Below are positions 1 through 64,000 of a stretch of DNA of 64,000 nucleotides, one piece after another. Location of the stretch: contig CALXXN010000009.1 of the NCBI GenBank assembly GCA_944392695.1, positions 1 through 64,000 on the forward strand, in the 5' to 3' direction. The stretch is from an uncultured Spirochaetales bacterium (lineage in GTDB: Bacteria; Spirochaetota; Spirochaetia; Sphaerochaetales; Sphaerochaetaceae). The notes under the pieces were generated by a model that was not told where the DNA came from, ran no database searches, and was given only the letters and a program-made list of their open reading frames with translations. A program made the position numbers and the translations under genes. Positions within the stretch are counted from its first letter, which is position 1, and each line of letters opens with the position of its first letter.

Positions 1-90
1 AGCAATTGAAAAGGCCTTCATGAAAGGCAATCTCGATTGTCATGGACCGTTGAAGGGCGAAGCTTCCACCTTTTAAGATGGAGGTAGTTC

Positions 91-510
91 ACTTACCGCG
101 TCAGGAGGGATGATGGGGATGACAGCGTAGACTTCGGCATCCGCATCATCATGGTGAACGGCACCTACAGGGGCCCGGGCCCAGTAGGCAAGGTGAACAA
201 CGACATGTTCCAGCGACGTAATGGTTTCTTCTATTTCCCGATACTGGAGGAGTCGCTGGAAGCCATCACGACAGGATCCAGGAGGATCGAGATGTGTGGA
301 ATCGTTGAGCAGTATGGCATCTACAAGGCGGAGCAGAAGGCTGCTGAGTTGCAGGAGCGGTTCGAAAAGGAACGCGCTGAGATGAATGAGCAATTCGAAA
401 ATGAACGCGAGTCACTTGCACGCCAGATGTTGGCAGACAATATGCCAATCGAAAAGATCATGAGCTACACGAAGTTGAGCCGCGAGGCTGTACTGGCTTT
501 GATGGCCTGA
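91..510 (+). pseudogene. Decayed Rpn-family (PD-(D/E)XK) nuclease/transposase, C-terminal part
   Basis: The open frame runs from a stop at 88-90 to 510. Its first part (reading FGIRIIMVNGTYRG) resembles the core of Rpn recombination-promoting nucleases. The C-terminus, a charged coiled-coil rich in Glu/Lys/Arg followed by ARQMLADNMPIEKIMSYTKL, is typical of the family tail. The stretch between these parts, around 195-290, is far shorter than in full-length relatives. No nuclease N-terminus is in frame upstream, so this is read as an internally deleted remnant. The first in-frame ATG is at 151, but it is probably not a true start. A second short reading frame ends at 85 and may belong to the same broken gene or to another upstream gene. 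Confidence 0.55.
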
Positions 511-781
511 GTCATGACGGGCCGCTGTGGGATAGGAGCCATGGCAGCCTCTTGCCATCATGGTCAAGTGGGATGGTAGGAAGAATGCATGGTGTGTCTG
601 TCCATGGGCTGTTGACGCCATGTCATGCCTATTGTCGTACTTTGTGTCCGACCACGTTGCAAAAATACAGGATGTATGGGAAATTGGAATCCTGACCAAA
701 TAAGAAAGGCGGCGTGGTAATGGAAATCCCTTACAATTGCAACCTCATATATGACTGTGTGCCGAGGAGGGTGGAAGAAGC

Positions 782-1492
782 GTGAACATCATACTCTTTC
801 CACCAGGACAGCGCCGTTTCGACAGGGAGGATCCCAGGGCCCAGCATATCATCAAGGTGCTGCACCTCCGTGCCGATGACAGTTTCACTGCAGGGGAGTT
901 CAATGGCATGCGTGGTCATGGGATCATCACTTCTCTTGATGATGGGGCTGTCAGCTTCGATTTCCATGCGGAATCTGATGACGCCGCCCTCCAGCCGTTG
1001 ACTGTCCTCCTCGCCATGGTCAGGCCGATCTGCATGAGACGCATCCTCAGGGAGCTCTCATCGATGGGGGTTGGACGTATCGTGCTGACTTCCTCCCAGC
1101 TGGGTGAGAAGAGCTACAGGGAGGCCGGACTCTACAAGGATGGTGAGTACGCCCAGATCCTGGTCGATGGCGCGATGCAGGGTGGCCATACCGGCCTTCC
1201 AGAAGTCGTCTTCGCCTCATCGGCCAAAGAGGCCATCGGCCTTTGCGCAGATGATGGCGCCCACCTCCTCTTGGACAATGTCATAGGAGCGGTGGGTTTT
1301 TCCGACCTCGACCTCAGGGGTCGTCATGTGACACTGGCGATTGGTCCTGAAAGGGGTTGGAGTGATGAGGAGAGGTCTCTCTTCCTCTCTGCTGCTTACG
1401 AAGGGGTCCTTATCGGACATCATATATTGAGGACGGAGACGGCTGCGGTCGCGGCACCGTCCCTGGCCCTGCTGTGCATGGGCCTGATCTAG
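782..1492 (+). CDS. rsmE: 16S rRNA (uracil-1498-N3)-methyltransferase RsmE
   Basis: SPOUT-class methyltransferase that methylates U1498 of 16S rRNA. The 236-residue length is normal. The C-terminal knot is clear: AIGPERGWSDEE around residue 181, then HHILRTETAAVA near the end, which form the SAM-binding loop. The N-terminal PUA-like part begins with MNIILFP, and HIIKVLHLR follows. The start is GTG at 782, chosen because a purine-rich GGAGGGTGGAAG lies just upstream and the family begins there. The stop codon is embedded in the AGGAGG ribosome site of thyX, so the two genes are translationally linked. The 270 bases before it (511-781) hold nothing I recognise. Confidence 0.93.
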   Translation: MNIILFPPGQRRFDREDPRAQHIIKVLHLRADDSFTAGEFNGMRGHGIITSLDDGAVSFDFHAESDDAALQPLTVLLAMVRPICMRRILRELSSMGVGRIVLTSSQLGEKSYREAGLYKDGEYAQILVDGAMQGGHTGLPEVVFASSAKEAIGLCADDGAHLLLDNVIGAVGFSDLDLRGRHVTLAIGPERGWSDEERSLFLSAAYEGVLIGHHILRTETAAVAAPSLALLCMGLI

Positions 1493-1499
1493 GAGGAAA

Positions 1500-2327
1500 A
1501 TGATGGCACACTGTGTCGTGGAGGCCGCCGAGGCCATTCTTGACAAAAGCTTCCCAGTGCTCGACAAGGGCTTTGTCCGCCTTGTCGACTACCTTGGCTC
1601 TGACCAGAGGATCGTGCAGAGCGCCAGGGTCAGCTATGGGGAAGGGACCAAGACTTACCGCCAGGACAAGGGCCTGATCAACTATTTGATGCGCAACGAC
1701 CATACCTCACCCTTTGAGCAGGTCGTCTTCACCTTCCATGTCAAGGCTCCGATCTTCGTCGCAAGGCAGTGGGTGCGCCACCGCACAGCGAGGATGAATG
1801 AAATATCCGGACGCTACTCTGTCATGAAGGACGAGACCTATCTTCCAGATCCTTCCTGGATCGCACTCCAGAGTGAGGACAACAAGCAGGGTAGGAAGAG
1901 CGAACCTGTAGATGAGGTGGTGGCGGAGAAGGTCCGCTCCATACTCTCAGCGGATTCCCAGAAGACGTTCGACAGCTACCAGGAACTCCTCGACATGGGC
2001 ATCGCCCGTGAGATCGCACGTATCAACCTGCCTCTTTCGACTTATACGGAGTTCTACTGGGAGATTGACCTGCACAACCTCTTCCACTTCCTCGCACTAC
2101 GCCTTGATGGACACGCCCAGGCTGAGATCCGGGCCTATGCCGAGGTCATGTTCGAGATGGTCAAGACTGTCTGCCCGATTGCCGCAGAAGCCTTTGTGAA
2201 CCACCGTTTGAATGCGAAGAAGTTCTCGGCTGAGGAGATTGAAGCCGTACGTGCCATGGTCGATGGCAAGGAGCTGCCGCTTGAGGGCAGGGCGAAGGAG
2301 ATCTTCCTGGAGAAGCTTGGCCGATGA
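1500..2327 (+). CDS. thyX: FAD-dependent thymidylate synthase ThyX
   Basis: Makes dTMP from dUMP with FAD, NADPH and methylene-THF. The ThyX signature is plain at about residues 89-103 (RHRTARMNEISGRYS; family form RHRxxSxNExSxRY, with Ala in place of the usual Ser). INLPLSTYTEFYWEIDLHNLFHFLALR and the preceding ARE sequence form the second conserved block that positions dUMP. The 275-residue length suits the family. AGGAGG at 1491-1496 precedes the ATG at 1500; a second ATG follows at once. It lies between rsmE and a DUF5655 gene in one transcription unit. No thyA-type gene is in the window. Confidence 0.95.
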   Translation: MMAHCVVEAAEAILDKSFPVLDKGFVRLVDYLGSDQRIVQSARVSYGEGTKTYRQDKGLINYLMRNDHTSPFEQVVFTFHVKAPIFVARQWVRHRTARMNEISGRYSVMKDETYLPDPSWIALQSEDNKQGRKSEPVDEVVAEKVRSILSADSQKTFDSYQELLDMGIAREIARINLPLSTYTEFYWEIDLHNLFHFLALRLDGHAQAEIRAYAEVMFEMVKTVCPIAAEAFVNHRLNAKKFSAEEIEAVRAMVDGKELPLEGRAKEIFLEKLGR

Positions 2328-2710
2328 CTGATGCTGAGAAGGCTTTCTTCGCTGGCCATGAGGCCGTGCTTCCTGTTTATGAGGCATTGAGGGAGCTCTT
2401 CTTCCACCTATGCCCTGGCCTTGAGGTCAGGGTTTCGAAGACACAGGTCTCCTTTCTTCCATCAGTGATGGCGGCCTGTGTCTCCTTCCTTCCCGCACGC
2501 CGCAAGGCTGAGCGTCCTCCTGTGTGGCTCACACTGACGCTCTGCCTGCCGTACAGGATTGAGTCGGCGCGTATCGCACAGTGCAGCGAGCCTTATCCGA
2601 TGCGCTGGACACACCACATCATGCTCTCCTCTGTCGAAGAGGTCGACGATGAACTGGCCAGTTGGGCCGCTGAGGCCTTTGACTGGGCGCTTGAACGCAC
2701 TACTCGCTGA
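2324..2710 (+). CDS. DUF5655 domain protein
   Basis: A 128-residue cytoplasmic protein matching the DUF5655 pattern: VSKTQVSFLPSVMAACVSFLPARR, then LTLCLPYRIESARIA, then EPYPMRWTHHIMLSSVEEVDDEL. The family is widespread and has no established function; its fold has been likened to DNA-binding or transport-associated domains, which I do not rely on. The ATGA overlap with the thyX stop shows coupling. It converges with the esterase gene on the other strand, and the two coding ends share about 11 bases. Confidence 0.8.
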   Translation: MTDAEKAFFAGHEAVLPVYEALRELFFHLCPGLEVRVSKTQVSFLPSVMAACVSFLPARRKAERPPVWLTLTLCLPYRIESARIAQCSEPYPMRWTHHIMLSSVEEVDDELASWAAEAFDWALERTTR

Positions 2711-3461
2711 AATCCAGGGTCTTTGAGAGCCATTTCAGGCAGAGGCCTGTCCATGCGGCCATGTCCTCGTTAGCCGTTCCAACCTCCTGTGTGCAGATTG
2801 AAGAGCCGTGTATGCCATGTGGCCAGACGTGGAGCTCGAAGGGCACGCCCTTGGCTGCAAGGGCCTGGCAGAACAGGAGGGAGTTCCTGACATCGACAGA
2901 CTTGTCATCCGAGCTGTGGAAGATGAAGGCTGGTGGTGTGGCTTCTGTGACCTGGTTTTCCAAACTGTATCGTTCAAGCTTGGCCTTATCTCCTGCGCAG
3001 AGCGTGTCGAATGAGCCACGGTGGGCGTAGGGCCCGCTTGTGATCACAGGGTAGCCGAGCACCATGGCCTTCGCCTTGCAGTCCTTTGACAAAAGTACGT
3101 AGGAGGCTGTCGCATGGGCGCCTGCCGAGAAGCCCATCACAGCCATCCTTGTGGTGTCGAGCCTCCATTCATCAGCGTTCTTGAGGATTTCATCGACAAG
3201 CGCTTCGAGTGCTTCCACAGGGCCTTCCTCCCTGAGTGCCTCCCCAATGGGGTAGTGGAGGATGAAGCAGTCATAGGAGTGGGAGAAGAAGCGCATGGCC
3301 ACAGGTTCCCCCTCCCTTGGGGAGAGGTGCTGGTAGCCGCCACCTGGCAGTACGATCAAGACTGGATGACGCTCATGCGTTTTACAGTATGGTGACAGGT
3401 CATCATGAAGATAGGCGAAGGCCTTTGCATGTCTTGTCAATTCCAGCTCAAAGCGCCTCAT
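2700..3461 (-). CDS. Alpha/beta-hydrolase, acetyl-esterase type
   Basis: Probable cytoplasmic carbohydrate/acetyl esterase of the BD-FAE/acetylxylan esterase group. Visible elements: LPGGGYQHLSPREGEP (oxyanion loop), GFSAGAHATASY (GxSxG nucleophile elbow), SSDDKSVDVRNSLLF (acid) and WPHGIHGSS (catalytic His). There is no signal peptide. The ATG at 3461 (MRRFELE) is chosen because AAGGAGA lies seven bases upstream, inside the end of the membrane-protein gene; the longer frame to 3530 would run through that gene. The two genes overlap by 14 bases and are co-transcribed. The substrate is unknown. Confidence 0.82.
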   Translation of the reverse strand: MRRFELELTRHAKAFAYLHDDLSPYCKTHERHPVLIVLPGGGYQHLSPREGEPVAMRFFSHSYDCFILHYPIGEALREEGPVEALEALVDEILKNADEWRLDTTRMAVMGFSAGAHATASYVLLSKDCKAKAMVLGYPVITSGPYAHRGSFDTLCAGDKAKLERYSLENQVTEATPPAFIFHSSDDKSVDVRNSLLFCQALAAKGVPFELHVWPHGIHGSSICTQEVGTANEDMAAWTGLCLKWLSKTLDFSE

Positions 3462-4419
3462 CCGACGTCTCCTTGAATTCCATGTTGGCGAAGATCCTCC
3501 CCAGCCGTTCATCCGTATAGTGTTCATCAAGGAAACGTGTCAGTGCGTTGTCCATCGTCGCCGTACCCTTGACGCGTTCTCCCCAGCGCCAGACGGCAAG
3601 TCCACTGACCGCCATGTCGATCACGAGGAAGATTGTCACAACCCAGGTCATTATCTTGCCTATGTGGTTGGGGATCCTCAGTGTCACCTTCGATACCCTT
3701 GGGTAGACCGACTTGATCCAGAAAACGCCAAGCGCGCCCCAGAAGACGGAGTAGAGCAGGCATACACGTCCATTGATGTTGAGTGGGATGTTGGAGTAGT
3801 CCCAGCTGGTCGAGTTGAACAAGGTCTCCTGGATAAGCGAGGCTATGTATTCGACGATTGTGCCTGCGATGAAGCCACCCCAGAACGAATAGCTTGCCGA
3901 CCGGTTGCGGTACTTGTACAGCACAAGCGTCAGCAGGGCGGCACCTGCCCCATAGAGAGGGCTGAAGGGGCCATAGACAAGGCCTTGGCGGCTTTCATAG
4001 TAGCCGTTGCTGACTATGCACCAGAGCGTCTCGATCACGACGCCTGCGAAGGAACCCATGAAGAAGATTATGCATATCTTGTAAAGGTTCATTCCCCTGG
4101 CGAAGTGATCAGCCAGGTTCTCTTCAACGTCGATCGTGTTGTTCGCAGGAGCCCGCGGGATGAGGAAGAATTTCTTCTTGCTTTTACGCGTGTCATTCAG
4201 CTTCGCTTCGAGCTCGTCTGTCACTTCATGAAGGAAGTGTGACCACTCCTGCGCCTTCTCTTCACTGGCCTTCAGCTTGTCAACCGTGGTCTGGATGTCG
4301 GCATAGAGCTTGTCGACTTCCTTCGGGGACATCGTTTCGACATTGGCGAGGGCGTTGTAAAACTCATTCAAGCGGCTTTCAATCCGCTCCTGGTTCAAGA
4401 GGCTGTTCTTCACAGGCAA
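3448..4419 (-). CDS. CmpB-family integral membrane protein (putative ABC permease, PF06541 type)
   Basis: About 323 residues. The N-terminal 100 residues are charged and coiled-coil-like (KEVDKLYADIQTTVDKLKASEEK). Five to six membrane segments follow, with hallmarks such as FFMGSFAGVVIETLWCI, GLVYGPFSPLYGAGA and the WDYSNIPLNINGRVCLLYSVFWG block of the CmpB family, often annotated as putative ABC transporter permeases. The function is not established. The longest frame begins at a TTG at 4419, only eight bases from the divergent longest uvrC frame; a GTG two codons later (4413) is an alternative. It is followed by the overlapping esterase gene. Confidence 0.75.
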   Translation of the reverse strand: MPVKNSLLNQERIESRLNEFYNALANVETMSPKEVDKLYADIQTTVDKLKASEEKAQEWSHFLHEVTDELEAKLNDTRKSKKKFFLIPRAPANNTIDVEENLADHFARGMNLYKICIIFFMGSFAGVVIETLWCIVSNGYYESRQGLVYGPFSPLYGAGAALLTLVLYKYRNRSASYSFWGGFIAGTIVEYIASLIQETLFNSTSWDYSNIPLNINGRVCLLYSVFWGALGVFWIKSVYPRVSKVTLRIPNHIGKIMTWVVTIFLVIDMAVSGLAVWRWGERVKGTATMDNALTRFLDEHYTDERLGRIFANMEFKETSDEAL

Positions 4420-4426
4420 AGTGTAA

Positions 4427-6265
4427 ATGAATAATGCTTATCCGCACAGCCCCTTCTTGAAGATGGCGGCCTTAAAGCCGACAATGGATGGGATGAGTGC
4501 GAAAGACCAGGCCCACGCCCTGCCAGAGAACCCGGGCGTATACATGATGAAGGACAGCAGCGACAAGATCATTTATGTCGGCAAGGCGAAGAACCTGCGC
4601 CGCCGTGTCTCGAGCTACTTCCTGCCCAACAGGGATGCCAAGACAAGCGCCCTTGTGGCGAAGATCGATCATATCGACTACATCATCACAGGCAACGAGT
4701 ACGAGGCCCTCGTACTTGAGAACAACCTGATCAAGCGGCACAAGCCCCATTACAACATCCTGCTGAAGGATGGCAAGAGCTACCCCATGATCCGGATCAC
4801 CAATGAGAAGTTCCCCAGGGTCATGAAGACCCGGCGCCTGGTAGACGATGGTTCGTCCTACTTCGGCCCCTTCAGTGCGACAGGGGCCTTGGAGGCTTAT
4901 ATGGACCTTATCCGGGACAACTATCCCCTGCGCCGCTGCTCCGGACCTATCGAACGCCATAAGGAGGCCTGCCTCTACTATCATATGCACAAGTGCCCGG
5001 GGCCTTGCATAGGCGCTGTGTCGGAGAAGGAGTACAAGGCCTCTGTCGATGAGATCAGGAGCTTCCTGTCGGGTGATGACGAGCGCTTGATGAAGAGGCT
5101 TGAGAAGGACATGAAGGATGCGGCCGCCAGGCTTGACTTCGAGACTGCGGCTGCGAAGAGGGACCTGGTCGATGCCCTTAAGAGCGTAACCAAGGCCCAG
5201 AGTGTCGAGGAGGCCTTCTCTGATGACAGCAGGGACTATGCGGCTGTCGCCCTCCGTGGCCCCTTGTGCTCTGTCTCGATCATACAGCTTCGTGATGGCC
5301 GTGTCGTAGGCAAGGCCCTCTACCGTGCCGAGACGATCAGTGATGAGACAGATGCCCTCCTGAGCTTCCTGGTCCAGTATTATAGTGATGGTTCCAACCT
5401 CCCGAAGGAGCTTTACGTCAACCAGGAGATAGATTCCGAACTCCTTGCCAAGTACTTCCGCGATGAGCTGGGGGTGCCACTCTTCATCGGCTTTCCAAAG
5501 GATGGACGCCATTACCGCATATTGCGCATGGCGGAGGTCAATGCAGGGGAGGATGTCGACAAGCGTCTTGGCCGCATAGACAACACCGATGCCCTTGAGC
5601 GGCTTCAGGAGCTGCTGGGCCTTGAGGTGCTTCCAGAACATATCGAGGGCTTTGATATCGCCCAGCTGGCTGGCAAGTACACTACAGCTTCCTTGATTGT
5701 CTTCCGTGGTGGCAAACCTTCCGTCAAGGACTACAGGCGTTTCAACATGCGTACGCTTGATGGGCGTATCGATGACTTCCAGTCGATGAGGGAGGCCGTG
5801 AGCCGGCGTTATTCCAGATTGCTGAACGAGGATGGAAAGCTTCCTGACCTGGTCATGGTCGATGGAGGCAAGGGCCAGGTCCATGTGGCTGTCGATGAGC
5901 TCGAGGGCCTAGGCCTCCAGATTCCTGTCGTCGGCCTTGCCGAGCGCAATGAGGAGATTGTCTTCCCTGATGACAGGCCCAACCTTGTCCTGGACAAGGC
6001 CGATCCCGCCCTCAGGGTGTTGATCGCCTTGCGCGACGAGTGCCACCGCTTCGCCACGAGCGCCAATCAGAGGATGCGAAGCCACGATGCAGGCTTCGCC
6101 CTCCTGCAGTCCATTGAAGGGGTGGGGAAGAAAAGGGCCGCGCAGGTGATGAAGGAATGTGGTTCTATTGAAGGTGTGCTTGCCTTGGATGCCGATGGCC
6201 TTGCCGCCAAGTGCTCAATACCCCGCACTGTAGCTGAGAGGATCATCAAAAAACTGACACTCTAG
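4427..6265 (+). CDS. uvrC: Excinuclease ABC subunit C
   Basis: Nucleotide excision repair endonuclease that makes the two incisions with UvrB. Order: GIY-YIG nuclease (PENPGVYMMKDSSDKIIYVGKAKNLRRRV), a Cys-rich stretch (CSGPIERHKEACLYYHMHKCPGPC), UVR helix around residues 215-245, the RNase-H-like C domain (FDIAQLAGKYTTAS; PDLVMVDGGKGQV), then a helix-hairpin-helix end (SIEGVGKKRAAQVM). The ATGs at 4460, 4484 and 4493 are more usual starts for the family than the first one at 4427, so the true 5' end is uncertain. The last 51 bases overlap holA on the other strand. Confidence 0.95.
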   Translation: MNNAYPHSPFLKMAALKPTMDGMSAKDQAHALPENPGVYMMKDSSDKIIYVGKAKNLRRRVSSYFLPNRDAKTSALVAKIDHIDYIITGNEYEALVLENNLIKRHKPHYNILLKDGKSYPMIRITNEKFPRVMKTRRLVDDGSSYFGPFSATGALEAYMDLIRDNYPLRRCSGPIERHKEACLYYHMHKCPGPCIGAVSEKEYKASVDEIRSFLSGDDERLMKRLEKDMKDAAARLDFETAAAKRDLVDALKSVTKAQSVEEAFSDDSRDYAAVALRGPLCSVSIIQLRDGRVVGKALYRAETISDETDALLSFLVQYYSDGSNLPKELYVNQEIDSELLAKYFRDELGVPLFIGFPKDGRHYRILRMAEVNAGEDVDKRLGRIDNTDALERLQELLGLEVLPEHIEGFDIAQLAGKYTTASLIVFRGGKPSVKDYRRFNMRTLDGRIDDFQSMREAVSRRYSRLLNEDGKLPDLVMVDGGKGQVHVAVDELEGLGLQIPVVGLAERNEEIVFPDDRPNLVLDKADPALRVLIALRDECHRFATSANQRMRSHDAGFALLQSIEGVGKKRAAQVMKECGSIEGVLALDADGLAAKCSIPRTVAERIIKKLTL

Positions 6266-7294
6266 GCTGAGTCCGCACTTCCTTCCATGTGAGCTGATCA
6301 CTGTCCTGAGGAGGAGTGAGAGCACACCCCAGGCCTCTTCAGCGGAGGCTGTCTTGACCTCGGTCTCGGATTCCTCCAAGAGGAGTATGATCCCACGTAC
6401 CTCTTCGAGGCTGTAGTGTGACGCTGCCGCCCTGAATGTGTCCTTGTCGCGTATCGTCCTGATGCCCTTGGCCTCCACAGCACCGCTTGAGAGCGCTGAA
6501 GCCTCCTTGAAAGCCTCTTCTTCTCCAAGCGCCTGGCGCAGTGTGATGAAGCTCTCCAGCATGCGGAACTGCCGGAGCAGGATGGTGAGGATCGACATCT
6601 GTGCACGTGGGTCAGTGGTGAGTATGCGTCTGAGGGAGGAGAGGGAACGTCTCAGGTCCGCCCTGGCGACCTGGGCGAAGAGGCTGAAGCCATCCTCGCT
6701 CTTTGTGTGGGTCAGGTAGGATGAGATGTCCTCGCTGTCGATCTGCTTGTCAGCCTTCCTGCTGACGATGAAGAAGGTCAGCAGCTGGCTGCATGTCTGC
6801 TTCATCTCAAGCGTGTTGTTGTCGACCATGTCGAGGATCAGGCGTATGGCATCTGCGCTGATATCCCAGCCTTCACGACGGAAGAAGGAGCGAATCCAGT
6901 CCTGTTTCTTGTTCTCAAAGAGCTCCCAGAAGGTCTGCACCCTGTCCTTTGGCAGGGCCTTTGTGATGGCTGCAGGCAGGCTGTAGGCTGTCTCGCTGGA
7001 AAGCACGACAAGGCTTGCCGGCGCATCTGGCGCGTTGATGAAGTTGATTATTGTCTTGTTGACAGGGCTGTCCTTCCTCAATTCCTCATAATGCTTGAGG
7101 ACGACAAGCGTGTAGGATGCGAACAGGGAAGGTGAGAGCAGGGCTTCCTCAAGCTGGCCTGGTTCTGTCTCGAAGGCGAAGAGCGTGACACGTTCCAGGT
7201 CGGGATGGGCCTTCCTCAGACCTTGTTCCTTCTCTTCGACCCAGGCCTGCTTGGAGCCTTCCTCAGGTCCCATCAGGAAGCTGACATCATTCAT
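6215..7294 (-). CDS. holA: DNA polymerase III delta subunit
   Basis: Clamp-loader delta subunit, which opens the beta sliding clamp. About 359 residues with the delta layout: an N-terminal AAA-like domain without Walker motifs (SFLMGPEEGSKQAWVEEKEQ; TLVVLKHYEEL), a middle lid (FRREGWDISADAIRLILDMVDNNTLEMKQTCSQL), and a helical C-terminal collar (LLRQFRMLESFITL). The ATG at 7294 is preferred over 7300 because GGAGG abuts 7300 and sits six bases from 7294. It lies 52 bases behind the LexA-like gene and may be read with it. The 3' end overlaps the end of uvrC convergently. Confidence 0.85.
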   Translation of the reverse strand: MNDVSFLMGPEEGSKQAWVEEKEQGLRKAHPDLERVTLFAFETEPGQLEEALLSPSLFASYTLVVLKHYEELRKDSPVNKTIINFINAPDAPASLVVLSSETAYSLPAAITKALPKDRVQTFWELFENKKQDWIRSFFRREGWDISADAIRLILDMVDNNTLEMKQTCSQLLTFFIVSRKADKQIDSEDISSYLTHTKSEDGFSLFAQVARADLRRSLSSLRRILTTDPRAQMSILTILLRQFRMLESFITLRQALGEEEAFKEASALSSGAVEAKGIRTIRDKDTFRAAASHYSLEEVRGIILLLEESETEVKTASAEEAWGVLSLLLRTVISSHGRKCGLSLECQFFDDPLSYSAGY

Positions 7295-7346
7295 CCTCAT
7301 CCTCCGTTTGAATCAAGAGCAATGTATCCTGCGTCATCAGGCCAGG

Positions 7347-7952
7347 TCAACCGAAGAAGCGCACCATGGAATGCAGGACAGCCTGGATGGAACAGCTGCT
7401 GCAGCTGATATTACCCACGCTGTCACACTCCGCCTGGAGTATGATCTTGCCTCCATGGCGGCTGATCCGCCTGAGTTCAAGCCTCTCCCCACCTTCGAGT
7501 GCCGCGATGACGACCTGGCCATCGGCAGCCTCTTTTGTCCGCCTGAACACCAGCAGGTCACCTGGGCGTACTGCGAGGTTCTCGAGGAGCTTGGATGAGA
7601 TGCGCATGCAGAAGTAATCATGGTCAGGGGACAGGCCTAGTGCTGAAGCATTGAACTGCTCCCTTGTGCGTGTCGCGCCAGCGAGGCAGGCCTCCTCGTT
7701 GAAAAGGGGTATGAAGGTGATTCCTGGCCTGTATTCATCCCATTCTGTCAGGAAGATGCCCCTGGCCTTGTTGTGTTCCACCCTCAGCTCACCCTTGCGG
7801 GCCAAGGCCTTCACATGATACCAGGCACCTGTGTCACTCATTGAGAAGTGCTGGGCGATCTCATTGATAGTCGGTGCGCTGTTGTGCTGGGCGAAGTGGC
7901 TCCTGATGAAGCGCAGGACCTCGCCCTGCCGCTGTGTCAGGCCTTCAGACAT
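7347..7952 (-). CDS. LexA-like regulator with apparently defective protease dyad
   Basis: A 201-residue protein with a LexA winged helix (LTQRQGEVLRFIRSHF, PTINEIAQHFSMSDTGAWYHVKALARKGEL) and an S24-like C-terminal domain (VRPGDLLVFRRTKEAADGQVVIAAL). Aligning by eye to E. coli LexA, the catalytic Ser119 position falls on Leu or needs an insertion to reach a Ser (RISSKLLENLAVRPGD). The Lys156 position reads Arg (ELRRI, not VKR). Self-cleavage therefore looks doubtful. An AG dipeptide (CLAGAT) lies near the usual cleavage site. The start at 7952 overlaps the ptsH stop by 8 bases. It ends the hprK-ptsH operon, an odd place for an SOS repressor; its target is unknown. Confidence 0.75.
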   Translation of the reverse strand: MSEGLTQRQGEVLRFIRSHFAQHNSAPTINEIAQHFSMSDTGAWYHVKALARKGELRVEHNKARGIFLTEWDEYRPGITFIPLFNEEACLAGATRTREQFNASALGLSPDHDYFCMRISSKLLENLAVRPGDLLVFRRTKEAADGQVVIAALEGGERLELRRISRHGGKIILQAECDSVGNISCSSCSIQAVLHSMVRFFG

Positions 7953-8214
7953 TGGCTTCGAACCTCGCCTTGAAGAGGGCCTGCATGGCGTCCATGAGCT
8001 CCTTCTCGTCTTCACCATCGCAGATGCAGGTGAGCTTTGTCTTGTAAGTCGCTCCGAGCGTGATGATGCCCATGATCGACTTTCCATTGACCTTCATCGT
8101 GTCCCGGACGAAGAAGATGTCAGCCTTGAAGCGGTTCGCTGTCTTGACGATCTCGCTGGCAGGACGGGCGTGGATGCCGGCCCTGTTCTCCACAGTCAGC
8201 TCCCTTGTGGTCAT
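7945..8214 (-). CDS. ptsH: Phosphocarrier protein HPr
   Basis: An 89-residue HPr. His15 sits in GIHARPAS, the site phosphorylated by Enzyme I, and Ser46 in KSIMGI, the site phosphorylated by HPr kinase. Both are intact and at canonical numbering. The ATG at 8214 lies in an ATGA overlap with the hprK stop, and the end overlaps the LexA-like gene. No Enzyme I gene or sugar-specific EIIBC is in the window; the only EIIA is the PtsN-like protein at 18.8 kb. This suggests a signalling role. Confidence 0.93.
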   Translation of the reverse strand: MTTRELTVENRAGIHARPASEIVKTANRFKADIFFVRDTMKVNGKSIMGIITLGATYKTKLTCICDGEDEKELMDAMQALFKARFEANV

Positions 8215-9197
8215 TTGTCATCATCCTCCTGTCCGCTTTGGTAGATCCCCCGGGCGGCTTCGCCTTCGAGCCAGCTCATGACATTGCGGTCGAAGTCCCT
8301 GGCAGAGTAGAAGCCCTGTTTCTTGAGCCTCTCATTGCGTACGGCGGTCTCGATGAGTATGGGGATGTTGCGTCCTGGACGCACCGGGATGTCGACCCTG
8401 GGGATCTTGACACCAAGGATTTCATCCTGGAGGCTGTCCCCGATCCTGTCATAACTACGTCCCTCATCCCAGCGTTCGAGGTGGACACAGAGCTGTACCT
8501 GTTTCTTCTCCCTGATTGCTCCGACACCATACATGTTCGTGATGTTTATGATGCCTATGCCCCTGATTTCCATATGGTGGGCAAACATCGAGTTCTCTCC
8601 GCTGCCGATGATGTAGGCATCCGATATGTTCTTGAGCTTCACAGTGTCATCGCTGATCAGGCGGTGTCCACGACCAATCAACTCGAGTGCTGTCTCGCTC
8701 TTGCCGACTCCCGCATCCCCTGTGATCAGGACCCCGATGCCGAAGACTTCGACAAGGACACCGTGTATGGTCTCTGTCTTGGCGAAGACTTCATCGAGTA
8801 TGCTGTAAGCACGGCGGGAGAAGTCCGATGAGTCCAGCTCTGTCGTCAGGAGGGCGATCGCATGCTCCTCTGCCATCTCGCAGACATTGTCAGATGGACG
8901 TCCGCTGTCTGTGAACACACAGCATGGGATGGTCGTCGAGAGGATCTTCTCCATGTTCTCGAGCTTGCCTGACTCTTCCATCAGGCGCAGGTAGCCCTGC
9001 TCACCACGTCCGAAGAGCTGTATGCTCTTGCTGTTGAAGTCAGTGAAATAGCCAGACAACGGCAGGCCAGGCCTGCTGAGCATGGCGCTGCCAAGTGTGC
9101 GCGACAGTCCACTACGTCCAGCTATGCACTTGAGACGCAGATGGTTGTGTTCCTTGAGGTCTATGTCCAGGAGGTCGAGTACCGTGAAATCCTGCAT
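8211..9197 (-). CDS. hprK: HPr kinase/phosphorylase
   Basis: Phosphorylates and dephosphorylates HPr at Ser46. The N-terminal DRTGG-like domain is followed by the kinase core: HGVLVEVFGIGVLITGDAGVGKSETALELIGRGHRLISDD, which contains the P-loop GDAGVGKS and the catalytic His and Asp. The HprK signature GIGIINITNMYGVGAIRE follows. The ATG at 9197 (MQDFTVLDLL) fits the family start; a frame extends six codons further. First gene of a tightly overlapping hprK-ptsH-lexA-like operon. Confidence 0.93.
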   Translation of the reverse strand: MQDFTVLDLLDIDLKEHNHLRLKCIAGRSGLSRTLGSAMLSRPGLPLSGYFTDFNSKSIQLFGRGEQGYLRLMEESGKLENMEKILSTTIPCCVFTDSGRPSDNVCEMAEEHAIALLTTELDSSDFSRRAYSILDEVFAKTETIHGVLVEVFGIGVLITGDAGVGKSETALELIGRGHRLISDDTVKLKNISDAYIIGSGENSMFAHHMEIRGIGIINITNMYGVGAIREKKQVQLCVHLERWDEGRSYDRIGDSLQDEILGVKIPRVDIPVRPGRNIPILIETAVRNERLKKQGFYSARDFDRNVMSWLEGEAARGIYQSGQEDDDK

Positions 9198-9245
9198 GCG
9201 CCCATCATAACACAAGCGGGGGAAAAAGGAATTATCCCTTAGTCA

Positions 9246-9920
9246 TCAGGCCTCAGGACTTTTTGCGCTTTTTTCTACTCTCGCAGCCGTGCCTATGGCG
9301 AAGACCGTGTAGCCGCCTTCTGCGGTTTGCACTACCTGATAGCTCACTCCAAGTACGGCATTGGCTTCCCCTCCAGACATCTTGGATGCTTTACTCTTCA
9401 ATCCTGCGAGTGTCTGGTTGACAGGACCGAGTATAGTGGCTGAGTTCTGCATCAGTATTCCTGTCAAACCGCCTTTGATTTTGAAAAAGCCTGCTGTGGC
9501 ATCTGTGGCGACGCCATAGGTCTTCACAATCTCATAACCAGGTATATGGTCAAGTGTTGTGATCTGGATGCCACTAGACCCACCATCCTTTTCATCAGCC
9601 GTGGACTGTTCCTGTGCAACTTCTTCTGGTCCTGGAGCGTCGTCCACAACAGGGCTGTCACCTTCCATGAGTTTGTCATGAGGTACTTTCCCTCCGCATT
9701 TGGAGGCATATTTCTCCAGCACAGGTTCCACCGCCATGACAAAGTTCTTGTTGTCATAAGCTGAGAGCTTTTCGATGTAGTCATCCAACAGGAACTTCAG
9801 GTATGTGCTGCTCTTTGAGATCAGGTTGAGGTTGAAAAAGTCATAGCAGTCCTTGCAAAGGCAGACGTCATGGAGCTTGAGGTTTGCTGATGATGGGTTA
9901 CCACATATTGGACAATTCAT
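9246..9920 (-). CDS. YbjQ-like (UPF0145) protein with N-terminal zinc-ribbon
   Basis: 224 residues in three parts. An N-terminal CPIC...CLCKDC knuckle likely binds zinc. A linker rich in Glu/Asp/Ser follows (about residues 85-115). The C-terminal YbjQ/UPF0145 domain begins at TTLDHIPGYEIVKTYGVATD and includes GGEANAVLGVSYQVV, the conserved core of that beta-rich oligomeric family. The family is often called heavy-metal-binding on weak grounds; the role is unknown. It stands alone behind hprK's 5' end and reads in the same direction. Confidence 0.75.
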   Translation of the reverse strand: MNCPICGNPSSANLKLHDVCLCKDCYDFFNLNLISKSSTYLKFLLDDYIEKLSAYDNKNFVMAVEPVLEKYASKCGGKVPHDKLMEGDSPVVDDAPGPEEVAQEQSTADEKDGGSSGIQITTLDHIPGYEIVKTYGVATDATAGFFKIKGGLTGILMQNSATILGPVNQTLAGLKSKASKMSGGEANAVLGVSYQVVQTAEGGYTVFAIGTAARVEKSAKSPEA

Positions 9921-10002
9921 TTTGATATCCCTCCCTTTTCCATCAGCCTATTACAGTGGATTCGGGTTTGCAAGCTTGAAACAGGTATCGACCCGGGGGA
10001 AA

Positions 10003-10026
10003 AGAAATGGCCGGATCGCTCCGGCC
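10003..10026 (-). terminator. Rho-independent terminator after the secreted protein gene
   Basis: Perfect 7-bp stem GGCCGGA/TCCGGCC with a four-base loop at 10009-10026, followed on the minus strand by a T-rich tail (TTTCTT). It lies 42 bases behind the stop of the gene at 10068. The same hairpin and tail recur at 10687. Confidence 0.75.
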
Positions 10027-10067
10027 TCATTGCAGGGATGGATTTCATAGGGGAGCAAGCCTTTTGC

Positions 10068-10553
10068 CTATCGGCTGATGCTGAGTATTCGACAATTATC
10101 GATATACCAGTCATCACCAGTGCCATATCCTTCCATAACAAGATGCATGCCCGGGGTCAGCATTTCAAGTTTATACTCCTCTGATGGGAGTACGTTCAGT
10201 GAGAGCAATGGAAAGTCCTCATCGATAATAGCGTAATTGCAGTCCCAGCTCAAATAGCTTGATTCAATGCTATCGAAAACAACATCAAACCTGAGAAGTT
10301 TGTCTGAATAAAGTTTATCAGCCTGATATTGGTTGGTCGTACATATGCGTACATAATCGTCCAATTCAACTTCAATTGCCTCTGGCGATGCATCCCCAGT
10401 ATCGTAAAGGGAAACAAAAGCTTTCAAATCTTCATATGGAACACCTAGGTCCTCAGCTGAAGCCCTGATCACATCATCAGAGGGTACTGCGGCAATGGGA
10501 ATGATGCATATGGCAAAGAGTATCATGCTCAGAGCTATTTTCTTTAACAACAT
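10068..10553 (-). CDS. Secreted protein of unknown function
   Basis: About 161 residues with a clear signal peptide (MLLKKIALSMILFAICIIPIAAVPSDD; cleavage likely after AAV or AVP). The mature part is acidic and contains a YTKL-like beta pattern ending YGTGDDWYIDNCRILSIS. I recognise no domain; two Cys residues could form a disulfide in the periplasm. The start at 10553 is supported by CAGGAG ten bases upstream; the longer frame has no such site. It is flanked by two copies of the same terminator, so it is probably monocistronic. Local GC is lower than in the neighbours. Confidence 0.6.
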   Translation of the reverse strand: MLLKKIALSMILFAICIIPIAAVPSDDVIRASAEDLGVPYEDLKAFVSLYDTGDASPEAIEVELDDYVRICTTNQYQADKLYSDKLLRFDVVFDSIESSYLSWDCNYAIIDEDFPLLSLNVLPSEEYKLEMLTPGMHLVMEGYGTGDDWYIDNCRILSISR

Positions 10554-10680
10554 GTTTTTGTCTCCTGATATTTGATTCTCGGCTTGGTTTTTGCTTCCTG
10601 TCAAGTTTCAAATACTGCCCATGTTGCTGTTGGATGCCTGCCCTGGTTCCTTTTCCTGGGATGCATGATGCTTGAATATA

Positions 10681-10704
10681 AGAAATGGCCGGATCGCTCC
10701 GGCC
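10681..10704 (-). terminator. Rho-independent terminator after hpf
   Basis: Same GGCCGGA/TCCGGCC stem (10687-10704) and TTTCTT minus-strand tail as the terminator at 10009, identical over about 25 bases. It lies 22 bases behind the hpf stop. Confidence 0.75.
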
Positions 10705-10725
10705 ACTTCCTGTGATGGGGAAGCA

Positions 10726-11022
10726 TCAAAGCCCCATCGCTTTCTCTTTCTCCTTCTTTGCGACACTCTGGATCTTGTCAGCGATCAATTCGATGCCCTC
10801 GTAGAGCTCATAGCAATCGTGGCTGACAATTCTCTCGGTCTTCCACTTGAAGTGGAGCACTGCATCGATGTGGTAGCCGATGCCCTTGCTCTCTCTCTTG
10901 ATTGCGATGTCAAGGTCGTGCAGGTAGTCTTCGGCGAAGCTGATCTTCTTCAGCTTCTTGTCGATGAAGTCCTTCGTCTCCTGGCTTGGGACGTAGTTGA
11001 TGCCTCTGACTGTCAGATTCAT
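10726..11022 (-). CDS. hpf: Short ribosome hibernation-promoting factor (HPF/YfiA)
   Basis: A 98-residue ribosome-associated inhibitor of the short HPF/RaiA type: MNLTVRGINYVPSQETKDFIDKKL, then the central DLDIAIKRESKGIGYHIDAVLHFKW beta hairpin and DCYELYEGIELIADKIQ. It binds the 30S decoding region in stationary phase. The start at 11022 is set by AAAGGAGG five bases upstream. There is no long-HPF C-terminal dimerisation domain. It follows rpoN by 128 bases, a common neighbourhood for hpf (rpoN-hpf-ptsN in many Gram-negatives). Confidence 0.88.
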   Translation of the reverse strand: MNLTVRGINYVPSQETKDFIDKKLKKISFAEDYLHDLDIAIKRESKGIGYHIDAVLHFKWKTERIVSHDCYELYEGIELIADKIQSVAKKEKEKAMGL

Positions 11023-11150
11023 AGACCCTCCTTTGAGATAGGTACCACTATCTCTTGGTACAACAAGTCTAACATGAGGCAGGGGTGGCGCAAAGGGTGG
11101 AATTTGGTCTTTTGATGTATTTACGTCCAAACCTTCTTTCCTGATACCAT

Positions 11151-12530
11151 TCAGTCCCTGTGGTAGGAGGAATCCATGCCCAGCTCCTTGCGGTACTTGG
11201 CTACAGTGCGGCGTGCGCAGCTTACTCCACGCTGGCCGAGCATGTCGCTGATCTTCTGGTCGGAGAGCTTCGTGCCTGGGTTCTCCTCAATGATGCGGCG
11301 CACCATCTCCTTGGCAGCTTCCTTTGATACCTCTCCTGTGCCATCGCTGGTCTTGAGCGCACTTGAGAAGAGGCTCTTCATAGGTATGACACCCCAGTCG
11401 GTGTCCACATGCTTCGCACTTGTGATACGGCTGACCGTGGCATCGCTCAAGTCCAGTTCCACTGCTACGTCATGCAGCGTCAATGGCTTCAGGTTGCCCG
11501 GTCCGAAGAGGAAGAATGCCTTCTGGCGTACTGCGAGCACTGATGAGACGCGCTCAAGCGTGTTGCGCCTCAATTCAAGTTGGCGGATCAAGGCTTCGCC
11601 GTCCCCTAGCTGTTTCCTGAGGTAGCGTGCCGCCTCCTTCTCATCCTTGCGCCCGCTCTTCGAGAGGGATGATGCCATTTCCTGGTACTCCGCATCGAGG
11701 CTGAGGGAGGGCAGGGTGGAATCATTCAAGCGGACGACCAGGTGGCCATCCTCGACCTTGATTGAAACATCAGGGACGATATAACGCTCCTCACCTGATG
11801 ACCAAGAGGAGGCGGGGAAGGGGTTGAGGCTCTTGAGGAGCTCCCACAGCTCATCAAGGTCCTCATTGTCAATCTTGAGGGCCTTTGCGACCTGTTGGAC
11901 CTTTCCTGCCTTCATCTCCTCGAGATGGTCCATGCACAGGCTCTTGAAGGCTTCAAGGTCCTTCCCCTCCAGACCCAGTGCCTGGGCTTGGACGATGAGG
12001 GACTCCCTCCAGGATGGGACGGCGATTCCAACAGGGTCGAAACCATGGATGAGGTCGAGCGCCTCTTGTGTGCATGCCTGCAGGCTCTTGGGGACGACCT
12101 CTTCGAGAGGGCGGGTGAAGAAGCCATCAGGTCCCAGTGATGAGATGACCGCTTCAGCAGCCTTGGCTGTATCGGGCGGACATGAAGTGCAACCCAGCTG
12201 CCATAGCAGGTGGTCCTGTAGCGTCTCCTTGGTGGCTATCGCACCTTCGAGCCAGGCCTGGTGGCTGTCTGAGAGGTCGCTGCCGTATGCTGATGAGTCG
12301 GAATAGTCATCCCTTCGCTCCTCGGCGCGGCGCTGACCTTCCGTACGCTCCTCCCAGCTGGCAGGGGCGTTGCCTCCTGTGGCTTGCAGTGTTGGGTTTG
12401 ACAAGAGGGCCTCGTCGATCTTCGCCTGGAGCTCGTCAAGTGGCAAGGCCATGAGCTCGAAGGACTGGATCATCTGTGCGTTAAGGCGCAGTGTCTGTTT
12501 CTGGCTGAGATCGAGACCCTGTGACAGCAT
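11151..12530 (-). CDS. rpoN: RNA polymerase sigma-54 factor
   Basis: 459 residues in standard order. Region I activator-interacting motif LSQKQTLRLNAQMIQSFELMALPLDELQAKI is followed by an acidic linker and the core-binding domain. The HTH has TLHDVAVELDLSDATVSRITSAKHV. The RpoN box near the C-terminus reads ARRTVAKYRKELG, the -24 promoter element reader. The ATG at 12530 lies one base behind the lptB stop. It is the last gene of the ymdB-rseC-lptCAB-rpoN operon. No bEBP activator is in the window. Confidence 0.95.
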   Translation of the reverse strand: MLSQGLDLSQKQTLRLNAQMIQSFELMALPLDELQAKIDEALLSNPTLQATGGNAPASWEERTEGQRRAEERRDDYSDSSAYGSDLSDSHQAWLEGAIATKETLQDHLLWQLGCTSCPPDTAKAAEAVISSLGPDGFFTRPLEEVVPKSLQACTQEALDLIHGFDPVGIAVPSWRESLIVQAQALGLEGKDLEAFKSLCMDHLEEMKAGKVQQVAKALKIDNEDLDELWELLKSLNPFPASSWSSGEERYIVPDVSIKVEDGHLVVRLNDSTLPSLSLDAEYQEMASSLSKSGRKDEKEAARYLRKQLGDGEALIRQLELRRNTLERVSSVLAVRQKAFFLFGPGNLKPLTLHDVAVELDLSDATVSRITSAKHVDTDWGVIPMKSLFSSALKTSDGTGEVSKEAAKEMVRRIIEENPGTKLSDQKISDMLGQRGVSCARRTVAKYRKELGMDSSYHRD

Positions 12531-12531
12531 C

Positions 12532-13266
12532 CTAGACCCCGCTTGTGAAGTCGTGTCCGAAGTAGACTTCTTGTGCCATCTCGTTGCCCAATAGCTCCTC
12601 ACTAGTACCCGATACCAGGATCTGGCCTTCGTTTATGATATGGGCACAGGTCGTGATGGACAGTGCATCACGTACGTTATGGTCGGTGAGGAGTATGCCG
12701 ATACCACGGCCTGAGAGCTTGCGTATGATCTGCTTGATTTCGAAGACCGCCTTAGGGTCGATGCCGGCAAATGGTTCGTCCAGGAGGAGGAAGCGTGGAC
12801 TGGTCGCAAGGGCACGTGCGATTTCCGTACGCCGTCTCTCACCACCAGAGAGCGTGTAACCGAACTGGCGCCGCACCCTGTCTATGCCAAAGTCCTGGAT
12901 CAGGCTTTCAAGGAGCTCTTCCTTGCCCGCCTTGTCCATGTCCTTCCTTGTCTCTATGACAAGCTTGATGTTGTCTTCGACTGTGAGCTTGCGGAAGATC
13001 GAGCTTTCCTGTGGCAGGTAGCTGAGTCCGAGGCGGCTGCGCTTGTGCATGGGAAGTCCTGTCATGTCCTGACCATTCAGCAGGATCCTTCCTCCATTGG
13101 CCTTGATGAAGCCGACGATCATGTAGAATGTCGTTGTCTTTCCCGCTCCATTAGGCCCAAGGAGACCTGTGACCTGGCCGCTTTCCATGCTGAATGAGAG
13201 ATGGTCTACGACAGTCTTGCGGCCATAGCGCTTGACGAGTTCTTCCACTGCGAGGCTGTCAGCCAT
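12532..13266 (-). CDS. lptB: LPS-export ABC ATPase LptB
   Basis: 244-residue ABC ATPase: Walker A GPNGAGKTTT, Q-loop YLPQESSIF, signature LSGGERRRTEIARAL, Walker B FLLLDEPFAGIDP, H-loop LLTDHNVRD. The LptB-type EPFAGIDP and DHNVR sequences distinguish it from other ABC proteins. It powers lipopolysaccharide-type lipid extraction with LptFG, which are not in the window. It overlaps lptA by 8 bases and runs into rpoN. Its presence implies an outer membrane with an Lpt-transported lipid. Confidence 0.94.
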   Translation of the reverse strand: MADSLAVEELVKRYGRKTVVDHLSFSMESGQVTGLLGPNGAGKTTTFYMIVGFIKANGGRILLNGQDMTGLPMHKRSRLGLSYLPQESSIFRKLTVEDNIKLVIETRKDMDKAGKEELLESLIQDFGIDRVRRQFGYTLSGGERRRTEIARALATSPRFLLLDEPFAGIDPKAVFEIKQIIRKLSGRGIGILLTDHNVRDALSITTCAHIINEGQILVSGTSEELLGNEMAQEVYFGHDFTSGV

Positions 13267-13891
13267 GGACAGTACCTCCTATCTGGCCGGAGAGGCTGAT
13301 CCTCTCCTCTTCTGTATCCATGGTGATGACAAGTGCCTTGTAAGTGTCATCCCTCCAGGTGACCTCGGCCCCTCCTGACATGACAAGGGTGTTTGATGCC
13401 CGGTCGAAGCTGACACGCTCCGCACTTGCGGAGAGTATGCCTTCTGAGGTGTTCTTGACGAGTCGGACATCCATCTCAAGCTCAAGGACCTCTCCCGCCA
13501 TGTCATAACGCAGGGCGGAAGCTGTGGCGATCAATTCGTTGGACTCATCGATGATCTCACACCAAGCTGGGATGACGATCCTCTCAGCCTGCCTGTCGTA
13601 GATGAGCGAGGAGGTGCGGATCGTGAGTCCCCGTTCCACATCTTCGACCAATATCGAACCGGTACAGCTTATCCTGTCGTAGTCATCGCCTTCCAACAGG
13701 ATTCCATCCGCTTCCATGACGAGGCCGTCGACATCTACATGGGCACCTTCTGAGAGGCGCACATAGCGCTGTCCCTCGGAAAGCGATAGGGAAGAGGAAC
13801 CGCCTGAGAAGCTGATTGATGCCACATCCTCTGCCATGAGCATGGTTGGCGGCAACAGGAGCATCATCAGCAAGATAAGAACCTTCCTCAC
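13259..13891 (-). CDS. lptA: LptA/OstA-like periplasmic transport protein
   Basis: 210 residues: a signal peptide (MRKVLILLMMLLLPPTMLMAEDV) then repeated short beta strands typical of the OstA/LptA jellyroll, with SADA-like phrases such as GILSASAERVSFDRASNTLVMSGGAEV and VITMDTEEERISLSG. It bridges the periplasm for lipid transport. It begins with GTG at 13891, overlapping the lptC stop as GTGA. Its place between lptC and lptB supports the call; sequence identity to proteobacterial LptA is evidently low. Confidence 0.82.
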   Translation of the reverse strand: MRKVLILLMMLLLPPTMLMAEDVASISFSGGSSSLSLSEGQRYVRLSEGAHVDVDGLVMEADGILLEGDDYDRISCTGSILVEDVERGLTIRTSSLIYDRQAERIVIPAWCEIIDESNELIATASALRYDMAGEVLELEMDVRLVKNTSEGILSASAERVSFDRASNTLVMSGGAEVTWRDDTYKALVITMDTEEERISLSGQIGGTVHG

Positions 13892-14427
13892 AGTACGAGT
13901 CCTCCCTGGCTCGGGCCTCCCAGGGAGAGGCTGCGCCTGTTCAAATCGGCGGAGAGCCCATGGCCACTGACAGTGCCGTCAGAGAAGCCTATGGAGACAT
14001 CTCCATCGCTTTCAATGCGCATCGAACCTGTATCAAAGATAAGCTGGTCTGCAAAAATCGACAAAGACTCACTGATGCTTTCGATTTCAACCGAACCGCT
14101 CATGTTGACGATTTCAAGATCTGTATCGACTTGTGCCATGTCACACCGGCCTTGCAGGGAGAGACCTCCATCCTCATCTGCCTGGGTGAATGCCACATCC
14201 TGGAGTTCCATCCTGCCCTCGTCCATCCACCAGCTCATGCGCCCTGCCGTGAAGTCGATAGGTCTCTCGCTTCCTTGTGCGAGTGTGCATGTCGCATCAA
14301 CCAGGACCATGTCAGGCCGCTCGACGACTGAGACCGTCCCTTCCGCAGCCGTCTCATCATAAAGACATGAGGAAAGCCCCAGCATCATGAGTGCTGCCAG
14401 GACGAGTGCGCTAGTCCTCTTCATCAT
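13888..14427 (-). CDS. lptC: LptC-like lipoprotein
   Basis: About 179 residues. It has a lipoprotein signal (MMKRTSALVLAALMMLGLSSC, lipobox LSSC) and a beta-rich body with LptC/OstA-type strands (DFTAGRMSWWMDEGRMELQDVAF; LSIFADQLIFDTGSMRIES). In proteobacteria LptC is held by an N-terminal membrane helix; here a lipid anchor seems to replace it. The start at 14427 (or the next codon) overlaps the rseC end by 17 bases. Position immediately before lptA-lptB is the main reason for the name. Confidence 0.75.
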   Translation of the reverse strand: MMKRTSALVLAALMMLGLSSCLYDETAAEGTVSVVERPDMVLVDATCTLAQGSERPIDFTAGRMSWWMDEGRMELQDVAFTQADEDGGLSLQGRCDMAQVDTDLEIVNMSGSVEIESISESLSIFADQLIFDTGSMRIESDGDVSIGFSDGTVSGHGLSADLNRRSLSLGGPSQGGLVL

Positions 14428-14827
14428 GCCTGACCTTCCGTTCGACCACAGGTGTGTAGCGCTTGCGTGTGACGCGGAAGTAGAGCGCCGAGATGAGGAA
14501 GCCTGCCGCCAGACCGATGAAGCCTCCAAGCAATTGCAATGGCTCATTACCGGGAATCCAGAAGAAACAGGCCACAAGACCGATGAAGAAACAGGCCAGG
14601 GGGAAGGCCAGGCTCATCAATGAGGCTGCGACCGTCCTTCCTGATGGCATGTCGATCACGACATCATCGCCTTCCGCGACATCGACACCCTCTGGATTGG
14701 CGACTTCGAATTCAGTTGCCTTGCCCCTGCAGAAGAGTGAACTCTTGCAACCTTCGCAGGCGCTCTGGTCGCAACCTGCCATCAACACACCATCTTTTGA
14801 TGAGAGTATGTGTACTTCTTTCTTCAC
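14411..14827 (-). CDS. rseC: RseC/MucC-family membrane protein
   Basis: 138 residues with a Cys-rich N-terminal cytoplasmic part (CDQSACEGCKSSLFC, a candidate Fe-S site) and two membrane helices (VAASLMSLAFPLACFFIGLVACFF and LLGGFIGLAAGFLISALYF). This is the SoxR-reducing/RseC architecture, linked elsewhere to Rnf or sigma-E regulation; neither is seen here. It starts with GTG at 14827 in a GTGA overlap with the upstream gene and overlaps lptC downstream. Confidence 0.78.
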   Translation of the reverse strand: MKKEVHILSSKDGVLMAGCDQSACEGCKSSLFCRGKATEFEVANPEGVDVAEGDDVVIDMPSGRTVAASLMSLAFPLACFFIGLVACFFWIPGNEPLQLLGGFIGLAAGFLISALYFRVTRKRYTPVVERKVRHDEED

Positions 14828-15648
14828 TGCACGGCCTCCTTGGCCACAGGACGTTCGACCTTGACCGGCCTCCTTATGGCTTCAATCGACTCGGCAAGAC
14901 CCGTGTCCTCATTGACCGTGACGAGGGCGCCTTGCAGCTCTACCTCCTCCCAGGCCTCATGACTGCGTTCAGGAACAGCGGTGATGAACTTCCTCAGCTC
15001 ATTGGCGGCGGCGAAACCTCCGACGGACAGTGTGGAACCACAACGCCCGTTGTCACTGATGAAGGCCGTACCCTTTGGCAGGATCATGGCATCAGCGGTC
15101 AGGACCTTGCTGTGGGTCCCTATGACTGCGGCTACCTGGCCATCAAGGAAGTGTCCCATCGTGGCACACTCGGCTGTCGTGCCTGAGTGGAACTGCAGGA
15201 GGACGATGTCGGCATCCTCCTTCAGATGTCCAACCAGGTGTGGTGCCTGGGCGAAGGGGTTCATGGGGCTGATCCTGTCAAAACCTGATGATGAAATCAT
15301 GTCCGCTATTGCGACACGCCTGCCCTTGACCTCGACTGTCTTGAATGGGCGGCCAGGTGCCCCCTGTGGGTAGTTCGCAGGGCGGAGGATGTATGGGCAG
15401 CGGGGGAGGAATTCGACCAGGTCGACCTTGTAGTAGAGCTTCTCCCCTCCTGTCAGCAGGTCGACTCCGAGCTTCATCAGTTGCGCTGAGTGCGCCTTGC
15501 CAAGCCCGAAGCCATTGGTCGTCCCTTCAGCGTTTGCAATTGTGAAGTCGACGCCAAGGTCGGCTTTGAGCTCCTTCAGGCCGTTCTTCAATGCTGCTAT
15601 GCCTGCACGGCCTGTGATCTCACCTAGGAAGAGGAATTTCAAACTCAT
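14824..15648 (-). CDS. YmdB-family metallophosphoesterase homologue with altered metal site
   Basis: About 274 residues with the TIGR00282/YmdB frame: FLFLGEITGRAG, TIANAEGTTNGFG, ILRPANYPQGAPGRPF, VLLQFHSGTTAE, VIGTHSKVLTADAMILPKGTAFISDNG. Compared with B. subtilis YmdB, Asp8 reads Glu, the Asn67-His68 pair reads Gly-Glu, and His177 reads Lys. Glu39, His150 and His175 are kept. The enzyme may use other metals or be inactive. The start at 15648 (MSLKFLFLG) fits the family. It is the first gene of the operon running to rpoN. Confidence 0.78.
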   Translation of the reverse strand: MSLKFLFLGEITGRAGIAALKNGLKELKADLGVDFTIANAEGTTNGFGLGKAHSAQLMKLGVDLLTGGEKLYYKVDLVEFLPRCPYILRPANYPQGAPGRPFKTVEVKGRRVAIADMISSSGFDRISPMNPFAQAPHLVGHLKEDADIVLLQFHSGTTAECATMGHFLDGQVAAVIGTHSKVLTADAMILPKGTAFISDNGRCGSTLSVGGFAAANELRKFITAVPERSHEAWEEVELQGALVTVNEDTGLAESIEAIRRPVKVERPVAKEAVQ

Positions 15649-15737
15649 GATGGAACAATAGCGCAGGATGGTGAAAAATCCAATTGGCACGTCATTTGCA
15701 CATATCATGTACATCTTGTTGTGTTATATTCCCAGAC

Positions 15738-16184
15738 ATGAGCAAACGGATACTTCCAATCCTCATCCTTATCGGCACCATCCTCCTTGCCTCATGCGAA
15801 GGATGGACCCACCCACCAACGGAAATCAGCACACCAAGCTGGATGTGGGGTGATTGGGTGGAACCTCGACTTGTTGATGATGACAGTTCATTGGATGCGC
15901 TTTACGATGAGATCATCGTGAGTGCTGATGACATCATGCTCCGCCCTGCCAGCTCACAGGACATTTCCCTTGCTGCCCGTGTGGCGGAAGGCGAAGCCTA
16001 CATCAGTGTGAGTGATGAGTCTGATGGTGTTTACAGGCTGGAACTTGAAATCTACAACACCCAGGACAGGTTCATCATCGAATGCAGGCCCGGTTCCGAC
16101 GATGATCACCTTGTTTTTGGGATTGGCTATCGCAGCCAGGGTTCTTATGAGGCGGAGTATTCATCAAGCAGTTTACATGAATAG
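15738..16184 (+). CDS. Small lipoprotein of unknown function
   Basis: 148 residues with a lipoprotein signal (MSKRILPILILIGTILLASC; lipobox LASC). The acidic mature part is Ser- and Asp-rich (VEPRLVDDDSSLDALYDEIIVSADDIML). It has beta-like strands and no Cys after the anchor. No domain was recognised. It is divergent from the ymdB-like operon with 89 bases between start codons, and is followed by tRNA-Leu. Confidence 0.65.
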   Translation: MSKRILPILILIGTILLASCEGWTHPPTEISTPSWMWGDWVEPRLVDDDSSLDALYDEIIVSADDIMLRPASSQDISLAARVAEGEAYISVSDESDGVYRLELEIYNTQDRFIIECRPGSDDDHLVFGIGYRSQGSYEAEYSSSSLHE

Positions 16185-16212
16185 GTTGGGCGGGATTCCT
16201 CATCTGGCCCTG

Positions 16213-16242
16213 TTGACGCATCCCGGCCTTTTTTGCTATAAG
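16213..16242 (+). promoter_or_regulatory. Putative promoter of tRNA-Leu
   Basis: TTGACG at 16213-16218 and TATAAG at 16237-16242 are separated by 18 bases. The expected start is about 50 bases before the tRNA. Confidence 0.55.
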
Positions 16243-16298
16243 CTCATTCAGGCAAAACGGACTGAGGTGGATGAAAGGCCATCCCTGTTTTCCAGGAT

Positions 16299-16380
16299 GC
16301 CCAGATGGCGGAATTGGTAGACGCGCTAGCTTCAGGTGCTAGTACCGCAAGGCGTGCAAGTTCGAGTCTTGTTCTGGGCA
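16299..16380 (+). tRNA. tRNA-Leu (CAG)
   Basis: 82 bases folding into a class II tRNA. Acceptor GCCCAGA pairs with TCTGGGC, discriminator A. The anticodon stem CTAGC/GCTAG encloses TTCAGGT, giving anticodon CAG. A variable arm (TACCGCAAGGCGTG) and T-arm GTTCGAGTC follow. CCA is not encoded. Confidence 0.95.
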
Positions 16381-16386
16381 TGTGAG

Positions 16387-16413
16387 GCCGGGAGGGTTTC
16401 CTCCCGGCTTCTT
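16387..16413 (+). terminator. Rho-independent terminator behind tRNA-Leu
   Basis: Nine-base stem GCCGGGAGG/CCTCCCGGC (16387-16408) with a short loop and a TTCTTC tail, six bases behind the tRNA. It also lies just before nfnA. Confidence 0.75.
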
Positions 16414-16447
16414 CATTTCTAGTCCGCATGTGGGAGATTTTCTTCAA

Positions 16448-17296
16448 GTGAACAGGATTCTTGCCAAGAGGCAGCTTTCCAACGAGGTCTTTGAATACGA
16501 GATCGAGGCTCCATTGATCGCCCGTGAGCGCAAGGCCGGGCAGTTCGTCGTCGTCCAGCAGGGAGATGACTTCGCTGAACGCATTCCATTGACGATAGCT
16601 GATGCAGATACCACGAAGGGTACTATCACATTGGTCATCCAGGCTGTAGGCGAGTCCACACACCGCCTGGTACGCCTTGGCGTGGGTGATGTCATTGGCA
16701 ATGTCCTTGGGCCTCTTGGCCATCCGACAGATGTCAGGTACTACGGCAAGGTCGTCATTGTCGGGGGAGGCGTCGGTGTGGCACCTGCCCATCCAATCGC
16801 ACAGGCGATGAAGGCGGCGGGGAATGAGGTCCGCATCATCATGGGTGCAAGGAACAAGGACCTCCTGGTCTTTGAGGACCGCATGAGACGGATCGATCCT
16901 GACACCATTGTCGTGACTGATGATGGCAGCGCTGGTGTGAAGGGCCTGGTCACAGGTCCGCTCGAGGATCTCTGCCGCGACTGGCATCCGGACCTGGTCG
17001 TCGCAATCGGGCCTGCTGTCATGATGAAGTTCTGCTGCCGCACGACAGCCGCCTTCAATGTTCCGACACTCGTCTCACTGAACACGATCATGATTGATGG
17101 GACAGGCATGTGTGGAGGATGCCGTGTCGTCGTTGACGGGAAGATGCGCTTCGTATGTGTCGAGGGACCTGAGTTTGACGGTCATCTCGTCGACTGGGAC
17201 AACCTCATGGCACGTCAGGCGACCTTCAGGGATTATGAGGCGGAGCACCACCACCGCTGCCATATCGACATGATGATAGAGGAGGGGCAGGCATGA
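16448..17296 (+). CDS. nfnA: NfnA-type ferredoxin-NADP reductase / SudB small subunit
   Basis: 282 residues. N-terminal FAD barrel (AGQFVVVQQGDDFAERIPLTIAD), NAD-binding domain (KVVIVGGGVGVAPAHPIAQAMKAAGN; IMGARNKDLLVFED) and a C-terminal Cys cluster (GTGMCGGCRVVV...FVCVEGPEFDGH) that holds the 2Fe-2S centre. This is the small subunit of NADH-dependent ferredoxin:NADP oxidoreductase, an electron-bifurcating enzyme of anaerobes. A GTG start at 16448 (MNRILAKRQL) is favoured over the longer frame, which would begin inside the terminator hairpin. It overlaps nfnB by ATGA. Confidence 0.9.
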   Translation: MNRILAKRQLSNEVFEYEIEAPLIARERKAGQFVVVQQGDDFAERIPLTIADADTTKGTITLVIQAVGESTHRLVRLGVGDVIGNVLGPLGHPTDVRYYGKVVIVGGGVGVAPAHPIAQAMKAAGNEVRIIMGARNKDLLVFEDRMRRIDPDTIVVTDDGSAGVKGLVTGPLEDLCRDWHPDLVVAIGPAVMMKFCCRTTAAFNVPTLVSLNTIMIDGTGMCGGCRVVVDGKMRFVCVEGPEFDGHLVDWDNLMARQATFRDYEAEHHHRCHIDMMIEEGQA

Positions 17297-18774
17297 AGGA
17301 CAAGACACAGCTGAATGATGAAGCGAAGGCGAGGTTGGCAGCACTGCCTGAGGTGCTTGGTCCCAAGGACCGCCTCCAGATTCCTGTCTGCCCCATGCCA
17401 TCACAGGAGCCTTCCGTCCGTTGCCACAACATGCAGGAAGTCGCACTGGGCTACGGTGAGGACCAGGCCGTGCTTGAAGCCAAGCGCTGCCTCCAGTGCA
17501 AGAACAAGCCCTGTACCGCACTCTGTCCTGTCGGAATCGACATCCCCCGTTTTGTTGGTTTCGTGGCTGAGCGCCGTTTCAAGGAGGCCCTCGATGTCAT
17601 ACTCGAGAGTTCCCTCCTGCCTTCGATCTGTGGCCGTGTATGCCCTCAGGAGAACCAGTGCCAGAAGAACTGCACTGTCGGACGCAGCCACAAGGACATC
17701 GACCAGGCGGTAGCCATTGGACGCCTTGAGCGTTTTGTCGCCGACTGGGCTGCCCAGAACGGGATATCAGCTGTTCCTGTTCCTGCCGCTGACAGCGGTC
17801 ACAAGGTAGCGGTGGTTGGTTCAGGGCCTGCCTCTATCGCCGCTGCCGCCGACCTCAGGAAGGCTGGGCACGAGGTCTGGATGTTCGAGGCCCTGCACAA
17901 GACAGGTGGTGTCCTTGTCTATGGCATCCCCGAGTTCCGACTGCCCAAGGCATTGGTTGGACGCGAGATCGACAAACTTGCCGCCATGGGTGTGCATATC
18001 GAGACTAACTACCTGGTTGGCCGTACCCGGACAATCAAGGAGCTTAGGGAGGAGGATGGCTTCGATGCCATCTTCATCGGCTCGGGTGCGGGGCTGCCCA
18101 AGTTCATGGGCATACCAGGTGAGAACTATGTTGGTGTCTTCTCCGCCAACGAGTTCCTGACCCGTTCAAACCTGATGAAGGCTTATGATGGAAGCCATGC
18201 GGCCACCCCTCTCTACAATGCCAAGCGTGTCGCTGTCTTTGGTGGTGGCAATGTCGCAATGGATGCCGCACGCACGGCGTTGCGTCTTGGCGCTGAGCAT
18301 GTCAGCATCATCTACCGCCGTACAAGGGAGGAGATGCCTGCCCGTCGTGAGGAAGTCGAGCACGCTCATGAGGAAGGCGTGGAGTTCCTGATGTTGAGCC
18401 AGCCTGTCGCAATCAAGGCTGATGAACGTGGACGTGTCTCAGCTGTCGTTGTGCGCGACTGCGTACTTGGAGAGGCTGACGCATCAGGACGCCGCCGTCC
18501 TGTGGAGGTCGAAGGTTCTGACCATGAACTTCCATTCGACTGTGTCATTGTCGCAATCGGCAATACATCAAACCCCTTGATCAAAATGACGACAGAGGGG
18601 CTTGATGTCGACAAGCGAGGCAATTTCATCGTCAACGAGGAGACGCTTGAGACTTCGATCCCAGGTGTTTACGCCGGCGGTGACATCGTGCTAGGTGCTG
18701 CGACCGTCATCCTTGCGATGGGTCAGGGACGCAAGGCCGCCGCTGCGATCAACCGCCGCCTGGCCGGGAAGTGA
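17293..18774 (+). CDS. nfnB: NfnB-type NADPH oxidoreductase large subunit (GltD-like)
   Basis: 493 residues. It has an N-terminal double 4Fe-4S Cys set (CLQCKNKPCTALCPVGIDIP; CGRVCPQENQCQKNC), a first dinucleotide fold for FAD (VAVVGSGPASIAAAADLRKAGH) and a second for NADPH (VAVFGGGNVAMDAARTALRLGA). The C-terminal YAGGDIVLGAATVILAMGQGRKAA is typical of GltD/NfnB. Pairing with nfnA, and the absence of a glutamate synthase large subunit, makes NfnB more likely than GltD. It balances NADH, NADPH and ferredoxin pools. Confidence 0.92.
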   Translation: MKDKTQLNDEAKARLAALPEVLGPKDRLQIPVCPMPSQEPSVRCHNMQEVALGYGEDQAVLEAKRCLQCKNKPCTALCPVGIDIPRFVGFVAERRFKEALDVILESSLLPSICGRVCPQENQCQKNCTVGRSHKDIDQAVAIGRLERFVADWAAQNGISAVPVPAADSGHKVAVVGSGPASIAAAADLRKAGHEVWMFEALHKTGGVLVYGIPEFRLPKALVGREIDKLAAMGVHIETNYLVGRTRTIKELREEDGFDAIFIGSGAGLPKFMGIPGENYVGVFSANEFLTRSNLMKAYDGSHAATPLYNAKRVAVFGGGNVAMDAARTALRLGAEHVSIIYRRTREEMPARREEVEHAHEEGVEFLMLSQPVAIKADERGRVSAVVVRDCVLGEADASGRRRPVEVEGSDHELPFDCVIVAIGNTSNPLIKMTTEGLDVDKRGNFIVNEETLETSIPGVYAGGDIVLGAATVILAMGQGRKAAAAINRRLAGK

Positions 18775-18775
18775 G

Positions 18776-19249
18776 ATGGGTTTCCATTTCGGCTCCTTCT
18801 GCACACTGCTCCCCGAAGGAATTGACAAGTTCGCCGCCTTCGGGGAGATCGTGCGCAACTGCTCTGTCTTCGATCTCATCCCGGACAGGCATGCCTTCCT
18901 TGAATCGGTGATAAAGCGTGAGAAGCTGCAGTCGACGGGGATCGGGCATGGTGTCGCGATCGCCCATGGCAAGGTCCCTCATATCGAGCGCACACATATC
19001 GCATTGGGGATCAGCAGTGATGGCATCGTCTTTGACGACATCTTCCCCGATCCTGTCCACCTTGTCTTCCTGATCGCGAGCAACCCTTCAAAGCCTGGGG
19101 AGTATGTTAAGGCCCTTGCCGCCATGCTGTCCTGGGCCCATGATGAACAGTTGCGCGCTGGTCTTGAGGCTCATGACATGGCTTCGGCCAAGGTCGAGGT
19201 CTTCCTTGAGATGATGGAGAAACAGGACTTCCATCCTGTCAATCAGTGA
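18776..19249 (+). CDS. ptsN: PtsN-like EIIA(Ntr) domain protein
   Basis: 157-residue PTS EIIA type 2 domain. The active His is His64 in TGIGHGVAIAHGKV, in the position of the IPHG motif. SSDGIVFDDIFPDPVHLVFLIASN completes the fold. No EIIB or EIIC is attached or nearby, so a regulatory role is likely, with HPr from 8 kb as phosphate donor. It begins one base after the nfnB stop. It converges on the folate cyclo-ligase gene with an 11-base overlap. Confidence 0.85.
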   Translation: MGFHFGSFCTLLPEGIDKFAAFGEIVRNCSVFDLIPDRHAFLESVIKREKLQSTGIGHGVAIAHGKVPHIERTHIALGISSDGIVFDDIFPDPVHLVFLIASNPSKPGEYVKALAAMLSWAHDEQLRAGLEAHDMASAKVEVFLEMMEKQDFHPVNQ

Positions 19250-19736
19250 TCACCAGGTCAAAGGGCCTGTCATGGTCATCTATTGGAAGCCTGTCGATGA
19301 GCCTGTCAGAGGGACAGAGCCCGATTGCCCTGACATCGTGTCCTGCAAGGTACCTGTCGTAGAAGCCCCCTCCGCGTCCAAGCCTGTAAGCGTCGCGGGA
19401 GAAGGCGAGTCCAGGTGCGACCAGCAAGGCCGATGGGCCCGGGGCCACCGCTTCCTTGGTCACAGGCTCCATGAAGCCAAGCCTGCCTTTTTCCAAGCGT
19501 CCATCGTATAGGGCGAATTCCATCTCCCCTCCAGCTGTGATGAAGGGAAGGGCTATGTGGCGGCCTGTGTCCAGCAAGGGACTGACATCCACCTCATCCT
19601 TCAATGGGACGTAGAGTAGCACTAGTGATGCTTCCTTCCAGAATGGCTCCTCCATGAGCGCTTGTACGATCTTCCTTGATACTCCGCCTGGTACAGGACG
19701 TCCCCTGTACAGGCTGCGCAGGATCATCTTGTCCAT
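19239..19736 (-). CDS. 5-formyltetrahydrofolate cyclo-ligase
   Basis: 165 residues. It converts 5-formyl-THF to methenyl-THF with ATP. The signature GRGGGFYDRYLAGHD (phosphate loop) is near the C-terminus. LVAPGLAFSRDAYRLGRG and VLLYVPLKDEVDVSPLL match the family. The start MDKMILRSLYRG at 19736 overlaps the ecfT end by 13 bases. It is the last gene of an ecfA-ecfT-cyclo-ligase unit, perhaps related to folate transport, although no substrate-binding S component is present. Confidence 0.88.
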   Translation of the reverse strand: MDKMILRSLYRGRPVPGGVSRKIVQALMEEPFWKEASLVLLYVPLKDEVDVSPLLDTGRHIALPFITAGGEMEFALYDGRLEKGRLGFMEPVTKEAVAPGPSALLVAPGLAFSRDAYRLGRGGGFYDRYLAGHDVRAIGLCPSDRLIDRLPIDDHDRPFDLVITD

Positions 19737-20434
19737 GGCAGTGCCACCAGCATGGCGCAGATGATCAAGGCGATGACGATGTCCCTCCAGCTGAAGTGCT
19801 GCCAAGGTCTCCTGGCATATGGGTCGTAGAGTCTTGCTGATAACGCATCCGCCCAGTGTTCGATCCTGTCCAGCAGTGTCATGAGTATTGAGGCTGCCAG
19901 GGCGCTTGTCGAGCGTATTGGATGGCGCAACATGCGCTCCCCCCTTGCAAGGCGGGCTTCCCGTACACCTTGGGCGGTTTCCATGACCAATGGCAGCATG
20001 GAAAGCGTCAGCTGCACGATCGAGCCTGCGAGGAAGGAGTAGCGCCTGAAGATTGGATACAGCAGCTGGGAAAGTGCCGAAGCCAGGTCATCGGCATGGG
20101 TGCAATCCAGAAGCAGGAGGGAGGCGAGCACCAGGGCGGTGAAGCGCAGGGCTTCGTAGAGTGCGGCTTGTGTGTCGCCTGTCTCCTCATACACCGCCAC
20201 AGCCATCAGGATGGCTATGATGATGAACAAGGCACCTTGCGAGAGGTAGCTCCTGACTGGGATCCTCCTCCAGATAGCGAAGGCCAGCGGTGGCAGGACC
20301 AGGACCGGGACCAGGCCAGGCCTCGCTCCCTGGAGCAGCACGCAGTAGGTGACAAGCAGGATGAGCTTCCCCAAGGCATGGCAGTGGTTGGCGAAGGCCT
20401 CCTTGTCACGGGTGAGGAAGATCATCTGAGCCAT
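19724..20434 (-). CDS. ecfT: ECF transporter transmembrane subunit EcfT
   Basis: 236 residues with about five membrane segments and the EcfT coupling helices (REARLARGERMLRHPIRS and a later DALSARLYDP, the Ala-Arg-Gly / Ala-Arg motifs). It forms the scaffold of energy-coupling-factor vitamin or metal importers. Overlap with ecfA is 13 bases. No S component occurs within the window, so the substrate cannot be assigned. Confidence 0.85.
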   Translation of the reverse strand: MAQMIFLTRDKEAFANHCHALGKLILLVTYCVLLQGARPGLVPVLVLPPLAFAIWRRIPVRSYLSQGALFIIIAILMAVAVYEETGDTQAALYEALRFTALVLASLLLLDCTHADDLASALSQLLYPIFRRYSFLAGSIVQLTLSMLPLVMETAQGVREARLARGERMLRHPIRSTSALAASILMTLLDRIEHWADALSARLYDPYARRPWQHFSWRDIVIALIICAMLVALPWTR

Positions 20435-21162
20435 GTGAGCTCCTCGAAGGCGGGCCCCGGGACATGCACACCTGCCTTCTTCAAGGCATCGAGCGAGTCT
20501 TTTGAGGGTCCTTGGTATACCAGGCGTCCTTCCTCCAGGATCAGCACCCTGTCCGTATGGGCTAGGAAGCGGTCGACCTCATGACTTGTCACCAGCAGCG
20601 ACTGTCCTGCCTGATGCAGGTCGGCCAGGGCCTTGAGCACACTCATCGTAGATGGGCTGTCGAGGTTGGCGAAGGGTTCGTCAAGCATGATGAGCCCTGG
20701 CTCCATCGCAAGCACTCCTGCGATTGCCAGGCGGCGCTTCTCTCCTCCTGAAAGGGTCTGGGGACGTTGCCTGCGCTTGTCCTCAAGCCCCATCATCGCA
20801 AGTGTACGGGATACAGCCTTATCGACCCTGTCTTCACTCCAACCAAGGTTGATGGGGCCGAAGGCCACATCCTTCTCGACACTCTCTCCAACGATCTGGA
20901 AGTCGGCATCTTGGAAGACCAGTCCTATCGATGAGAGCCTTGACTTCTTCTTCCTTGTAACATCAAGCCCGTTTATCAGGATACGGCCACTTGATGGCTT
21001 GGCAAGGCCCTTGAGCGTGCGCAGCAATTGGCTTTTCCCCGCCCCGTTATGACCGCAAAGCACGGTGAAGGAGCCCTGTGCCAGGCTGAATGATATGTCC
21101 TTGTAAATCTGCTTTCCATCAATGGAGAGTGAGAGGTCCTGTACTTCAAGGGCGGCGTCCAT
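20422..21162 (-). CDS. ecfA: ECF transporter ATPase
   Basis: ABC ATPase of the EcfA/CbiO type, about 246 residues: Walker A GHNGAGKSQ, Q-loop VFQDADFQIVGESVEKDVAFGP, signature LSGGEKRRLAIAGVLA, Walker B LIMLDEPFANLD, H-loop LLVTSHEVDRF. Only one ATPase gene is present with ecfT, as in BioMN-like or CbiOQ-like modules. The ATG at 21162 (MDAALEVQDLSL) fits the family; the frame can extend to 21192. It is divergent from the peptide-permease gene. Confidence 0.88.
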   Translation of the reverse strand: MDAALEVQDLSLSIDGKQIYKDISFSLAQGSFTVLCGHNGAGKSQLLRTLKGLAKPSSGRILINGLDVTRKKKSRLSSIGLVFQDADFQIVGESVEKDVAFGPINLGWSEDRVDKAVSRTLAMMGLEDKRRQRPQTLSGGEKRRLAIAGVLAMEPGLIMLDEPFANLDSPSTMSVLKALADLHQAGQSLLVTSHEVDRFLAHTDRVLILEEGRLVYQGPSKDSLDALKKAGVHVPGPAFEELTWLR

Positions 21163-21221
21163 AGGCGTCATCATAGGGCAAAATGCTGTCAATGGGGAAG
21201 GATTTCTGCTATCGTCAGCGC

Positions 21222-22145
21222 ATGGCCGCCAAGATACTCAGGAAGATTCTGTCATCCTTCATCACACTGCTTGTCCTTTCGCTTGTCGTCTGGGCCTTGG
21301 TGCGCTTCCTGCCGGCTGACAGGGCGGCCTTGATCGCAGGTGACACTGTCGTAGGACCCACTGGCCTTGTGATTGAGGAAAGGGGGTGGTTACAGTGGAT
21401 ATCAGATGTCATCCATCTGGATCTTGGTACAAGCACCTTTGGAGGTGAGTCGGTTTCCACCCTGGTCTGGCAACGCATGGGCGCTGCTTCCGCCTTGATG
21501 ATTTCATCAGTAATCGTGGCCCTTGTCATCGCTCTTGTTGTGACAGCAGTGGCCCTGATCAGTCCATCACGCTTCACCCGTGGCATCGCCAACAGCCTCT
21601 CAAGCCTCTCGATGTGCCTCCCATCCTTTGTCATCGCAATGGCCTTGACCTGCTTATTCGCCCTCCATCTGGGACTTCTGCCCTCAGGGGGCTATGTCCC
21701 TCCTCGTGAGGACTTCATTGGATTTGCCAGGAGCCTGGTCCTGCCTGCGCTTTCGCTTGGCTTCACCCATTCAGGGCTTTACATCAGGGCCTTGATGCAG
21801 GCTTATGACAGGCAGCTGTCAAAAGTCTACATGCTCCAGGCCAGGGCGGAGGGTGAGGGCCGTGCCGCCCTTGTGCTCCAACACAGCTGGAGGGCTGTCC
21901 TGCCAGAACTTGTGACACTTGTCTGCCAGAGCGTGCCTACCATGCTCGTATCCTCAGCTGCGCTTGAGAGCGTGTTCTCATATCCAGGACTTGGCTCATT
22001 GACAGTGGCAGCCATCGCACGCCGTGACAGTGCGACAATCACCGCATTGGTCCTGCTTGGGGCTGTGACCGGAGTCATCACATCAACCCTTGCTGATATT
22101 GTGCAGGGGCTTTGCGACAGGAGGCATGGCCATGAAGATGGGTAG
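21222..22145 (+). CDS. Dpp/Opp-type ABC permease, B subunit
   Basis: About 307 residues. The N-terminal helix with VVWALVRFLPAD and the BPD_transp_1 region (LGLLPSGGYVPP; LPALSLGFTHSGLYIRALMQAY; RAEGEGRAALVLQHSWRAVLPELVTL, an EAA-like loop; FSYPGLGSLTVAAIARRD) are characteristic of DppB/GsiC. The ATG at 21222 (MAAKILRKIL) is the likely start. The gene pair has no solute-binding protein or ATPases beside it. Confidence 0.85.
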   Translation: MAAKILRKILSSFITLLVLSLVVWALVRFLPADRAALIAGDTVVGPTGLVIEERGWLQWISDVIHLDLGTSTFGGESVSTLVWQRMGAASALMISSVIVALVIALVVTAVALISPSRFTRGIANSLSSLSMCLPSFVIAMALTCLFALHLGLLPSGGYVPPREDFIGFARSLVLPALSLGFTHSGLYIRALMQAYDRQLSKVYMLQARAEGEGRAALVLQHSWRAVLPELVTLVCQSVPTMLVSSAALESVFSYPGLGSLTVAAIARRDSATITALVLLGAVTGVITSTLADIVQGLCDRRHGHEDG

Positions 22146-22929
22146 GTGTCTCACCTGGGTTGTCCTGGCATTGCTGCTGTTGTTCGCCCTGTCATCATTC
22201 CTCACAGTTGAAGCCGCGTCAGCCCTCCATTTGGATGACAGGCTGCTCCATCCTTCCATGCAGCATCCATTTGGGACGGACAGCCTGGGGCGGGACCTGT
22301 CAGCCCGTTGTGCTGGTGCGCTGTTGAACTCAGTCATATGTGCTCTTTCCGTGACACTGTCCTCAACAGGTCTTGCGATGGTGATCGCCTTCCTTGGACT
22401 TTATACGAAGTACCTTGATGGGCCGCTGATGCGCCTTTGTGATGCGATGAAGGCCCTGCCATCGACATTGCTGGCGGTCTTGATGATGGTGGTGATGGGC
22501 CCAGGGCTGTTGAGCATCACGGCGGCCCTGGCTGCGGTCTTCACACCCCAGTGCGCCAGGGCCATCAGGGGCCGTGCCCGTGCTGTGATGAAGGAGGGCT
22601 ATGTCGAGGCATCCATGGCCATGGGCCTTGGCCGTGCCCACGTGATAAGCCACACTGTGCTGCCTCACTGCCAGGGTGTGATGCTTACCCAGGCCCTCTT
22701 CATCTTCTCATCATCCATACTCGCAGAAGCAGGGTTGAGCTTCATAGGGGCAGGCCTGCCAGCTGATGTGCCAAGCCTTGGTGGGATCCTCAACGAAGCC
22801 CGTGGTGTGATGCATCAGGCCTGGTGGATGCTGTTTTTCCCATCAATGATCCTGCTGGTCCTGACCTGGGCCCTTCACTCGGCCTCGCCTGCGGGGTTAG
22901 GATCTTCATGGAGGAGGAAGGACATATGA
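22132..22929 (+). CDS. Dpp/Opp-type ABC permease, C subunit
   Basis: 265 residues: N-terminal helix (MKMGRCLTWVVLALLLLFALSSF), the HPFGTDSLGRDLSARCAGAL hallmark of DppC, and an EAA loop (GYVEASMAMGLGRAHVISHTVLPHC) followed by LAEAGLSFIGAGLP. The ATG at 22132 is chosen because AGGAGG (22119-22124) is seven bases upstream; the ATG at 22126 is too close. It overlaps the B subunit by 14 bases and shares ATGA with the peptidase gene. Confidence 0.87.
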   Translation: MKMGRCLTWVVLALLLLFALSSFLTVEAASALHLDDRLLHPSMQHPFGTDSLGRDLSARCAGALLNSVICALSVTLSSTGLAMVIAFLGLYTKYLDGPLMRLCDAMKALPSTLLAVLMMVVMGPGLLSITAALAAVFTPQCARAIRGRARAVMKEGYVEASMAMGLGRAHVISHTVLPHCQGVMLTQALFIFSSSILAEAGLSFIGAGLPADVPSLGGILNEARGVMHQAWWMLFFPSMILLVLTWALHSASPAGLGSSWRRKDI

Positions 22930-24035
22930 TCACTGCTTTGGAATTGGAGGCGCTGGTGGAGGAAGCCACCGTGCTCTTGAAGGAAGCCTGTGTGATACCA
23001 GCTCCATCGCACCATGAGGAGCAGCGGGTGGATTTCATCACGTCGTGGCTCAGGAAGGAGGGTGTGGAGGACTTCCATGTAGATGAGGCCATGAACGTCA
23101 TCATCAGCATCAATGATGATGGAGCCTGTCCACTTGATGTCTTCGCCGCCCACACAGATGTCGTCTTCCCCGATACCACGGCACTGCCGATGAGGGAGGA
23201 TGGATTACTCCTCCACTGTCCTGGTGTTGGCGATGACACAGCCTCTTTCGTCGCACTCATGCTTTACGCCAGGGCGCTCCAGCGTGGGGATATAAAGGCA
23301 AAGGGCGGGGTGCTCTGTGTCTGTAACACTTGTGAGGAAGGGCTTGGCAATCTCAAGGGGGTGCGCCAGCTCTTTGATGATTACGGTGGACGCATCCGTT
23401 CGTTCACCTCATTCGATTCCAATCTTGGTGGGATTGTCACAGAGGCGGTGGGGTCGGAGCGTTATGAGATAAGTGTGCGTACAAAGGGAGGCCATTCCTT
23501 CGCCGACTTCGGTGCTGACAATGCGATCGCCCAGTTGTCATCGCTGATTTCAAAGCTCTACAAGCAGGATGTACGCAAGGACCGCCATGTGACTTACAAC
23601 GTTGGTACGGTCACAGGTGGGACAAGTGTGAACACGATCGCCCAGGATGCCTCCTGTACTTACGAATACAGGGCGCTTGATGAGAAGGACCTCTCTACGA
23701 TGCGCTGTGCACTCAATGTCTTGATATCTGGATGCAAGGCACGTGGCTGGGACATCGGGTGCAGGTGCATAGGGCAGCGTCCCTGCGGCATCGAGACGGA
23801 CCAGTCAAGGTTGGTTGAGGCGGTCAGGCCGTTGATGGAGGAGGCTGGGCTGTCTACAAGGATGTGTATCTCATCAACTGATTGCAACATCCCTCTTTCG
23901 CTTGGAATTCCCGCGATCTGTTTTGGCCTCATCCGCTTCCATGGTGCCCACACGAGGGAGGAGTACGTGGAGCTTGATTCTTATCCTACAGGTTTAAAGC
24001 TTGGCTGGGATTATATTTCCAAGATTGTTGGATGA
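22926..24035 (+). CDS. M20-family metallopeptidase
   Basis: 369 residues of the PepT/M20 group. Metal and catalytic sites: FAAHTDVVF (His and Asp), CPGVGDDTASFVAL (bridging Asp), CNTCEEGLGN (catalytic Glu and ligand), SFDSN (ligand Asp) and the C-terminal RFHGAHTREEYV (ligand His). A dimerisation domain lies between. It is probably a tripeptidase or acyl-amino-acid hydrolase in the cytoplasm. The start at 22926 follows AGGAGGAAGG. Its link to the permease pair suggests that imported peptides are cleaved by it. Confidence 0.87.
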   Translation: MITALELEALVEEATVLLKEACVIPAPSHHEEQRVDFITSWLRKEGVEDFHVDEAMNVIISINDDGACPLDVFAAHTDVVFPDTTALPMREDGLLLHCPGVGDDTASFVALMLYARALQRGDIKAKGGVLCVCNTCEEGLGNLKGVRQLFDDYGGRIRSFTSFDSNLGGIVTEAVGSERYEISVRTKGGHSFADFGADNAIAQLSSLISKLYKQDVRKDRHVTYNVGTVTGGTSVNTIAQDASCTYEYRALDEKDLSTMRCALNVLISGCKARGWDIGCRCIGQRPCGIETDQSRLVEAVRPLMEEAGLSTRMCISSTDCNIPLSLGIPAICFGLIRFHGAHTREEYVELDSYPTGLKLGWDYISKIVG

Positions 24036-24052
24036 AATGGAGCAGAAAAGGC

Positions 24053-24082
24053 TTGACGCGCAAGTGTGCCTTAGGGTAGGAT
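24053..24082 (+). promoter_or_regulatory. Putative promoter of tRNA-Phe
   Basis: TTGACG at 24053-24058 and TAGGAT at 24077-24082 have an 18-base spacer. The same TTGACG-18-TAGGAT layout occurs before the CorC leader at 34.8 kb. Confidence 0.5.
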
Positions 24083-24115
24083 GCACATCGTTGCAGCTTA
24101 AAGCTGTGGCTGAAT

Positions 24116-24188
<73 letters not shown>

Positions 24189-24193
24189 CTGGG

Positions 24194-24227
24194 AAGGCTT
24201 CTGGAAACAGAGGCCTTTTCTCTTTTT
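24194..24227 (+). terminator. Rho-independent terminator behind tRNA-Phe
   Basis: Stem AAGGCTTCTG/CAGAGGCCTT with one G-T pair and a GAAA loop, then TTTTCTCTTTTT. Confidence 0.8.
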
Positions 24228-24255
24228 CCAGCCCCATCCGACCATCCAACACAGC

Positions 24256-24305
24256 AGTGAAGTGAGTGAAGTTACGAGTGAAGTGCAGTGAAGTTTTACT
24301 TCACT
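24256..24305 (+). repeat. AGTGAAGT repeat module 1
   Basis: Four direct copies of AGTGAAGT at 24256, 24265, 24277 and 24287 and one inverted copy (ACTTCACT) at 24298. Start-to-start spacings are 9, 12, 10 and 11. Module 2 has the same spacings. This looks like an iteron-type binding site. Confidence 0.85.
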
Positions 24306-24412
24306 ACACAGAATGGCTCATAAGCACATGATAAGTTTGTTATTTTGGCTGTCCATATCATAGAACAAAATAATTCTTTTACAAATAAAGTGTTAAAAGA
24401 AATGTAATATAT

Positions 24413-24473
24413 AGTGAAGTGAGTGAAGTCAAGAGTGAAGTGCAGTGAAGTTTTACTTCACTCGTAGTGAAAT
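24413..24473 (+). repeat. AGTGAAGT repeat module 2, upstream of the AlbA-type gene
   Basis: Direct copies of AGTGAAGT at 24413, 24422, 24434 and 24444 and an inverted copy at 24455, with spacings 9, 12, 10, 11 as in module 1. The two modules differ mainly in the four bases after the second copy. A near copy (AGTGAAAT) follows at 24466. The module ends about 30 bases before the start of the adjacent regulator gene, so it is a candidate operator. Confidence 0.85.
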
Positions 24474-24502
24474 CTGGGTTATAATCATGGTTGGAGGCGG
24501 CA

Positions 24503-25966
24503 ATGAGAATTGAAGAACTAGTACCTGGTTTGAATTTGGAAGATGGCACTACTGAGTTCAAAAGAATTATTGAGGAGGGGCGGCCGGAGGATTCAGGAAA
24601 GCAGAAGGAAATCTCTTGGCTTAAAACTATTGCTGCCTTCGCAAATACAAGTGGCGGGACTATCTATATAGGGGTGGACAACAAGAGCCACGAGGTCATC
24701 CCATTGGATCATGACACTACTGATAAGATTGCCCCCATGATTCAGCGCTTGGTAAGGCAACGGCTTGAACCTGAGGTTTCCTATGACATATCAGTTTTGC
24801 CCGTCAAGCTATCAAGTCAGACCCGTTATGTAATCAAGGTGTCTGTTCCGAAGAGCAAGGTCCTACCTGTGACCTTGCATGAAGATGGACTGCTTGGGAT
24901 TTATGTCAGGAATTTCTCTAGCTCCGTACTGGCAAGTCCTTGGCAGATCCGGGATCTTATCCTGCTGAGTGATAATACTCCTTACGACCAGCCTATGACT
25001 GATGAAGTTTACAATCCTGATGAATTTGAGACATTGCGTGCTGTCTACAGAGAACGGATTGGCCGTGAACTGGATGCAAAGGTCCTGGTTTCAGCTGGTT
25101 TCATGAATGAGCAGGGTAAACTGAGTAGGGGGGCATTGCTATTCAAGGATGGACATGCTGATAAAAAGACAAAGACTGTATGCTCACAATGGCCTGGTAT
25201 AAATAAAGGTGGTCCTGTGGTGATTGCATCAGCTGAGTTTGAAGGCAACATTTTGGACATCATACAGTCTGTCATTGGTTTTGTCGCCAACCATTCTGCC
25301 AATGGATACAAGAAAGAAGCGGATTCACGGGTTGACTTCTTCTCGTATCCTGCACGCTCTGTTACAGAAGGTATAGTCAATGCTGTCGCTCATAGGAACT
25401 ACTATATTGATGGAAGCCAGATATCTGTTGATCTTTTTCGGGACCGTTTGGAAATCACATCACCTGGTTCGTTGCTTGGAGTTTCCTCGCTTGATAGGGA
25501 GAAGAACATCTCTTCAATCATGCCAAGTCGCAGGAACGAGGTGATTTGCAACATCCTTGTCTACTGCCGCTATATGGAGTCAAAAGGATCCGGATTTGAC
25601 AAGATTGCAGAGGATTATATTGGCAAGGGAGAAGCTTTCAGGCCATTTGTATCGGCAAATGGAACCTCATTCACGTTGACACTTCCTGATTTGACATACC
25701 CTGCTGGAGTCATAGATGAAGATTCCATTCCGCCTGTATTCACAGAAACCGTACTTGAGGGTAGGAACGATTTGCAGATTCTTTCATTCTGCTACCAGAA
25801 AGCCAGGACTGTGAAGGAAATCGCAGAATACATAGGTGTCAAACCAAGCACTTTTTTTCGTAAGGATGTCCTTGGATCTCTTGTCAGCAAGGCATGTCTC
25901 ATAGAGGACAACTCTTCTTCTCCAGTACGGTACCAATCAAACCATGCCAAGGTCTTTGTCATGTGA
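24503..25966 (+). CDS. AlbA_2 / Schlafen-type ATP-binding regulator with winged-helix end
   Basis: 487 residues. The N-terminal AlbA_2 domain has TTEFKRI, then KTIAAFANTSGGTIYIGVDN. A GHKL-like HATPase_c_4 region follows around residues 285-330 (RSVTEGIVNAVAHRNYYIDGSQISVDLFRDRLEITSPGSL). A C-terminal winged helix (LQILSFCYQKARTVKEIAEYIGVKPSTFFRKD) makes DNA binding likely. Such proteins are common accessory regulators or defence-associated factors of unclear action. The ATG at 24503 is set by GGAGG eight bases upstream. Codon use is more AT-rich than in flanking core genes. The repeat modules before it suggest autoregulation. Confidence 0.82.
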   Translation: MRIEELVPGLNLEDGTTEFKRIIEEGRPEDSGKQKEISWLKTIAAFANTSGGTIYIGVDNKSHEVIPLDHDTTDKIAPMIQRLVRQRLEPEVSYDISVLPVKLSSQTRYVIKVSVPKSKVLPVTLHEDGLLGIYVRNFSSSVLASPWQIRDLILLSDNTPYDQPMTDEVYNPDEFETLRAVYRERIGRELDAKVLVSAGFMNEQGKLSRGALLFKDGHADKKTKTVCSQWPGINKGGPVVIASAEFEGNILDIIQSVIGFVANHSANGYKKEADSRVDFFSYPARSVTEGIVNAVAHRNYYIDGSQISVDLFRDRLEITSPGSLLGVSSLDREKNISSIMPSRRNEVICNILVYCRYMESKGSGFDKIAEDYIGKGEAFRPFVSANGTSFTLTLPDLTYPAGVIDEDSIPPVFTETVLEGRNDLQILSFCYQKARTVKEIAEYIGVKPSTFFRKDVLGSLVSKACLIEDNSSSPVRYQSNHAKVFVM

Positions 25967-26019
25967 ATCAGAGTCCTACGCACTCCATTCCTCTGCTATC
26001 ATAGGGGTGGAGTGTGAAT

Positions 26020-27243
26020 ATGAAGAGAGTACTATTCGCTGTTTCTCTTATCGTGGTGGGCCTGCTTGTTGTCTCTTGTGACAACAGTACTCCTGAAAGC
26101 CCACAAACCTATTATCTCCCTCATTTTGCTGGAGGGTCGATTTCCAGCCGCGGCTTGATTGATATGGGTGACTGGGATGATTTCGGTACGGCCACCTCGG
26201 TCATGACATATGCTCCAATGATGACAGCACTGATTCCTGTAGAAGGCACGTCCAGTGAGGTTGAGGGGATTATTCATGATTCATATGGTGATTTCAACAT
26301 CTACGGATTTAAAGCTTCTTATAGCATGGAGACGCTGAGCATTGATGAAGACCATATGTATATCCGCTACTATGTGAGTGATAGTAAGACTAAAACAATT
26401 GCAGGTGTCATAGACTATTATCTGGATCTCAATAGTTATCGCTTCTCGTATAGGGAAATCGTTGCTTTGACGCTTGGCTTTAAAGACCGATATCTTGAGC
26501 CATCCATCCTATCAATCGAACTTGATAATGTTGCATTGGAACCAGACGGGAGTTTTTCCGCCGGTGAAAACCGTAATGCCATCGTAGATTTCGTTGATAT
26601 CACCTCGACTGGTGACGGCATACTCACAAGGACCTATCCGCATATGAGGAGTAGTAAAGGGGTTTTAGCTGTCTTCCTGGATCCTCGTGAGCTAGGACGC
26701 TTTGATATTTCGATTGGACCAGATGATGTCAAACCAATACTCGAGGACTTGATTGGCCCAAATTACTCGATCGACAATGAAGAAGAGGCAAAGAATTTCG
26801 GACATGATGTGTTCCAGTATCTTCTGAACCAGTTCTATCAAAGTGGAGGATCCCTCTCAAGTCATGATCCTAGAAGTGGCGGTCATGATTTGTATGACAC
26901 CTATGATGAGTATCGCAGGGACTCAATCAGGGCAATGAAGAACCATCATCCTCGACAGGATGATTTCTTCACTCCAACTGAGGACTTTATTGTCTTTGAG
27001 TATGACACCATGAAAGCTGCGACTTTGAGTACAGGTGTTGATATCACTTCAATAGAGCAAGGCCAGCTTGTTGACGATAAGGACAAGCTTGCAAAAATGG
27101 GATTCGCTGCTTTCTATCCTGAAGTTTTTGATGATGGCTTCACTATAGATGAATTCATCGAAACCCACCTGCACAAGGCAGGTGTTGAGGATGATGCGTA
27201 CATCCAGTCTTATATCGATGGTTGGAAGAATGATTGGAAATAG
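26020..27243 (+). CDS. Large lipoprotein of unknown function
   Basis: 407 residues with a lipoprotein signal (MKRVLFAVSLIVVGLLVVSC, lipobox VVSC) and an acidic, beta-rich mature chain. No domain was recognised. The C-terminal 120 residues hold a helical segment (DKDKLAKMGFAAFYPEVFDDGFTIDEFIETHL). The start at 26020 follows GGAG by ten bases; a GTG two codons earlier is possible. Base composition is AT-richer than the chromosome around it. It converges on the AAA-ATPase gene with four bases between the stops. Confidence 0.65.
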   Translation: MKRVLFAVSLIVVGLLVVSCDNSTPESPQTYYLPHFAGGSISSRGLIDMGDWDDFGTATSVMTYAPMMTALIPVEGTSSEVEGIIHDSYGDFNIYGFKASYSMETLSIDEDHMYIRYYVSDSKTKTIAGVIDYYLDLNSYRFSYREIVALTLGFKDRYLEPSILSIELDNVALEPDGSFSAGENRNAIVDFVDITSTGDGILTRTYPHMRSSKGVLAVFLDPRELGRFDISIGPDDVKPILEDLIGPNYSIDNEEEAKNFGHDVFQYLLNQFYQSGGSLSSHDPRSGGHDLYDTYDEYRRDSIRAMKNHHPRQDDFFTPTEDFIVFEYDTMKAATLSTGVDITSIEQGQLVDDKDKLAKMGFAAFYPEVFDDGFTIDEFIETHLHKAGVEDDAYIQSYIDGWKNDWK

Positions 27244-27247
27244 GGTG

Positions 27248-28549
27248 TCAGAACATCTTTTCCAATAGGTTCTTGTCCAATAGGAAGTCGAAGAGGGGTA
27301 CGAAGAGTATGCCCTCTTCGTTGTACCAAGGCTTGAAATTCCCACTTGTGATGACCACCTTCCTGAAAGCATCAGGAATCTGACGAAGTGATTCCAGTTC
27401 CTGATCCATCTTCACCTGGTCTGGTATCATGAGTGCTGATTGTATGTAGACCCTGGAAGAAGCATTGTTCACAACGAAGTCCACTTCGAATTGACGTCTT
27501 TCTGAATGTCCGTCTTTCACAAAATTCTTGTATGTGACTCCTGTGTCCACATTCAAGCCCCTTTGGATGAGTTCGTTGTAGATGATGTTCTCCATTATGT
27601 GACTCTCTTCCTGCTGTCTGAAATTCAGAATGGCGTTCCTAAGTCCAATATCTGTGTAGTAGTACTTTGGCTGTGTTGAGATGTGTTTACGGCCTTTGAC
27701 ATCATATCGTTCCGCTGCTTTGACTATGAAGGCTTCATCCAGAAATTTGATGTATTTCTTGATTGTTGGTTCGCTGACCCCTTTCATCTTATTCGAGGCG
27801 AAGGTGTTTGCGATTTTTGATGGATTGAGAGGAGAGCCAATGGCGGATGCGATGACTTTCATCAACTCCCTCATGCCTGTGTCGTCTTTGAGGTCGTTGT
27901 GTTCAACCAGGTCTGCAAGGTAGATCTGTTCATTCAAGTTGGCAAGATATTTAGTCTTGTTCACATCTCCTTGCTCGAATAGGACATGTGGCAGTCCTCC
28001 GTAATATGTGTAGTCACGCCAAGCCTCGCTCTTCTCCAAGCCTGATGCGGCAAGGTACTCGGAAAAAGACAGCGGAGCGATATGGATGGTGTCACCGCGG
28101 TCTCGGAATTCCGTCCGGATATCACTAGAGAGGAATCTTGAGTTGCTACCTGTCACGTAAACATCAGTATTGCCTTTCCGCATGAGTCCGCTGAGTATCC
28201 CATAAAGCCTGATAGGCTGGTCCCTGTCTTTCATTTCCTCTTTGCTGATGGCGAACTGTGCTTCATCGAGAAGTATGTAATACATCTTCTTGGAATCAGT
28301 CATATGCTGTTTGATATAATCTTTGAGCAAATCTGGATTCCTAAGATCCTTGAAATCGTCATCATCCAAGGCAATCGGAATGATGCATTCTTCCTCAACA
28401 CCATGTTCCAAGAGATAGTTGTGGAATAGGGTGAAGAGCAGGAATGACTTCCCACATCTTCTGATTCCTGTGATTACTTTGATCATTCCGTTGCCAATTT
28501 TCGATACCAGCCGATTCAGGTATTCATCGCGCTGTATGGTCATTCTCAT
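27248..28549 (-). CDS. AAA_14/DUF4143 ATPase
   Basis: 433 residues. The N-terminal P-loop ATPase (VITGIRRCGKSFLL; Walker B YYILLDEAQF; sensor VYVTGSNSRFLSSDIRTEFRDRG) precedes the DUF4143 domain (FLDEAFIVKAAERYDVKGRKHISTQPKYYYTDIGLRNAIL). That domain carries a PD-(D/E)XK-like core (ENIIYNELIQRGLNVDTGVTY; RRQFEVDFVVN). These are widespread single-gene accessory ATPases of unproven role, often mobile. The first codons are MRMTIQRDEYL, and the second Met may be the true start. AT-rich composition fits recent acquisition. Confidence 0.88.
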   Translation of the reverse strand: MRMTIQRDEYLNRLVSKIGNGMIKVITGIRRCGKSFLLFTLFHNYLLEHGVEEECIIPIALDDDDFKDLRNPDLLKDYIKQHMTDSKKMYYILLDEAQFAISKEEMKDRDQPIRLYGILSGLMRKGNTDVYVTGSNSRFLSSDIRTEFRDRGDTIHIAPLSFSEYLAASGLEKSEAWRDYTYYGGLPHVLFEQGDVNKTKYLANLNEQIYLADLVEHNDLKDDTGMRELMKVIASAIGSPLNPSKIANTFASNKMKGVSEPTIKKYIKFLDEAFIVKAAERYDVKGRKHISTQPKYYYTDIGLRNAILNFRQQEESHIMENIIYNELIQRGLNVDTGVTYKNFVKDGHSERRQFEVDFVVNNASSRVYIQSALMIPDQVKMDQELESLRQIPDAFRKVVITSGNFKPWYNEEGILFVPLFDFLLDKNLLEKMF

Positions 28550-28693
28550 TTTAGATTTTTCCAGTTCTAATAAGTTTTCTAAAATGTAACATGCGCCAAA
28601 GGGTTGTCAATGTTCATTTTACTTTTTTTACGGATTTGAGGAAAAATAAAATACACAGCAGGAGTGAATGGAAGAAGCTTGGTCTGTAGAATA

Positions 28694-28722
28694 ACTGATG
28701 GCCACTCGAAGTGGCCACCAGT
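28694..28722 (-). terminator. Hairpin behind the beta-helix lipoprotein gene
   Basis: Stem ACTGxTGGCCACT / AGTGGCCAxCAGT, about 12 pairs with one mismatch and a three-base loop, 21 bases behind the stop. The T-run is weak, so termination is likely but not certain. Confidence 0.5.
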
Positions 28723-28742
28723 GTTGGGAATCAGTCATCAAA

Positions 28743-30083
28743 TCATTGATACTCGTACGGCCCATAAGAGACCTTGCGTCCTCTATCCCTGTCATCATCG
28801 TCCAAGACAAGACGCTCCCGTCCTTCGATATCTTCCTCAAGGATATCATCATCGATTCCTATGTTCTCGAAATCATCTTCCCTCAGCGGGGTGGCCGTTG
28901 TGATGATGTCTTCGAATTCATCATGCCTGTATCCTTCTGGGAAATCGGCGATGTAAATGTTCTTCTTTTCAGAATCCGTGCCTTCAGAAACGATTATGTT
29001 GTTCACACCATTGATTGCTCCTGTTCCATTTACATCCCTGATGATGCTGTGGATGTAGGTGGCTCCTTCGAGGTAGGGGGCATCTGAGTTGATGAAGACC
29101 AGATTATTGCCTGGATTTGAGACCTGGCGCACGATGAGACCATTGATAACTCCTGATACGTTCTTCAAGTTTTGGACAGTGCTTTTCCTGAAGTCAATCT
29201 CGAAGTCATCATCATCGCCTCCAAGCATCTTGAGTGCGTTGTGGTCGATTTCCTCGAAGACCATGTTCCTGAACTCAAGCTCGAACTCGATGTCATCATG
29301 TTGGAAGCTTGGTGCGGTGATACCCTGTATGGCTGTGGTCCCAGTCCTGTTCCAGTCCGCATCAAAACCACCAATCAAGCGCAGTTCCAGCTCTGTGTCA
29401 TCACCTGTGAAGCCAAGGGAGTTGAAGTCTATCGTTTCAACGGAGGAAGTGCCTGTGGTGGCTTGGAACTTGATTGTGAGTTCCACGTCATCGTCATGAC
29501 GCTGTGCGTTCCCCTCAACGAAGGACTTGACCTGCTTAATGCTGTTGTAGGGGCTCTCTTTTGAGCCATCGCCACCATCAGCGGCATTGAGGTCGAAATA
29601 GACACCGCGTTCAAAGGTCGGTTTGATGTAGCGGATCAGCTCAGGAGCGATGATGATGGTCTCGTCTTCACCATTGCCAATTGCCGCCTTGATTTCACTG
29701 ATGAGACTGCGCCAGTTGCTATTCTTCTTAAGCTCAGCCCTGTTTATCTCCCACTCGTCAAAGACGAAGCCTGGACGTGGATTGACCTGGTAGGGGATGT
29801 CCCTGTTGGGTACTGTGACGGTGGCACTGAACTCAATGTCGTTTGTGCCAGTGCTTGTGTTTGTACTTGTTGGTTCGAGAAGCCCTGTAATGTCTTCCCC
29901 TGCGACAATGACCTCGCCGGAAACGAATGCCGTCGCGTTGTTGATTGATCTTGCTGAAGCATTTCCAGCAGATCCCTGGACCCTTACCTCCGCTGTTGTC
30001 TCACCGCTTGGTCCTGAACAGGACACGGCGGTGATGATGAGGACAAGCGCTAAGAAGGCAAGCAGTTTTCTGTTTGTGATCAT
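28743..30083 (-). CDS. Acidic lipoprotein with DUF1565/beta-helix-like region
   Basis: 446 residues. A lipoprotein signal (MITNRKLLAFLALVLIITAVSC, lipobox AVSC) is followed by a Thr/Ser-rich spacer and a bacterial-repeat-like strand set (VNPRPGFVFDEWEINRAEL). Then comes YFDLNAADGGDGSKESPYNSIKQV, the entry motif of DUF1565/pectate-lyase-like right-handed beta helices. Clusters of Asp (LGGDDDDFEIDF; LVLDDDDRDRGRK) suggest calcium binding. It is probably surface- or periplasm-exposed; an adhesin or glycan-binding role is only a guess. The start at 30083 follows CAGGGAGA. Confidence 0.68.
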   Translation of the reverse strand: MITNRKLLAFLALVLIITAVSCSGPSGETTAEVRVQGSAGNASARSINNATAFVSGEVIVAGEDITGLLEPTSTNTSTGTNDIEFSATVTVPNRDIPYQVNPRPGFVFDEWEINRAELKKNSNWRSLISEIKAAIGNGEDETIIIAPELIRYIKPTFERGVYFDLNAADGGDGSKESPYNSIKQVKSFVEGNAQRHDDDVELTIKFQATTGTSSVETIDFNSLGFTGDDTELELRLIGGFDADWNRTGTTAIQGITAPSFQHDDIEFELEFRNMVFEEIDHNALKMLGGDDDDFEIDFRKSTVQNLKNVSGVINGLIVRQVSNPGNNLVFINSDAPYLEGATYIHSIIRDVNGTGAINGVNNIIVSEGTDSEKKNIYIADFPEGYRHDEFEDIITTATPLREDDFENIGIDDDILEEDIEGRERLVLDDDDRDRGRKVSYGPYEYQ

Positions 30084-30217
30084 AGTTTTGTCTCCCTGTG
30101 GCTGTGGGATTGTCCGTTTCACAACCACAGTGGAACTATGACATGGCTTTGCAAGATCACAAAGTGAAAAAGTCACAAAAAATCAACAAAATACAAGATC
30201 AGTACTCGCAGTACCGC

Positions 30218-30970
30218 TCAGAAAGCCCCCTGTCCGCCATCTACAGGCATGATCGCACCTGTGATGTATGAGGCCTGGTCGCTTGCCAGGAAGGCAGCCA
30301 TGCTGGCGATATCATCCGCACTGCCGAAGCGTCCCATCGGAATGCTCCTGGCTATGTTCTCCTTATGACGGCGCTCTGCTTCCTTGTCCATGTTGGTCAC
30401 ATTCCAGATGTTGGTTTCGATGGCACCAGGTGCGATCGCATTGACCCTTACACCCTTGGATGCAAGCTCTATGGCCCATACACGTGTGAACTGTGAGACC
30501 GCCGACTTCGCACCAATGTACATTGAAAGCCCTGCAGCTGGATGGTCAGCACCGACAGAAGACATGTTGAGGATCATCCCCTTGGCCGCGATGATGCAGG
30601 GGAGGGTGCGTACAGTCAGTGCGACCAAGGCCCTTACATCAAGACTGAATGCCTTGTCGTAGTCTTGGACGGTGATTTCAGTGATTTGCTGTACCGGGCA
30701 CCAGCCTGCGTTGTTCACGAGTACATCGAGCTTTCCACCGAATTCTTTTTCGACATAGCGGCCAATCTCCTCGACAACGGCATCATCTGTGATATCCCCA
30801 GCAAGCCAGGTGATGTTCGGATTGCCATCAGCTGTCTCTTTCAATGAAGACTCATGCCTTGCCACGATCAGGACACGGGCTCCTTCTGAGGCGTAGCGGC
30901 GTGCTATGGCGCGGCCGATTCCAGAGCCACCTCCTGTCACAATGGTAGTCTTGTTTGTCATGTCGTACAT
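30218..30970 (-). CDS. Short-chain dehydrogenase/reductase
   Basis: 250-residue classical SDR. The cofactor motif TGGGSGIGRAIA is at about residue 12, NNAG at about 90, catalytic Ser in NMSSVG, and YIGAK as the YxxxK pair. The ending MPVDGGQGAF is typical of FabG-like enzymes. The Arg after VLIVAR favours NADP. The ATG at 30970 is set by TTTGGAGG seven bases upstream. The substrate is unknown. The 275 bases upstream (30971-31245) contain no gene I can support. Confidence 0.88.
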   Translation of the reverse strand: MYDMTNKTTIVTGGGSGIGRAIARRYASEGARVLIVARHESSLKETADGNPNITWLAGDITDDAVVEEIGRYVEKEFGGKLDVLVNNAGWCPVQQITEITVQDYDKAFSLDVRALVALTVRTLPCIIAAKGMILNMSSVGADHPAAGLSMYIGAKSAVSQFTRVWAIELASKGVRVNAIAPGAIETNIWNVTNMDKEAERRHKENIARSIPMGRFGSADDIASMAAFLASDQASYITGAIMPVDGGQGAF

Positions 30971-31240
30971 TTCCCAACCTCCAAAAATGGTTGGATGGGG
31001 CCGGTAGTGTGTTTTATCAGTCCAGTGTCTCCCGTCCGGTCCCATCCACACCAACAGATATAATTCCTGTTTGCTGGGTCCAGTAGTTCAAGTTTGTGTG
31101 CAGGTGATGACTTGGGGTGTCAGATGCAAGGTCTTGGTGGACAATGTCGATTGGTTGTCAGGCTTATGGTGTCCTAGGATTGCATACGCATCGGATCAGG
31201 TGGGGCTGATCCTGGCTCGTGGAGTTGATGTGATGATATG

Positions 31241-31270
31241 AAAAAGGACGGGCTGGATTCCAACCCGTCC
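31241..31270 (-). terminator. Rho-independent terminator behind ugpC/msmK
   Basis: GGACGGG/CCCGTCC stem extended by TGG/CCA (31246-31270), with TTTTT on the minus strand at 31245-31241. Confidence 0.82.
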
Positions 31271-31292
31271 TCCTCTGTTTCAGGATATTGTC

Positions 31293-32438
31293 TTATTCCT
31301 CGACCTTCTTCGCGTTGGCGGCAGGGGCCTTGTTAGGCACATTGCCACGGATGGCGAGCTCGGTCTCGATATCGAAGAACTTGGCCTTGTCCATGTTCGG
31401 AATCAGGCTGATTCTCTCGTCGACATTCGGAATGACCGTTCCATCGATCTTGCCGATGACACGGGCGTTGCTTGTGGCGACATAGACGTGGGTCTCAGCA
31501 CCGAGAGGCTCGACGACGGAGACGTGGCCGTCGATTGTGCGTCCTGCCTCTGGAGTGTGGGTGAACTCGACATCCTCTGGCCTGATACCAAATGTGACCT
31601 GACGGCCGACATAGGGCTTCAGGAAGGCGGCCTGCTGGTCAGTGACATAGAGCGTGAAGGTGCCCTCGTCGACCAGGATGCGTCCACCATTCTCCTTGAC
31701 GGTGACGGTGATGAAGTTCATGGGTGGTGAACCGATGAAGCCTGCGACAAACTTGTTGTCAGGGTTGTTGTAGAGTTCGAGCGGTCCGCCGATCTGCTGG
31801 ATGACACCCAGCTTCATGACGACGATCTTGTCGGCCATCGTAAGGGCCTCGACCTGGTCGTGTGTGACGTAGATCATCGTTGCCTGCAGCCTGTGGTGCA
31901 GTCCGCTGATCTCAGCCCTCATCTGGACACGGAGCTTGGCGTCCAAGTTGGAGAGCGGCTCGTCGAAGAGGAAGACCTTGGGCTGGCGGACGATGGCACG
32001 TCCAACAGCGACACGCTGCCTCTGGCCACCAGAAAGGGCCTTTGGCTTCCTTTCCAGGAGCTGCTCGATGTCGAGGATCTTCGCAGCTTCGCGGACACGC
32101 TTGTCAATCTCAGCCTTGTCGAACTTCCTGATCTTAAGACCGAAGGCCATGTTGTCATAGACCGTCATGTGGGGATACAGGGCGTAGTTCTGGAAGACCA
32201 TCGCGATGTCCCTGTCCTTGGGCGGGACGTCGTTGACGACTTTTCCATCGATGGTGAGCGTACCGGAGGAGATATCCTCGAGGCCGGCGATCATCCTCAG
32301 CGTGGTTGACTTACCACAGCCAGAGGGGCCGACGAGGACGACAAACTCCTTGTCTTCAATGTCGATGTTGACATTGTCGACTGCTTTGACGCCGCCATCG
32401 TAAATCTTGCAGATGTTCTCAAGTTTTACTGTAGCCAT
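31293..32438 (-). CDS. ugpC: Sugar ABC transporter ATPase, UgpC/MsmK type
   Basis: 381 residues: Walker A GPSGCGKSTT, signature LSGGQRQRVAVGRAIV, Walker B VFLFDEPLSNLDAKL, H-loop VTHDQVEALTMAD. A C-terminal MalK-type regulatory OB domain follows (FGIRPEDVEFT; VVEPLGAETHVYV). This is the shared ATPase that energises several CUT1 sugar importers. The nearest ATPase-less importer is the one at 44-47.7 kb. The gene stands alone between a terminator and a divergent TetR gene. Confidence 0.93.
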   Translation of the reverse strand: MATVKLENICKIYDGGVKAVDNVNIDIEDKEFVVLVGPSGCGKSTTLRMIAGLEDISSGTLTIDGKVVNDVPPKDRDIAMVFQNYALYPHMTVYDNMAFGLKIRKFDKAEIDKRVREAAKILDIEQLLERKPKALSGGQRQRVAVGRAIVRQPKVFLFDEPLSNLDAKLRVQMRAEISGLHHRLQATMIYVTHDQVEALTMADKIVVMKLGVIQQIGGPLELYNNPDNKFVAGFIGSPPMNFITVTVKENGGRILVDEGTFTLYVTDQQAAFLKPYVGRQVTFGIRPEDVEFTHTPEAGRTIDGHVSVVEPLGAETHVYVATSNARVIGKIDGTVIPNVDERISLIPNMDKAKFFDIETELAIRGNVPNKAPAANAKKVEE

Positions 32439-32563
32439 TTGTCTCTGCCTGACTCCTTTTGCATTGATGGCTCTAGTATGGGGCAGTTTTGGGCATATTC
32501 AAAGCTTTTTTTCTGGAATCTGGTTCCGATTTTCCTAAAAAAGTGCCTGAAAACGGGCTTTTG

Positions 32564-32589
32564 TTGACTAAACAGACAAAATCAGTCAA
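32564..32589. promoter_or_regulatory. Candidate TetR operator
   Basis: Inverted repeat TTGACT...AGTCAA with 14 bases between the arms, centred about 25 bases before the tetR start in the ugpC-tetR divergent region. The left arm may also be a -35 box. Autoregulation is inferred only from position. Confidence 0.35.
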
Positions 32590-32598
32590 AAAGAGGGT

Positions 32599-33186
32599 AT
32601 GCCTAAGAAATACACGGAAACTGAGAAGGAGAACATCAGGCGTGACCTGAGGCGCCAGGCTGAACGGCTCATGGCGGCGGGGCCTGTCAGGCGGATCACT
32701 GTCGATGAGATCGTGAAGGCCGCCGCGATACCTAAGGGCACCTTCTATCTTTTCTACCCACACAAGGAGGCGCTTTTCTTTGATGTGATCAGGTCTTTCA
32801 GGCTTGAGATGCAGGAGGAGATGCTCTCATTGCTGCAGGAGCTGGATGAGAACCATATCGTCACAAGTCTGACTACTGTCTTCAGTCATCTCCTGGACAA
32901 TATGTATGAGCGTGGGATCTGGAGGCTTTTTGAGGAAGAAGAGCTTCAGTGTGTCATGCGCCCCCTGCCAGAAGGGACGCTTGACCGGGAAGTCGAGGCG
33001 CTGCAGGCCTTCTTCGCGGAACTCTTCTCTTATTTCGCGATAGACGATGAGGACGACATCAGCCGTTTCCATTCAGCCTTCATGATGATCGTCCTCTCCA
33101 TGGGGCAGGGCGCCAGGGTGGCTGGAGCCAGGGATGCCTGGAGGACATTGCTCCGGGGCCTGATGCTCCAGCTCGTAGGTGAGTAG
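32599..33186 (+). CDS. TetR/AcrR-family regulator
   Basis: 195 residues. The N-terminal HTH (AERLMAAGPVRRITVDEIVKAAAIPKGTFYLFYPHKEALFFDVI) is classic TetR. The C-terminal ligand domain is helical and unassigned. It is divergent from ugpC and ends four bases from the convergent stop of the CNNM transporter gene. The target and ligand are unknown. Confidence 0.88.
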   Translation: MPKKYTETEKENIRRDLRRQAERLMAAGPVRRITVDEIVKAAAIPKGTFYLFYPHKEALFFDVIRSFRLEMQEEMLSLLQELDENHIVTSLTTVFSHLLDNMYERGIWRLFEEEELQCVMRPLPEGTLDREVEALQAFFAELFSYFAIDDEDDISRFHSAFMMIVLSMGQGARVAGARDAWRTLLRGLMLQLVGE

Positions 33187-33190
33187 GACA

Positions 33191-34564
33191 CTATTCGTCT
33201 TTCTCTTTTTCCTTGCGTTTGCCTGCCTGGGTCTTGTCATCAGCCTCATCGACAGGGGGGATGATCTTCTCAACGACGGCCTGGGCGATCCTCTTGTCTT
33301 CGACCTGGGTGACCGTGATCCTCAAACCGTTCACTTCGATTGTGAAGGTCTGGCCATCGCTGGGGATCTCATGGAGGCAGGAGAAGACCATGCCACCGAC
33401 TGTGTCGTAGTCTCGTTCATCGGGGATCTTGACATCGAGCTCGTCTTCGAGGTCCTCGATGGTCAAGGTGCCGGAGACGCGCCAACGGTTCTCTCCGAGG
33501 CGCTCGATCTCAGGGGCCTCTGCCTCGTCGAACTCGTCATAGATGTTGCCCACGATCTCCTCAAGAAGGTCTTCGAGGGTGATGATGCCCCGGGTCTCGC
33601 CGTATTCATCAATCACTATTGATATGTGCACCTTCTTCTTCTGCATGTCGGAGAAGAGCTGGTCGGCCTTGATCGACTCAGGAACGAAGTATGCGCGGCG
33701 CAACATGTCACGCACGCTCTTCCTGCTGCCGCTTGTGCGGTTGATCAGGAAGTCCCTGGCATTCAGGATGCCTATGATGTTGTTGACATCACCCTCATAG
33801 ACAGGGTAGCGGGAGTTCCCGCTCTCCTTGATTGTGTTGATGATCGTCTCATCATCGTCATCAACGCTGAAGTAGTTGACATCGCCGATGCGTGTCATGA
33901 TCTCGGAGACGGAGATGTCATTGAACTCGAAGATGTTCTGGATCATCTCCTTCTCGTCCTCTTCGATCGTGCCGCTGTCGCCTCCTGTCTCGACCATCAT
34001 GCGGATCTCCGCCTCGCTGACCTGGTCGTCCTCGCTGGAGGTCTTCATGTGCAGGATGCGGAGGATGAGGTTGGTGGCAGAAGAGGTGAGCCAGATCAAG
34101 GGTTTCAAAACAGTTGATATGACCTGCAGCAGCTTGAGGAAGGCCTTCGCGACCTGGTAGCTCTTCTGCTGGGCGACACGCTTGGGCACCAGCTCGCCAA
34201 AGATGATTGTCACAAGTGTGAGTATGATTGTGATGATGACGACTGATATGCTGTTCAGTGTCTGGGGGTTCATCCTGACGCCAAGCGAGAGGAACCACTC
34301 GGTCATGGGCTCTGAAAGGCTGTCGGCAGCGAAAGCCGAGCCCAGGAAGCCGGAGAGTGAGATCGCGATTTGGATCGCCGAGAGGAAGCCTGAGGGGTTC
34401 TCAAGCATCTTCAAGAGCTTGGTGGCCGTCTTGTCACCTTCCTCCTCAAGCATCTTCAGCTTGGTGCTGGACAGTGAGACCATGGCCATTTCCAAGGCCG
34501 CGAATATGGCATTGACCGCTATGAATACGGCCTGAATCAATAATTGCCGGGGTACTGAAATCAT
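33191..34564 (-). CDS. CNNM/CorC (HlyC)-family membrane protein
   Basis: 457 residues. DUF21/CNNM membrane domain with about four helices (FIAVNAIFAALEMAMVSLSSTKL; AIQIAISLSGFLGSAFAAD; LVTIIFGELVPKRVAQQ) covers residues 1-180. A CBS pair follows (SVSEIMTRIGDVNYFSVDDDDE to IVIDEYGETRGIITLEDLLEEIVGNIYDE). A CorC_HlyC domain ends the fold, and the tail is charged. CNNM/CorC proteins handle Mg2+, probably by Na+-coupled export. The ATG at 34564 is set by AAAGGAG seven bases upstream. A structured leader of about 215 bases precedes it. Confidence 0.9.
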   Translation of the reverse strand: MISVPRQLLIQAVFIAVNAIFAALEMAMVSLSSTKLKMLEEEGDKTATKLLKMLENPSGFLSAIQIAISLSGFLGSAFAADSLSEPMTEWFLSLGVRMNPQTLNSISVVIITIILTLVTIIFGELVPKRVAQQKSYQVAKAFLKLLQVISTVLKPLIWLTSSATNLILRILHMKTSSEDDQVSEAEIRMMVETGGDSGTIEEDEKEMIQNIFEFNDISVSEIMTRIGDVNYFSVDDDDETIINTIKESGNSRYPVYEGDVNNIIGILNARDFLINRTSGSRKSVRDMLRRAYFVPESIKADQLFSDMQKKKVHISIVIDEYGETRGIITLEDLLEEIVGNIYDEFDEAEAPEIERLGENRWRVSGTLTIEDLEDELDVKIPDERDYDTVGGMVFSCLHEIPSDGQTFTIEVNGLRITVTQVEDKRIAQAVVEKIIPPVDEADDKTQAGKRKEKEKDE

Positions 34565-34782
34565 TTGATGCTCCTTTTCTCTAAAACATGTGCGTCCATG
34601 ACGCACCTCCATCCCTGTGTGAATACAGAAAACCTGGTATTCACAGGAGCATCTCCGGATGGAGCAGCTGGAATGACCTCACACGTCTACTGTATGGGTC
34701 TTCGTCAGCGTTGCGGTTCAACACCGCGTTGCCAGGGCCATCGTCCACTTTGTTAAGCAGTCTCTCCTTTGAAGAATCAATT
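34565..34782 (-). ncRNA. Structured 5' leader of the CNNM/CorC gene, riboswitch candidate
   Basis: On the minus strand from a predicted start near 34782, several helices can be drawn. GCGGT/ACCGC closes a small hairpin at 34713-34727. A long arm at 34607-34664 pairs CTCCATCC and CTGTGAATAC with GTATTCACACAG and GGATGGAG. GTGCGTC/GACGCAC at 34590-34606 is followed by TTTT, a terminator-like hairpin directly before the ribosome site. Length, structure and the end hairpin resemble a metal-sensing leader. I do not recognise M-box, yybP-ykoY or NiCo consensus sequence in it. Confidence 0.5.
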
Positions 34783-34788
34783 ATTTGA

Positions 34789-34818
34789 ATCCTAATCATT
34801 AAGACATGGAATCGTCAA
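34789..34818 (-). promoter_or_regulatory. Putative promoter of the CorC leader
   Basis: On the minus strand, TTGACG (34818-34813) and TAGGAT (34794-34789) are separated by 18 bases, giving a start near 34782. Confidence 0.5.
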
Positions 34819-34854
34819 GGTCTGCAGTGGAACCCATCATCGATCCGATTCTTC

Positions 34855-34882
34855 TTGCCCCCGTCGGATCGCATGTTATAAT
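34855..34882 (+). promoter_or_regulatory. Putative promoter of the RecA-like gene
   Basis: TTGCCC at 34855-34860 and a perfect TATAAT at 34877-34882 with a 16-base spacer. AGGAGG follows before the ATG at 34913. Confidence 0.6.
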
Positions 34883-34912
34883 CAGAATCAAAAGAAACAG
34901 GAGGTACCTAAT

Positions 34913-35620
34913 ATGGACATCCAAGAACTGAACAAGATCAGCCCGCTTCGTGTCTTCGACGATGCGATCAACGGCGGCCTGGGCAAGGGCAACCTTGGTG
35001 TGATCGTGTCCCGCCATGGAGTGGGCAAGACAGCCTGCCTCGTCCACCTTGCTACAGACAAGCTCCTCAGGGGTGAGAACGTGATCCATGTCTCCTTCTC
35101 AGGGAATGTCGAGCATGTCATGAACTGGTACAAGGAAGTCTTCCGTGAAATCGCCGAGCTGCAGAGCCTCGACGATGCGCACAATGTATATGCCAGCATC
35201 CTCGCCAACCGCGTCGTCATGAACTTCTCCCAGTCGCAGATTTCGATAGAGAAGGTCCTGTCCTCACTGAAGTCATTGATCGAGCAGGGCGCCTTCGCCG
35301 CTGATGCGATCCTCTTCGATGGCTACAAGATGACCCTCGCTGATGAGGATGACATCATCAAGATCCGAGAGTTCGCCAAGGAGATGGACCTCGAGGTATG
35401 GTTCAGCGTATCCCCGGCCACACCTGATGTCGTTTACGATGAGTATGGTGTCCCATCGACACTTGCAAAGTATTACAACCAGATCGATGTCCTTGTAGGA
35501 CTGCGCTACAACGATAGCATTGACAAGGTCGTCATGACAGTCGTCAGGGCCCACGGACAGGAAGTCCCGAAGCCGATGCAGGTCAAACTTGACCCGAAGA
35601 CGATGCTGATCAGCCACTGA
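34913..35620 (+). CDS. RecA-fold ATPase of unknown function
   Basis: 235 residues of the RecA/KaiC-like P-loop class: NGGLGKGNLGVIVSRHGVGKTACLVHLATDKL. The Walker A SRHGVGKT lacks the first Gly. Walker B-like AILFDGYKM, and a C-terminal IDVLVGLRYNDSIDKVVMTVV, follow. The protein lacks DNA-binding or oligomerisation extensions. I cannot name a function; proteins of this kind seem confined to few lineages. AACAGGAGG precedes the start. It has its own promoter and terminator. Confidence 0.65.
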   Translation: MDIQELNKISPLRVFDDAINGGLGKGNLGVIVSRHGVGKTACLVHLATDKLLRGENVIHVSFSGNVEHVMNWYKEVFREIAELQSLDDAHNVYASILANRVVMNFSQSQISIEKVLSSLKSLIEQGAFAADAILFDGYKMTLADEDDIIKIREFAKEMDLEVWFSVSPATPDVVYDEYGVPSTLAKYYNQIDVLVGLRYNDSIDKVVMTVVRAHGQEVPKPMQVKLDPKTMLISH

Positions 35621-35638
35621 GGCATCCAGCAGCAGAGG

Positions 35639-35668
35639 GCGGCACCCATGAGGTGCCGCTGCTTTTTT
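35639..35668 (+). terminator. Rho-independent terminator behind the RecA-like gene
   Basis: Perfect eight-base stem GCGGCACC/GGTGCCGC with CATGA loop, then GCTTTTTT. It ends at the convergent ispF stop. Confidence 0.85.
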
Positions 35669-36129
35669 CACTTGACAAGTACGACGACTGATGCTGTTAT
35701 CGCATCGCCTTGGCCGAGTTCCCCAAGACAGCCCTCGGCTGTCTTCGCCTTCACCGAGACCTGGTCAATGTCGATGCCAAGCAAGGATGCGATGGATTCC
35801 CTGACAGGGTCGATCCAAGGACGCAGTTTCGGACGTTCAAGCACTATGGTCGAGTCAATGTTGATGATATCCGCCTGCGTCTCCTCAAGTACGGCCTTCA
35901 AGAGCAGCTTGCTGTCAGCATCCTTCCACTTCATGTCTGAAGGAGGGAAGTGGGAACCGATGTCACCCTTGGCATAGGCGCCAAGTATGGCATCAATCAA
36001 GGCATGGAGGAGCACATCCCCATCGGAGTGGGCTTCCTCCCCCCTGTCACTTGCGATTTCAATCCCACCAAGCATCAAGGGACGTCCCTGCACAAGACGG
36101 TGGAGGTCGAAACCCTGTCCAATCCTCAT
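35668..36129 (-). CDS. ispF: 2-C-methyl-D-erythritol 2,4-cyclodiphosphate synthase
   Basis: 153-residue MEP-pathway enzyme. Metal site GFDLHRL and the SDGDVLLHALIDAILGA motif are intact, as are GDIGSHFPPSD and KAKTAEGCLGELGQGDAI. It forms isoprenoid precursors downstream of IspD. The start is an ATGA overlap with ispD. The two enzymes are separate polypeptides here, unlike the IspDF fusions of some bacteria. Confidence 0.95.
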   Translation of the reverse strand: MRIGQGFDLHRLVQGRPLMLGGIEIASDRGEEAHSDGDVLLHALIDAILGAYAKGDIGSHFPPSDMKWKDADSKLLLKAVLEETQADIINIDSTIVLERPKLRPWIDPVRESIASLLGIDIDQVSVKAKTAEGCLGELGQGDAITASVVVLVK

Positions 36130-36929
36130 CCTTCCACCTCCGGCGTGTTCAAGAGACGGCGGAAGAGTTCGTCATGCGCCCTGTCATCGCGTCCTTTCTC
36201 CCTGTCTTCGATGTAACGCAGGACCTGTTCCCTTGCATCGGGGATGTCTGCTTCGTAAGTGATCTTCGTGTTCGACTCATCACCTTCAAGCACATAGACG
36301 GATCCTCCCGCCGCCATGTAGACCTCGGCATCGTCAGTCGCCATGGTGCCATCTGCGAGGCGGTGGGCCTCCAGGAGGTTGTCAAAGCGGAAGACCTGTG
36401 GTGTCTGCACCCTGACCAGTCCACGCCTGTCTACACATTCGACAATCTTCCCATGTGCGTCTATGCGCCTGATGGAGTCTGTGACCGTTGTCGCGGGGAT
36501 TGCCGCCCCATGGGTGAACGCGGTCGCCAGTGTCCGGATCACCAGCTCTGGCCTGACATAGGGCCGCGCACCATCGTGGACGGCTACAAAGTCGAAATCC
36601 AGGTCGAGCGAGGAGAGGCGTTCCAAGGCCAGGCGTACTGATTCCTGACGTGTCTCACCACCTTGGATGAAGAGGAGGGGGACGGATGCGACATCGACCA
36701 GGTCCTCCATGGCGACCAAGGTCTCATCCTCAGCCCCTGGACGGCAGGTGACGACGACGGCCTGGAGTGATGGCAGCTCGTAGAAAGGTTCTGCCGCACG
36801 GTAGAGGACACTGTGTCCTTCAATCTGGAGGAATTCCTTCTTCACAGCCATCCCTTCAGGGAAGGCTGATGAGAAACGCAACGAGGAGCCGGCCGCTGTG
36901 AGGACCAGCGCGAAGGGTGGCATGTTCAT
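36126..36929 (-). CDS. ispD: 2-C-methyl-D-erythritol 4-phosphate cytidylyltransferase
   Basis: 267 residues. The nucleotide motif is degenerate at the N-terminus (LTAAGSSLRFSS for AAGxGxR) with the Lys in KKEFLQIEG kept. VAVHDGARPYVRPELI, ATTVTDSIRR and VQTPQVFRFDNL are standard. The length exceeds the common 230 by a C-terminal acidic/helical extension of about 30 residues (YIEDREKGRDDRAHDELFRRL). It lies between carD and ispF with 4-base overlaps at both ends. Confidence 0.93.
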   Translation of the reverse strand: MNMPPFALVLTAAGSSLRFSSAFPEGMAVKKEFLQIEGHSVLYRAAEPFYELPSLQAVVVTCRPGAEDETLVAMEDLVDVASVPLLFIQGGETRQESVRLALERLSSLDLDFDFVAVHDGARPYVRPELVIRTLATAFTHGAAIPATTVTDSIRRIDAHGKIVECVDRRGLVRVQTPQVFRFDNLLEAHRLADGTMATDDAEVYMAAGGSVYVLEGDESNTKITYEADIPDAREQVLRYIEDREKGRDDRAHDELFRRLLNTPEVEG

Positions 36930-37432
36930 CTTTTTTCCAGCTTGGTGAGTATCAAGGTGGAGACCTCGTCCTTGTCCTTGCCCATGGCCAGGCTGGCTTC
37001 ATCGACCAGGAGGCTCAGTGCGTTGTCGTAGAGCTTGCGCTCCAGGACGGGGAGTTCCTTGACCTTTGAGCGATGATAAAGGCTCTGGACGACCTTGGCA
37101 ATGGCACCTATCGTACCACTGCGTACGAGGGAGAGGTTGCGCTGGTAACGGAGCTTCCAGTCGGAAGGGGCGTGTTCTGCACGGCCTGCCATCGAGGCGA
37201 TCGCTTCCTCGGCTTCCTTCTTGGAGACTATGGAGCGCACTCCCATCTCCTGTGCCCTGTCGACGGGGATCATGAGCGTCATGTCGCTGCTTTCAAGATA
37301 GATCGCATAATACCTGATGTCCTCTCCTTGGCGTTTGACGGTACGCACTTCGCGTATGACACCAAGGCCCTGTTGCGGGTAGACGACAGGCTGGCCTATC
37401 GAGAATTTGCTGCAACTGCTCTTTCCTTCCAT
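36926..37432 (-). CDS. carD: CarD-family transcription regulator
   Basis: 168 residues: the N-terminal CarD/Tudor-like RNA-polymerase-binding domain (FSIGQPVVYPQQGLGVIREVRTV; YYAIYLESSDMTLMIPVDRAQEMGVR) and a helical DNA-binding part (WKLRYQRNLSLVRSGTIGAIAKVVQSLYHRSKVKELPVLERKLYDNAL). It stabilises open promoter complexes at rRNA and other genes. The ATG at 37432 has no Shine-Dalgarno sequence upstream, and the predicted -10 element is only about seven bases away, so the message may be leaderless. Confidence 0.92.
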   Translation of the reverse strand: MEGKSSCSKFSIGQPVVYPQQGLGVIREVRTVKRQGEDIRYYAIYLESSDMTLMIPVDRAQEMGVRSIVSKKEAEEAIASMAGRAEHAPSDWKLRYQRNLSLVRSGTIGAIAKVVQSLYHRSKVKELPVLERKLYDNALSLLVDEASLAMGKDKDEVSTLILTKLEKR

Positions 37433-37438
37433 GAGGAC

Positions 37439-37467
37439 ATTGTAAGCCCAGAGTGTCCTCTTGGCAA
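37439..37467 (-). promoter_or_regulatory. Putative promoter of carD-ispD-ispF
   Basis: On the minus strand, TTGCCA (37467-37462), a 17-base spacer, then TACAAT (37444-37439). Transcription would begin at or within a base or two of the carD ATG. Confidence 0.6.
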
Positions 37468-37541
37468 GTTATCTACATGTGACTTATGCAGATAAGCCCA
37501 ACACCAAGAGTTGCAACATCCTTTAATCATAACACGGTCAA

Positions 37542-37566
37542 CGCCTGGAAGACAGTCCTCCAGGCG
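37542..37566 (-). terminator. Hairpin behind the sulfatase-maturase gene
   Basis: Eight-base stem CGCCTGGA/TCCAGGCG with a nine-base loop, ten bases behind the maturase stop. No good T-run follows, so it may be a weak terminator or a 3' stabiliser. Confidence 0.45.
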
Positions 37567-37575
37567 CTCTTGTGC

Positions 37576-38703
37576 TCAATGGATGCCATGGGACAGGCGG
37601 AAGTCCCTCTCAGCTTTTGCGATTGCTGCGATATCATTGGCGCAGGCGCTGAAGAAGGCCTTGTATGCTGGGCAGAGACAGCTCTTCTTGAGCCCTCCAT
37701 CCTGGAAATCCTCCCTGTCCCTCCTGCACCCACCACGGCACAGCCTGTACCACTGGCAGGTCCTGCATTCATCTTCGACCTTCAATGATGCTTCGACGAA
37801 GCCAAGCTCATGGCGGCGCTTGTCAGCCTCATCGAAGGTGCACTCATGTATGTCACCCAGGCAGTAGCCATCAAGCACGTAGAAGTCACAGGGGTAGAGC
37901 GTTCCATCCGCCTCGACGACGAAGTAGTCGCCACAGCGTCCATTCATCCCACATTCCTCTGCCACGCCAGTGAGCAGCAGATGGACGAGGTTGTCGAAGT
38001 AACGCACAGACACATAGCTTCCCCGTTCCCAGTCCCTTTTGTAGAGCTTGAAGAGACGGATCAGGAAGCGTCCATAGCTTCCTGCCGTCAGTGACCATGG
38101 CCTGGTGCCACGTCCCTCCATAGGGTCTATGCATGGGATGAACTGCAGGTGTGCCTCCCCATTGCGCTTCATGAAGTCGTATACCTCGTCAGCATGGCGT
38201 GCGGTGTCCTCTGTGACCGTGATCAGGATGTTGTGGTCGACATCAGCCTTCTGGAGGAGGCGCATCGTATTGAAGACATCCTTGAATGTGCCATTGCCAC
38301 CCTTGTCATGGCGGTAGAGGTCATGGATCTTCTTAGGCCCGTCAAGGGAAAGACCGACGAGGAAACCCTCATCATGCAGGAAGGATGCCCATTCCTGTGT
38401 GATGTGGCGTCCATTGGTCTGTATGGTGAAGCTGACAGGACGCCCTGCGGCCTTCTCCTTGGCGTAGGCAGTGAAGTCCTGGAAGAAGGGTAGCCCTGAC
38501 AGCGTGGGCTCTCCTCCTTGGAAGCCAAAGGCTACGCTTGTTGCGCCATCAAGGGCCTTGTCGATCAGGAGATGGGCGGTGGCTGTGTCCATCATGCCAT
38601 GGTCCTTGATGCTACGTGACTCGACCTCATCAGCATAGAAGCAGTAGCGGCAGGCCATGTCGCACTTGCCGCTCGCACTCTTGATCAGTAGTGTGCGTCT
38701 CAT
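37576..38703 (-). CDS. Anaerobic sulfatase-maturating radical SAM enzyme
   Basis: 375 residues. The radical SAM cluster motif CDMACRYCFY is at about residue 14. FGFQGGEPTLSGLPFF and SFTIQTNGRHI bind SAM. A SPASM-type C-terminal region has Cys clusters (CGMNGRCGDYFVVEADGTLYPCDFYVL; CRTCQWYRLCRGGCRRD) for two auxiliary 4Fe-4S centres. This is the anSME pattern, converting sulfatase Cys or Ser to formylglycine without oxygen. It shares ATGA with the sulfatase gene before it, its likely substrate. Confidence 0.92.
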   Translation of the reverse strand: MRRTLLIKSASGKCDMACRYCFYADEVESRSIKDHGMMDTATAHLLIDKALDGATSVAFGFQGGEPTLSGLPFFQDFTAYAKEKAAGRPVSFTIQTNGRHITQEWASFLHDEGFLVGLSLDGPKKIHDLYRHDKGGNGTFKDVFNTMRLLQKADVDHNILITVTEDTARHADEVYDFMKRNGEAHLQFIPCIDPMEGRGTRPWSLTAGSYGRFLIRLFKLYKRDWERGSYVSVRYFDNLVHLLLTGVAEECGMNGRCGDYFVVEADGTLYPCDFYVLDGYCLGDIHECTFDEADKRRHELGFVEASLKVEDECRTCQWYRLCRGGCRRDREDFQDGGLKKSCLCPAYKAFFSACANDIAAIAKAERDFRLSHGIH

Positions 38704-40151
38704 GGCAGTAGTGGCGGGTAGTCGCGTCCTGCGACGAGCGAAGTGCCATCAGTGAAGCCTTCAGGGCGTCCTGTGAGTTCCTTGACCAGAGTGGACCTCA
38801 GGCTTGCGATGCGTCCTTCCTTTGACTTGTCCCCGATCAGGTCGTTGAGCTCATGAGGGTCCGCGTCAAGGTCGAAGTACTGTTCCTGCCCACTCGTGCT
38901 GTGCCAGATGTACTTGTCGTCCTCTGTGACGATCCAGTGGTTCGACCACTGGGCATAGGAATGCTCACCATGTATGTAGCTGCGCAGTTTCCTACCAGGG
39001 TCGTCGACCAAGGGGAGCATCGAGCCTCCATCACAGAATGGGGATGATGCCCCTGCCGCATCAAGCAGCGTCGGCATGACATCCCTTAGCTCGACCAGGG
39101 CGCTGTTCTTCTCGTTTTCATGTCCATCCAGGCCGGCTGCCTTGAGGTTGGACAGGATCATCGGGATATGGCAGCTGCCTTCGTAAGGACGGCTCTTGCG
39201 GAACATGTGGTGGTCACCCAGTTCCTCTCCATGGTCCGAGGTGAACAGGATCAAGGTGTCGTCGTAGAGCTTGTGCTCGACAAGTGCCATGATGAGGCGG
39301 CCTATCTGGTGGTCGAGGTGGGTGATCAAGGCATAGTAGCCCGCCCTCATCTCATGTATGAGCTCCTCATCCACAGGACCTGTCTTGCTGTCGAATGTAC
39401 GTCCCATGGGACCATTGATGTAGGAATCATCCTCCCAGGTGCCGATGAATGGCTTCTGCAGGTCCTTGGAGAGGTAACGCTCAAGGTAATAGGCAGGGGG
39501 GTCCAGGGGCGGATGCGGCTTCAGATAGCTCGCCATCAGGAAGAAGGGCTGGTCCGGATCCCTGCGTCGCAGGAAGTCGAGGCAGTTGTCAGTGACCCAG
39601 TTGGTCGGATGGTATTTCTCCTCATAGCACCAAGGACGTACGACCCAGCTGTTGCAGTCCAGACCTGTGTCTGTCGTGTCAGCGGCAGCGCCAAGATTGC
39701 AACGCAGCCAATGGAAGTAATCGTCAGCGTAGAACTGGCTCTCTTGTTGCTTCACATCCTCATAACGTGCGGCGTGGAGATAGCCATCGTGGAGTATGAC
39801 GTTGTCAAAGCCCAGGTAGTTGCGCAAGGGGTGGACATGCATCTTGCCGATACAGGTCGTGTAATAACCAGCCTTGCCCAGTTCACCCGCCAACGTATGC
39901 GGATAATCCCAGCGGACGCAGTCCTCGTAACCCGTCCTCTTGTGATGTTCCTGGGCGAGTCCTGTATGCAGGGCGGCCCTGGCTGCTATGCAGCTGGGGC
40001 AGGATGAGTAGGCATGTGTGAAGGTGACACCACGTGCGGCAAGCGTGTCGATGTAGGGTGTCTTGACATCAGGATGTCCTGTGCAGCCGAGGCTGTCGCC
40101 CCTGAGCTGGTCTGTCATGATCAGGACTATGTTAGGCTTTTTCCGCTTCAT
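38700..40151 (-). CDS. Sulfatase with Cys-type CIAAR site
   Basis: About 483 residues of the alkaline-phosphatase-like sulfatase family. Metal site NIVLIMTDQLRGDSLG, activation site SSCPSCIAARAALHTG, and later LILFTSDHGEELGDHH. The formylglycine motif is C-x-A-A-R, where most members have C-x-P-x-R. There is no signal peptide, so it may act in the cytoplasm on imported sugars. The likely start is ATG at 40151 (MKRKKPNIV); ATG at 40163 is an alternative. It is paired with the maturase. Confidence 0.88.
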   Translation of the reverse strand: MKRKKPNIVLIMTDQLRGDSLGCTGHPDVKTPYIDTLAARGVTFTHAYSSCPSCIAARAALHTGLAQEHHKRTGYEDCVRWDYPHTLAGELGKAGYYTTCIGKMHVHPLRNYLGFDNVILHDGYLHAARYEDVKQQESQFYADDYFHWLRCNLGAAADTTDTGLDCNSWVVRPWCYEEKYHPTNWVTDNCLDFLRRRDPDQPFFLMASYLKPHPPLDPPAYYLERYLSKDLQKPFIGTWEDDSYINGPMGRTFDSKTGPVDEELIHEMRAGYYALITHLDHQIGRLIMALVEHKLYDDTLILFTSDHGEELGDHHMFRKSRPYEGSCHIPMILSNLKAAGLDGHENEKNSALVELRDVMPTLLDAAGASSPFCDGGSMLPLVDDPGRKLRSYIHGEHSYAQWSNHWIVTEDDKYIWHSTSGQEQYFDLDADPHELNDLIGDKSKEGRIASLRSTLVKELTGRPEGFTDGTSLVAGRDYPPLLP

Positions 40152-40177
40152 GATGACAAGCATAGCCTGAGGACGGG

Positions 40178-40212
40178 TAAAAAGAAAGACAGCAGGCCCT
40201 ACACCTGCTGTC
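40178..40212 (-). terminator. Rho-independent terminator between the two sulfatase genes
   Basis: Nine-base stem GACAGCAGG/CCTGCTGTC (40188-40212), then CTTTCTTTTT on the minus strand. It separates the sulfatase-maturase pair from the phosphorylase-sulfatase unit. Confidence 0.8.
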
Positions 40213-40227
40213 AGGAACACACACCGT

Positions 40228-41634
40228 TCAGTTCAAGCCTTCCCAGCCAGGATTCCGTTCAGGGATCCTGGCGTTGATCCCATCACGCCATTGATGCAGG
40301 AGCTCCCTCAGCTCTCCAGCCTTGGCCTTATGGGAGGCTGCAAGGTTGGTCATCTCGGATGGGTCCGTCTCAAGGTCATAGAGTTCCAGATGCATGTCCT
40401 CGAAGAACTCGATCAGCTTCCACCTGCCAAGACGCACGCTGGAAGCCGGACGGCCTCCCTGGTTGCCATAATGAGGGTAGTGCCAGAAGAGTGGCCTGTC
40501 CTCCATCGCCCGTCCTTCAAGAGCCGGGCGCAGGCTGATTCCATCGACATGCTGCTGTGGCTGCAAGTCAAGACCTGCCAGGTCGAGTACTGTCGGGTAG
40601 ATATCAGGACTCGAGGTCGGCACCTGTGAGTGCACGCCTGCCTGGACGACTGGTGGGTAGATGATGGCCAGTGGGACACGGATCCCACCTTCATAACTCC
40701 AGCCCTTGCCCTCACGTGCAGGATGGTTGCAGGTCGGTGAGCCCTCGGCAGTGGAGAGCCCTCCATTGTCACTGGTGAAGACGATGATGGTGTCATCAAG
40801 CCTGCCTTCTTCCTCCAAGGTGGAGAGCAGGCGGCCTATGTTGTCATCAAGGTTCTTGATCATCGCAGCATAGACCACGTCAGATTGCACTATGCGCCGG
40901 GTGACCCTGAGGTGCTTCTTGTGCTCTGTCGGGAAGTGCTCGCACTCGACCAGTGGGTCGATCCTGTCAAGGCCCATGGCCGCTGCCTTGGCACGGAAGT
41001 AGGCTATATCCTCTTCCTTTGCTTGGCAGGGGGTGTGGACCGTGTAGTGCCACAGGTCCATGAAGAATGGGGCATCACCATTGGCTTTTATCAACTTGAT
41101 GGCCTCATCGGTCAGCCTGTCAGTCAGGTACTCCCCCTCAGGTCCATCAGGAAGCGTCTCTATGGCATAGGGGCTGAAGTAGCCCTGATGGGGATGTCCA
41201 AGGTGACAGCCTCCGATGTTGACATCAAAGCCCTGCTTGTCAGGATAATACTCCGCCGTACCCAGGTGCCACTTGCCCACATGGTAGGTCCTGTAACCAT
41301 TGTCCTTGAGGCAACGTGCGAGGTTGTACTCCTCAAGCGGCAGGTGTTTGATGTAGGGGGCGTCCACCAGGTATCCCTTGACCGGGTGGCATTCCCCGCT
41401 GGTGTCGATCCAATCAGTGACGCCCACTGTCGCAGGGTACTTGCCCGTGAGGAGGCTGGCCCTCGATGGCGAGCAGACTGGGCAGGAGGCGTAGGCGTTG
41501 TCGAACATCATGCCTGAGTGCATCAGGCGGTCGATATTCGGGCTTTCGTAGAAGCTGCTTCCACAGGCACCAAGGTCCTTCCAGCCCATGTCATCAATCA
41601 GGATCATCAGTATGTTGGCTTTCTTGTCTGCCAT
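40228..41634 (-). CDS. Sulfatase with canonical CSPSR site
   Basis: 468 residues. Metal site ILMILIDDMGWKDLGACG, formylglycine motif VCSPSRASLLTGKYP, GKWHLGTAEYYPDKQGFD, and IIVFTSDNGGLSTAEGSPTCNHPAREGKGWSYEGGIRVPL. This is the N-acetylgalactosamine/glucosamine-type S1 sulfatase pattern. No signal peptide is seen. GAGGACATA precedes the ATG. It follows the GH112 gene with a 13-pair hairpin between. It depends on the maturase two genes downstream. Confidence 0.92.
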   Translation of the reverse strand: MADKKANILMILIDDMGWKDLGACGSSFYESPNIDRLMHSGMMFDNAYASCPVCSPSRASLLTGKYPATVGVTDWIDTSGECHPVKGYLVDAPYIKHLPLEEYNLARCLKDNGYRTYHVGKWHLGTAEYYPDKQGFDVNIGGCHLGHPHQGYFSPYAIETLPDGPEGEYLTDRLTDEAIKLIKANGDAPFFMDLWHYTVHTPCQAKEEDIAYFRAKAAAMGLDRIDPLVECEHFPTEHKKHLRVTRRIVQSDVVYAAMIKNLDDNIGRLLSTLEEEGRLDDTIIVFTSDNGGLSTAEGSPTCNHPAREGKGWSYEGGIRVPLAIIYPPVVQAGVHSQVPTSSPDIYPTVLDLAGLDLQPQQHVDGISLRPALEGRAMEDRPLFWHYPHYGNQGGRPASSVRLGRWKLIEFFEDMHLELYDLETDPSEMTNLAASHKAKAGELRELLHQWRDGINARIPERNPGWEGLN

Positions 41635-41653
41635 TATGTCCTCATTTGGTAAG

Positions 41654-41684
41654 CAATAGCCGGAGGGCTTGCCTCCGGCTATTG
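41654..41684 (-). other. Intercistronic 13-bp hairpin
   Basis: Perfect inverted repeat CAATAGCCGGAGG/CCTCCGGCTATTG with a five-base loop, between the GH112 stop and the ribosome site of the sulfatase. No T-run follows, so a role in message stability or uneven expression is more likely than termination. Confidence 0.6.
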
Positions 41685-41687
41685 GTG

Positions 41688-43850
41688 TCAGATCGTGTAC
41701 CAGCGGATCTCGTTGGCATCGAGGTCGACATCGAAGGAGGTCCCATCGCCGCGGTAGACCGTGGTCGACTGCTCCTCATAAGTGTTGTTCACGACGCAGT
41801 ACTTGCCATTCTTCACATAGGCGTGGACTTCGACATTGTGGTTCGTGCTGTACCAGCTGTTCAGCTGGTCCTCGCTGGAAGATGACCAGAGCACCGCACG
41901 GTGCAGGAGGCGGTTGTTCTCGAAGGAGTAGGGCAGGCCTGAGATGTAGACACTGCGTCCCTTGCCGTAGCTGTTGACAGCGAGCTGGACTTCCTTGTCC
42001 CTTTGGCAGAGCACGGTGGCTCCAGGAAGGGCGTAGATGTTCTTCATGCCTTCGCCGAAGTCGATATCCCCACTGACATCCTCTGTGATGAAGTGCTTGT
42101 GCTCATCCCAGTTGTACTTGTCGTAATTCAGCGTGAATCCCGTCTCCTCCTCGACGCCCATGACTGAGGCCAGCTGGAAGAAATGGCCCTGCGCCTGATG
42201 GGCGGTAGGCTCGCCGACCCCGATGAAGCCGCCACCATTGTAGATGAAGGCCTTCACACGCTCGACGATGACAGGGTCTGTCCAGTTTCCGCCTCCGGAA
42301 TGGGCTGTATCAGCACCACCGACGTTGATGATGACGTCGATATCATCAAGGAAGTGTTCATCACCCCTGATGTCATCGAAGGAGATGAACCTCACGTCAT
42401 AGGGGGCTCCCGAAAGGGCCTCGATGACACCTGCATAGCTGTAGTTCTGCTTCTGGTAGAGCGCATGGTGGACCATGTGGGCGCCCCAGGCACGCATCTT
42501 GCCCCAGCAGTTCAGGACAGCGACGGTCTTTACGCAATAGGGTGTCGTACCCTTTATGTTCTCATAAAGCAGGCGGAACTCATCACACACGCTCTTGACG
42601 TAGTCGATGAATTCAGGGAACTCGAGTGCGAGCTTCAGGTAGCCACCATAGCCGATCCTGTCGATTGGGGAACGCAGTATGGCACGGCGTGCAGTGACCC
42701 AGTTGACCTTGGCCTCCTTGACCGGATCGCCTCCCTCATAGAAGACATCTGGGAAGAAATAGGGGAGGAAACGGCCTTCGCGGTACTTCACACCCTTGAT
42801 GTCACTGATCAGGCGCAGTGTGGATCCATTGCCGACGCTGCCGACGATGGCATCGATGCCTGTGGACTCGAAGCCGTCGACGAAGGGCTCTGTCCCGATC
42901 CAGTGGTCGCCAAGGAACATCATGGCTTCCTTGCCATAGGAGTGCGTGATATCGACAAGTTCCCTGACAAGGGCGCGGACCTCGCGGATCTGGAAGTCCT
43001 GGAAGTCCCTGTACTCCTTACTGGGGATCCTGTACTGGTTGTTGTGGTAGCCCTGGTCGATGATGTATTCGGGGCGGAACTTGTAACCGGCTTCCTTCTC
43101 GAACTTGTCAAGGATGTAGGGGCTTACGGATGCGGAATAACCATACCAGTCGACGAACTTCTCCCTGGCCAGTTCGTCAAAGACGAGTGTGAACTGATGG
43201 AAGAAGGTCGTGTAACGGATTACATCCACATAAGGGTGCTCTTCGCAGAACTTCTTCAGCCTCTCGAGGGAGAAGGCCCTGGTCTTTGGCTGCCTGACAT
43301 CGAAGGTCATCTGATGCTCGACACCTTTCCAGCCGTTGACGACTGCGTTGTACATGTGCACCGGATCCCACATGATGAAGGCGAGGAAGCTGACTGTGTA
43401 CTCATGGAAGGGCTTGGCGGCAGGAATGGTCACATCCCCAGTTGCCTCATCATAAGTCCAGTCAGACACAGGGACGACCTCTCCTGTGGTGCGGTCTATG
43501 ACCTCCCACCACCTTTCACGGTCCTTGGGGTTCACTGCAAGCATGTCTGGATAGAGGTTGTCCATCAGGTGGATCACAAGGGGCCCCTCTGCTGTGCTCT
43601 TGAAGCCTGTCATGATGTACATCTGCTGGATCTCGTCTGGATTGGCCTTTGCCCAGGCGTTGTCCTTGCGGGTCGTATAATAGGTCGAGTAGACCTTGGC
43701 TCCGCTGTCCTTGAGCTCTACGGGGAACTCAGTGCCATCACAGTCACGGATCGCGTCAGCACCCCAGTAATCGAGGATGCGTAGCGTCTCATCGACAATC
43801 CCCTCATCGGTCGGGATCGTCACACGGCCTTTTCTCAATTCATCGCTCAT
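41688..43850 (-). CDS. GH112 galacto-N-biose/lacto-N-biose phosphorylase
   Basis: 720 residues, full length for GH112. It phosphorolyses beta-1,3-galactosyl-N-acetylhexosamine to galactose-1-phosphate and GlcNAc or GalNAc. Very strong family sequence: FDPVHMYNAVVNGWKG-like MWDPVHMYNAVVNGWKG, MMFLGDHWIGTEPFVDGF (region of the catalytic Asp), VGSVGNGSTLRLISDIKGVKYREGRFLPYFFPDVF and INVGGADTAHSGGGNWTDP. A beta-galactosidase-like trimerisation fold follows and beta sandwiches end it. Whether it prefers mucin-core galacto-N-biose or milk lacto-N-biose cannot be told. It sits behind its importer genes. Confidence 0.96.
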   Translation of the reverse strand: MSDELRKGRVTIPTDEGIVDETLRILDYWGADAIRDCDGTEFPVELKDSGAKVYSTYYTTRKDNAWAKANPDEIQQMYIMTGFKSTAEGPLVIHLMDNLYPDMLAVNPKDRERWWEVIDRTTGEVVPVSDWTYDEATGDVTIPAAKPFHEYTVSFLAFIMWDPVHMYNAVVNGWKGVEHQMTFDVRQPKTRAFSLERLKKFCEEHPYVDVIRYTTFFHQFTLVFDELAREKFVDWYGYSASVSPYILDKFEKEAGYKFRPEYIIDQGYHNNQYRIPSKEYRDFQDFQIREVRALVRELVDITHSYGKEAMMFLGDHWIGTEPFVDGFESTGIDAIVGSVGNGSTLRLISDIKGVKYREGRFLPYFFPDVFYEGGDPVKEAKVNWVTARRAILRSPIDRIGYGGYLKLALEFPEFIDYVKSVCDEFRLLYENIKGTTPYCVKTVAVLNCWGKMRAWGAHMVHHALYQKQNYSYAGVIEALSGAPYDVRFISFDDIRGDEHFLDDIDVIINVGGADTAHSGGGNWTDPVIVERVKAFIYNGGGFIGVGEPTAHQAQGHFFQLASVMGVEEETGFTLNYDKYNWDEHKHFITEDVSGDIDFGEGMKNIYALPGATVLCQRDKEVQLAVNSYGKGRSVYISGLPYSFENNRLLHRAVLWSSSSEDQLNSWYSTNHNVEVHAYVKNGKYCVVNNTYEEQSTTVYRGDGTSFDVDLDANEIRWYTI

Positions 43851-43870
43851 AAGAAAACATGGCTCCTTTC

Positions 43871-43899
43871 AAAAGGATGCCGCACATGAGGCGGCATCC
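43871..43899 (-). terminator. Attenuator-like hairpin before the GH112 gene
   Basis: Nine-base stem GGATGCCGC/GCGGCATCC (43875-43899) followed on the minus strand by TTTT and then AAGGAG, the GH112 ribosome site. It probably reduces read-through from the permease genes. Confidence 0.55.
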
Positions 43900-43923
43900 T
43901 GGATTGTTCTTTGTTTTTGCGCA

Positions 43924-44808
43924 TCAACCCTTGACGCCACCACCGGTGACACCGGCGATGATCTTCTCGGAGAGGAAGATGTACAAGAGGAAGGTCGGCA
44001 GGAATACAATGATGACAGCTGCGAACATTGCTCCATATTGTCCTGTGTACCTCATCGAGTTGACGATCTGCAGCAAGCCGACGCCTACTGGTGCGATCTC
44101 CTGGCTGTTCGCGAAGATCAAGGCCATGAAGAACTCGTTCCAGATGCCAAGGAAGTTGAAGATCGTGACTGTCACGAGGGCAGGCTGGACGAGTGGGAAC
44201 ATGATCCTCCAGAAGGTGCCAGCAGGTGAGCAGCCATCGATTGCGGCCGCTTCCTCATAGGATTTCGACAGTGTCTGGAAGAAGTTCAGGAGGAAGACCG
44301 TCGTGTATGGTACACGGAAGAAAATCATCAGCAGTGTGAAGATCAGGCGGTCAGGGGCGTTCCTCCAGCTTGCCGTGATCGCGTAAATCGGCAGGACGAT
44401 CATGACTGCTGGGACGCTCATCGCGATGATCAGGCTGTTCTTCAGGAGCTTGCTGCAGATGAATTTGTGACGTGAGAGCACATAGCTGGCTGGTGCGCTG
44501 ATCAGGATCGTCACAACACAACCGACAATTGAGTAGAGCAGGGAGTTGCCGAAGTAGCGTGCGACATTCTGCTGACTCCATGCGATCGCATAGTTCTCAA
44601 GATGTATGCCTGTCTCGAACTTGAAGACCTGGCCCTGCATGATCTCCGGGGTTGTCGAGAACGAGGCTGCGAGGATCCATGCCAGCATGGCCACAGTGAA
44701 GGCCAGCCAGATGAAGATGATGATATAGCCGGGAAGCATGGTCGCTTCCTTCCTCCAGTTGATTTTCTGGTGGACGCGTGGGAGTTTCTCTTTCTTTGTA
44801 AGACGCAT
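43924..44808 (-). CDS. CUT1 sugar ABC permease, MalG type
   Basis: About 294 residues with six membrane helices and the EAA loop YEEAAAIDGCSPAGTFWRIMFPLVQPAL. The N-terminus begins RLTKKEKLPRVHQK, then LPGYIIIFIWLAFTVAMLAWILAASF. GAGGAGGTGG ten bases before 44808 sets the start. Together with the gene at 44822 it forms the transmembrane channel of the importer. Confidence 0.9.
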   Translation of the reverse strand: MRLTKKEKLPRVHQKINWRKEATMLPGYIIIFIWLAFTVAMLAWILAASFSTTPEIMQGQVFKFETGIHLENYAIAWSQQNVARYFGNSLLYSIVGCVVTILISAPASYVLSRHKFICSKLLKNSLIIAMSVPAVMIVLPIYAITASWRNAPDRLIFTLLMIFFRVPYTTVFLLNFFQTLSKSYEEAAAIDGCSPAGTFWRIMFPLVQPALVTVTIFNFLGIWNEFFMALIFANSQEIAPVGVGLLQIVNSMRYTGQYGAMFAAVIIVFLPTFLLYIFLSEKIIAGVTGGGVKG

Positions 44809-44821
44809 TCTTTCCACCTCC

Positions 44822-46021
44822 TCAAAGCTCGATGTCATCATCCTTGATCAGCTTGTTCATGATCAGGTAGACTGCGAGGATGATTATGGCGAGTACGATA
44901 CCGACAGCGGCTGCCGCACCGGCGTCCGCCTGCTGGCTTCCTTTCGATGGGAAGGCAGTGTCGTAGAGGTACATGACAGGAACAATGACACTGGCTTCTG
45001 TATCAACAGGGCTGAACATCTTGGACCAGAGGTAGAAGGTGGCTGTGTTGATTGTCCAGAAGGTCAGGTTGGTCTTCGTGACCCCCTTGAGGAGGGGGAA
45101 GGTGATCTTGAAGGCCTGCTGGGCTTTGCTGGCGCCGTCGATCGTGGCCGCCTCATAAAGGTCTGCAGGGATCTTCTCGATGCCACTGATGAAGATCAGC
45201 ATGTAGTATCCAACGGCTCCGAAGATGAAGGATGCGAGCATGGCCCAGAACTTCATATCGGTCGCCAGCCAGTTGATCGGTGTCCCATTGAAGAACTTGA
45301 TGAGGCTGTTGAGCATGCCGTACTGCTGGTTGAAGATGTACTGGATCCACATCGTCGCCAAGGCGACAGCGCTGATGACGTTTGGCATGTAGATCGCGGC
45401 GCGGAAGAACTTCTTGCCACGTATGCCACTGGTGAGGATGACAGCGAACAAGAGGGCGAAGGCCAGCGTGATGATGCCACCAATCACCCAGATCATGAGC
45501 ATGTTCTGCAGTGATCGGATGAAGGCCTGGCTCTGGAAGATCTTCATGTATTTACCAAGGCCGACGAACTCCCACTGGCTGATGGGGGCCGAGATGTTCG
45601 GCATGTTGAAGAAGCTCATGAAGAAGGTCCTGATGACAGGGTAGGCGTACATCACGAGCAGTGCGATGACACAGGGCATGATGAAGCCGATGATCATGTG
45701 CTTCGTAGCGGCCTTGGGGTCGATGAGCTCCGGATGGGCTTCCTGGAAGCGCTCGCACTCGAGCATCAGGAAGACGGCGGCAATGGTCGACAGGAGGCCT
45801 AGTATGGCCGTCAGCTGTATGTTCAGCGTGCAGATCTGGATGAAGGACAGGAAGAACGTGACGGCCGAGAGCACAGGTCCCTTCTTCCAGAATGCCACGG
45901 CTGCGAAGATGGCTGCGGCGATTGATGGTATGCAGAGGATGGAGAAGCCTGCGAAGACGCACTGCAGCACGAGGGCCAGCAGGGGCAGGGCGATGGAAAG
46001 TATTCCAAAGATTGTAATCAT
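44822..46021 (-). CDS. CUT1 sugar ABC permease, MalF type, with extra N-terminal helices
   Basis: 399 residues, about 100 more than most CUT1 MalF-like permeases. The extra N-terminal part has three to four helices (IFGILSIALPLLALVLQCVFAGFSILCIPSIAAAIFAAVAFW; SAVTFFLSFIQICTL). The permease core begins at IIGFIMPCVIALLVMYAYPVIRTF, with EAA loop LYEAATIDGASKAQQAFKITFPLL. It begins in an ATGA overlap with the small membrane-protein gene. Confidence 0.88.
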   Translation of the reverse strand: MITIFGILSIALPLLALVLQCVFAGFSILCIPSIAAAIFAAVAFWKKGPVLSAVTFFLSFIQICTLNIQLTAILGLLSTIAAVFLMLECERFQEAHPELIDPKAATKHMIIGFIMPCVIALLVMYAYPVIRTFFMSFFNMPNISAPISQWEFVGLGKYMKIFQSQAFIRSLQNMLMIWVIGGIITLAFALLFAVILTSGIRGKKFFRAAIYMPNVISAVALATMWIQYIFNQQYGMLNSLIKFFNGTPINWLATDMKFWAMLASFIFGAVGYYMLIFISGIEKIPADLYEAATIDGASKAQQAFKITFPLLKGVTKTNLTFWTINTATFYLWSKMFSPVDTEASVIVPVMYLYDTAFPSKGSQQADAGAAAAVGIVLAIIILAVYLIMNKLIKDDDIEL

Positions 46022-46341
46022 TCCTTCTCACCTCCTTTTACAATGTATTGGTTGGTTCCCATATGCATGAGGACCGCTCCTACGACTACGGCGATCATGA
46101 GGACTGCATAGAGGAGCTTCCCAATCAGTGTCATGTAAGAGAACCTGAAGATGAATGTCAGTACCGCACAAGCGGCAAGACATGCCTTGAGGCTGGTCCT
46201 GGTTGGAATCACACGGCACATGATGCTGAGGAAGACCAGGAAGAGCGAGAGCAGGATGTTTGTGAATTGGACCGGGATGAAGGAAATGACAAGGCTCAGG
46301 GCCGAAGCGGCCAGAGCTGTTATGAAGCCTGCAAGTCCCAT
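46018..46341 (-). CDS. Small integral membrane protein in the importer operon
   Basis: 107 residues with three or four membrane helices (GFITALAASALSLVISFIPV; NILLSLFLVFLSIMCRVI; ACLAACAVLTFIF; LLYAVLMIAVVVGAVLMHM) and a short charged tail. I know no family for it. GGAGG lies six to ten bases before the ATG. It overlaps the permease start by four bases, which implies a linked job, perhaps in assembly of the unusually extended permease. Confidence 0.6.
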   Translation of the reverse strand: MGLAGFITALAASALSLVISFIPVQFTNILLSLFLVFLSIMCRVIPTRTSLKACLAACAVLTFIFRFSYMTLIGKLLYAVLMIAVVVGAVLMHMGTNQYIVKGGEKE

Positions 46342-46370
46342 GATCGCCTCCTTTTTTTAGTGTTCAATCG

Positions 46371-46401
46371 AAAAGAAAGGGGCGAGGCTTCCGCCTGCCC
46401 C
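46371..46401 (-). terminator. Partial terminator between solute-binding protein and membrane genes
   Basis: GGGGC-AGGC / GCCT-CGCCCC stem (46379-46401) followed on the minus strand by TTTCTTTT. It is expected to make the binding protein more abundant than the permeases. Confidence 0.7.
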
Positions 46402-46424
46402 CTTCTCATCAAACTGGGTTCTGC

Positions 46425-47708
46425 TCAATAAAGAGCGTCCATGGCTGCTGCGAACTGCTCACCAGAGGTGAAGCGGCCTTCGTAGAGCTGGATGATGACT
46501 TCCTTCAGCATGGCTGAAAGGTCGGTGTTGGCGTTGATGCCCATTGTCCAGGACAGTGCGCTCTCAGCGGCCATCAGGGTCTCGACAGCACCATCGAGTG
46601 AGGTGCAGTTGTTCCTTGGGTCGGCAGGAATCTGCGGGACTGCATCAGCCCTGGCCTGGTCGACTTCGCCAGTGACAAGGTGGATGATGAAGTCGAAAGC
46701 AGCCTGCGGGTTGTCGCTGTAGCTGGTGATTGCCAGTGAGTTCGTACCAGCGTAGGAGTCGGTTGAACCATTGCCACCATTCTCAACAGGGACTGTCGGG
46801 TAGTTGAAGACGCCCCACTTGATGCCAGCGCCGGTGTTGTTGTTGACCTCGGAGGTGACATAGTCGGCACAGACGACCATGGCGACGTTCTCGAAACCGA
46901 TCTTGTTCTGGCCGTTGGGGTACTCATCAGGAGCGCCCTCAGCGAGGTAACCACGGTTGACGAAGTCGATGATGTCATTGGCCGCGGCGATGACGCCAGG
47001 ATTCTGTGACCAGCCGCCGTTGACAGACAGCTCCCTTACGGCATCCTCGTCAACATACCTGTTGAGGTGGTAACCGAAGGTGAAGTCAGAGTAGGTCGCA
47101 TCGAGGGCGAGGGGCTGGAAGCCAGCATCGACGAGCTTCTGGCAGACGTCGAGGAACTCATCCCAGGTTGTGGGGGTCTCTGTGATGCCAGCGGCTTCGA
47201 ACTTGGCTGTATCGTAGAAGATACCACCAACGTTGGGCTGCTCAGTGATTGCGATGAGCTTTCCACCAGTGGCTTCCTTGATCGTGTTGTTGAACAGGGG
47301 GTAGCTGAAGTCATCATAACCAACAGCCTCGGCCATCTCAGTCACGTCATAGGTGTACTGGGCATACTGGTTGTAGATCCTGTCGTAGGCATCCTCGTAG
47401 ATGTCGATATCCTCACCACCCTGGAGGGCTGTGTTGATGATCGTCTTGATGTCGCGTCCGCGGAACTCGATGTTGACATGGCAGCCTGTCTCCTCCTCGA
47501 AGGCGGCAGCGGCATTGGCGATCGCCTGGCCCTGGGGCTCGGCGGCGTTCCACATCGACCACATCGTGATCTCGACGCCATCATAAATCTTGCCACCCTC
47601 TGTTGATGCCGTGGCGGCAGGAGCGGTTGTGGTCTCCGTTGTGCCGGTGGCGAAAACAGAAGTAACAGCAAGAAGAGCAATCAATGCAAATGAAAGAATC
47701 TTTTTCAT
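46425..47708 (-). CDS. Sugar ABC transporter solute-binding protein
   Basis: 427 residues, family 1 binding protein. The signal peptide MKKILSFALIALLAVTSVFATG ends without a lipobox, so the mature protein is probably soluble in the periplasm. DGVEITMWSMWNAAEPQGQ, then EFRGRDIKTIINTALQGGEDIDIYED, WDEFLDVCQKLVDAGFQPLALDA and a C-terminal FTSGEQFAAAMDAL mark the fold. First gene of the importer-GH112 operon; divergent from the AraC gene. The likely ligand is a galactosyl-N-acetylhexosamine disaccharide, inferred from context. Confidence 0.92.
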   Translation of the reverse strand: MKKILSFALIALLAVTSVFATGTTETTTAPAATASTEGGKIYDGVEITMWSMWNAAEPQGQAIANAAAAFEEETGCHVNIEFRGRDIKTIINTALQGGEDIDIYEDAYDRIYNQYAQYTYDVTEMAEAVGYDDFSYPLFNNTIKEATGGKLIAITEQPNVGGIFYDTAKFEAAGITETPTTWDEFLDVCQKLVDAGFQPLALDATYSDFTFGYHLNRYVDEDAVRELSVNGGWSQNPGVIAAANDIIDFVNRGYLAEGAPDEYPNGQNKIGFENVAMVVCADYVTSEVNNNTGAGIKWGVFNYPTVPVENGGNGSTDSYAGTNSLAITSYSDNPQAAFDFIIHLVTGEVDQARADAVPQIPADPRNNCTSLDGAVETLMAAESALSWTMGINANTDLSAMLKEVIIQLYEGRFTSGEQFAAAMDALY

Positions 47709-47849
47709 TGGTTTATGTTTCTCCTTTTTCTGTGATTTCTTTCTTCTCTGAGGTCATTGTAAGGGTGCTTTTTTGAAACCAACAATCAAGAAATTGCTCA
47801 TTTTCTTAGAATTCTTGCTTTGTGAGCTGATGTGGGCGATACTTCATAT

Positions 47850-48674
47850 ATGAGCACAGTACGCTATGACATAGGCAGCTCTCGTGAAGACTCACCCGGT
47901 CTGAAGTACATAACGCATTCACTTTTCGAGAACGAATGGCTCAGCGTGGTGCATTCCCATGCTGTCGCGGAGCTGATTTATGTGATTGCGGGGGAGGGCA
48001 GCATAGTCTATGGCCTCGGCCGGCGGGAGATCTCACGTGATGACTTCATCGTCGTGCCCCCACACTTGATGCATACTGAGATCTCATCATCACAACAGCC
48101 TCTTGAGTACTACTGCCTTGGCGTCTCGAATGTGACGCTCGCTTCTCCGAAGGAAGACTATGATCCAGTCCTCGAGCTTGGTGTGAACCGACAGGCTGTC
48201 CTTGGCATGATCGAGGGGATCTTCCGCGAGATGCAGCGCCGTCAACCCGAGTACGAGATGATGGCCCATTCGCTTTTCGAGCAGCTCCTCGTGCTCCTGA
48301 TCCGACGCAAGGTCATAGACATCGGGCTTGAGGAAGCGGTCGACATGCGCAGCAACATCGCTGATGTCAAGCAGTATATTGATTCCCATTACGCTGAGCA
48401 GATCAACCTGGACAAGCTTGCCGAGCTGGCCTGCTTGTCGAAGTTCCACCTCATCAGGGAGTTCCGCCAGGCCATGGGTACAAGTCCCATCGACTACCTG
48501 CAGGAGACCCGTGTCACCGAGGCCAAGAGGTTGCTTGCAGGTACGGAGTTCTCCGTAGGGGATATCGCTGAGGCGGTCGGCTTCTCATCAGCCAGCTATT
48601 TCGCCCAGCGCTTCAAGGCCGTCAGTGGGATGAGCCCGATGACATTCCGCAGGCGCAGCCATGGCATGAGTTGA
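47850..48674 (+). CDS. AraC-family regulator
   Basis: 274 residues. N-terminal cupin (HSHAVAELIYVIAGEGSIVYGLGRREISRDDFIVVPPHLMHTE) and two C-terminal HTH motifs (NLDKLAELACLSKFHLIREFRQAMGTSPIDYLQ; SVGDIAEAVGFSSASYFAQRFKAVSGMSPMTFRR). The ATG at 47850 is preferred; a GTG at 47832 is possible. Divergence from the binding-protein gene makes it the likely local activator of the glycan locus. Confidence 0.9.
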   Translation: MSTVRYDIGSSREDSPGLKYITHSLFENEWLSVVHSHAVAELIYVIAGEGSIVYGLGRREISRDDFIVVPPHLMHTEISSSQQPLEYYCLGVSNVTLASPKEDYDPVLELGVNRQAVLGMIEGIFREMQRRQPEYEMMAHSLFEQLLVLLIRRKVIDIGLEEAVDMRSNIADVKQYIDSHYAEQINLDKLAELACLSKFHLIREFRQAMGTSPIDYLQETRVTEAKRLLAGTEFSVGDIAEAVGFSSASYFAQRFKAVSGMSPMTFRRRSHGMS

Positions 48675-48812
48675 TTACTTAATTATTCAGGTATCGCGTG
48701 CGTGTGATATCTCCGTTTTCACCTCCATTTCACAAGCCCTCCCACCATGATTTCAAAAACATGGCTTAAGGTGCCCACTGTTGAATCAGAACACTTCTTT
48801 TTGGAGGAGAAA

Positions 48813-50285
48813 ATGAAACTCAGGAAAACAGCACTCGTCATGCTGATCGCCCTCGTGGCCGCATTTGGCCTTTATGCCCAGGGCGTCAATGAGAGCACTG
48901 CGGCAATCAGCGCCACTGTCGCCAATGCAAGCCCGAAGTATGTCTTCATGTTCATTGGTGACGGCATGAGCTCACCTCAGACCAACTCCGCCCAGGTCTA
49001 CAACGGCACCAACGTCTCTGGCAAGGTCGAACTTGAGAAGCTCACCTTCACACAGTTCCCCTATGTCGGCATCCAGTACACCCAGGACAGCACCTCCTTC
49101 GCCCCGGACTCAGCCAGCACCGCGACCAGCCTTTCCTCTGGTTACAAGACACACTCCGGTGTCATCGGCATGGGCGTCGACCGTGTCACAGCGGGTGAGA
49201 CGATCGCGGAGAAAGTCAAGGAGCAGCTTGGTTGGAAGGTCGGCATCATCTCTTCCGTCACGCTCAACCACGCGACACCTGCCGCCTACTATGCCCATAT
49301 CGCATCCCGCAACGACTACTATGACATCGGCCTGCAGATGGCCCAGAGCGGTTTCGATTACTTCGCTGGTGGTTCGCTGAACCAGGCTGAGAACGGAGAC
49401 AAGAGCCTTTACCAGGTCATGGAGGAAGCTGGCTACCTCGTCACGAACGACCGTGACACCATCCTCTCCCTCAATGCGGACAGCGGCAAGGTCTATGCTG
49501 TCAGCCCCAGGCTCCAGGATGATGGTGCCATGCCTTACAGCATCGACATGGAGGAGGATGACCTGACACTGGCCGACTTCGTCCGCAAGGGCATCGATGT
49601 CCTCTACAATGAGACAGGCTTCTTCCTGATGTGCGAGGGTGGCAAGATCGACTGGGCAGGACACGCCAATGACGCCGTCGCCAACATCAACGACACCCTG
49701 GCTCTTGATGAGGCTGTCGAGGTCGCACTCGAGTTCGCCTTCCAGCATCCAGATGAGACCCTGATCATCGTCACAGGTGACCATGAGACTGGTGGTATGA
49801 CAATCGGTTACGCCGCAACTGGCTACAACACCGCCTTCGACATCATGAAGAACCAGACGATGAGCTATGTCGCCTTCGATGAGGCCATCGCCGCTGAGAA
49901 GGAGGCCGGTACCTTCACCTTCGAGCGTCTGATGGAGATGGGCGAGGAGGCCTTCGGCCTGACTGCTCCTGGTACACAGAATGCTGTCGAGGCCTTGGTC
50001 ATGAACGAGTATGAGTACGCCAGGCTGCAGAAGGCTTATGAGGATGACGCCACAGGCAACACCGATGGTTACGAGGAGAGCCTCCTCTATGGCGGTTACA
50101 ACCCGATCTCCATCACGCTGACCCACATCCTGAACAACAAGGCTGGCATCGGTTGGACGAGCTATGCCCACACAGGACTGCCAGTCCCTGTCTATGCCTA
50201 CGGCGAAGGCGCTGAGTCCTTCATCGGAGCCTATGACAACACCGAGGTCGCCAAGAAGCTCTTCGCACTCTGCGATGTCGAATAA
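48813..50285 (+). CDS. phoA: Alkaline phosphatase
   Basis: 490 residues with a signal peptide (MKLRKTALVMLIALVAAFGLYAQG). Metal and active-site signatures: FMFIGDGMSSPQTNSAQ, APDSASTATSLSSGYKT (nucleophile Ser), KIDWAGHANDAVAN, TLIIVTGDHETGGMTIGY and the late YAHTGLPVPVYAYGEGA. It is a periplasmic phosphomonoesterase. The start follows TTTGGAGGAG. It lies behind the AraC gene with 138 bases between, and has its own terminator. Confidence 0.94.
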   Translation: MKLRKTALVMLIALVAAFGLYAQGVNESTAAISATVANASPKYVFMFIGDGMSSPQTNSAQVYNGTNVSGKVELEKLTFTQFPYVGIQYTQDSTSFAPDSASTATSLSSGYKTHSGVIGMGVDRVTAGETIAEKVKEQLGWKVGIISSVTLNHATPAAYYAHIASRNDYYDIGLQMAQSGFDYFAGGSLNQAENGDKSLYQVMEEAGYLVTNDRDTILSLNADSGKVYAVSPRLQDDGAMPYSIDMEEDDLTLADFVRKGIDVLYNETGFFLMCEGGKIDWAGHANDAVANINDTLALDEAVEVALEFAFQHPDETLIIVTGDHETGGMTIGYAATGYNTAFDIMKNQTMSYVAFDEAIAAEKEAGTFTFERLMEMGEEAFGLTAPGTQNAVEALVMNEYEYARLQKAYEDDATGNTDGYEESLLYGGYNPISITLTHILNNKAGIGWTSYAHTGLPVPVYAYGEGAESFIGAYDNTEVAKKLFALCDVE

Positions 50286-50305
50286 GGAATCCTGATTACA
50301 AAGTG

Positions 50306-50342
50306 GCAGCCCTTGGACAGTGTATGCCCAGGGGCTGCTTTT
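50306..50342 (+). terminator. Rho-independent terminator behind phoA
   Basis: GCAGCCC.TGG / CCA.GGGGCTGC stem at 50306-50338 and TTTT. Confidence 0.75.
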
Positions 50343-50354
50343 GGAATTCTATAG

Positions 50355-51476
50355 ATGGAAATACTCAAGAAGAGGAGCGGGATCGTATTCTCAGCCTTGC
50401 TCCTCATCGTCTCAATCATACTTATCGTCATCCCTACGGGCTTCCCTTCAAGCCATTATGTCAACGCGGTTGGCGCCAAGGCCAGGGTGCTTGCGACGGA
50501 TGACAGCACGATCATACAGACAGGACTCTTCCGCCAAGGGGACCAGAGGTGCACTGTCGAGGTCCTCTCCGGTGAGCATGAGGGACTTGTGATGGATGGT
50601 GTGAACCTCCTTTCAGGCTCGCTTGCGCAGGACAAGGTCTTCCAGCCAGGGGATACGGCCTGGGTCCTGATCGAACGTGATAGTGAAGACAATCCCATAT
50701 TCATCAACATGATCGACTACTACCGCCTGGGCAAGGAACTCGCCGCAGCCATCATCTTCGCCTTGCTGCTCGTGTCCTTCGCCCGCTTCTCCGGCGTCAG
50801 GATTGTCATCTCGTTCATCTTCGCCTTCCTGTGCATCTGGAAGCTCTTGATTCCTGCGGCCCTCCATGGCATCAACCCGATACTGGTCAGTGTCGTGACA
50901 CTCTCGGTGATAACAGTAGCGACACTCCTCCTGGTCGGCGGGGTGGACAAGCGCAGCCTCGCCGCCATCCTGGGTGCGCTTTCAGCTTCCTTGATGACTG
51001 TCCTTGTAGGTTATGTGATGACCCATTGGATGCAGATCCACGGTTCCGTGCTGGAGCAGAGTGAGAGCCTCTTGTACGCAGGCTTCCAGGACCTGGACCT
51101 GACAAGCCTCTTCGTCGGAGTGGTGGCGCTCTCCGCTGGTGGTGCGATCATGGACCTGTCGATTGATGTGGCAGTCGCCATGGGGGAGGTGAAGGACCAT
51201 GCCCCATCGATCAGCAGGATGGAGTTGATAAAGTCAGGCATGGCGGTCGGCAGGGCAGGGGTCGGAACCCAGACGACGACACTGCTTCTGGCCTACATGG
51301 GCTCTTGGTTGTCCGTCATGATGGTCTACATGGCACAGAGCACGCCTGTGCTGAACATACTGACCTCGAAGGAGATCGCCTCTGAGATCGTACAGACCTT
51401 GACTGGCTGCACCGGACTGTTGCTCGTCACTCCCCTGACAGCCTTTTCCGCCAGCTGGCTCTATACGCGTAAATGA
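50355..51476 (+). CDS. YibE/F-family membrane protein
   Basis: 373 residues. One N-terminal helix precedes an extracytoplasmic beta part (ARVLATDDSTIIQTGLFRQGDQRCTVEVLSGEHEGLVMDGVNLLSG), and seven or so helices follow (AAAIIFALLLVSFARFSG; ISFIFAFLCIWKLLIPAALHG; TTTLLLAYMGSWLSVMMVYMAQ). The YibE/F family is of unknown transport function. The start has no strong ribosome site; ATG 50355 is the only good option. It ends a short distance before the outer-membrane-like gene. Confidence 0.82.
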   Translation: MEILKKRSGIVFSALLLIVSIILIVIPTGFPSSHYVNAVGAKARVLATDDSTIIQTGLFRQGDQRCTVEVLSGEHEGLVMDGVNLLSGSLAQDKVFQPGDTAWVLIERDSEDNPIFINMIDYYRLGKELAAAIIFALLLVSFARFSGVRIVISFIFAFLCIWKLLIPAALHGINPILVSVVTLSVITVATLLLVGGVDKRSLAAILGALSASLMTVLVGYVMTHWMQIHGSVLEQSESLLYAGFQDLDLTSLFVGVVALSAGGAIMDLSIDVAVAMGEVKDHAPSISRMELIKSGMAVGRAGVGTQTTTLLLAYMGSWLSVMMVYMAQSTPVLNILTSKEIASEIVQTLTGCTGLLLVTPLTAFSASWLYTRK

Positions 51477-51527
51477 GCTTTTGTGCTATAGTCCCTGTCA
51501 GTATGAAATGACATGTGGAGGTGTCAA

Positions 51528-52034
51528 ATGAAGAAAGCAATCATCGCAATCGTCCTTCTTGCCGCCATCGCCGTCCCGGGCTTCGCGTCCGTGACAGACA
51601 TGATGGTCGATGTCGGGATCCAGAACTCATCTTCGGTCCTTGAATACAACGGCAACGACATCAAGTTCCAGATCGATCTCCAGGCTGGCTTCGGCATGGT
51701 TTTCGACAATGGCCCCGGCTTTGACCTCATGCTGACAGCTGAGAGCAACTTCAACAAGCTTGAGCTTGGTGCCTATTACATGCACAAGATCGACTTCCGC
51801 AATTCGGATGTCGACATGCTGGTCAAGGTTGGTCCCTCATTCACGCTGAGCGACCCATTCGCCATCGGCCTGGATGTCATGCTCGACTTCCTCTTCAACA
51901 TCTCTGATAGCTTCTATGTCAGTGTCGGTACAGGCATGCTGATGGAGATTGTCGAGTTCAGGAATGGGGATGCTGTGTCGGATTTCACTTTCGATATCCC
52001 ACTGCCAAGTGTCGGACTTGGATTCAAGTTCTGA
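51528..52034 (+). CDS. Probable outer-membrane beta-barrel protein
   Basis: 168 residues: a signal peptide (MKKAIIAIVLLAAIAVPGFAS) and alternating amphipathic strands. It ends in a short strand with a C-terminal Phe (LPSVGLGFKF), the outer-membrane protein signature. No family was recognised. TGGAGG six bases before the ATG sets the start; a strong terminator follows. Confidence 0.7.
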   Translation: MKKAIIAIVLLAAIAVPGFASVTDMMVDVGIQNSSSVLEYNGNDIKFQIDLQAGFGMVFDNGPGFDLMLTAESNFNKLELGAYYMHKIDFRNSDVDMLVKVGPSFTLSDPFAIGLDVMLDFLFNISDSFYVSVGTGMLMEIVEFRNGDAVSDFTFDIPLPSVGLGFKF

Positions 52035-52054
52035 ACCTAGTCAGGGGACAAGGG

Positions 52055-52080
52055 AAAGGGGACCGGACGGTCCCCTTTTG
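52055..52080 (+). terminator. Rho-independent terminator, likely bidirectional
   Basis: Stem AAAGGGGACCG/CGGTCCCCTTT at 52055-52078 with a two-base loop. The plus strand ends TTTTGTTG, and the A-rich left arm could also serve the minus-strand gene. Confidence 0.8.
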
Positions 52081-52094
52081 TTGTTTGATGCGCT

Positions 52095-52346
52095 TCAGAG
52101 CGCGCTTTCCACAGTGACGAGCCCCTGTCCTTCCTCCAAGGCCTGGCGTATGGCTTCGTCTTCGGCTTCGAGCCGCTTCCTCTCAGCTTCACGCTGTGCG
52201 TTCAAGCTGTCGATTTCGGCTTTCTTGACAGGGACAAGGAAGCCTGTCTCAGGCACATCTATCCTGTCGAGCCCATCACGCACCGTATAGGATGCGCAGG
52301 ATGTGAGCAGGATGGCGGCGAGGACTAGGGGGATGGTCCTCCTCAT
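52095..52346 (-). CDS. Small lipoprotein with coiled-coil
   Basis: 83 residues. Signal MRRTIPLVLAAILLTSC (lipobox LTSC) is followed by a linker and one charged helix (EIDSLNAQREAERKRLEAEDEAIRQALEEGQ). The function is unknown. It overlaps the HIT gene by four bases, which suggests co-transcription. Confidence 0.65.
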   Translation of the reverse strand: MRRTIPLVLAAILLTSCASYTVRDGLDRIDVPETGFLVPVKKAEIDSLNAQREAERKRLEAEDEAIRQALEEGQGLVTVESAL

Positions 52347-52744
52347 AAGGCAAGCTTCCTGCCGTAGAGCGCGGCCTCGCCTTCATCGTAGCTTGTCTTG
52401 TTGAAGACAGGCGTCTTGCCATCACCCTTGTAGCGGGGGATGACATGGATGTGGAGGTGTGGAACTTCCTGGCCTGAGGCTGGCCCGTTGTTGATCATGA
52501 TGTTCGTGCCCTCGGCCCCGAGTTCCGCACGGAGCTTCAGGTCAATCCTCCTGGCGATCTCCATCATGTGGTCAAGCACTGCCGCAGGGCAGTCGGTGAA
52601 GACAGGGTAGGGCTGCTTGCTGATCACAAGACTGTGGCCCTTGTTCACAGGGTTGATATCAAGGATTGCGATGACATCGTCATCCTCATAAAGCTTCACA
52701 GAGGGGATCTCCCCCTTGACGATCATCTCAAAGACTGTAGCCAT
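52343..52744 (-). CDS. HIT-family hydrolase (Hint/HinT type)
   Basis: 133-residue histidine triad protein. FEMIVKGEIPSVKLYEDDDVIAILDINPVNKGHSLVI and the triad HLHIHVIPRYKGDG are complete. It probably acts on nucleoside phosphoramidates. CGAGGAGG eight bases before the ATG at 52744 sets the start; the longer frame to 52771 lacks this. Confidence 0.92.
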   Translation of the reverse strand: MATVFEMIVKGEIPSVKLYEDDDVIAILDINPVNKGHSLVISKQPYPVFTDCPAAVLDHMMEIARRIDLKLRAELGAEGTNIMINNGPASGQEVPHLHIHVIPRYKGDGKTPVFNKTSYDEGEAALYGRKLAL

Positions 52745-52764
52745 GGTTGCCTCCTCGACTGAGC

Positions 52765-53511
52765 TTAGCACATGACGGGTTTGATAGCCAGAAGCGCCCA
52801 GAAAGATGGGATGCCAAGTTCATGCAAGCGCCCCTCTCCATTCGTGTCATCGTAGGCGTCCAGGATCTGGAACCCAGCCCTGGCAAGGCCTCCGACCTGC
52901 TCTGTGAACGAGTGTGAGAACTGTACACCATCATCCTCATTGTAAAGCGATGGATTGGTGAGAGGATTGAAGGGTAGTCCGTGGACAATCCCCTCTTCCT
53001 TCTCGTCAACGATGTAGTTGATGCCGTTGTCGAAACCAATCAGCAGCCGCCCACCTGGTTTCAAGACCCTGTGACACTCCTTGAGTATTGGTTCGACAGA
53101 TTCGACATAACACAGTGAGACTGGGTTGATGATGAGGTCGAAGCTCTCATCTTCGAAGGGCAGGGGGCGTGTCATGTCGGCCTTGACGAGGGTGACTTCA
53201 TAGCCTTCCCTTCCTGCGACCAGGCGCTCCATGTCGAGCTGCCTCTGGCTGTAGTCGAGGACTGTGCATCGGGCACCCAGTGCCGTGAGGATGGGGATCT
53301 GCTGCCCACCACCTGAGGCGAGGCCTAGCACATGGCGTCCTTCAAGAGGGCCGACCCATTCATGAGGCACAGCCTTGGTTGGTGTGAGCACGATGTCCCA
53401 CCTGCCTTCCCTTGCCGCTTTGAAGGCCTCGTGTGTGACCGGTGTGCCCCACTCCCAGCCTTCGTCGACCCAGCTGTCGATGGTGCGTGAGTTTATCTCT
53501 TGATAGTTCAT
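52765..53511 (-). CDS. Class I SAM-dependent methyltransferase
   Basis: 248 residues. SAM-binding motif I HVLGLASGGGQQIPILTALGARCTVLDYS, post-I RQLDMERLVAG, motif II EDESFDLIINPVSLCYVE and LKPGGRLLIGFDNG belong to the Methyltransf_11 group, close to YodH/ArsM-like enzymes. The substrate is unknown. GGAGG directly precedes the ATG. It lies upstream of the HIT gene with 20 bases between them. Confidence 0.85.
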   Translation of the reverse strand: MNYQEINSRTIDSWVDEGWEWGTPVTHEAFKAAREGRWDIVLTPTKAVPHEWVGPLEGRHVLGLASGGGQQIPILTALGARCTVLDYSQRQLDMERLVAGREGYEVTLVKADMTRPLPFEDESFDLIINPVSLCYVESVEPILKECHRVLKPGGRLLIGFDNGINYIVDEKEEGIVHGLPFNPLTNPSLYNEDDGVQFSHSFTEQVGGLARAGFQILDAYDDTNGEGRLHELGIPSFWALLAIKPVMC

Positions 53512-53685
53512 TTTTCCTCCAAGTAATTCCTAACGTCTGATGATAATGCATGATGCAATGTGAAATCCAGCAAGCCTGTCTTGCACAGATGACCAAAAAT
53601 CAATAATATGCACCTTCGGATGACAGGCGCCCCTTGGCGCTGGCAGGCTAATTACAGAATCATCACTATTGAAGAGGATTATATC

Positions 53686-55794
53686 ATGATCACAGACCTC
53701 AAGGACATGAGGAACATCGGAATCAGTGCCCACATCGACTCAGGCAAGACGACGCTTTCCGAGCGTATCCTCTACTACTGCAACAAGATCCATGCCATCC
53801 ATGACGTACGTGGCAAGGACGGGGTCGGAGCCACGATGGACTCCATGGAGCTCGAGAGGGAGAGGGGTATCACCATCGCCTCTGCCGCTACGAACGTCAA
53901 CTGGAAGGACCATGAGATCAACATCATCGACACCCCGGGACACGTCGACTTCACAATCGAGGTCGAGAGGAGCCTGCGCGTCCTTGACGGCGCCATCCTT
54001 GTCCTGTGCTCAGTCGGCGGTGTCCAGAGCCAGTCGATCACAGTCGACCGCCAGATGAAGAGGTATCATGTCCCCCGCATCGCCTTCGTCAACAAGTGCG
54101 ACCGCAGTGGTGCCAACCCATACCGCGTCAAGGACCAGCTGATTGAGAAGCTTGGCCTGAACGCCGTCCTCATGCAGATCCCAATCGGGCTTGAAGACAA
54201 GCTCGAGGGCGTTGTCGACCTCGTTGAGATGAAGGCCTACTACTTCGATGCTGGTGCCGACCATCTCGGACTCCGCGTCGAGGAGATCCCTGCTGAGCTC
54301 ATGGATGAAGCCAAGAGCAAGAGGGAGGAGATGCTTGATACGATCAGCATGAACTCCGAGGAGCTGATGGAGGCCATGTTGATGGACGAGGTCAGCGTCG
54401 AGCTGATCAAGAAGGTCGTCCGCGAGGAGACCATCGCACTGCGCCTGTGCCCTGTCTTCATGGGTTCAGCTTACAAGAACAAGGGCATCCAGCCCCTCCT
54501 CGATGCTGTCATCGACTACCTCCCATGTCCGTCAGACGTTCACAACTACGCCCTCGACCTGGACAACAATGAGAAGGAAGTCGAGCTGCCTTCCAATGAG
54601 GACCTGCCCCCTGTCGTCCTTGCATTCAAGCTTGAGGATGGACAGTATGGCCAGCTGACATACATCCGTGTCTACCAGGGTCATATCAAGAAGGGTGATG
54701 AGCTCTACAACACCCGCAGCCGCAAGAAGTTCCGCGTCGGACGCCTGGTCAAGATGCATGCCGCCTCCATGGAGGACATCAACGAAGCCGGATGTGGTGA
54801 GATCGCCGCACTCTTCGGCATCGACTGCGCCAGTGGTGATACCTTCTGCGATCCTTCGCTGAACTACTCCATGACAAGCATGTATGTCCCCAATCCTGTC
54901 ATCTCGCTCGCCATCGAGCCTGTTGACAAGAAGGCTGCCGACAACATGGCAAAGGCCCTCAACCGCTTCACCAAGGAGGATCCGACCTTCCAGACCTATG
55001 TCGATCCTGAGTCCAGCCAGACAATCATCCGTGGCATGGGTGAGCTCCACCTCGATGTCTATATCGAGAGGATGAAAAGGGAGTACAAGGCCGAGGTCAA
55101 GGTCGGTCAGCCAGAGGTCGCCTACCGCGAGGCCATCACGCAGCGCGCTGACTTCAACTACACCCACAAAAAGCAGACTGGTGGTAGTGGCCAGTACGCC
55201 CGTGTCGCTGGTTACATCGAACCCCTCACACCGTCAGAGGATGGAGAGCAGAAGGACTACGAGTTCGTCGACGAGGTCAAGGGTGGTGCCATCCCGACCG
55301 AGTACATCCCCTCTTGCGACAAGGGCTTCCAGAGCGCCATGAAGAAGGGTGCCCTGATTGGCTTCCCCATCGTCGGTGTCCGCTGTGTCGTCAACGATGG
55401 TGCCTGGCACCCGGTCGACTCCTCCGACATGGCCTTCCAGACGGCCGCCATCGGAGCCTTCAAGGAGGCTTATGAGAAGGCAAAGCCTGCCATCCTCGAG
55501 CCTATCATGAAGGTCGAGGTCACTGGTCCCAGCGAGTTCCAGGGCAACATCTTCGGTTCAATCAACCAGCGCCGTGGCATGATCGTCTCCTCCACAGAGG
55601 ACAACAACCAGTGCCAGGTCATCGCAGAGGTCCCGCTCTCTGAGATGTTCGGTTATTCGACAGTCCTCCGCTCCCTCACACAGGGCAAGGCAGAGTACAC
55701 GATGGAGGTCGCCAAGTATGGCAAGGTCCCCAGCAGTGTCTCCGAGGAGCTGAAGAAGAAGTACGAGGAGAAGAGGAAGGCCGAGAAGAAGTAA
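53686..55794 (+). CDS. fusA: Elongation factor G, mitochondrial/spirochaetal type (spdEFG1/mtEFG1-like)
   Basis: 702 residues. G1 [17 protein letters not shown], switch [15 protein letters not shown]3 DTPGHVDF, G4 NKCDR. The insertion [17 protein letters not shown] is the hallmark shared with mitochondrial EF-G1 and the spdEFG1 subfamily. Domain IV carries [16 protein letters not shown]. In spirochaetes this type handles translocation. GAAGAGG ten bases before ATG 53686 sets the start; upstream Met codons lack a site. Confidence 0.93.
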
Positions 55795-55814
55795 GGCCTG
55801 AGACTTCTGAGAGG

Positions 55815-55850
55815 AGCCCTGAGGCCAAGGAATGCCCCAGGGCTTCTTGC
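55815..55850 (+). terminator. Rho-independent terminator behind fusA
   Basis: AGCCCTG/CAGGGCT stem at 55815-55844 with a 16-base loop; tail TCTTGCTTTT is only partly T-rich. Confidence 0.5.
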
Positions 55851-55868
55851 TTTTGAAGGAGGAGTGTG

Positions 55869-56483
55869 ATGAACATAGGCAGCAGGATGAGCCGCAATCC
55901 TGTGACGATCATGGCTGAAACGCCTGCCAAAGTCGCATCAGAGCTGATGAGCAGGGAACGTGTGCACCGCCTTCCCGTGTTGGACAAGGCCAAGAGGCTC
56001 ATCGGCCTGATTTCGGAGAAGGACATCCTCCTTGCGAGTGCGGCAGGACGTGACATCGATGCCCTCAGCGTTGCTGACATCATGACACGTGAGGTCCTCA
56101 CAGTCGACAAGGATACGACAATCGAGTCCGCAGCACGCCTGATGGTCGACCAAGATATCTCCTGCCTTCCCGTCACAGAGGATGACAGGCTCGTCGGCTT
56201 GATGACGAAGAGCGATATGCTGAAGATCCTCCTCGAGCTTTTCGGGGCCCGCTATTTCGGCGTCAGGATCTCCTATGTGCTCGAGGACAAGCCAGGTGCC
56301 CTGGCCCGTGTCTCGCAGGCGATCGCCGACAGCGATTGGGATATCATCTCATTTGGGACCTTCAGTGGCAGCGACCCGTATACGACGGTCTGTACGATGA
56401 AGGTCGAAGGCTGTTCAAAAGAGGAATTGACAGCTCTTGTCAGTCCCCTGGTCCGTGAGATCCTCGATGTAAGGGAAGTGTGA
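55869..56483 (+). CDS. CBS-ACT domain protein (AcuB-like)
   Basis: 204 residues: two CBS motifs (SRMSRNPVTIMAETPAKVASELMSRERVHRLPVLDKAKRLIGLISEKD and DIMTREVLTVDKDTTIESAARLMVDQDISCLPVTEDDRLVGLMTKSD) followed by an ACT domain (RISYVLEDKPGALARVSQAIADSDWDIIS). It probably senses an adenine nucleotide and an amino acid. The ATG at 55869 is set by AAGGAGGAG. The Smr gene follows after one base. Confidence 0.87.
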   Translation: MNIGSRMSRNPVTIMAETPAKVASELMSRERVHRLPVLDKAKRLIGLISEKDILLASAAGRDIDALSVADIMTREVLTVDKDTTIESAARLMVDQDISCLPVTEDDRLVGLMTKSDMLKILLELFGARYFGVRISYVLEDKPGALARVSQAIADSDWDIISFGTFSGSDPYTTVCTMKVEGCSKEELTALVSPLVREILDVREV

Positions 56484-56484
56484 A

Positions 56485-57885
56485 GTGGGGCGTTCTAAGA
56501 GGAACAAGCAGGCCCCCAGTGTGGGTTCCCGGGCATCAGAGGACAGGGATGAATCCCTATTTGCAGGCATAGTCCTCAAAGAGAAGAAGGAAGCGCCAAA
56601 GCCTGTTACCAAGGCCAAGAAGCCTGCAGGCTCTGGCTTGAAGCCTTCTGAAATCGTCATGGGCTACGACCCAAAGGCCTCCTTTGGTGACATACTCCGT
56701 GCCTGGGAGGGTACGGGCAACCCTTACAAGCTCCCGAAGAAGGATGCTCCTGCTGAGAAGAAGGCAGCCTCCCAGTCATTCGGCCAGATCCTGGACAAGT
56801 GGGAAGGGAGGTCGAAGAAGGCTGGTGAGGCGTCGCCTTACAAGCGCGTGAGCCAGCCATACAAGGCGACAAAGTCGTTTGGCGACATCCTGTCATCCTA
56901 TGAGGGTGAGGCGCCTGCCAATGAAGCCCCTGCGGAAAATGTGCTTGATGAAGGCATCAGTGTCACCGTGGAGGAAAAGGAAATCCCCAGCTCTGTCACA
57001 ACATCTTTCTTCCGTGAGATGGATGAAGATGATGAGATCCCCGGTGGTGTTGCCTGGTCTGTGTTCTCCGGTGCCCAGGAGATTGAACGTCCTGCCCCTG
57101 TGGTTGAACAGGCGGAAGCTGCTCCTGTTTCCAAGGAAGCCCCTGCGAAACCGGAGAAGAAGGCCACTTACAAACCAAGCCGTGACTTCGCCTCCATACT
57201 CAGTGATTACGAGCACAAGGCGCCCTCACAGGTCATCATCCACAAGGTCGAAGAGCCAGCTGTACAGGAAACAGACCCAGTCCAAAGTGGAGCCCAGGGG
57301 CTTTTCAAGAAGATGGATGACGATGATGAGATCCCAGGAGGAGTCGCATGGTCTGTCTTCGGTGGCGCCCAGGAGATCGAGCGTCACGCTCCTGTGGAAG
57401 AGGCTGAGGCAAAGGATGATGCTCCTGTACACGAGACTCCAAGGATTCCTCATGTGGAACCCAGGCCATCGGCACTCTTCGTGAAGGCTGCCAGGAAGGA
57501 AGCCGTGAAGAGCTTTGATGACATCCTGAAGGAGAAGGGCGATCTTGAGCAGGTCCACCGAGAGAAGACAATAGGTGAGCTCAGGTTGATGATGCCACAG
57601 TCGACGCTGGACCTCCATGGCATGACAGGCGTGGAGGCTGATGCGGCGGTCAGGGCCTTCATCAAGGAAGCACTCGACTCATCGCTCCAGAAGGTCGCGA
57701 TCATCCATGGCAAAGGGCTGCATTCTGCTGACGGCACAGGTGTTCTCAGGGATGTGACGGTGCGCACACTCGAGGACCTTGGCTGTGTACGGGAGATGGT
57801 GGCCGCCAAACCTGCCTTCGGAGGTTCTGGTGTGCTTTGGGTTATTTTGAAGCATCCTGATACGGAAGCCACCCCGGAAAACTGA
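56485..57885 (+). CDS. Smr-domain protein with repeated SFGDIL and DDEIPGGVAWSVF motifs
   Basis: 466 residues. The Smr domain is C-terminal (LDLHGMTGVEADAAVRAFIKEAL to VAIIHGKGLHSADGTG), about 370-455, a family of nucleic-acid nickases or binders. The first 360 residues are low-complexity, rich in Lys, Glu, Ala and Pro. They hold five motifs of form [SD]F[GAD]xILxxxE near residues 66, 98, 131, 234 and 343. Two near-identical 24-residue blocks with DEDDEIPGGVAWSVF-type cores lie near 175 and 272. The start is GTG at 56485, one base after the previous stop, with AAGGGAAG before it. The repeats suggest a partner-binding scaffold. Confidence 0.85.
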   Translation: MGRSKRNKQAPSVGSRASEDRDESLFAGIVLKEKKEAPKPVTKAKKPAGSGLKPSEIVMGYDPKASFGDILRAWEGTGNPYKLPKKDAPAEKKAASQSFGQILDKWEGRSKKAGEASPYKRVSQPYKATKSFGDILSSYEGEAPANEAPAENVLDEGISVTVEEKEIPSSVTTSFFREMDEDDEIPGGVAWSVFSGAQEIERPAPVVEQAEAAPVSKEAPAKPEKKATYKPSRDFASILSDYEHKAPSQVIIHKVEEPAVQETDPVQSGAQGLFKKMDDDDEIPGGVAWSVFGGAQEIERHAPVEEAEAKDDAPVHETPRIPHVEPRPSALFVKAARKEAVKSFDDILKEKGDLEQVHREKTIGELRLMMPQSTLDLHGMTGVEADAAVRAFIKEALDSSLQKVAIIHGKGLHSADGTGVLRDVTVRTLEDLGCVREMVAAKPAFGGSGVLWVILKHPDTEATPEN

Positions 57886-57899
57886 TTGACCAGGTTCCA

Positions 57900-57921
57900 C
57901 AGCTGCCAGTCCAGGCAGCTG
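57900..57921. repeat. Inverted repeat between the Smr and P-ATPase genes
   Basis: CAGCTGCC/GGCAGCTG with six bases between, directly behind the Smr stop. There is no T-run on either side, so a terminator call would be weak. The remaining bases to 58056 hold nothing recognised. Confidence 0.45.
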
Positions 57922-58056
57922 TAGGACCAGATGCGGCATCATTCCACTGATCAGGATGAAGATGCCATTGGATGTGGTTTGAGCCATGATCCCACATGTC
58001 CCAGGAAGACGTGCCAGGACAGCGTCGTGAGGGAGGCTGATTGCTGACCTGGCTTC

Positions 58057-59940
58057 TCAATCATCCTGCTTCCCCTTCCATCGCAGCAGGACTGCCGAGT
58101 TGGTGATGACGAGCACAGAACCTGCGTTGTGGACCAAGGCTCCTACAACTGGATCCAGGATCCCGCTGATGGCCAGGGCGATGGCGATGAAGTTGAGCAC
58201 CATGGAGAATGTCATGTTGCATTTGATCGTGGTCATCATCCGCTTGGAAAGCGCGACCAGGTGGGGCAGCTCCTTGACATCATCGTTCACCAAGGCGATA
58301 TCAGCCGCATCCACTGCGATGTCACTGCCAACACCGCCCATGGCGATTCCAACATCTGCCTTTTTCAGCGCAGGTGCGTCATTGATACCATCCCCAATCA
58401 TGCATACTGTCTGTCCTTGGGCCTGGTAGGCATCAATAGCTTCCAGCTTGTCTTCTGGCAGGCAGTTTGCCTTGACCTCCTGGATATGCAACTGGGATGC
58501 GATGGCTCGTGCTGCGTTTCCGTGGTCACCTGTGAGCAGCACAGGAACCACACCCAGGCGGGAAAGGGACCTGACCATCCCCCTTGCCTCATCACGTATG
58601 GTGTCGGAAAGAGCGATCCAGCCTGCGAGTTCCCCATCCACTGCCACGTAGGTGATGGTGCAACCCCTTTCAAGGTGCTTGATGGCCTCCAGTGGAGCTG
58701 TCATGATGATTCCATGTTCCAATAGGAGCTCAGGATTACCTGCAAGGACCTGTCTGCCTTCAACACAGGCATGTACGCCACGCCCGGGGATCATGCGGAA
58801 ATCCTCTACAGGAGGCAGGGCCTGTGATGATTCCTTCTCATGACAATCCACAATCGCCTTTCCCAAGGGATGCTCGGAGTACTGTTCAGCTGCGGAAGCA
58901 AGCCTGTAGACCTCATCTGCCGTCCTGCCTGGTGAAGTGCTTGCAACCATCACCACCTTGGGGGTGCCATGAGTCAGCGTCCCTGTTTTGTCAAAAGCGA
59001 TGATCCTGACGGCCGACAAGCGCTCCAATGCACCTCCATCCCGGACCAGGAAGCCATGTCTTGTCACATTGCCGATAGCTGCCATGATGGCGGTAGGCGT
59101 CGCAAGCACCAGGGCGCAGGGGCAGAATACGACAAGTATGGTGACAGCCCTGATGATCTCCCCCGTGAACAGCCAGGTAAGTGCCGCAGCCACCAGGGCG
59201 GTCACCACGATCCAGGTCGCCCAGCGGTCCGCGATGCCTACGATTCTTGCCTTGCCTGCGTCTGCTGACTGCACCAGCCGGATCATGCGCTGGATGGAGC
59301 TGTCTTCTCCAACCTTCGTGGCCTCCATCTCAAAGACCCCGAACTGGTTGACAGTCCCACTGGATACCTCATCCCCAGCCGCCTTGTCCACAGGAAGGGA
59401 CTCCCCTGTCATGACTGCCTGGTTGATGGAGGTCTGGCCTGAGATGATGACACCATCCACAGGAATGCCCTCGCCGGGCAACACCCTGAGCCGGTCGCCT
59501 ACTCGTACATCCTGTGCAGGTATGACCTGCTCCTTCCCATCCCTCAGCACCCTTGCGGTCTGTGGTGTGAGATGGACGAGCTTCTCAATCCCCGCACGTG
59601 CACGGGCTACAGTCAATTCCTCCAGAAGACCACCCAGTTGCATGATGAAAGCCACCTCACCAGCTGCGAAATCCTCTCCAATGAGGACAGAGGCGATGAG
59701 CGCCATCGATACAAGCACATCAGCTTTGATGTCAAAGGCGGTGACCAGGCCTATGAGCGCTTCCAGGATGATGGGTATGCCACACAGTATGATGGCGATC
59801 CATGCCATATCGAAGGGGAAGGGGCTGAAACCCAGCAGGCTGCAGACAATGGCCACGCCTGAAAGCGTGAGGAAGACGATGTCCTTCTTCATGCCTCCCA
59901 GTTGTAGGACTTGTCCCAGTTTCTCCATCATGTGACGCAT
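58057..59940 (-). CDS. P1B-type heavy-metal-translocating ATPase without N-terminal metal domain
   Basis: 627 residues. TM metal site FCPCALVLATPTAIMAAIG, phosphorylation site FDKTGTLTHGTPKV, EHPLGKAIVD for the nucleotide-binding His, and TGESLPVDKAAGD and VCMIGDGINDAPAL. There is no N-terminal HMA domain. The last helix reads LVHNAGSVLVITNSAVLL, unlike the YN pair of Cu pumps and the D of Zn/Cd pumps, so the metal is uncertain. AAGGAGGG seven bases before ATG 59940 sets the start. A CsoR box precedes it. Confidence 0.92.
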   Translation of the reverse strand: MRHMMEKLGQVLQLGGMKKDIVFLTLSGVAIVCSLLGFSPFPFDMAWIAIILCGIPIILEALIGLVTAFDIKADVLVSMALIASVLIGEDFAAGEVAFIMQLGGLLEELTVARARAGIEKLVHLTPQTARVLRDGKEQVIPAQDVRVGDRLRVLPGEGIPVDGVIISGQTSINQAVMTGESLPVDKAAGDEVSSGTVNQFGVFEMEATKVGEDSSIQRMIRLVQSADAGKARIVGIADRWATWIVVTALVAAALTWLFTGEIIRAVTILVVFCPCALVLATPTAIMAAIGNVTRHGFLVRDGGALERLSAVRIIAFDKTGTLTHGTPKVVMVASTSPGRTADEVYRLASAAEQYSEHPLGKAIVDCHEKESSQALPPVEDFRMIPGRGVHACVEGRQVLAGNPELLLEHGIIMTAPLEAIKHLERGCTITYVAVDGELAGWIALSDTIRDEARGMVRSLSRLGVVPVLLTGDHGNAARAIASQLHIQEVKANCLPEDKLEAIDAYQAQGQTVCMIGDGINDAPALKKADVGIAMGGVGSDIAVDAADIALVNDDVKELPHLVALSKRMMTTIKCNMTFSMVLNFIAIALAISGILDPVVGALVHNAGSVLVITNSAVLLRWKGKQDD

Positions 59941-59955
59941 CGCATGTCCCTCCTT

Positions 59956-59973
59956 TATACCTATAGGGGTATA
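59956..59973. promoter_or_regulatory. CsoR-type operator before the P-ATPase
   Basis: TATACCTATAGGGGTATA, an inverted repeat with GGTATA arms, 16 bases before the ATPase start. It has the TACC/GGTA-type arms and G-tract of CsoR-family operators and matches the element before csoR. Confidence 0.6.
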
Positions 59974-60035
59974 TGTATATGATAGCCCCAATGGTCAAGG
60001 AAGTCGAGTGGGGGAGCGCTGCTCTTCACATGCGA

Positions 60036-60311
60036 TCAGCCCATGTTCGCGAAACGTTCCACCGCCTTTGTGAATTTCTCAATTGTCTGCTGAGCATCCC
60101 CATGTTCCAATCCATCACGCACACAGTGCTGTATATGTCCTTCCAAAACAACTTTCCCGCATCCGTGAAGAGCTGATTTCGCTGCGTTTATCTGTGCAAG
60201 GATGTCCTCGCAGGGGATGTCCTGGTCTATCATGCGGTCAATCGCCTGTACTTGACCGATGATCTTCTTCAATCGTCGGTGCAGGTTCTCCGCATCCATG
60301 CATTGTCTCAT
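60036..60311 (-). CDS. csoR: CsoR/FrmR-family metal-sensing repressor
   Basis: 91 residues, all-helical DUF156 protein: LHRRLKKIIGQVQAIDRMIDQDIPCEDILAQINAAKSALHG. Cys34, His59 and Cys63 match the Cu(I) site spacing of M. tuberculosis CsoR (36/61/65). The gene lies immediately upstream of the P-ATPase on the same strand with 95 bases between, and an operator-like element precedes each. Copper is suggested by the residues, although related proteins sense other metals. Confidence 0.9.
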   Translation of the reverse strand: MRQCMDAENLHRRLKKIIGQVQAIDRMIDQDIPCEDILAQINAAKSALHGCGKVVLEGHIQHCVRDGLEHGDAQQTIEKFTKAVERFANMG

Positions 60312-60323
60312 AGACTGCCTCCA

Positions 60324-60339
60324 ATACCATTAGGGGTAT
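60324..60339. promoter_or_regulatory. CsoR-type operator before csoR
   Basis: ATACCATTAGGGGTAT, with the same ATACC/GGTAT arms and G-tract as the element at 59956, 12 bases before the csoR start. Confidence 0.55.
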
Positions 60340-60844
60340 ATGTATGATGATATCCTGCCAGATGCTGCCCATCAATCACATGCCATATAAGCATGTGACA
60401 GGGTGATGTTGCTTGCTCCCTATGATTGAGGGAAACACTGGGGCAGGCTTATTTCCTACCTGGTTGATGACCCTGCCACGCTTGAGGGTTAAAGCGACAG
60501 GAGTGATACGGATCATGCCCTGCCATTGCATGGTATGAAATCCTTGATATGGATGGGCTTGTTGCACAAGGGCTCTTCTTCGTGTCCTTCATGCTGCTTT
60601 TCGTGGGATTGCATGAATATCATCATGTCTGAAAATGGGAAATACACTATGTGATGATGTCAAACAAGGTCGCACCTGTGTCTGTGTCTGAAGCGCAGGA
60701 TATAGACTTGTTGATACCTGCCTGTGCGCAACTCTTTGGTATTTCAAGAAAAAAATTAGGATGTCCTCAGTTGGTAACGACAGACGATGCTATTCTGATG
60801 GCGACGGTCGTCAGGAGCGGTAGTACGACAGGCCGTTTTTGAGG
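60340..60844. other. Intergenic stretch without a supported gene
   Basis: About 500 bases between csoR's 5' end and the transposase remnant. Short open frames exist (for example plus strand 60651-60842, 63 codons; minus strand 60376-60567), but neither has a ribosome site or a recognised family. It may contain the lost end of the IS21-like element. Confidence 0.5.
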
Positions 60845-61621
60845 TCAAGTGCTGAGCTTCTGCCTCGGCTTCTTCACCTGACAGGGAAGAATGGCCGTAT
60901 TGTAGTGTTCTGCAAGGCGCTCGTACTCACGTGTGAGAATGATTTCGCCTTCTCTTGGATGATGCTGCACGCCGGTCAGAAGATTGTCGCAGACGAGTAC
61001 TCTGGAAACGCCTCCATAGTAGTTCCACATGTTTACGTGGCACTGGATCCAGTTGGCTTCATCCATGGACAGCGTAGGTTCCACATAGGCAAGCCTCGAA
61101 CATACGAGATCTGCAACGAACAGATAGACCGTGACCCTTTTGCCTGTCTCTGGAGACGTGTAATGCATTGTGGGGCCGGACCAGTCCACCTCTATGCGGT
61201 CTCCGGCCTTGTGCTCAATGTGGCTGGCAAACCCCTTTGAAGAACAGTATGTGTTGTACCTGCGGCAGAACTTCTGGTAGCTCATCGCATTCTTGCCATT
61301 GCAGATGCATTCGACCTTGTACTCCTTCCACAACAGCTTGAGTGTGACTCCTGGGCGATTGAGCTCTTCGTGGACCTTCTCAAAGTCCACCGGTTCATGG
61401 ACCTCTTCCGCGGTGATCTTCTCCGGGAAGAACAGCTTGTACAAACTGTCATCGTCCATGTCTGGAACGGGCCCTTCGGGGAGTATCCCCAGTTCCAGGC
61501 CTTTTGCCGCAACATCGCTCTCCGAATGCTTCGAGATGTGCCATGATGAGGCAATGCTGTTGTGCGAAGCCTTCTTGATCAGTTCATCGAGAATCTTGCG
61601 CACATTGATCTTTCTAGCCAT
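60845..61621 (-). pseudogene. istA: IS21-family transposase IstA, 3'-truncated
   Basis: 258 residues of IstA. HTH-like start (MARKINVRKILDELIKKASHNSIASSWHISKHSE), then KAGDRIEVDWSGPTM (first catalytic Asp), VYLFVADLVCSRLAYVEPTLSMDEANWIQCHVNMWNYYGGVSRVLVCDNLLTGV (second Asp), ending PCQVKKPRQKLST. Full IstA continues past this point with the catalytic Glu region and about 150-250 more residues, so it is truncated. istB is absent. The element's right end lies upstream at 61.7 kb. Confidence 0.85.
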
Positions 61622-61681
61622 ATTGGCCTCCTTGGAATTGATTTCAGCTGCCCATAAAGGAAACTGATGTCATGATTCTAA

Positions 61682-61787
61682 GGTGGTGCTGATGTTGAGA
61701 TTGAATGATTTTGCCTAAGTGGTGCTCAGCTTGAGATTGGGCGGTGCTGAAGTTGATACAAGTGGTGCTGAAGCGCGAGAATACTCA
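61682..61787. repeat. IS21-like terminal repeats
   Basis: Four spaced copies of GTGGTGCTsAxxTTGA-like sequence at 61682, 61719, 61741 (degenerate GCGGTGCTGAAGTTGA) and 61762. They lie upstream of istA, where IS21 elements carry multiple transposase-binding sites. The end is placed at 61787 because a terminal CA (TG on the other strand) occurs there and the ISL3-like frame begins at once. Confidence 0.6.
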
Positions 61788-62025
61788 CCTTGATCCTGCC
61801 GCTGCTTATGTGGAAGGCGGAGCGTGAGGCTATCCCCTCCATCCTGTTCGAGATGGTCTTCGTGAACTTCGTCAACTGGCTGATGCCCACATCCGAGTAC
61901 ACCTTCGACCATTCTTCCAGCCTCCTCCTCATGAGGTCTGAACCACTCATGGAGAGGATGTCGGAGAGCTCCTCCCTCGCCTTCACAGCATTCTGCAGCT
62001 TCTCGTTGGAAGCCAGTATCATCAT
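61788..62025 (-). pseudogene. ISL3-like transposase remnant interrupted by the IS21-like element
   Basis: About 79 residues from MMILASNEKLQNAVKAREELSDIL through LEEWSKVYSDVGISQLTKFTKTISNRMEGIASRSAFHISSGRI. This is the helical C-terminal part of DDE_Tnp_ISL3 transposases just before the final conserved Glu. The frame then runs into the IS21 end. The N-terminal majority is missing, so only a fragment remains. Confidence 0.6.
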
Positions 62026-62296
62026 GGATATCGGAAGCTATTGGTATGATGATAGAAGGACGCATGAGCATGGTGAATTCGATATCGTCCTGGAATACGC
62101 CGATGGGTACGATGTCTTCGAGGCGAAGTTCCTTCGCGCTGCTATGCCAAGATCCCTGGCAGACGAGGAGGCGGCGAAGATCCTTGCGATACCTCAGTTC
62201 AAGGCGAGGCGCATAGGCTTCGTGTCGATGGAAGGCTTCGGTTTCAGCCCGGATGAATATGTGCTCATCGATGGCGGGATGCTTTACGGCGATTGA
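62023..62296 (+). pseudogene. C-terminal fragment of a DUF234-type AAA ATPase
   Basis: About 90 residues, from IGSYWYDDRRTHEHGEFDIVLEYADGYDVFEAKFL to LDDGGMLYGD-like ending (VLIDGGMLYGD). The GEFDIVLE...FEAKF pattern is the nuclease-like DUF234 end of archaeal-type AAA ATPases. The ATPase part is missing; the fragment joins the ISL3-like remnant at about 62023. It is the oldest layer of a nested insertion. Confidence 0.65.
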
Positions 62297-62340
62297 TCCG
62301 CATTACGTACACCATCCGTGCTTCGGCAGTTTGGGCTTCC

Positions 62341-63780
62341 TCAGTTCTCCTGGCCGTCGAAGACGGGATAGTAGCTATGCCGATAGAAATTGTCGTCGAT
62401 CTGCCTCGCTGCGATGTTCAGCACGATGCCGGGATCGGCGCCATTCGCCGCTTCGATCAGCGCGTGTCCGATCATCTTGCTTATGAATGGGTATGCCGGA
62501 GTCTGCGGCCTCGTCACCGAGCATTCCGAAAGCTGGCGGAACAGCGTCTCATGGTCATGATTTATGGCCTTGAAGTCGCGGCATATGCCATAGACATCCT
62601 TCCTTGCGGGCATTCCCACGACCTTGAAGAGCTTGAGCTGGTTCTCTATCGAGAAGAACGACCTTATGACATCCCAGCTCTCCGCAGGCTTCTTCGACTG
62701 CTTCGAGATGCAGAGCCCCCATCCTCCATGGGCAGCGGCCTTCCTCTTCATGTGGGGCAGGGGAAGTATCCCTATCTCGTCCTTTACGCTGTCCGGCAGA
62801 GCGAAATATGCGCGCGACTCCGAAACGGACATGAGCATATCGTTCGGGAAGAGCTCCCTGCGATCGTTGATGTGGGAGTAGCCGCTGCGGAAGAGCGAGG
62901 CGGCGAAATCCAGCGCCTTGATGGCGGCAGGGGAATCGAGCGCACCACGTGCATGGCTGCCTTCATCGAGGCATCCGGCATCGTCCTGGGCCAGTATCGA
63001 GATGAGGAAGTATGAAAGCCACTCGCCCTGGCGTGAGGAAAGACCCCATCCTGAGTCCATGAGGAGCGGGACGTCCATGCCGCCCGTCTCCTTTGCCTTC
63101 CTGCAGATGCCTAAAAACTCATCCCATGTCCATCCCTCCTCGTATGAAGGAACGGGCAGGCTGAGCCTGCTGAACTTCTGCTTGCTGTACAGCAGGCAGA
63201 GCGAGGACTCGTAGTATCCGAGATGGTACAGGCGATCATTGAACGTGCCTTGGCGTATTATCGACGGGAAGAGCGCGTCGCGCAGGTCGTCCGATATGAA
63301 ATCATCGAGGGGGATTATCGCATTCATGTATGCCCAATATGGCATATCTGGGCCATCGATCGAGATTATGTCTGGAGCCTCTCCGCCTGCAAAGGCCTTC
63401 GTGAGCGTATCCCTCAGGGGCACCAGCTCATTGCTGATGAACTCGATCGCTAGATGCGGCCCCTCGGATGAGCGGTTGTATCTGGAGCAGAAGTCCTGCC
63501 AGAACGAGGCTTCCATATCATTGCTGGGGCACACCATCATGCGTATGGATTCCCTCTCGGTGCGCTCCAGGACGAACGTTCCCTTTCCCTGCTTCCTTGT
63601 TACGTAGCCAGCTGCCTCAAGGCTCTTCAGGGCCTGCGTCACTGTGCTTTTGCTAACGGAGAATGAAGCCATCAGCTCCGTGTCCGAAGGTATCCTGTCA
63701 TTGGTCTTGTATATCCCTTCCCTGATGTCGGAAACGATTCGGTTGCGCAATGCTTCGTATTTTGGAACAGCTTTCGTCAT
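62341..63780 (-). CDS. GntR-type HTH fused to an ABC solute-binding-protein domain
   Basis: 479 residues. Residues 1-75 are a GntR winged helix (YEALRNRIVSDIREGIYKTNDRIPSDTELMASFSVSKSTVTQALKSLEAAGYVTRKQGKGTFV). The remaining 400 have the family 1 sugar-binding-protein pattern (DIISIDGPDMPYWAYMNAIIPLDDFI; PSIIRQGTFNDRLYHLGYYESSLCLLYSKQKF; EEGWTWDEFLGICRKAKE). There is no signal peptide, so it would bind its ligand in the cytoplasm. The ATG at 63780 is set by CGGAG seven bases upstream. It is divergent from a promoter leading out of the window, and palindromic sites flank the region. Confidence 0.85.
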   Translation of the reverse strand: MTKAVPKYEALRNRIVSDIREGIYKTNDRIPSDTELMASFSVSKSTVTQALKSLEAAGYVTRKQGKGTFVLERTERESIRMMVCPSNDMEASFWQDFCSRYNRSSEGPHLAIEFISNELVPLRDTLTKAFAGGEAPDIISIDGPDMPYWAYMNAIIPLDDFISDDLRDALFPSIIRQGTFNDRLYHLGYYESSLCLLYSKQKFSRLSLPVPSYEEGWTWDEFLGICRKAKETGGMDVPLLMDSGWGLSSRQGEWLSYFLISILAQDDAGCLDEGSHARGALDSPAAIKALDFAASLFRSGYSHINDRRELFPNDMLMSVSESRAYFALPDSVKDEIGILPLPHMKRKAAAHGGWGLCISKQSKKPAESWDVIRSFFSIENQLKLFKVVGMPARKDVYGICRDFKAINHDHETLFRQLSECSVTRPQTPAYPFISKMIGHALIEAANGADPGIVLNIAARQIDDNFYRHSYYPVFDGQEN

Positions 63781-63799
63781 ATATTCTCCGATGTGAATC

Positions 63800-63828
63800 A
63801 TCGTATCCGCAGTGGTTCTTGAAGTCAA
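63800..63828 (-). promoter_or_regulatory. Putative promoter of the GntR-fusion gene
   Basis: On the minus strand, TTGACT (63828-63823), a 17-base spacer and TACGAT (63805-63800). The start falls about 15 bases before the ATG at 63780. The palindromic operator is immediately upstream of the -35 box. Confidence 0.6.
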
Positions 63829-63831
63829 GTA

Positions 63832-63843
63832 TTGTTCGAACAA
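63832..63843. promoter_or_regulatory. Palindromic operator 1
   Basis: Perfect 12-base palindrome TTGTTCGAACAA, four bases upstream of the -35 box of the GntR-fusion promoter. A second copy with one mismatch lies at 63979. Confidence 0.7.
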
Positions 63844-63910
63844 GTTGTCGACTCTTACAATACTGTAGGTTTATGTTGCACATGCAGCACGAAAAAAAAG
63901 GAAAAATAAT

Positions 63911-63939
63911 TTGACAGAGCCATTTTGAGGGAGTAGTAT
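63911..63939 (+). promoter_or_regulatory. Divergent promoter reading out of the window
   Basis: TTGACA (63911-63916), 17 bases, TAGTAT (63934-63939). A gene probably begins just past position 64000, since GGAGG occurs at 63994-63998. Confidence 0.65.
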
Positions 63940-63978
63940 GTAGTCAAACAATCGAATGACTTATGGTATTTCCACTAA

Positions 63979-63990
63979 TAGTTCGAACAA
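63979..63990. promoter_or_regulatory. Palindromic operator 2
   Basis: TAGTTCGAACAA, core GTTCGAAC, one mismatch from operator 1. It lies about 33 bases downstream of the expected start of the divergent promoter and just before a ribosome-site-like GGAGG. Confidence 0.65.
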
Positions 63991-64000
63991 CATGGAGGCG

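What the first reader, a model, noticed from the sequence alone, without database searches (positions are those of the whole stretch)
62341..63780. A transcription regulator whose ligand domain is an ABC sugar-binding protein
The protein joins a GntR HTH to a complete-looking family 1 (large, type 2) solute-binding domain with no signal peptide. GntR proteins usually carry FadR, HutC, MocR or YtrA partners, and sugar-sensing regulators usually use the smaller LacI-like type 1 fold. A cytoplasmic transporter-binding fold used as a transcriptional sensor would be an unusual solution. Seen: both domains in one frame. Inferred: sensing of an imported sugar.
Basis: partly seen in the sequence, partly recalled or inferred. 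Interest (0 to 1): 0.75.

Follow-up and report, generated by a model that had tools for sequence, protein, structure and literature searches.

The report
Gene switch with transporter sugar-binding domain
A gut-type spirochaete carries a gene switch in which a DNA-binding head is joined to a complete copy of the sugar-catching protein that normally sits outside the cell for an importer, and it probably turns on a neighbouring sucrose/fructan-type sugar operon when that sugar has entered the cell.

Summary
One intact frame (62341-63780, minus strand, 479 aa, ATG with a Shine-Dalgarno) joins a GntR winged helix (residues 8-70) to a complete type-2 sugar solute-binding domain (SBP_bac_1; modelled residues 73-471 match whole sugar-binding proteins at Z about 39). 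No known GntR effector domain and no signal peptide is present. A 97.4%-identical 8.5 kb copy of the locus in another genus reads through the junction. The regulator lies divergent to a GH116 - SBP - two permeases - GH32 - PfkB kinase operon, and the region between them carries two copies of one palindrome (TTGTTCGAACAA, the only perfect copy in 2.31 Mb, and TAGTTCGAACAA). The best working model is a repressor released by a cytoplasmic beta-fructoside (sucrose or fructo-oligosaccharide): non-fused relatives of its sensor domain sit next to GH32 in several genera, whereas relatives of the operon's own binding protein do not. The architecture is not unique. I found other GntR-SBP fusions in Spirochaetota and at least seven in a Bacillota family; a tree rejects a single origin for them. 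HTH-to-binding-protein regulators already exist (SgrR/DsvR, SBP_bac_5). I found no described GntR-SBP_bac_1 member. Ligand sensing and repression remain untested.

The parts
62341..63780 (-). GntR-SBP_bac_1 regulator, 479 aa
   Evidence: ATG 63780 with GGAG Shine-Dalgarno
63571..63759 (-). GntR winged helix-turn-helix (residues 8-70)
   Evidence: Pfam PF00392 E 3.5e-18; AraR, YydK, NagR and DasR DNA-binding domains among nearest solved structures
62368..63564 (-). complete type-2 (family 1) sugar solute-binding domain (residues 73-471)
   Evidence: Pfam PF01547/PF13416; full-length structural match Z 37-40
63832..63843 (.). operator candidate 1, TTGTTCGAACAA, perfect palindrome 3 bp upstream of the regulator's predicted -35
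   Evidence: only exact copy in the 2.31 Mb genome; identical in the G340 copy; resembles AraR consensus TtGTaCGTAcaa (PMC4218819)
63979..63990 (.). operator candidate 2, TAGTTCGAACAA, in the predicted leader of the divergent operon, 147 bp (14.0 turns of 10.5 bp) from candidate 1
   Evidence: one of only six one-mismatch copies in the genome; identical in G340; spacing
63800..63828 (-). predicted regulator promoter TTGACT-17-TACGAT
   Evidence: consensus scan; expected 0.8 chance hits in the region, so weak
63911..63939 (+). predicted promoter of the divergent operon TTGACA-17-TAGTAT
   Evidence: consensus scan, 10 of 12
63940..64000 (+). leader of the divergent operon; its first gene (GH116) starts at contig position C9:64004, just outside the window, followed by SBP, two permeases, GH32 and PfkB to C9:71790

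Best explanation
It is a one-component transcription factor: a GntR-type dimeric wHTH whose effector domain is a captured ABC sugar-binding protein. Shown: both domains in one intact frame, complete SBP fold, divergent sugar operon, two matching palindromes. Inferred: without ligand the dimer sits on site 63832-63843 (beside its own promoter) and on site 63979-63990 (in the operon leader, roadblocking transcription), possibly looped because the centres are exactly 14 helical turns apart. When a beta-fructoside (sucrose or a fructo-oligosaccharide) imported by the operon's ABC transporter reaches the cytoplasm, the SBP domain closes on it, the HTH arms are re-oriented and repression is lifted. 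GH32 and GH116 then cleave the sugar and the PfkB kinase phosphorylates the released fructose.
For: Domains and fold. Operon: GH116, SBP, two permeases, GH32, PfkB, divergent to the regulator; it holds the only GH32 gene in the genome. Operators: the 12-mer occurs at no or one mismatch 7 times in 2.31 Mb, two of them in the 223 bp between the genes; chance of two or more about 2e-7, though the motif was chosen from that region. Both copies are unchanged in G340 although the intergenic region is 91% identical. The motif resembles the AraR box, and AraR has a related HTH. The same pattern lies about 100 bp upstream of two other GntR genes. Ligand: non-fused relatives of the sensor domain are neighbours of GH32 in Rhizobium, Sinorhizobium, Arthrobacter, Curtobacterium and several spirochaetes; with equal flanks in Spirochaetota 6 of 7 relatives at 90 bits or more against 2 of 61 weaker ones. 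Relatives of the operon's own SBP: 0 of 5. An Opitutia relative adjoins a sucrose-phosphate synthase/phosphatase. The locus moved between genera as one block: 97.4% over 8.5 kb against 81% for fusA.
Against: No experiment. Sensor-domain identity to any GH32-linked SBP is only 22-30%, where specificity can change; two Verrucomicrobia relatives had GH1 or no GH32 nearby. The 6-of-7 count is not phylogenetically independent (about three clades) and the bit cut-off was chosen afterwards. Conservation of both palindromes between two close copies is weak evidence (about 10% by chance, my estimate from 20 differences in 225 columns). GH116 matches exo-beta-D-arabinofuranosidase best, so the sugar could be a beta-D-arabinofuranoside. 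Repressor rather than activator is assumed from GntR family habit. Other GntR-SBP fusions sit beside unrelated operons and share no such palindrome.
Confidence: 0.55

Rival explanations
1. Same architecture and targets, but the ligand is a beta-D-arabinofuranoside or other furanoside rather than a fructoside, GH116 being the main enzyme of the operon.
For: GH116 protein is closest to ExoMA2 exo-beta-D-arabinofuranosidase (E 7.7e-186); a His and an Arg at ExoMA2's spacing for His446 and Arg483, named in PMC10509167 as distinguishing it from beta-glucosidases, are kept in the alignment (residue match by spacing, my reading).
Against: GH32 plus a PfkB kinase, and GH32 next to the sensor domain's relatives, point to fructose units; beta-D-fructofuranose and beta-D-arabinofuranose share ring stereochemistry, so one GH116 may take both (own knowledge).
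Confidence: 0.2
2. Activator: ligand-bound regulator switches the operon on from site 63832, which lies upstream of the operon promoter, while site 63979 tunes it.
For: Site 1 lies about 70 bp upstream of the operon -35; some GntR members activate (for example CitO, PMC4746285, abstract).
Against: Site 2 lies downstream of the predicted start, a repressor position; most GntR proteins repress.
Confidence: 0.15
3. The SBP domain no longer binds a ligand and serves only as a dimerisation or protein-interaction module.
For: No ligand data; low identity to any characterised SBP.
Against: Complete bilobal fold with high confidence, retained motifs shared with functional SBPs (DGP, WTWDEF, RPxTPxYP), predominantly synonymous change between the two copies in the part that can be compared.
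Confidence: 0.08
4. A chance or assembly fusion, or a decaying gene in a mobile patch with IS21 and TnpB remnants on its sides.
For: IS21 transposase remnant at 60848-61621 and a partial TnpB downstream of the operon; MAG origin; absent from the other same-genus genomes searched.
Against: Independent second copy reads across the junction with 10 synonymous to 3 non-synonymous codon differences; the architecture recurs elsewhere.
Confidence: 0.02

Closest known systems
GntR / AraR subfamily (B. subtilis AraR: GntR wHTH + LacI-type type-1 periplasmic-binding fold)
   Same: GntR wHTH joined to a periplasmic-binding-protein fold, arabinose operon control, similar operator core TTGTnCGnACAA
   Different: Sensor is the larger type-2 SBP_bac_1 fold of ABC importers, not the type-1 LacI/ribose-binding fold
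SgrR / DsvR (HTH + SBP_bac_5)
   Same: Cytoplasmic HTH regulator with an ABC-importer type-2 solute-binding domain, linked to sugar metabolism (PMC13060122)
   Different: Other HTH type (SgrR_N, own knowledge) and other SBP family (that of peptide-binding proteins)
Other GntR-SBP_bac_1 proteins found here (L063/L133, L095, L235-L241)
   Same: Identical domain order and size, 450-500 aa, many beside ABC sugar importers
   Different: Sensor domains in other branches; a tree rejects one clade of all ten; other operons (heparinase-like, oxidoreductases)
GntR / HutC subfamily (NagR, DasR)
   Same: HTH closest to HutC-type models
   Different: No UTRA domain
Trehalose/maltose-binding protein type SBPs (1eu8, 5ci5)
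   Same: Whole sensor domain aligns, Z about 39
   Different: Those are exported receptors; this one has an HTH where the signal peptide would be

Membership tests
GntR superfamily (PF00392) | N-terminal GntR winged HTH above the curated cut-off | tested here: met
   65.5 bits against cut-off 27
GntR superfamily (PF00392) | binds a palindromic operator as a dimer | not testable with these tools
   two candidate palindromes only
[quoted passage not shown]
   no such Pfam or NCBIfam match beyond the HTH; C-terminal 400 aa is SBP_bac_1
GntR AraR subfamily | type-1 (LacI-like, Peripla_BP) effector domain | tested here: not met
   SBP_bac_1 instead; whole-domain match to type-2 sugar SBPs
SBP family 1 (PF01547) fold | Pfam cut-off and complete bilobal domain | tested here: met
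   78.4 bits against 26; Z 37-40 over 366-381 residues
ABC transporter substrate-binding protein (functional class) | signal peptide or lipobox for export | tested here: not met
   the frame begins with the HTH and the alternative TTG start adds MFEQYLTSRTTADTMIHIGEY, no signal sequence by inspection
SgrR family | SBP_bac_5 effector domain | tested here: not met
   no SBP_bac_5 match at E 1 or better
beta-fructoside sensor | binds sucrose or fructo-oligosaccharide | not testable with these tools
   context only

The most novel reading that the evidence does not exclude
GntR proteins with a captured family-1 ABC sugar-binding protein are an undescribed effector class of the GntR superfamily that arose more than once by replacing the signal peptide of an importer receptor with a wHTH, so that bacteria sense the imported sugar with the same kind of receptor that imports it; this member is its fructoside branch.
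Probability: 0.45. Interest if true: 0.62.

Novelty: new variant of a known kind. Interest (0 to 1): 0.5.

Why it matters
Four subfamilies hold about 95% of GntR proteins (PMC4333415). A class whose sensor is a full sugar receptor, with many liganded structures of its relatives, would make ligand prediction and allosteric coupling in GntR repressors directly testable, and would offer ready sugar biosensor parts. It also suggests domain capture turning exported receptors into cytoplasmic switches more than once.

Tried and rejected
Known GntR effector domain in residues 80-479: none. Recent duplication of the operon's own SBP as source of the sensor: rejected, the two are distant (25% over part) and have different nearest structures. 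Apparent LacI-SBP fusion in Rhizobium is two adjacent genes. Apparent full-length Thermotogaceae hit L132 is a separate GntR gene next to an SBP gene. Search for conserved palindromes upstream of the other fusions gave nothing consistent. The genome-contig scan used two short patterns and mostly returned ordinary GntR genes, so it gives no count of fusions. Paper searches for a described GntR-SBP_bac_1 protein found none, in an open-access library only.

Full report
OBSERVATION. The minus-strand frame 62341-63780 encodes 479 aa without a stop. Residues 8-70 are a GntR winged HTH (E 3.5e-18) and residues 92-381 match SBP_bac_1 (E 1.3e-21), both well above the curated cut-offs; no GntR effector domain is present. 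The AlphaFold2 model (26-row alignment, pLDDT 86.4, pTM 0.80) shows a small wHTH and one complete bilobal domain, residues 73-471, that aligns with whole solved sugar-binding proteins: 5ci5 Z 39.8, 3uor 39.7, 1eu8 39.4. Rows within one Z unit are ties. No solved chain covers both parts.

REALITY OF THE FUSION. The whole-genome search places the window at G000:C9:1-64000. A second genome of another genus in the same family (G340; the same contig appears in the named collection as CALXXR010000010, uncultured Spirochaetaceae bacterium E05__bin115) holds an 8.5 kb block 97.4% identical to C9:63350-71848, from the regulator's first 144 codons (the contig ends there) to just past the PfkB gene. fusA of the two genomes is 81% identical, so the block has moved between genera recently (inference). 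The other genomes of the window's genus sampled gave no match to the full-length protein. Codon differences in the shared part of the regulator are 10 synonymous and 3 non-synonymous.

SURROUNDINGS. Divergent to the regulator, on the + strand: GH116 (C9:64004 onward), SBP_bac_1 binding protein, two BPD permeases, GH32 and a PfkB kinase. This is the genome's only GH32 gene. The GH116 protein is far closer to exo-beta-D-arabinofuranosidase ExoMA2 (8ic6, E 7.7e-186) than to GH116 beta-glucosidases (E about 1e-25). PMC10509167 names His446 and Arg483 of ExoMA2 as the subsite -1 difference from beta-glucosidases; residues with the same spacing are kept here, by my reading of the alignment.

OPERATORS. 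TTGTTCGAACAA (63832-63843) is the only perfect copy in 2.31 Mb; six further sites have one mismatch and one of these is TAGTTCGAACAA at 63979-63990. Two such sites in the 223 bp between the genes would be expected by chance with probability about 2e-7; as the motif was taken from this region, the fair figure is for the second site alone, about 6e-4. Both sites are identical in the G340 copy, where the intergenic region is otherwise 91% identical. Their centres lie 147 bp apart, 14.0 turns at 10.5 bp. Site 1 lies next to the predicted regulator promoter, site 2 downstream of the predicted operon promoter (promoter scans are weak evidence). The core TTGTnCGnACAA is that of AraR boxes (consensus in PMC4218819), and the AraR HTH is among the nearest solved structures. 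The same pattern lies about 100 bp upstream of the GntR genes in L150 and L158.

LIGAND. The sensor domain is not a copy of the operon's own SBP: 25% identity over part of the length, different nearest solved structures. Its own non-fused relatives sit beside GH32 in Rhizobium, Sinorhizobium and Arthrobacter, Curtobacterium, and spirochaetes G209, G228, G367, G325, G334 and G443. An Opitutia relative adjoins a sucrose-phosphate synthase/phosphatase gene. With equal flanks within Spirochaetota, 6 of 7 relatives at 90 bits or more have GH32 within 1.5 kb against 2 of 61 weaker relatives (Fisher 1.7e-6; rows are not independent and the cut-off was picked afterwards, but cut-offs 60 and 80 also give p below 1e-4). 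As a control, five annotated plasmid loci with relatives of the operon's SBP had none. A beta-fructoside such as sucrose is therefore the most likely ligand; this is inference from context at 22-30% identity.

OTHER FUSIONS AND ORIGIN. GntR-SBP_bac_1 proteins were verified at L063/L133 and L095 in Spirochaetota and at L235-L241 in a Bacillota family reached through a Paenibacillus-titled record. Counts are lower bounds, since only a few candidates per genome were scored. In a tree of 83 SBP domains the ten fusions do not form one clade (p-AU 0.0055); long branches are in play, so I claim more than one origin as likely, not the exact number. Bacillota fusions adjoin ABC importers together with a heparinase-like gene or Gfo/Idh/MocA oxidoreductases, so the class is not tied to one sugar.

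KNOWN KINDS. Four subfamilies cover nearly 95% of GntR proteins, with AraR among the minor ones (PMC4333415). AraR joins GntR to a type-1 binding fold; SgrR and DsvR join another HTH to SBP_bac_5 (PMC13060122); LysR-type regulators have a type-2 binding fold (own knowledge). The present protein works like these but meets the membership test of none except GntR in the broad sense.

VERDICT. Observation confirmed; interpretation partly supported; new variant of a known kind. Ligand, operator and sign of regulation are predictions open to simple tests.

Noticed in passing
L031:4005-6479 (contig C9:64004-66478, first gene right of the window): GH116 enzyme of the exo-beta-D-arabinofuranosidase (ExoMA2) type in an operon with GH32 and a PfkB kinase; it may be a beta-fructofuranosidase or act on D-arabinofuranosides, an activity worth testing.
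   Followed up: partly
C9:63350-71848 against L094 (G340): 8.5 kb operon-plus-regulator block 97.4% identical between two genera whose fusA genes are 81% identical: recent horizontal transfer. In G340 a GH28 polygalacturonase-like gene follows the PfkB gene.
   Followed up: yes
window 60848-61621 and L031:12789-13622: Transposon remnants on both sides of the locus: a truncated IS21 transposase and a partial IS200/IS605 TnpB.
   Followed up: partly
L235-L241: Bacillota family of GntR-SBP_bac_1 fusions, in the annotated case next to a heparinase II/III-like gene and a DUF624 protein, without any specific name in the libraries searched.
   Followed up: partly
window 37576-41634 and 43924-47708: Two sulfatase-like genes, a radical-SAM protein resembling an anaerobic sulfatase-maturating enzyme, and an ABC sugar importer with a divergent AraC-type regulator: a likely sulfated-glycan locus (read from ORF sequences only, except the SBP match).
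   Followed up: no
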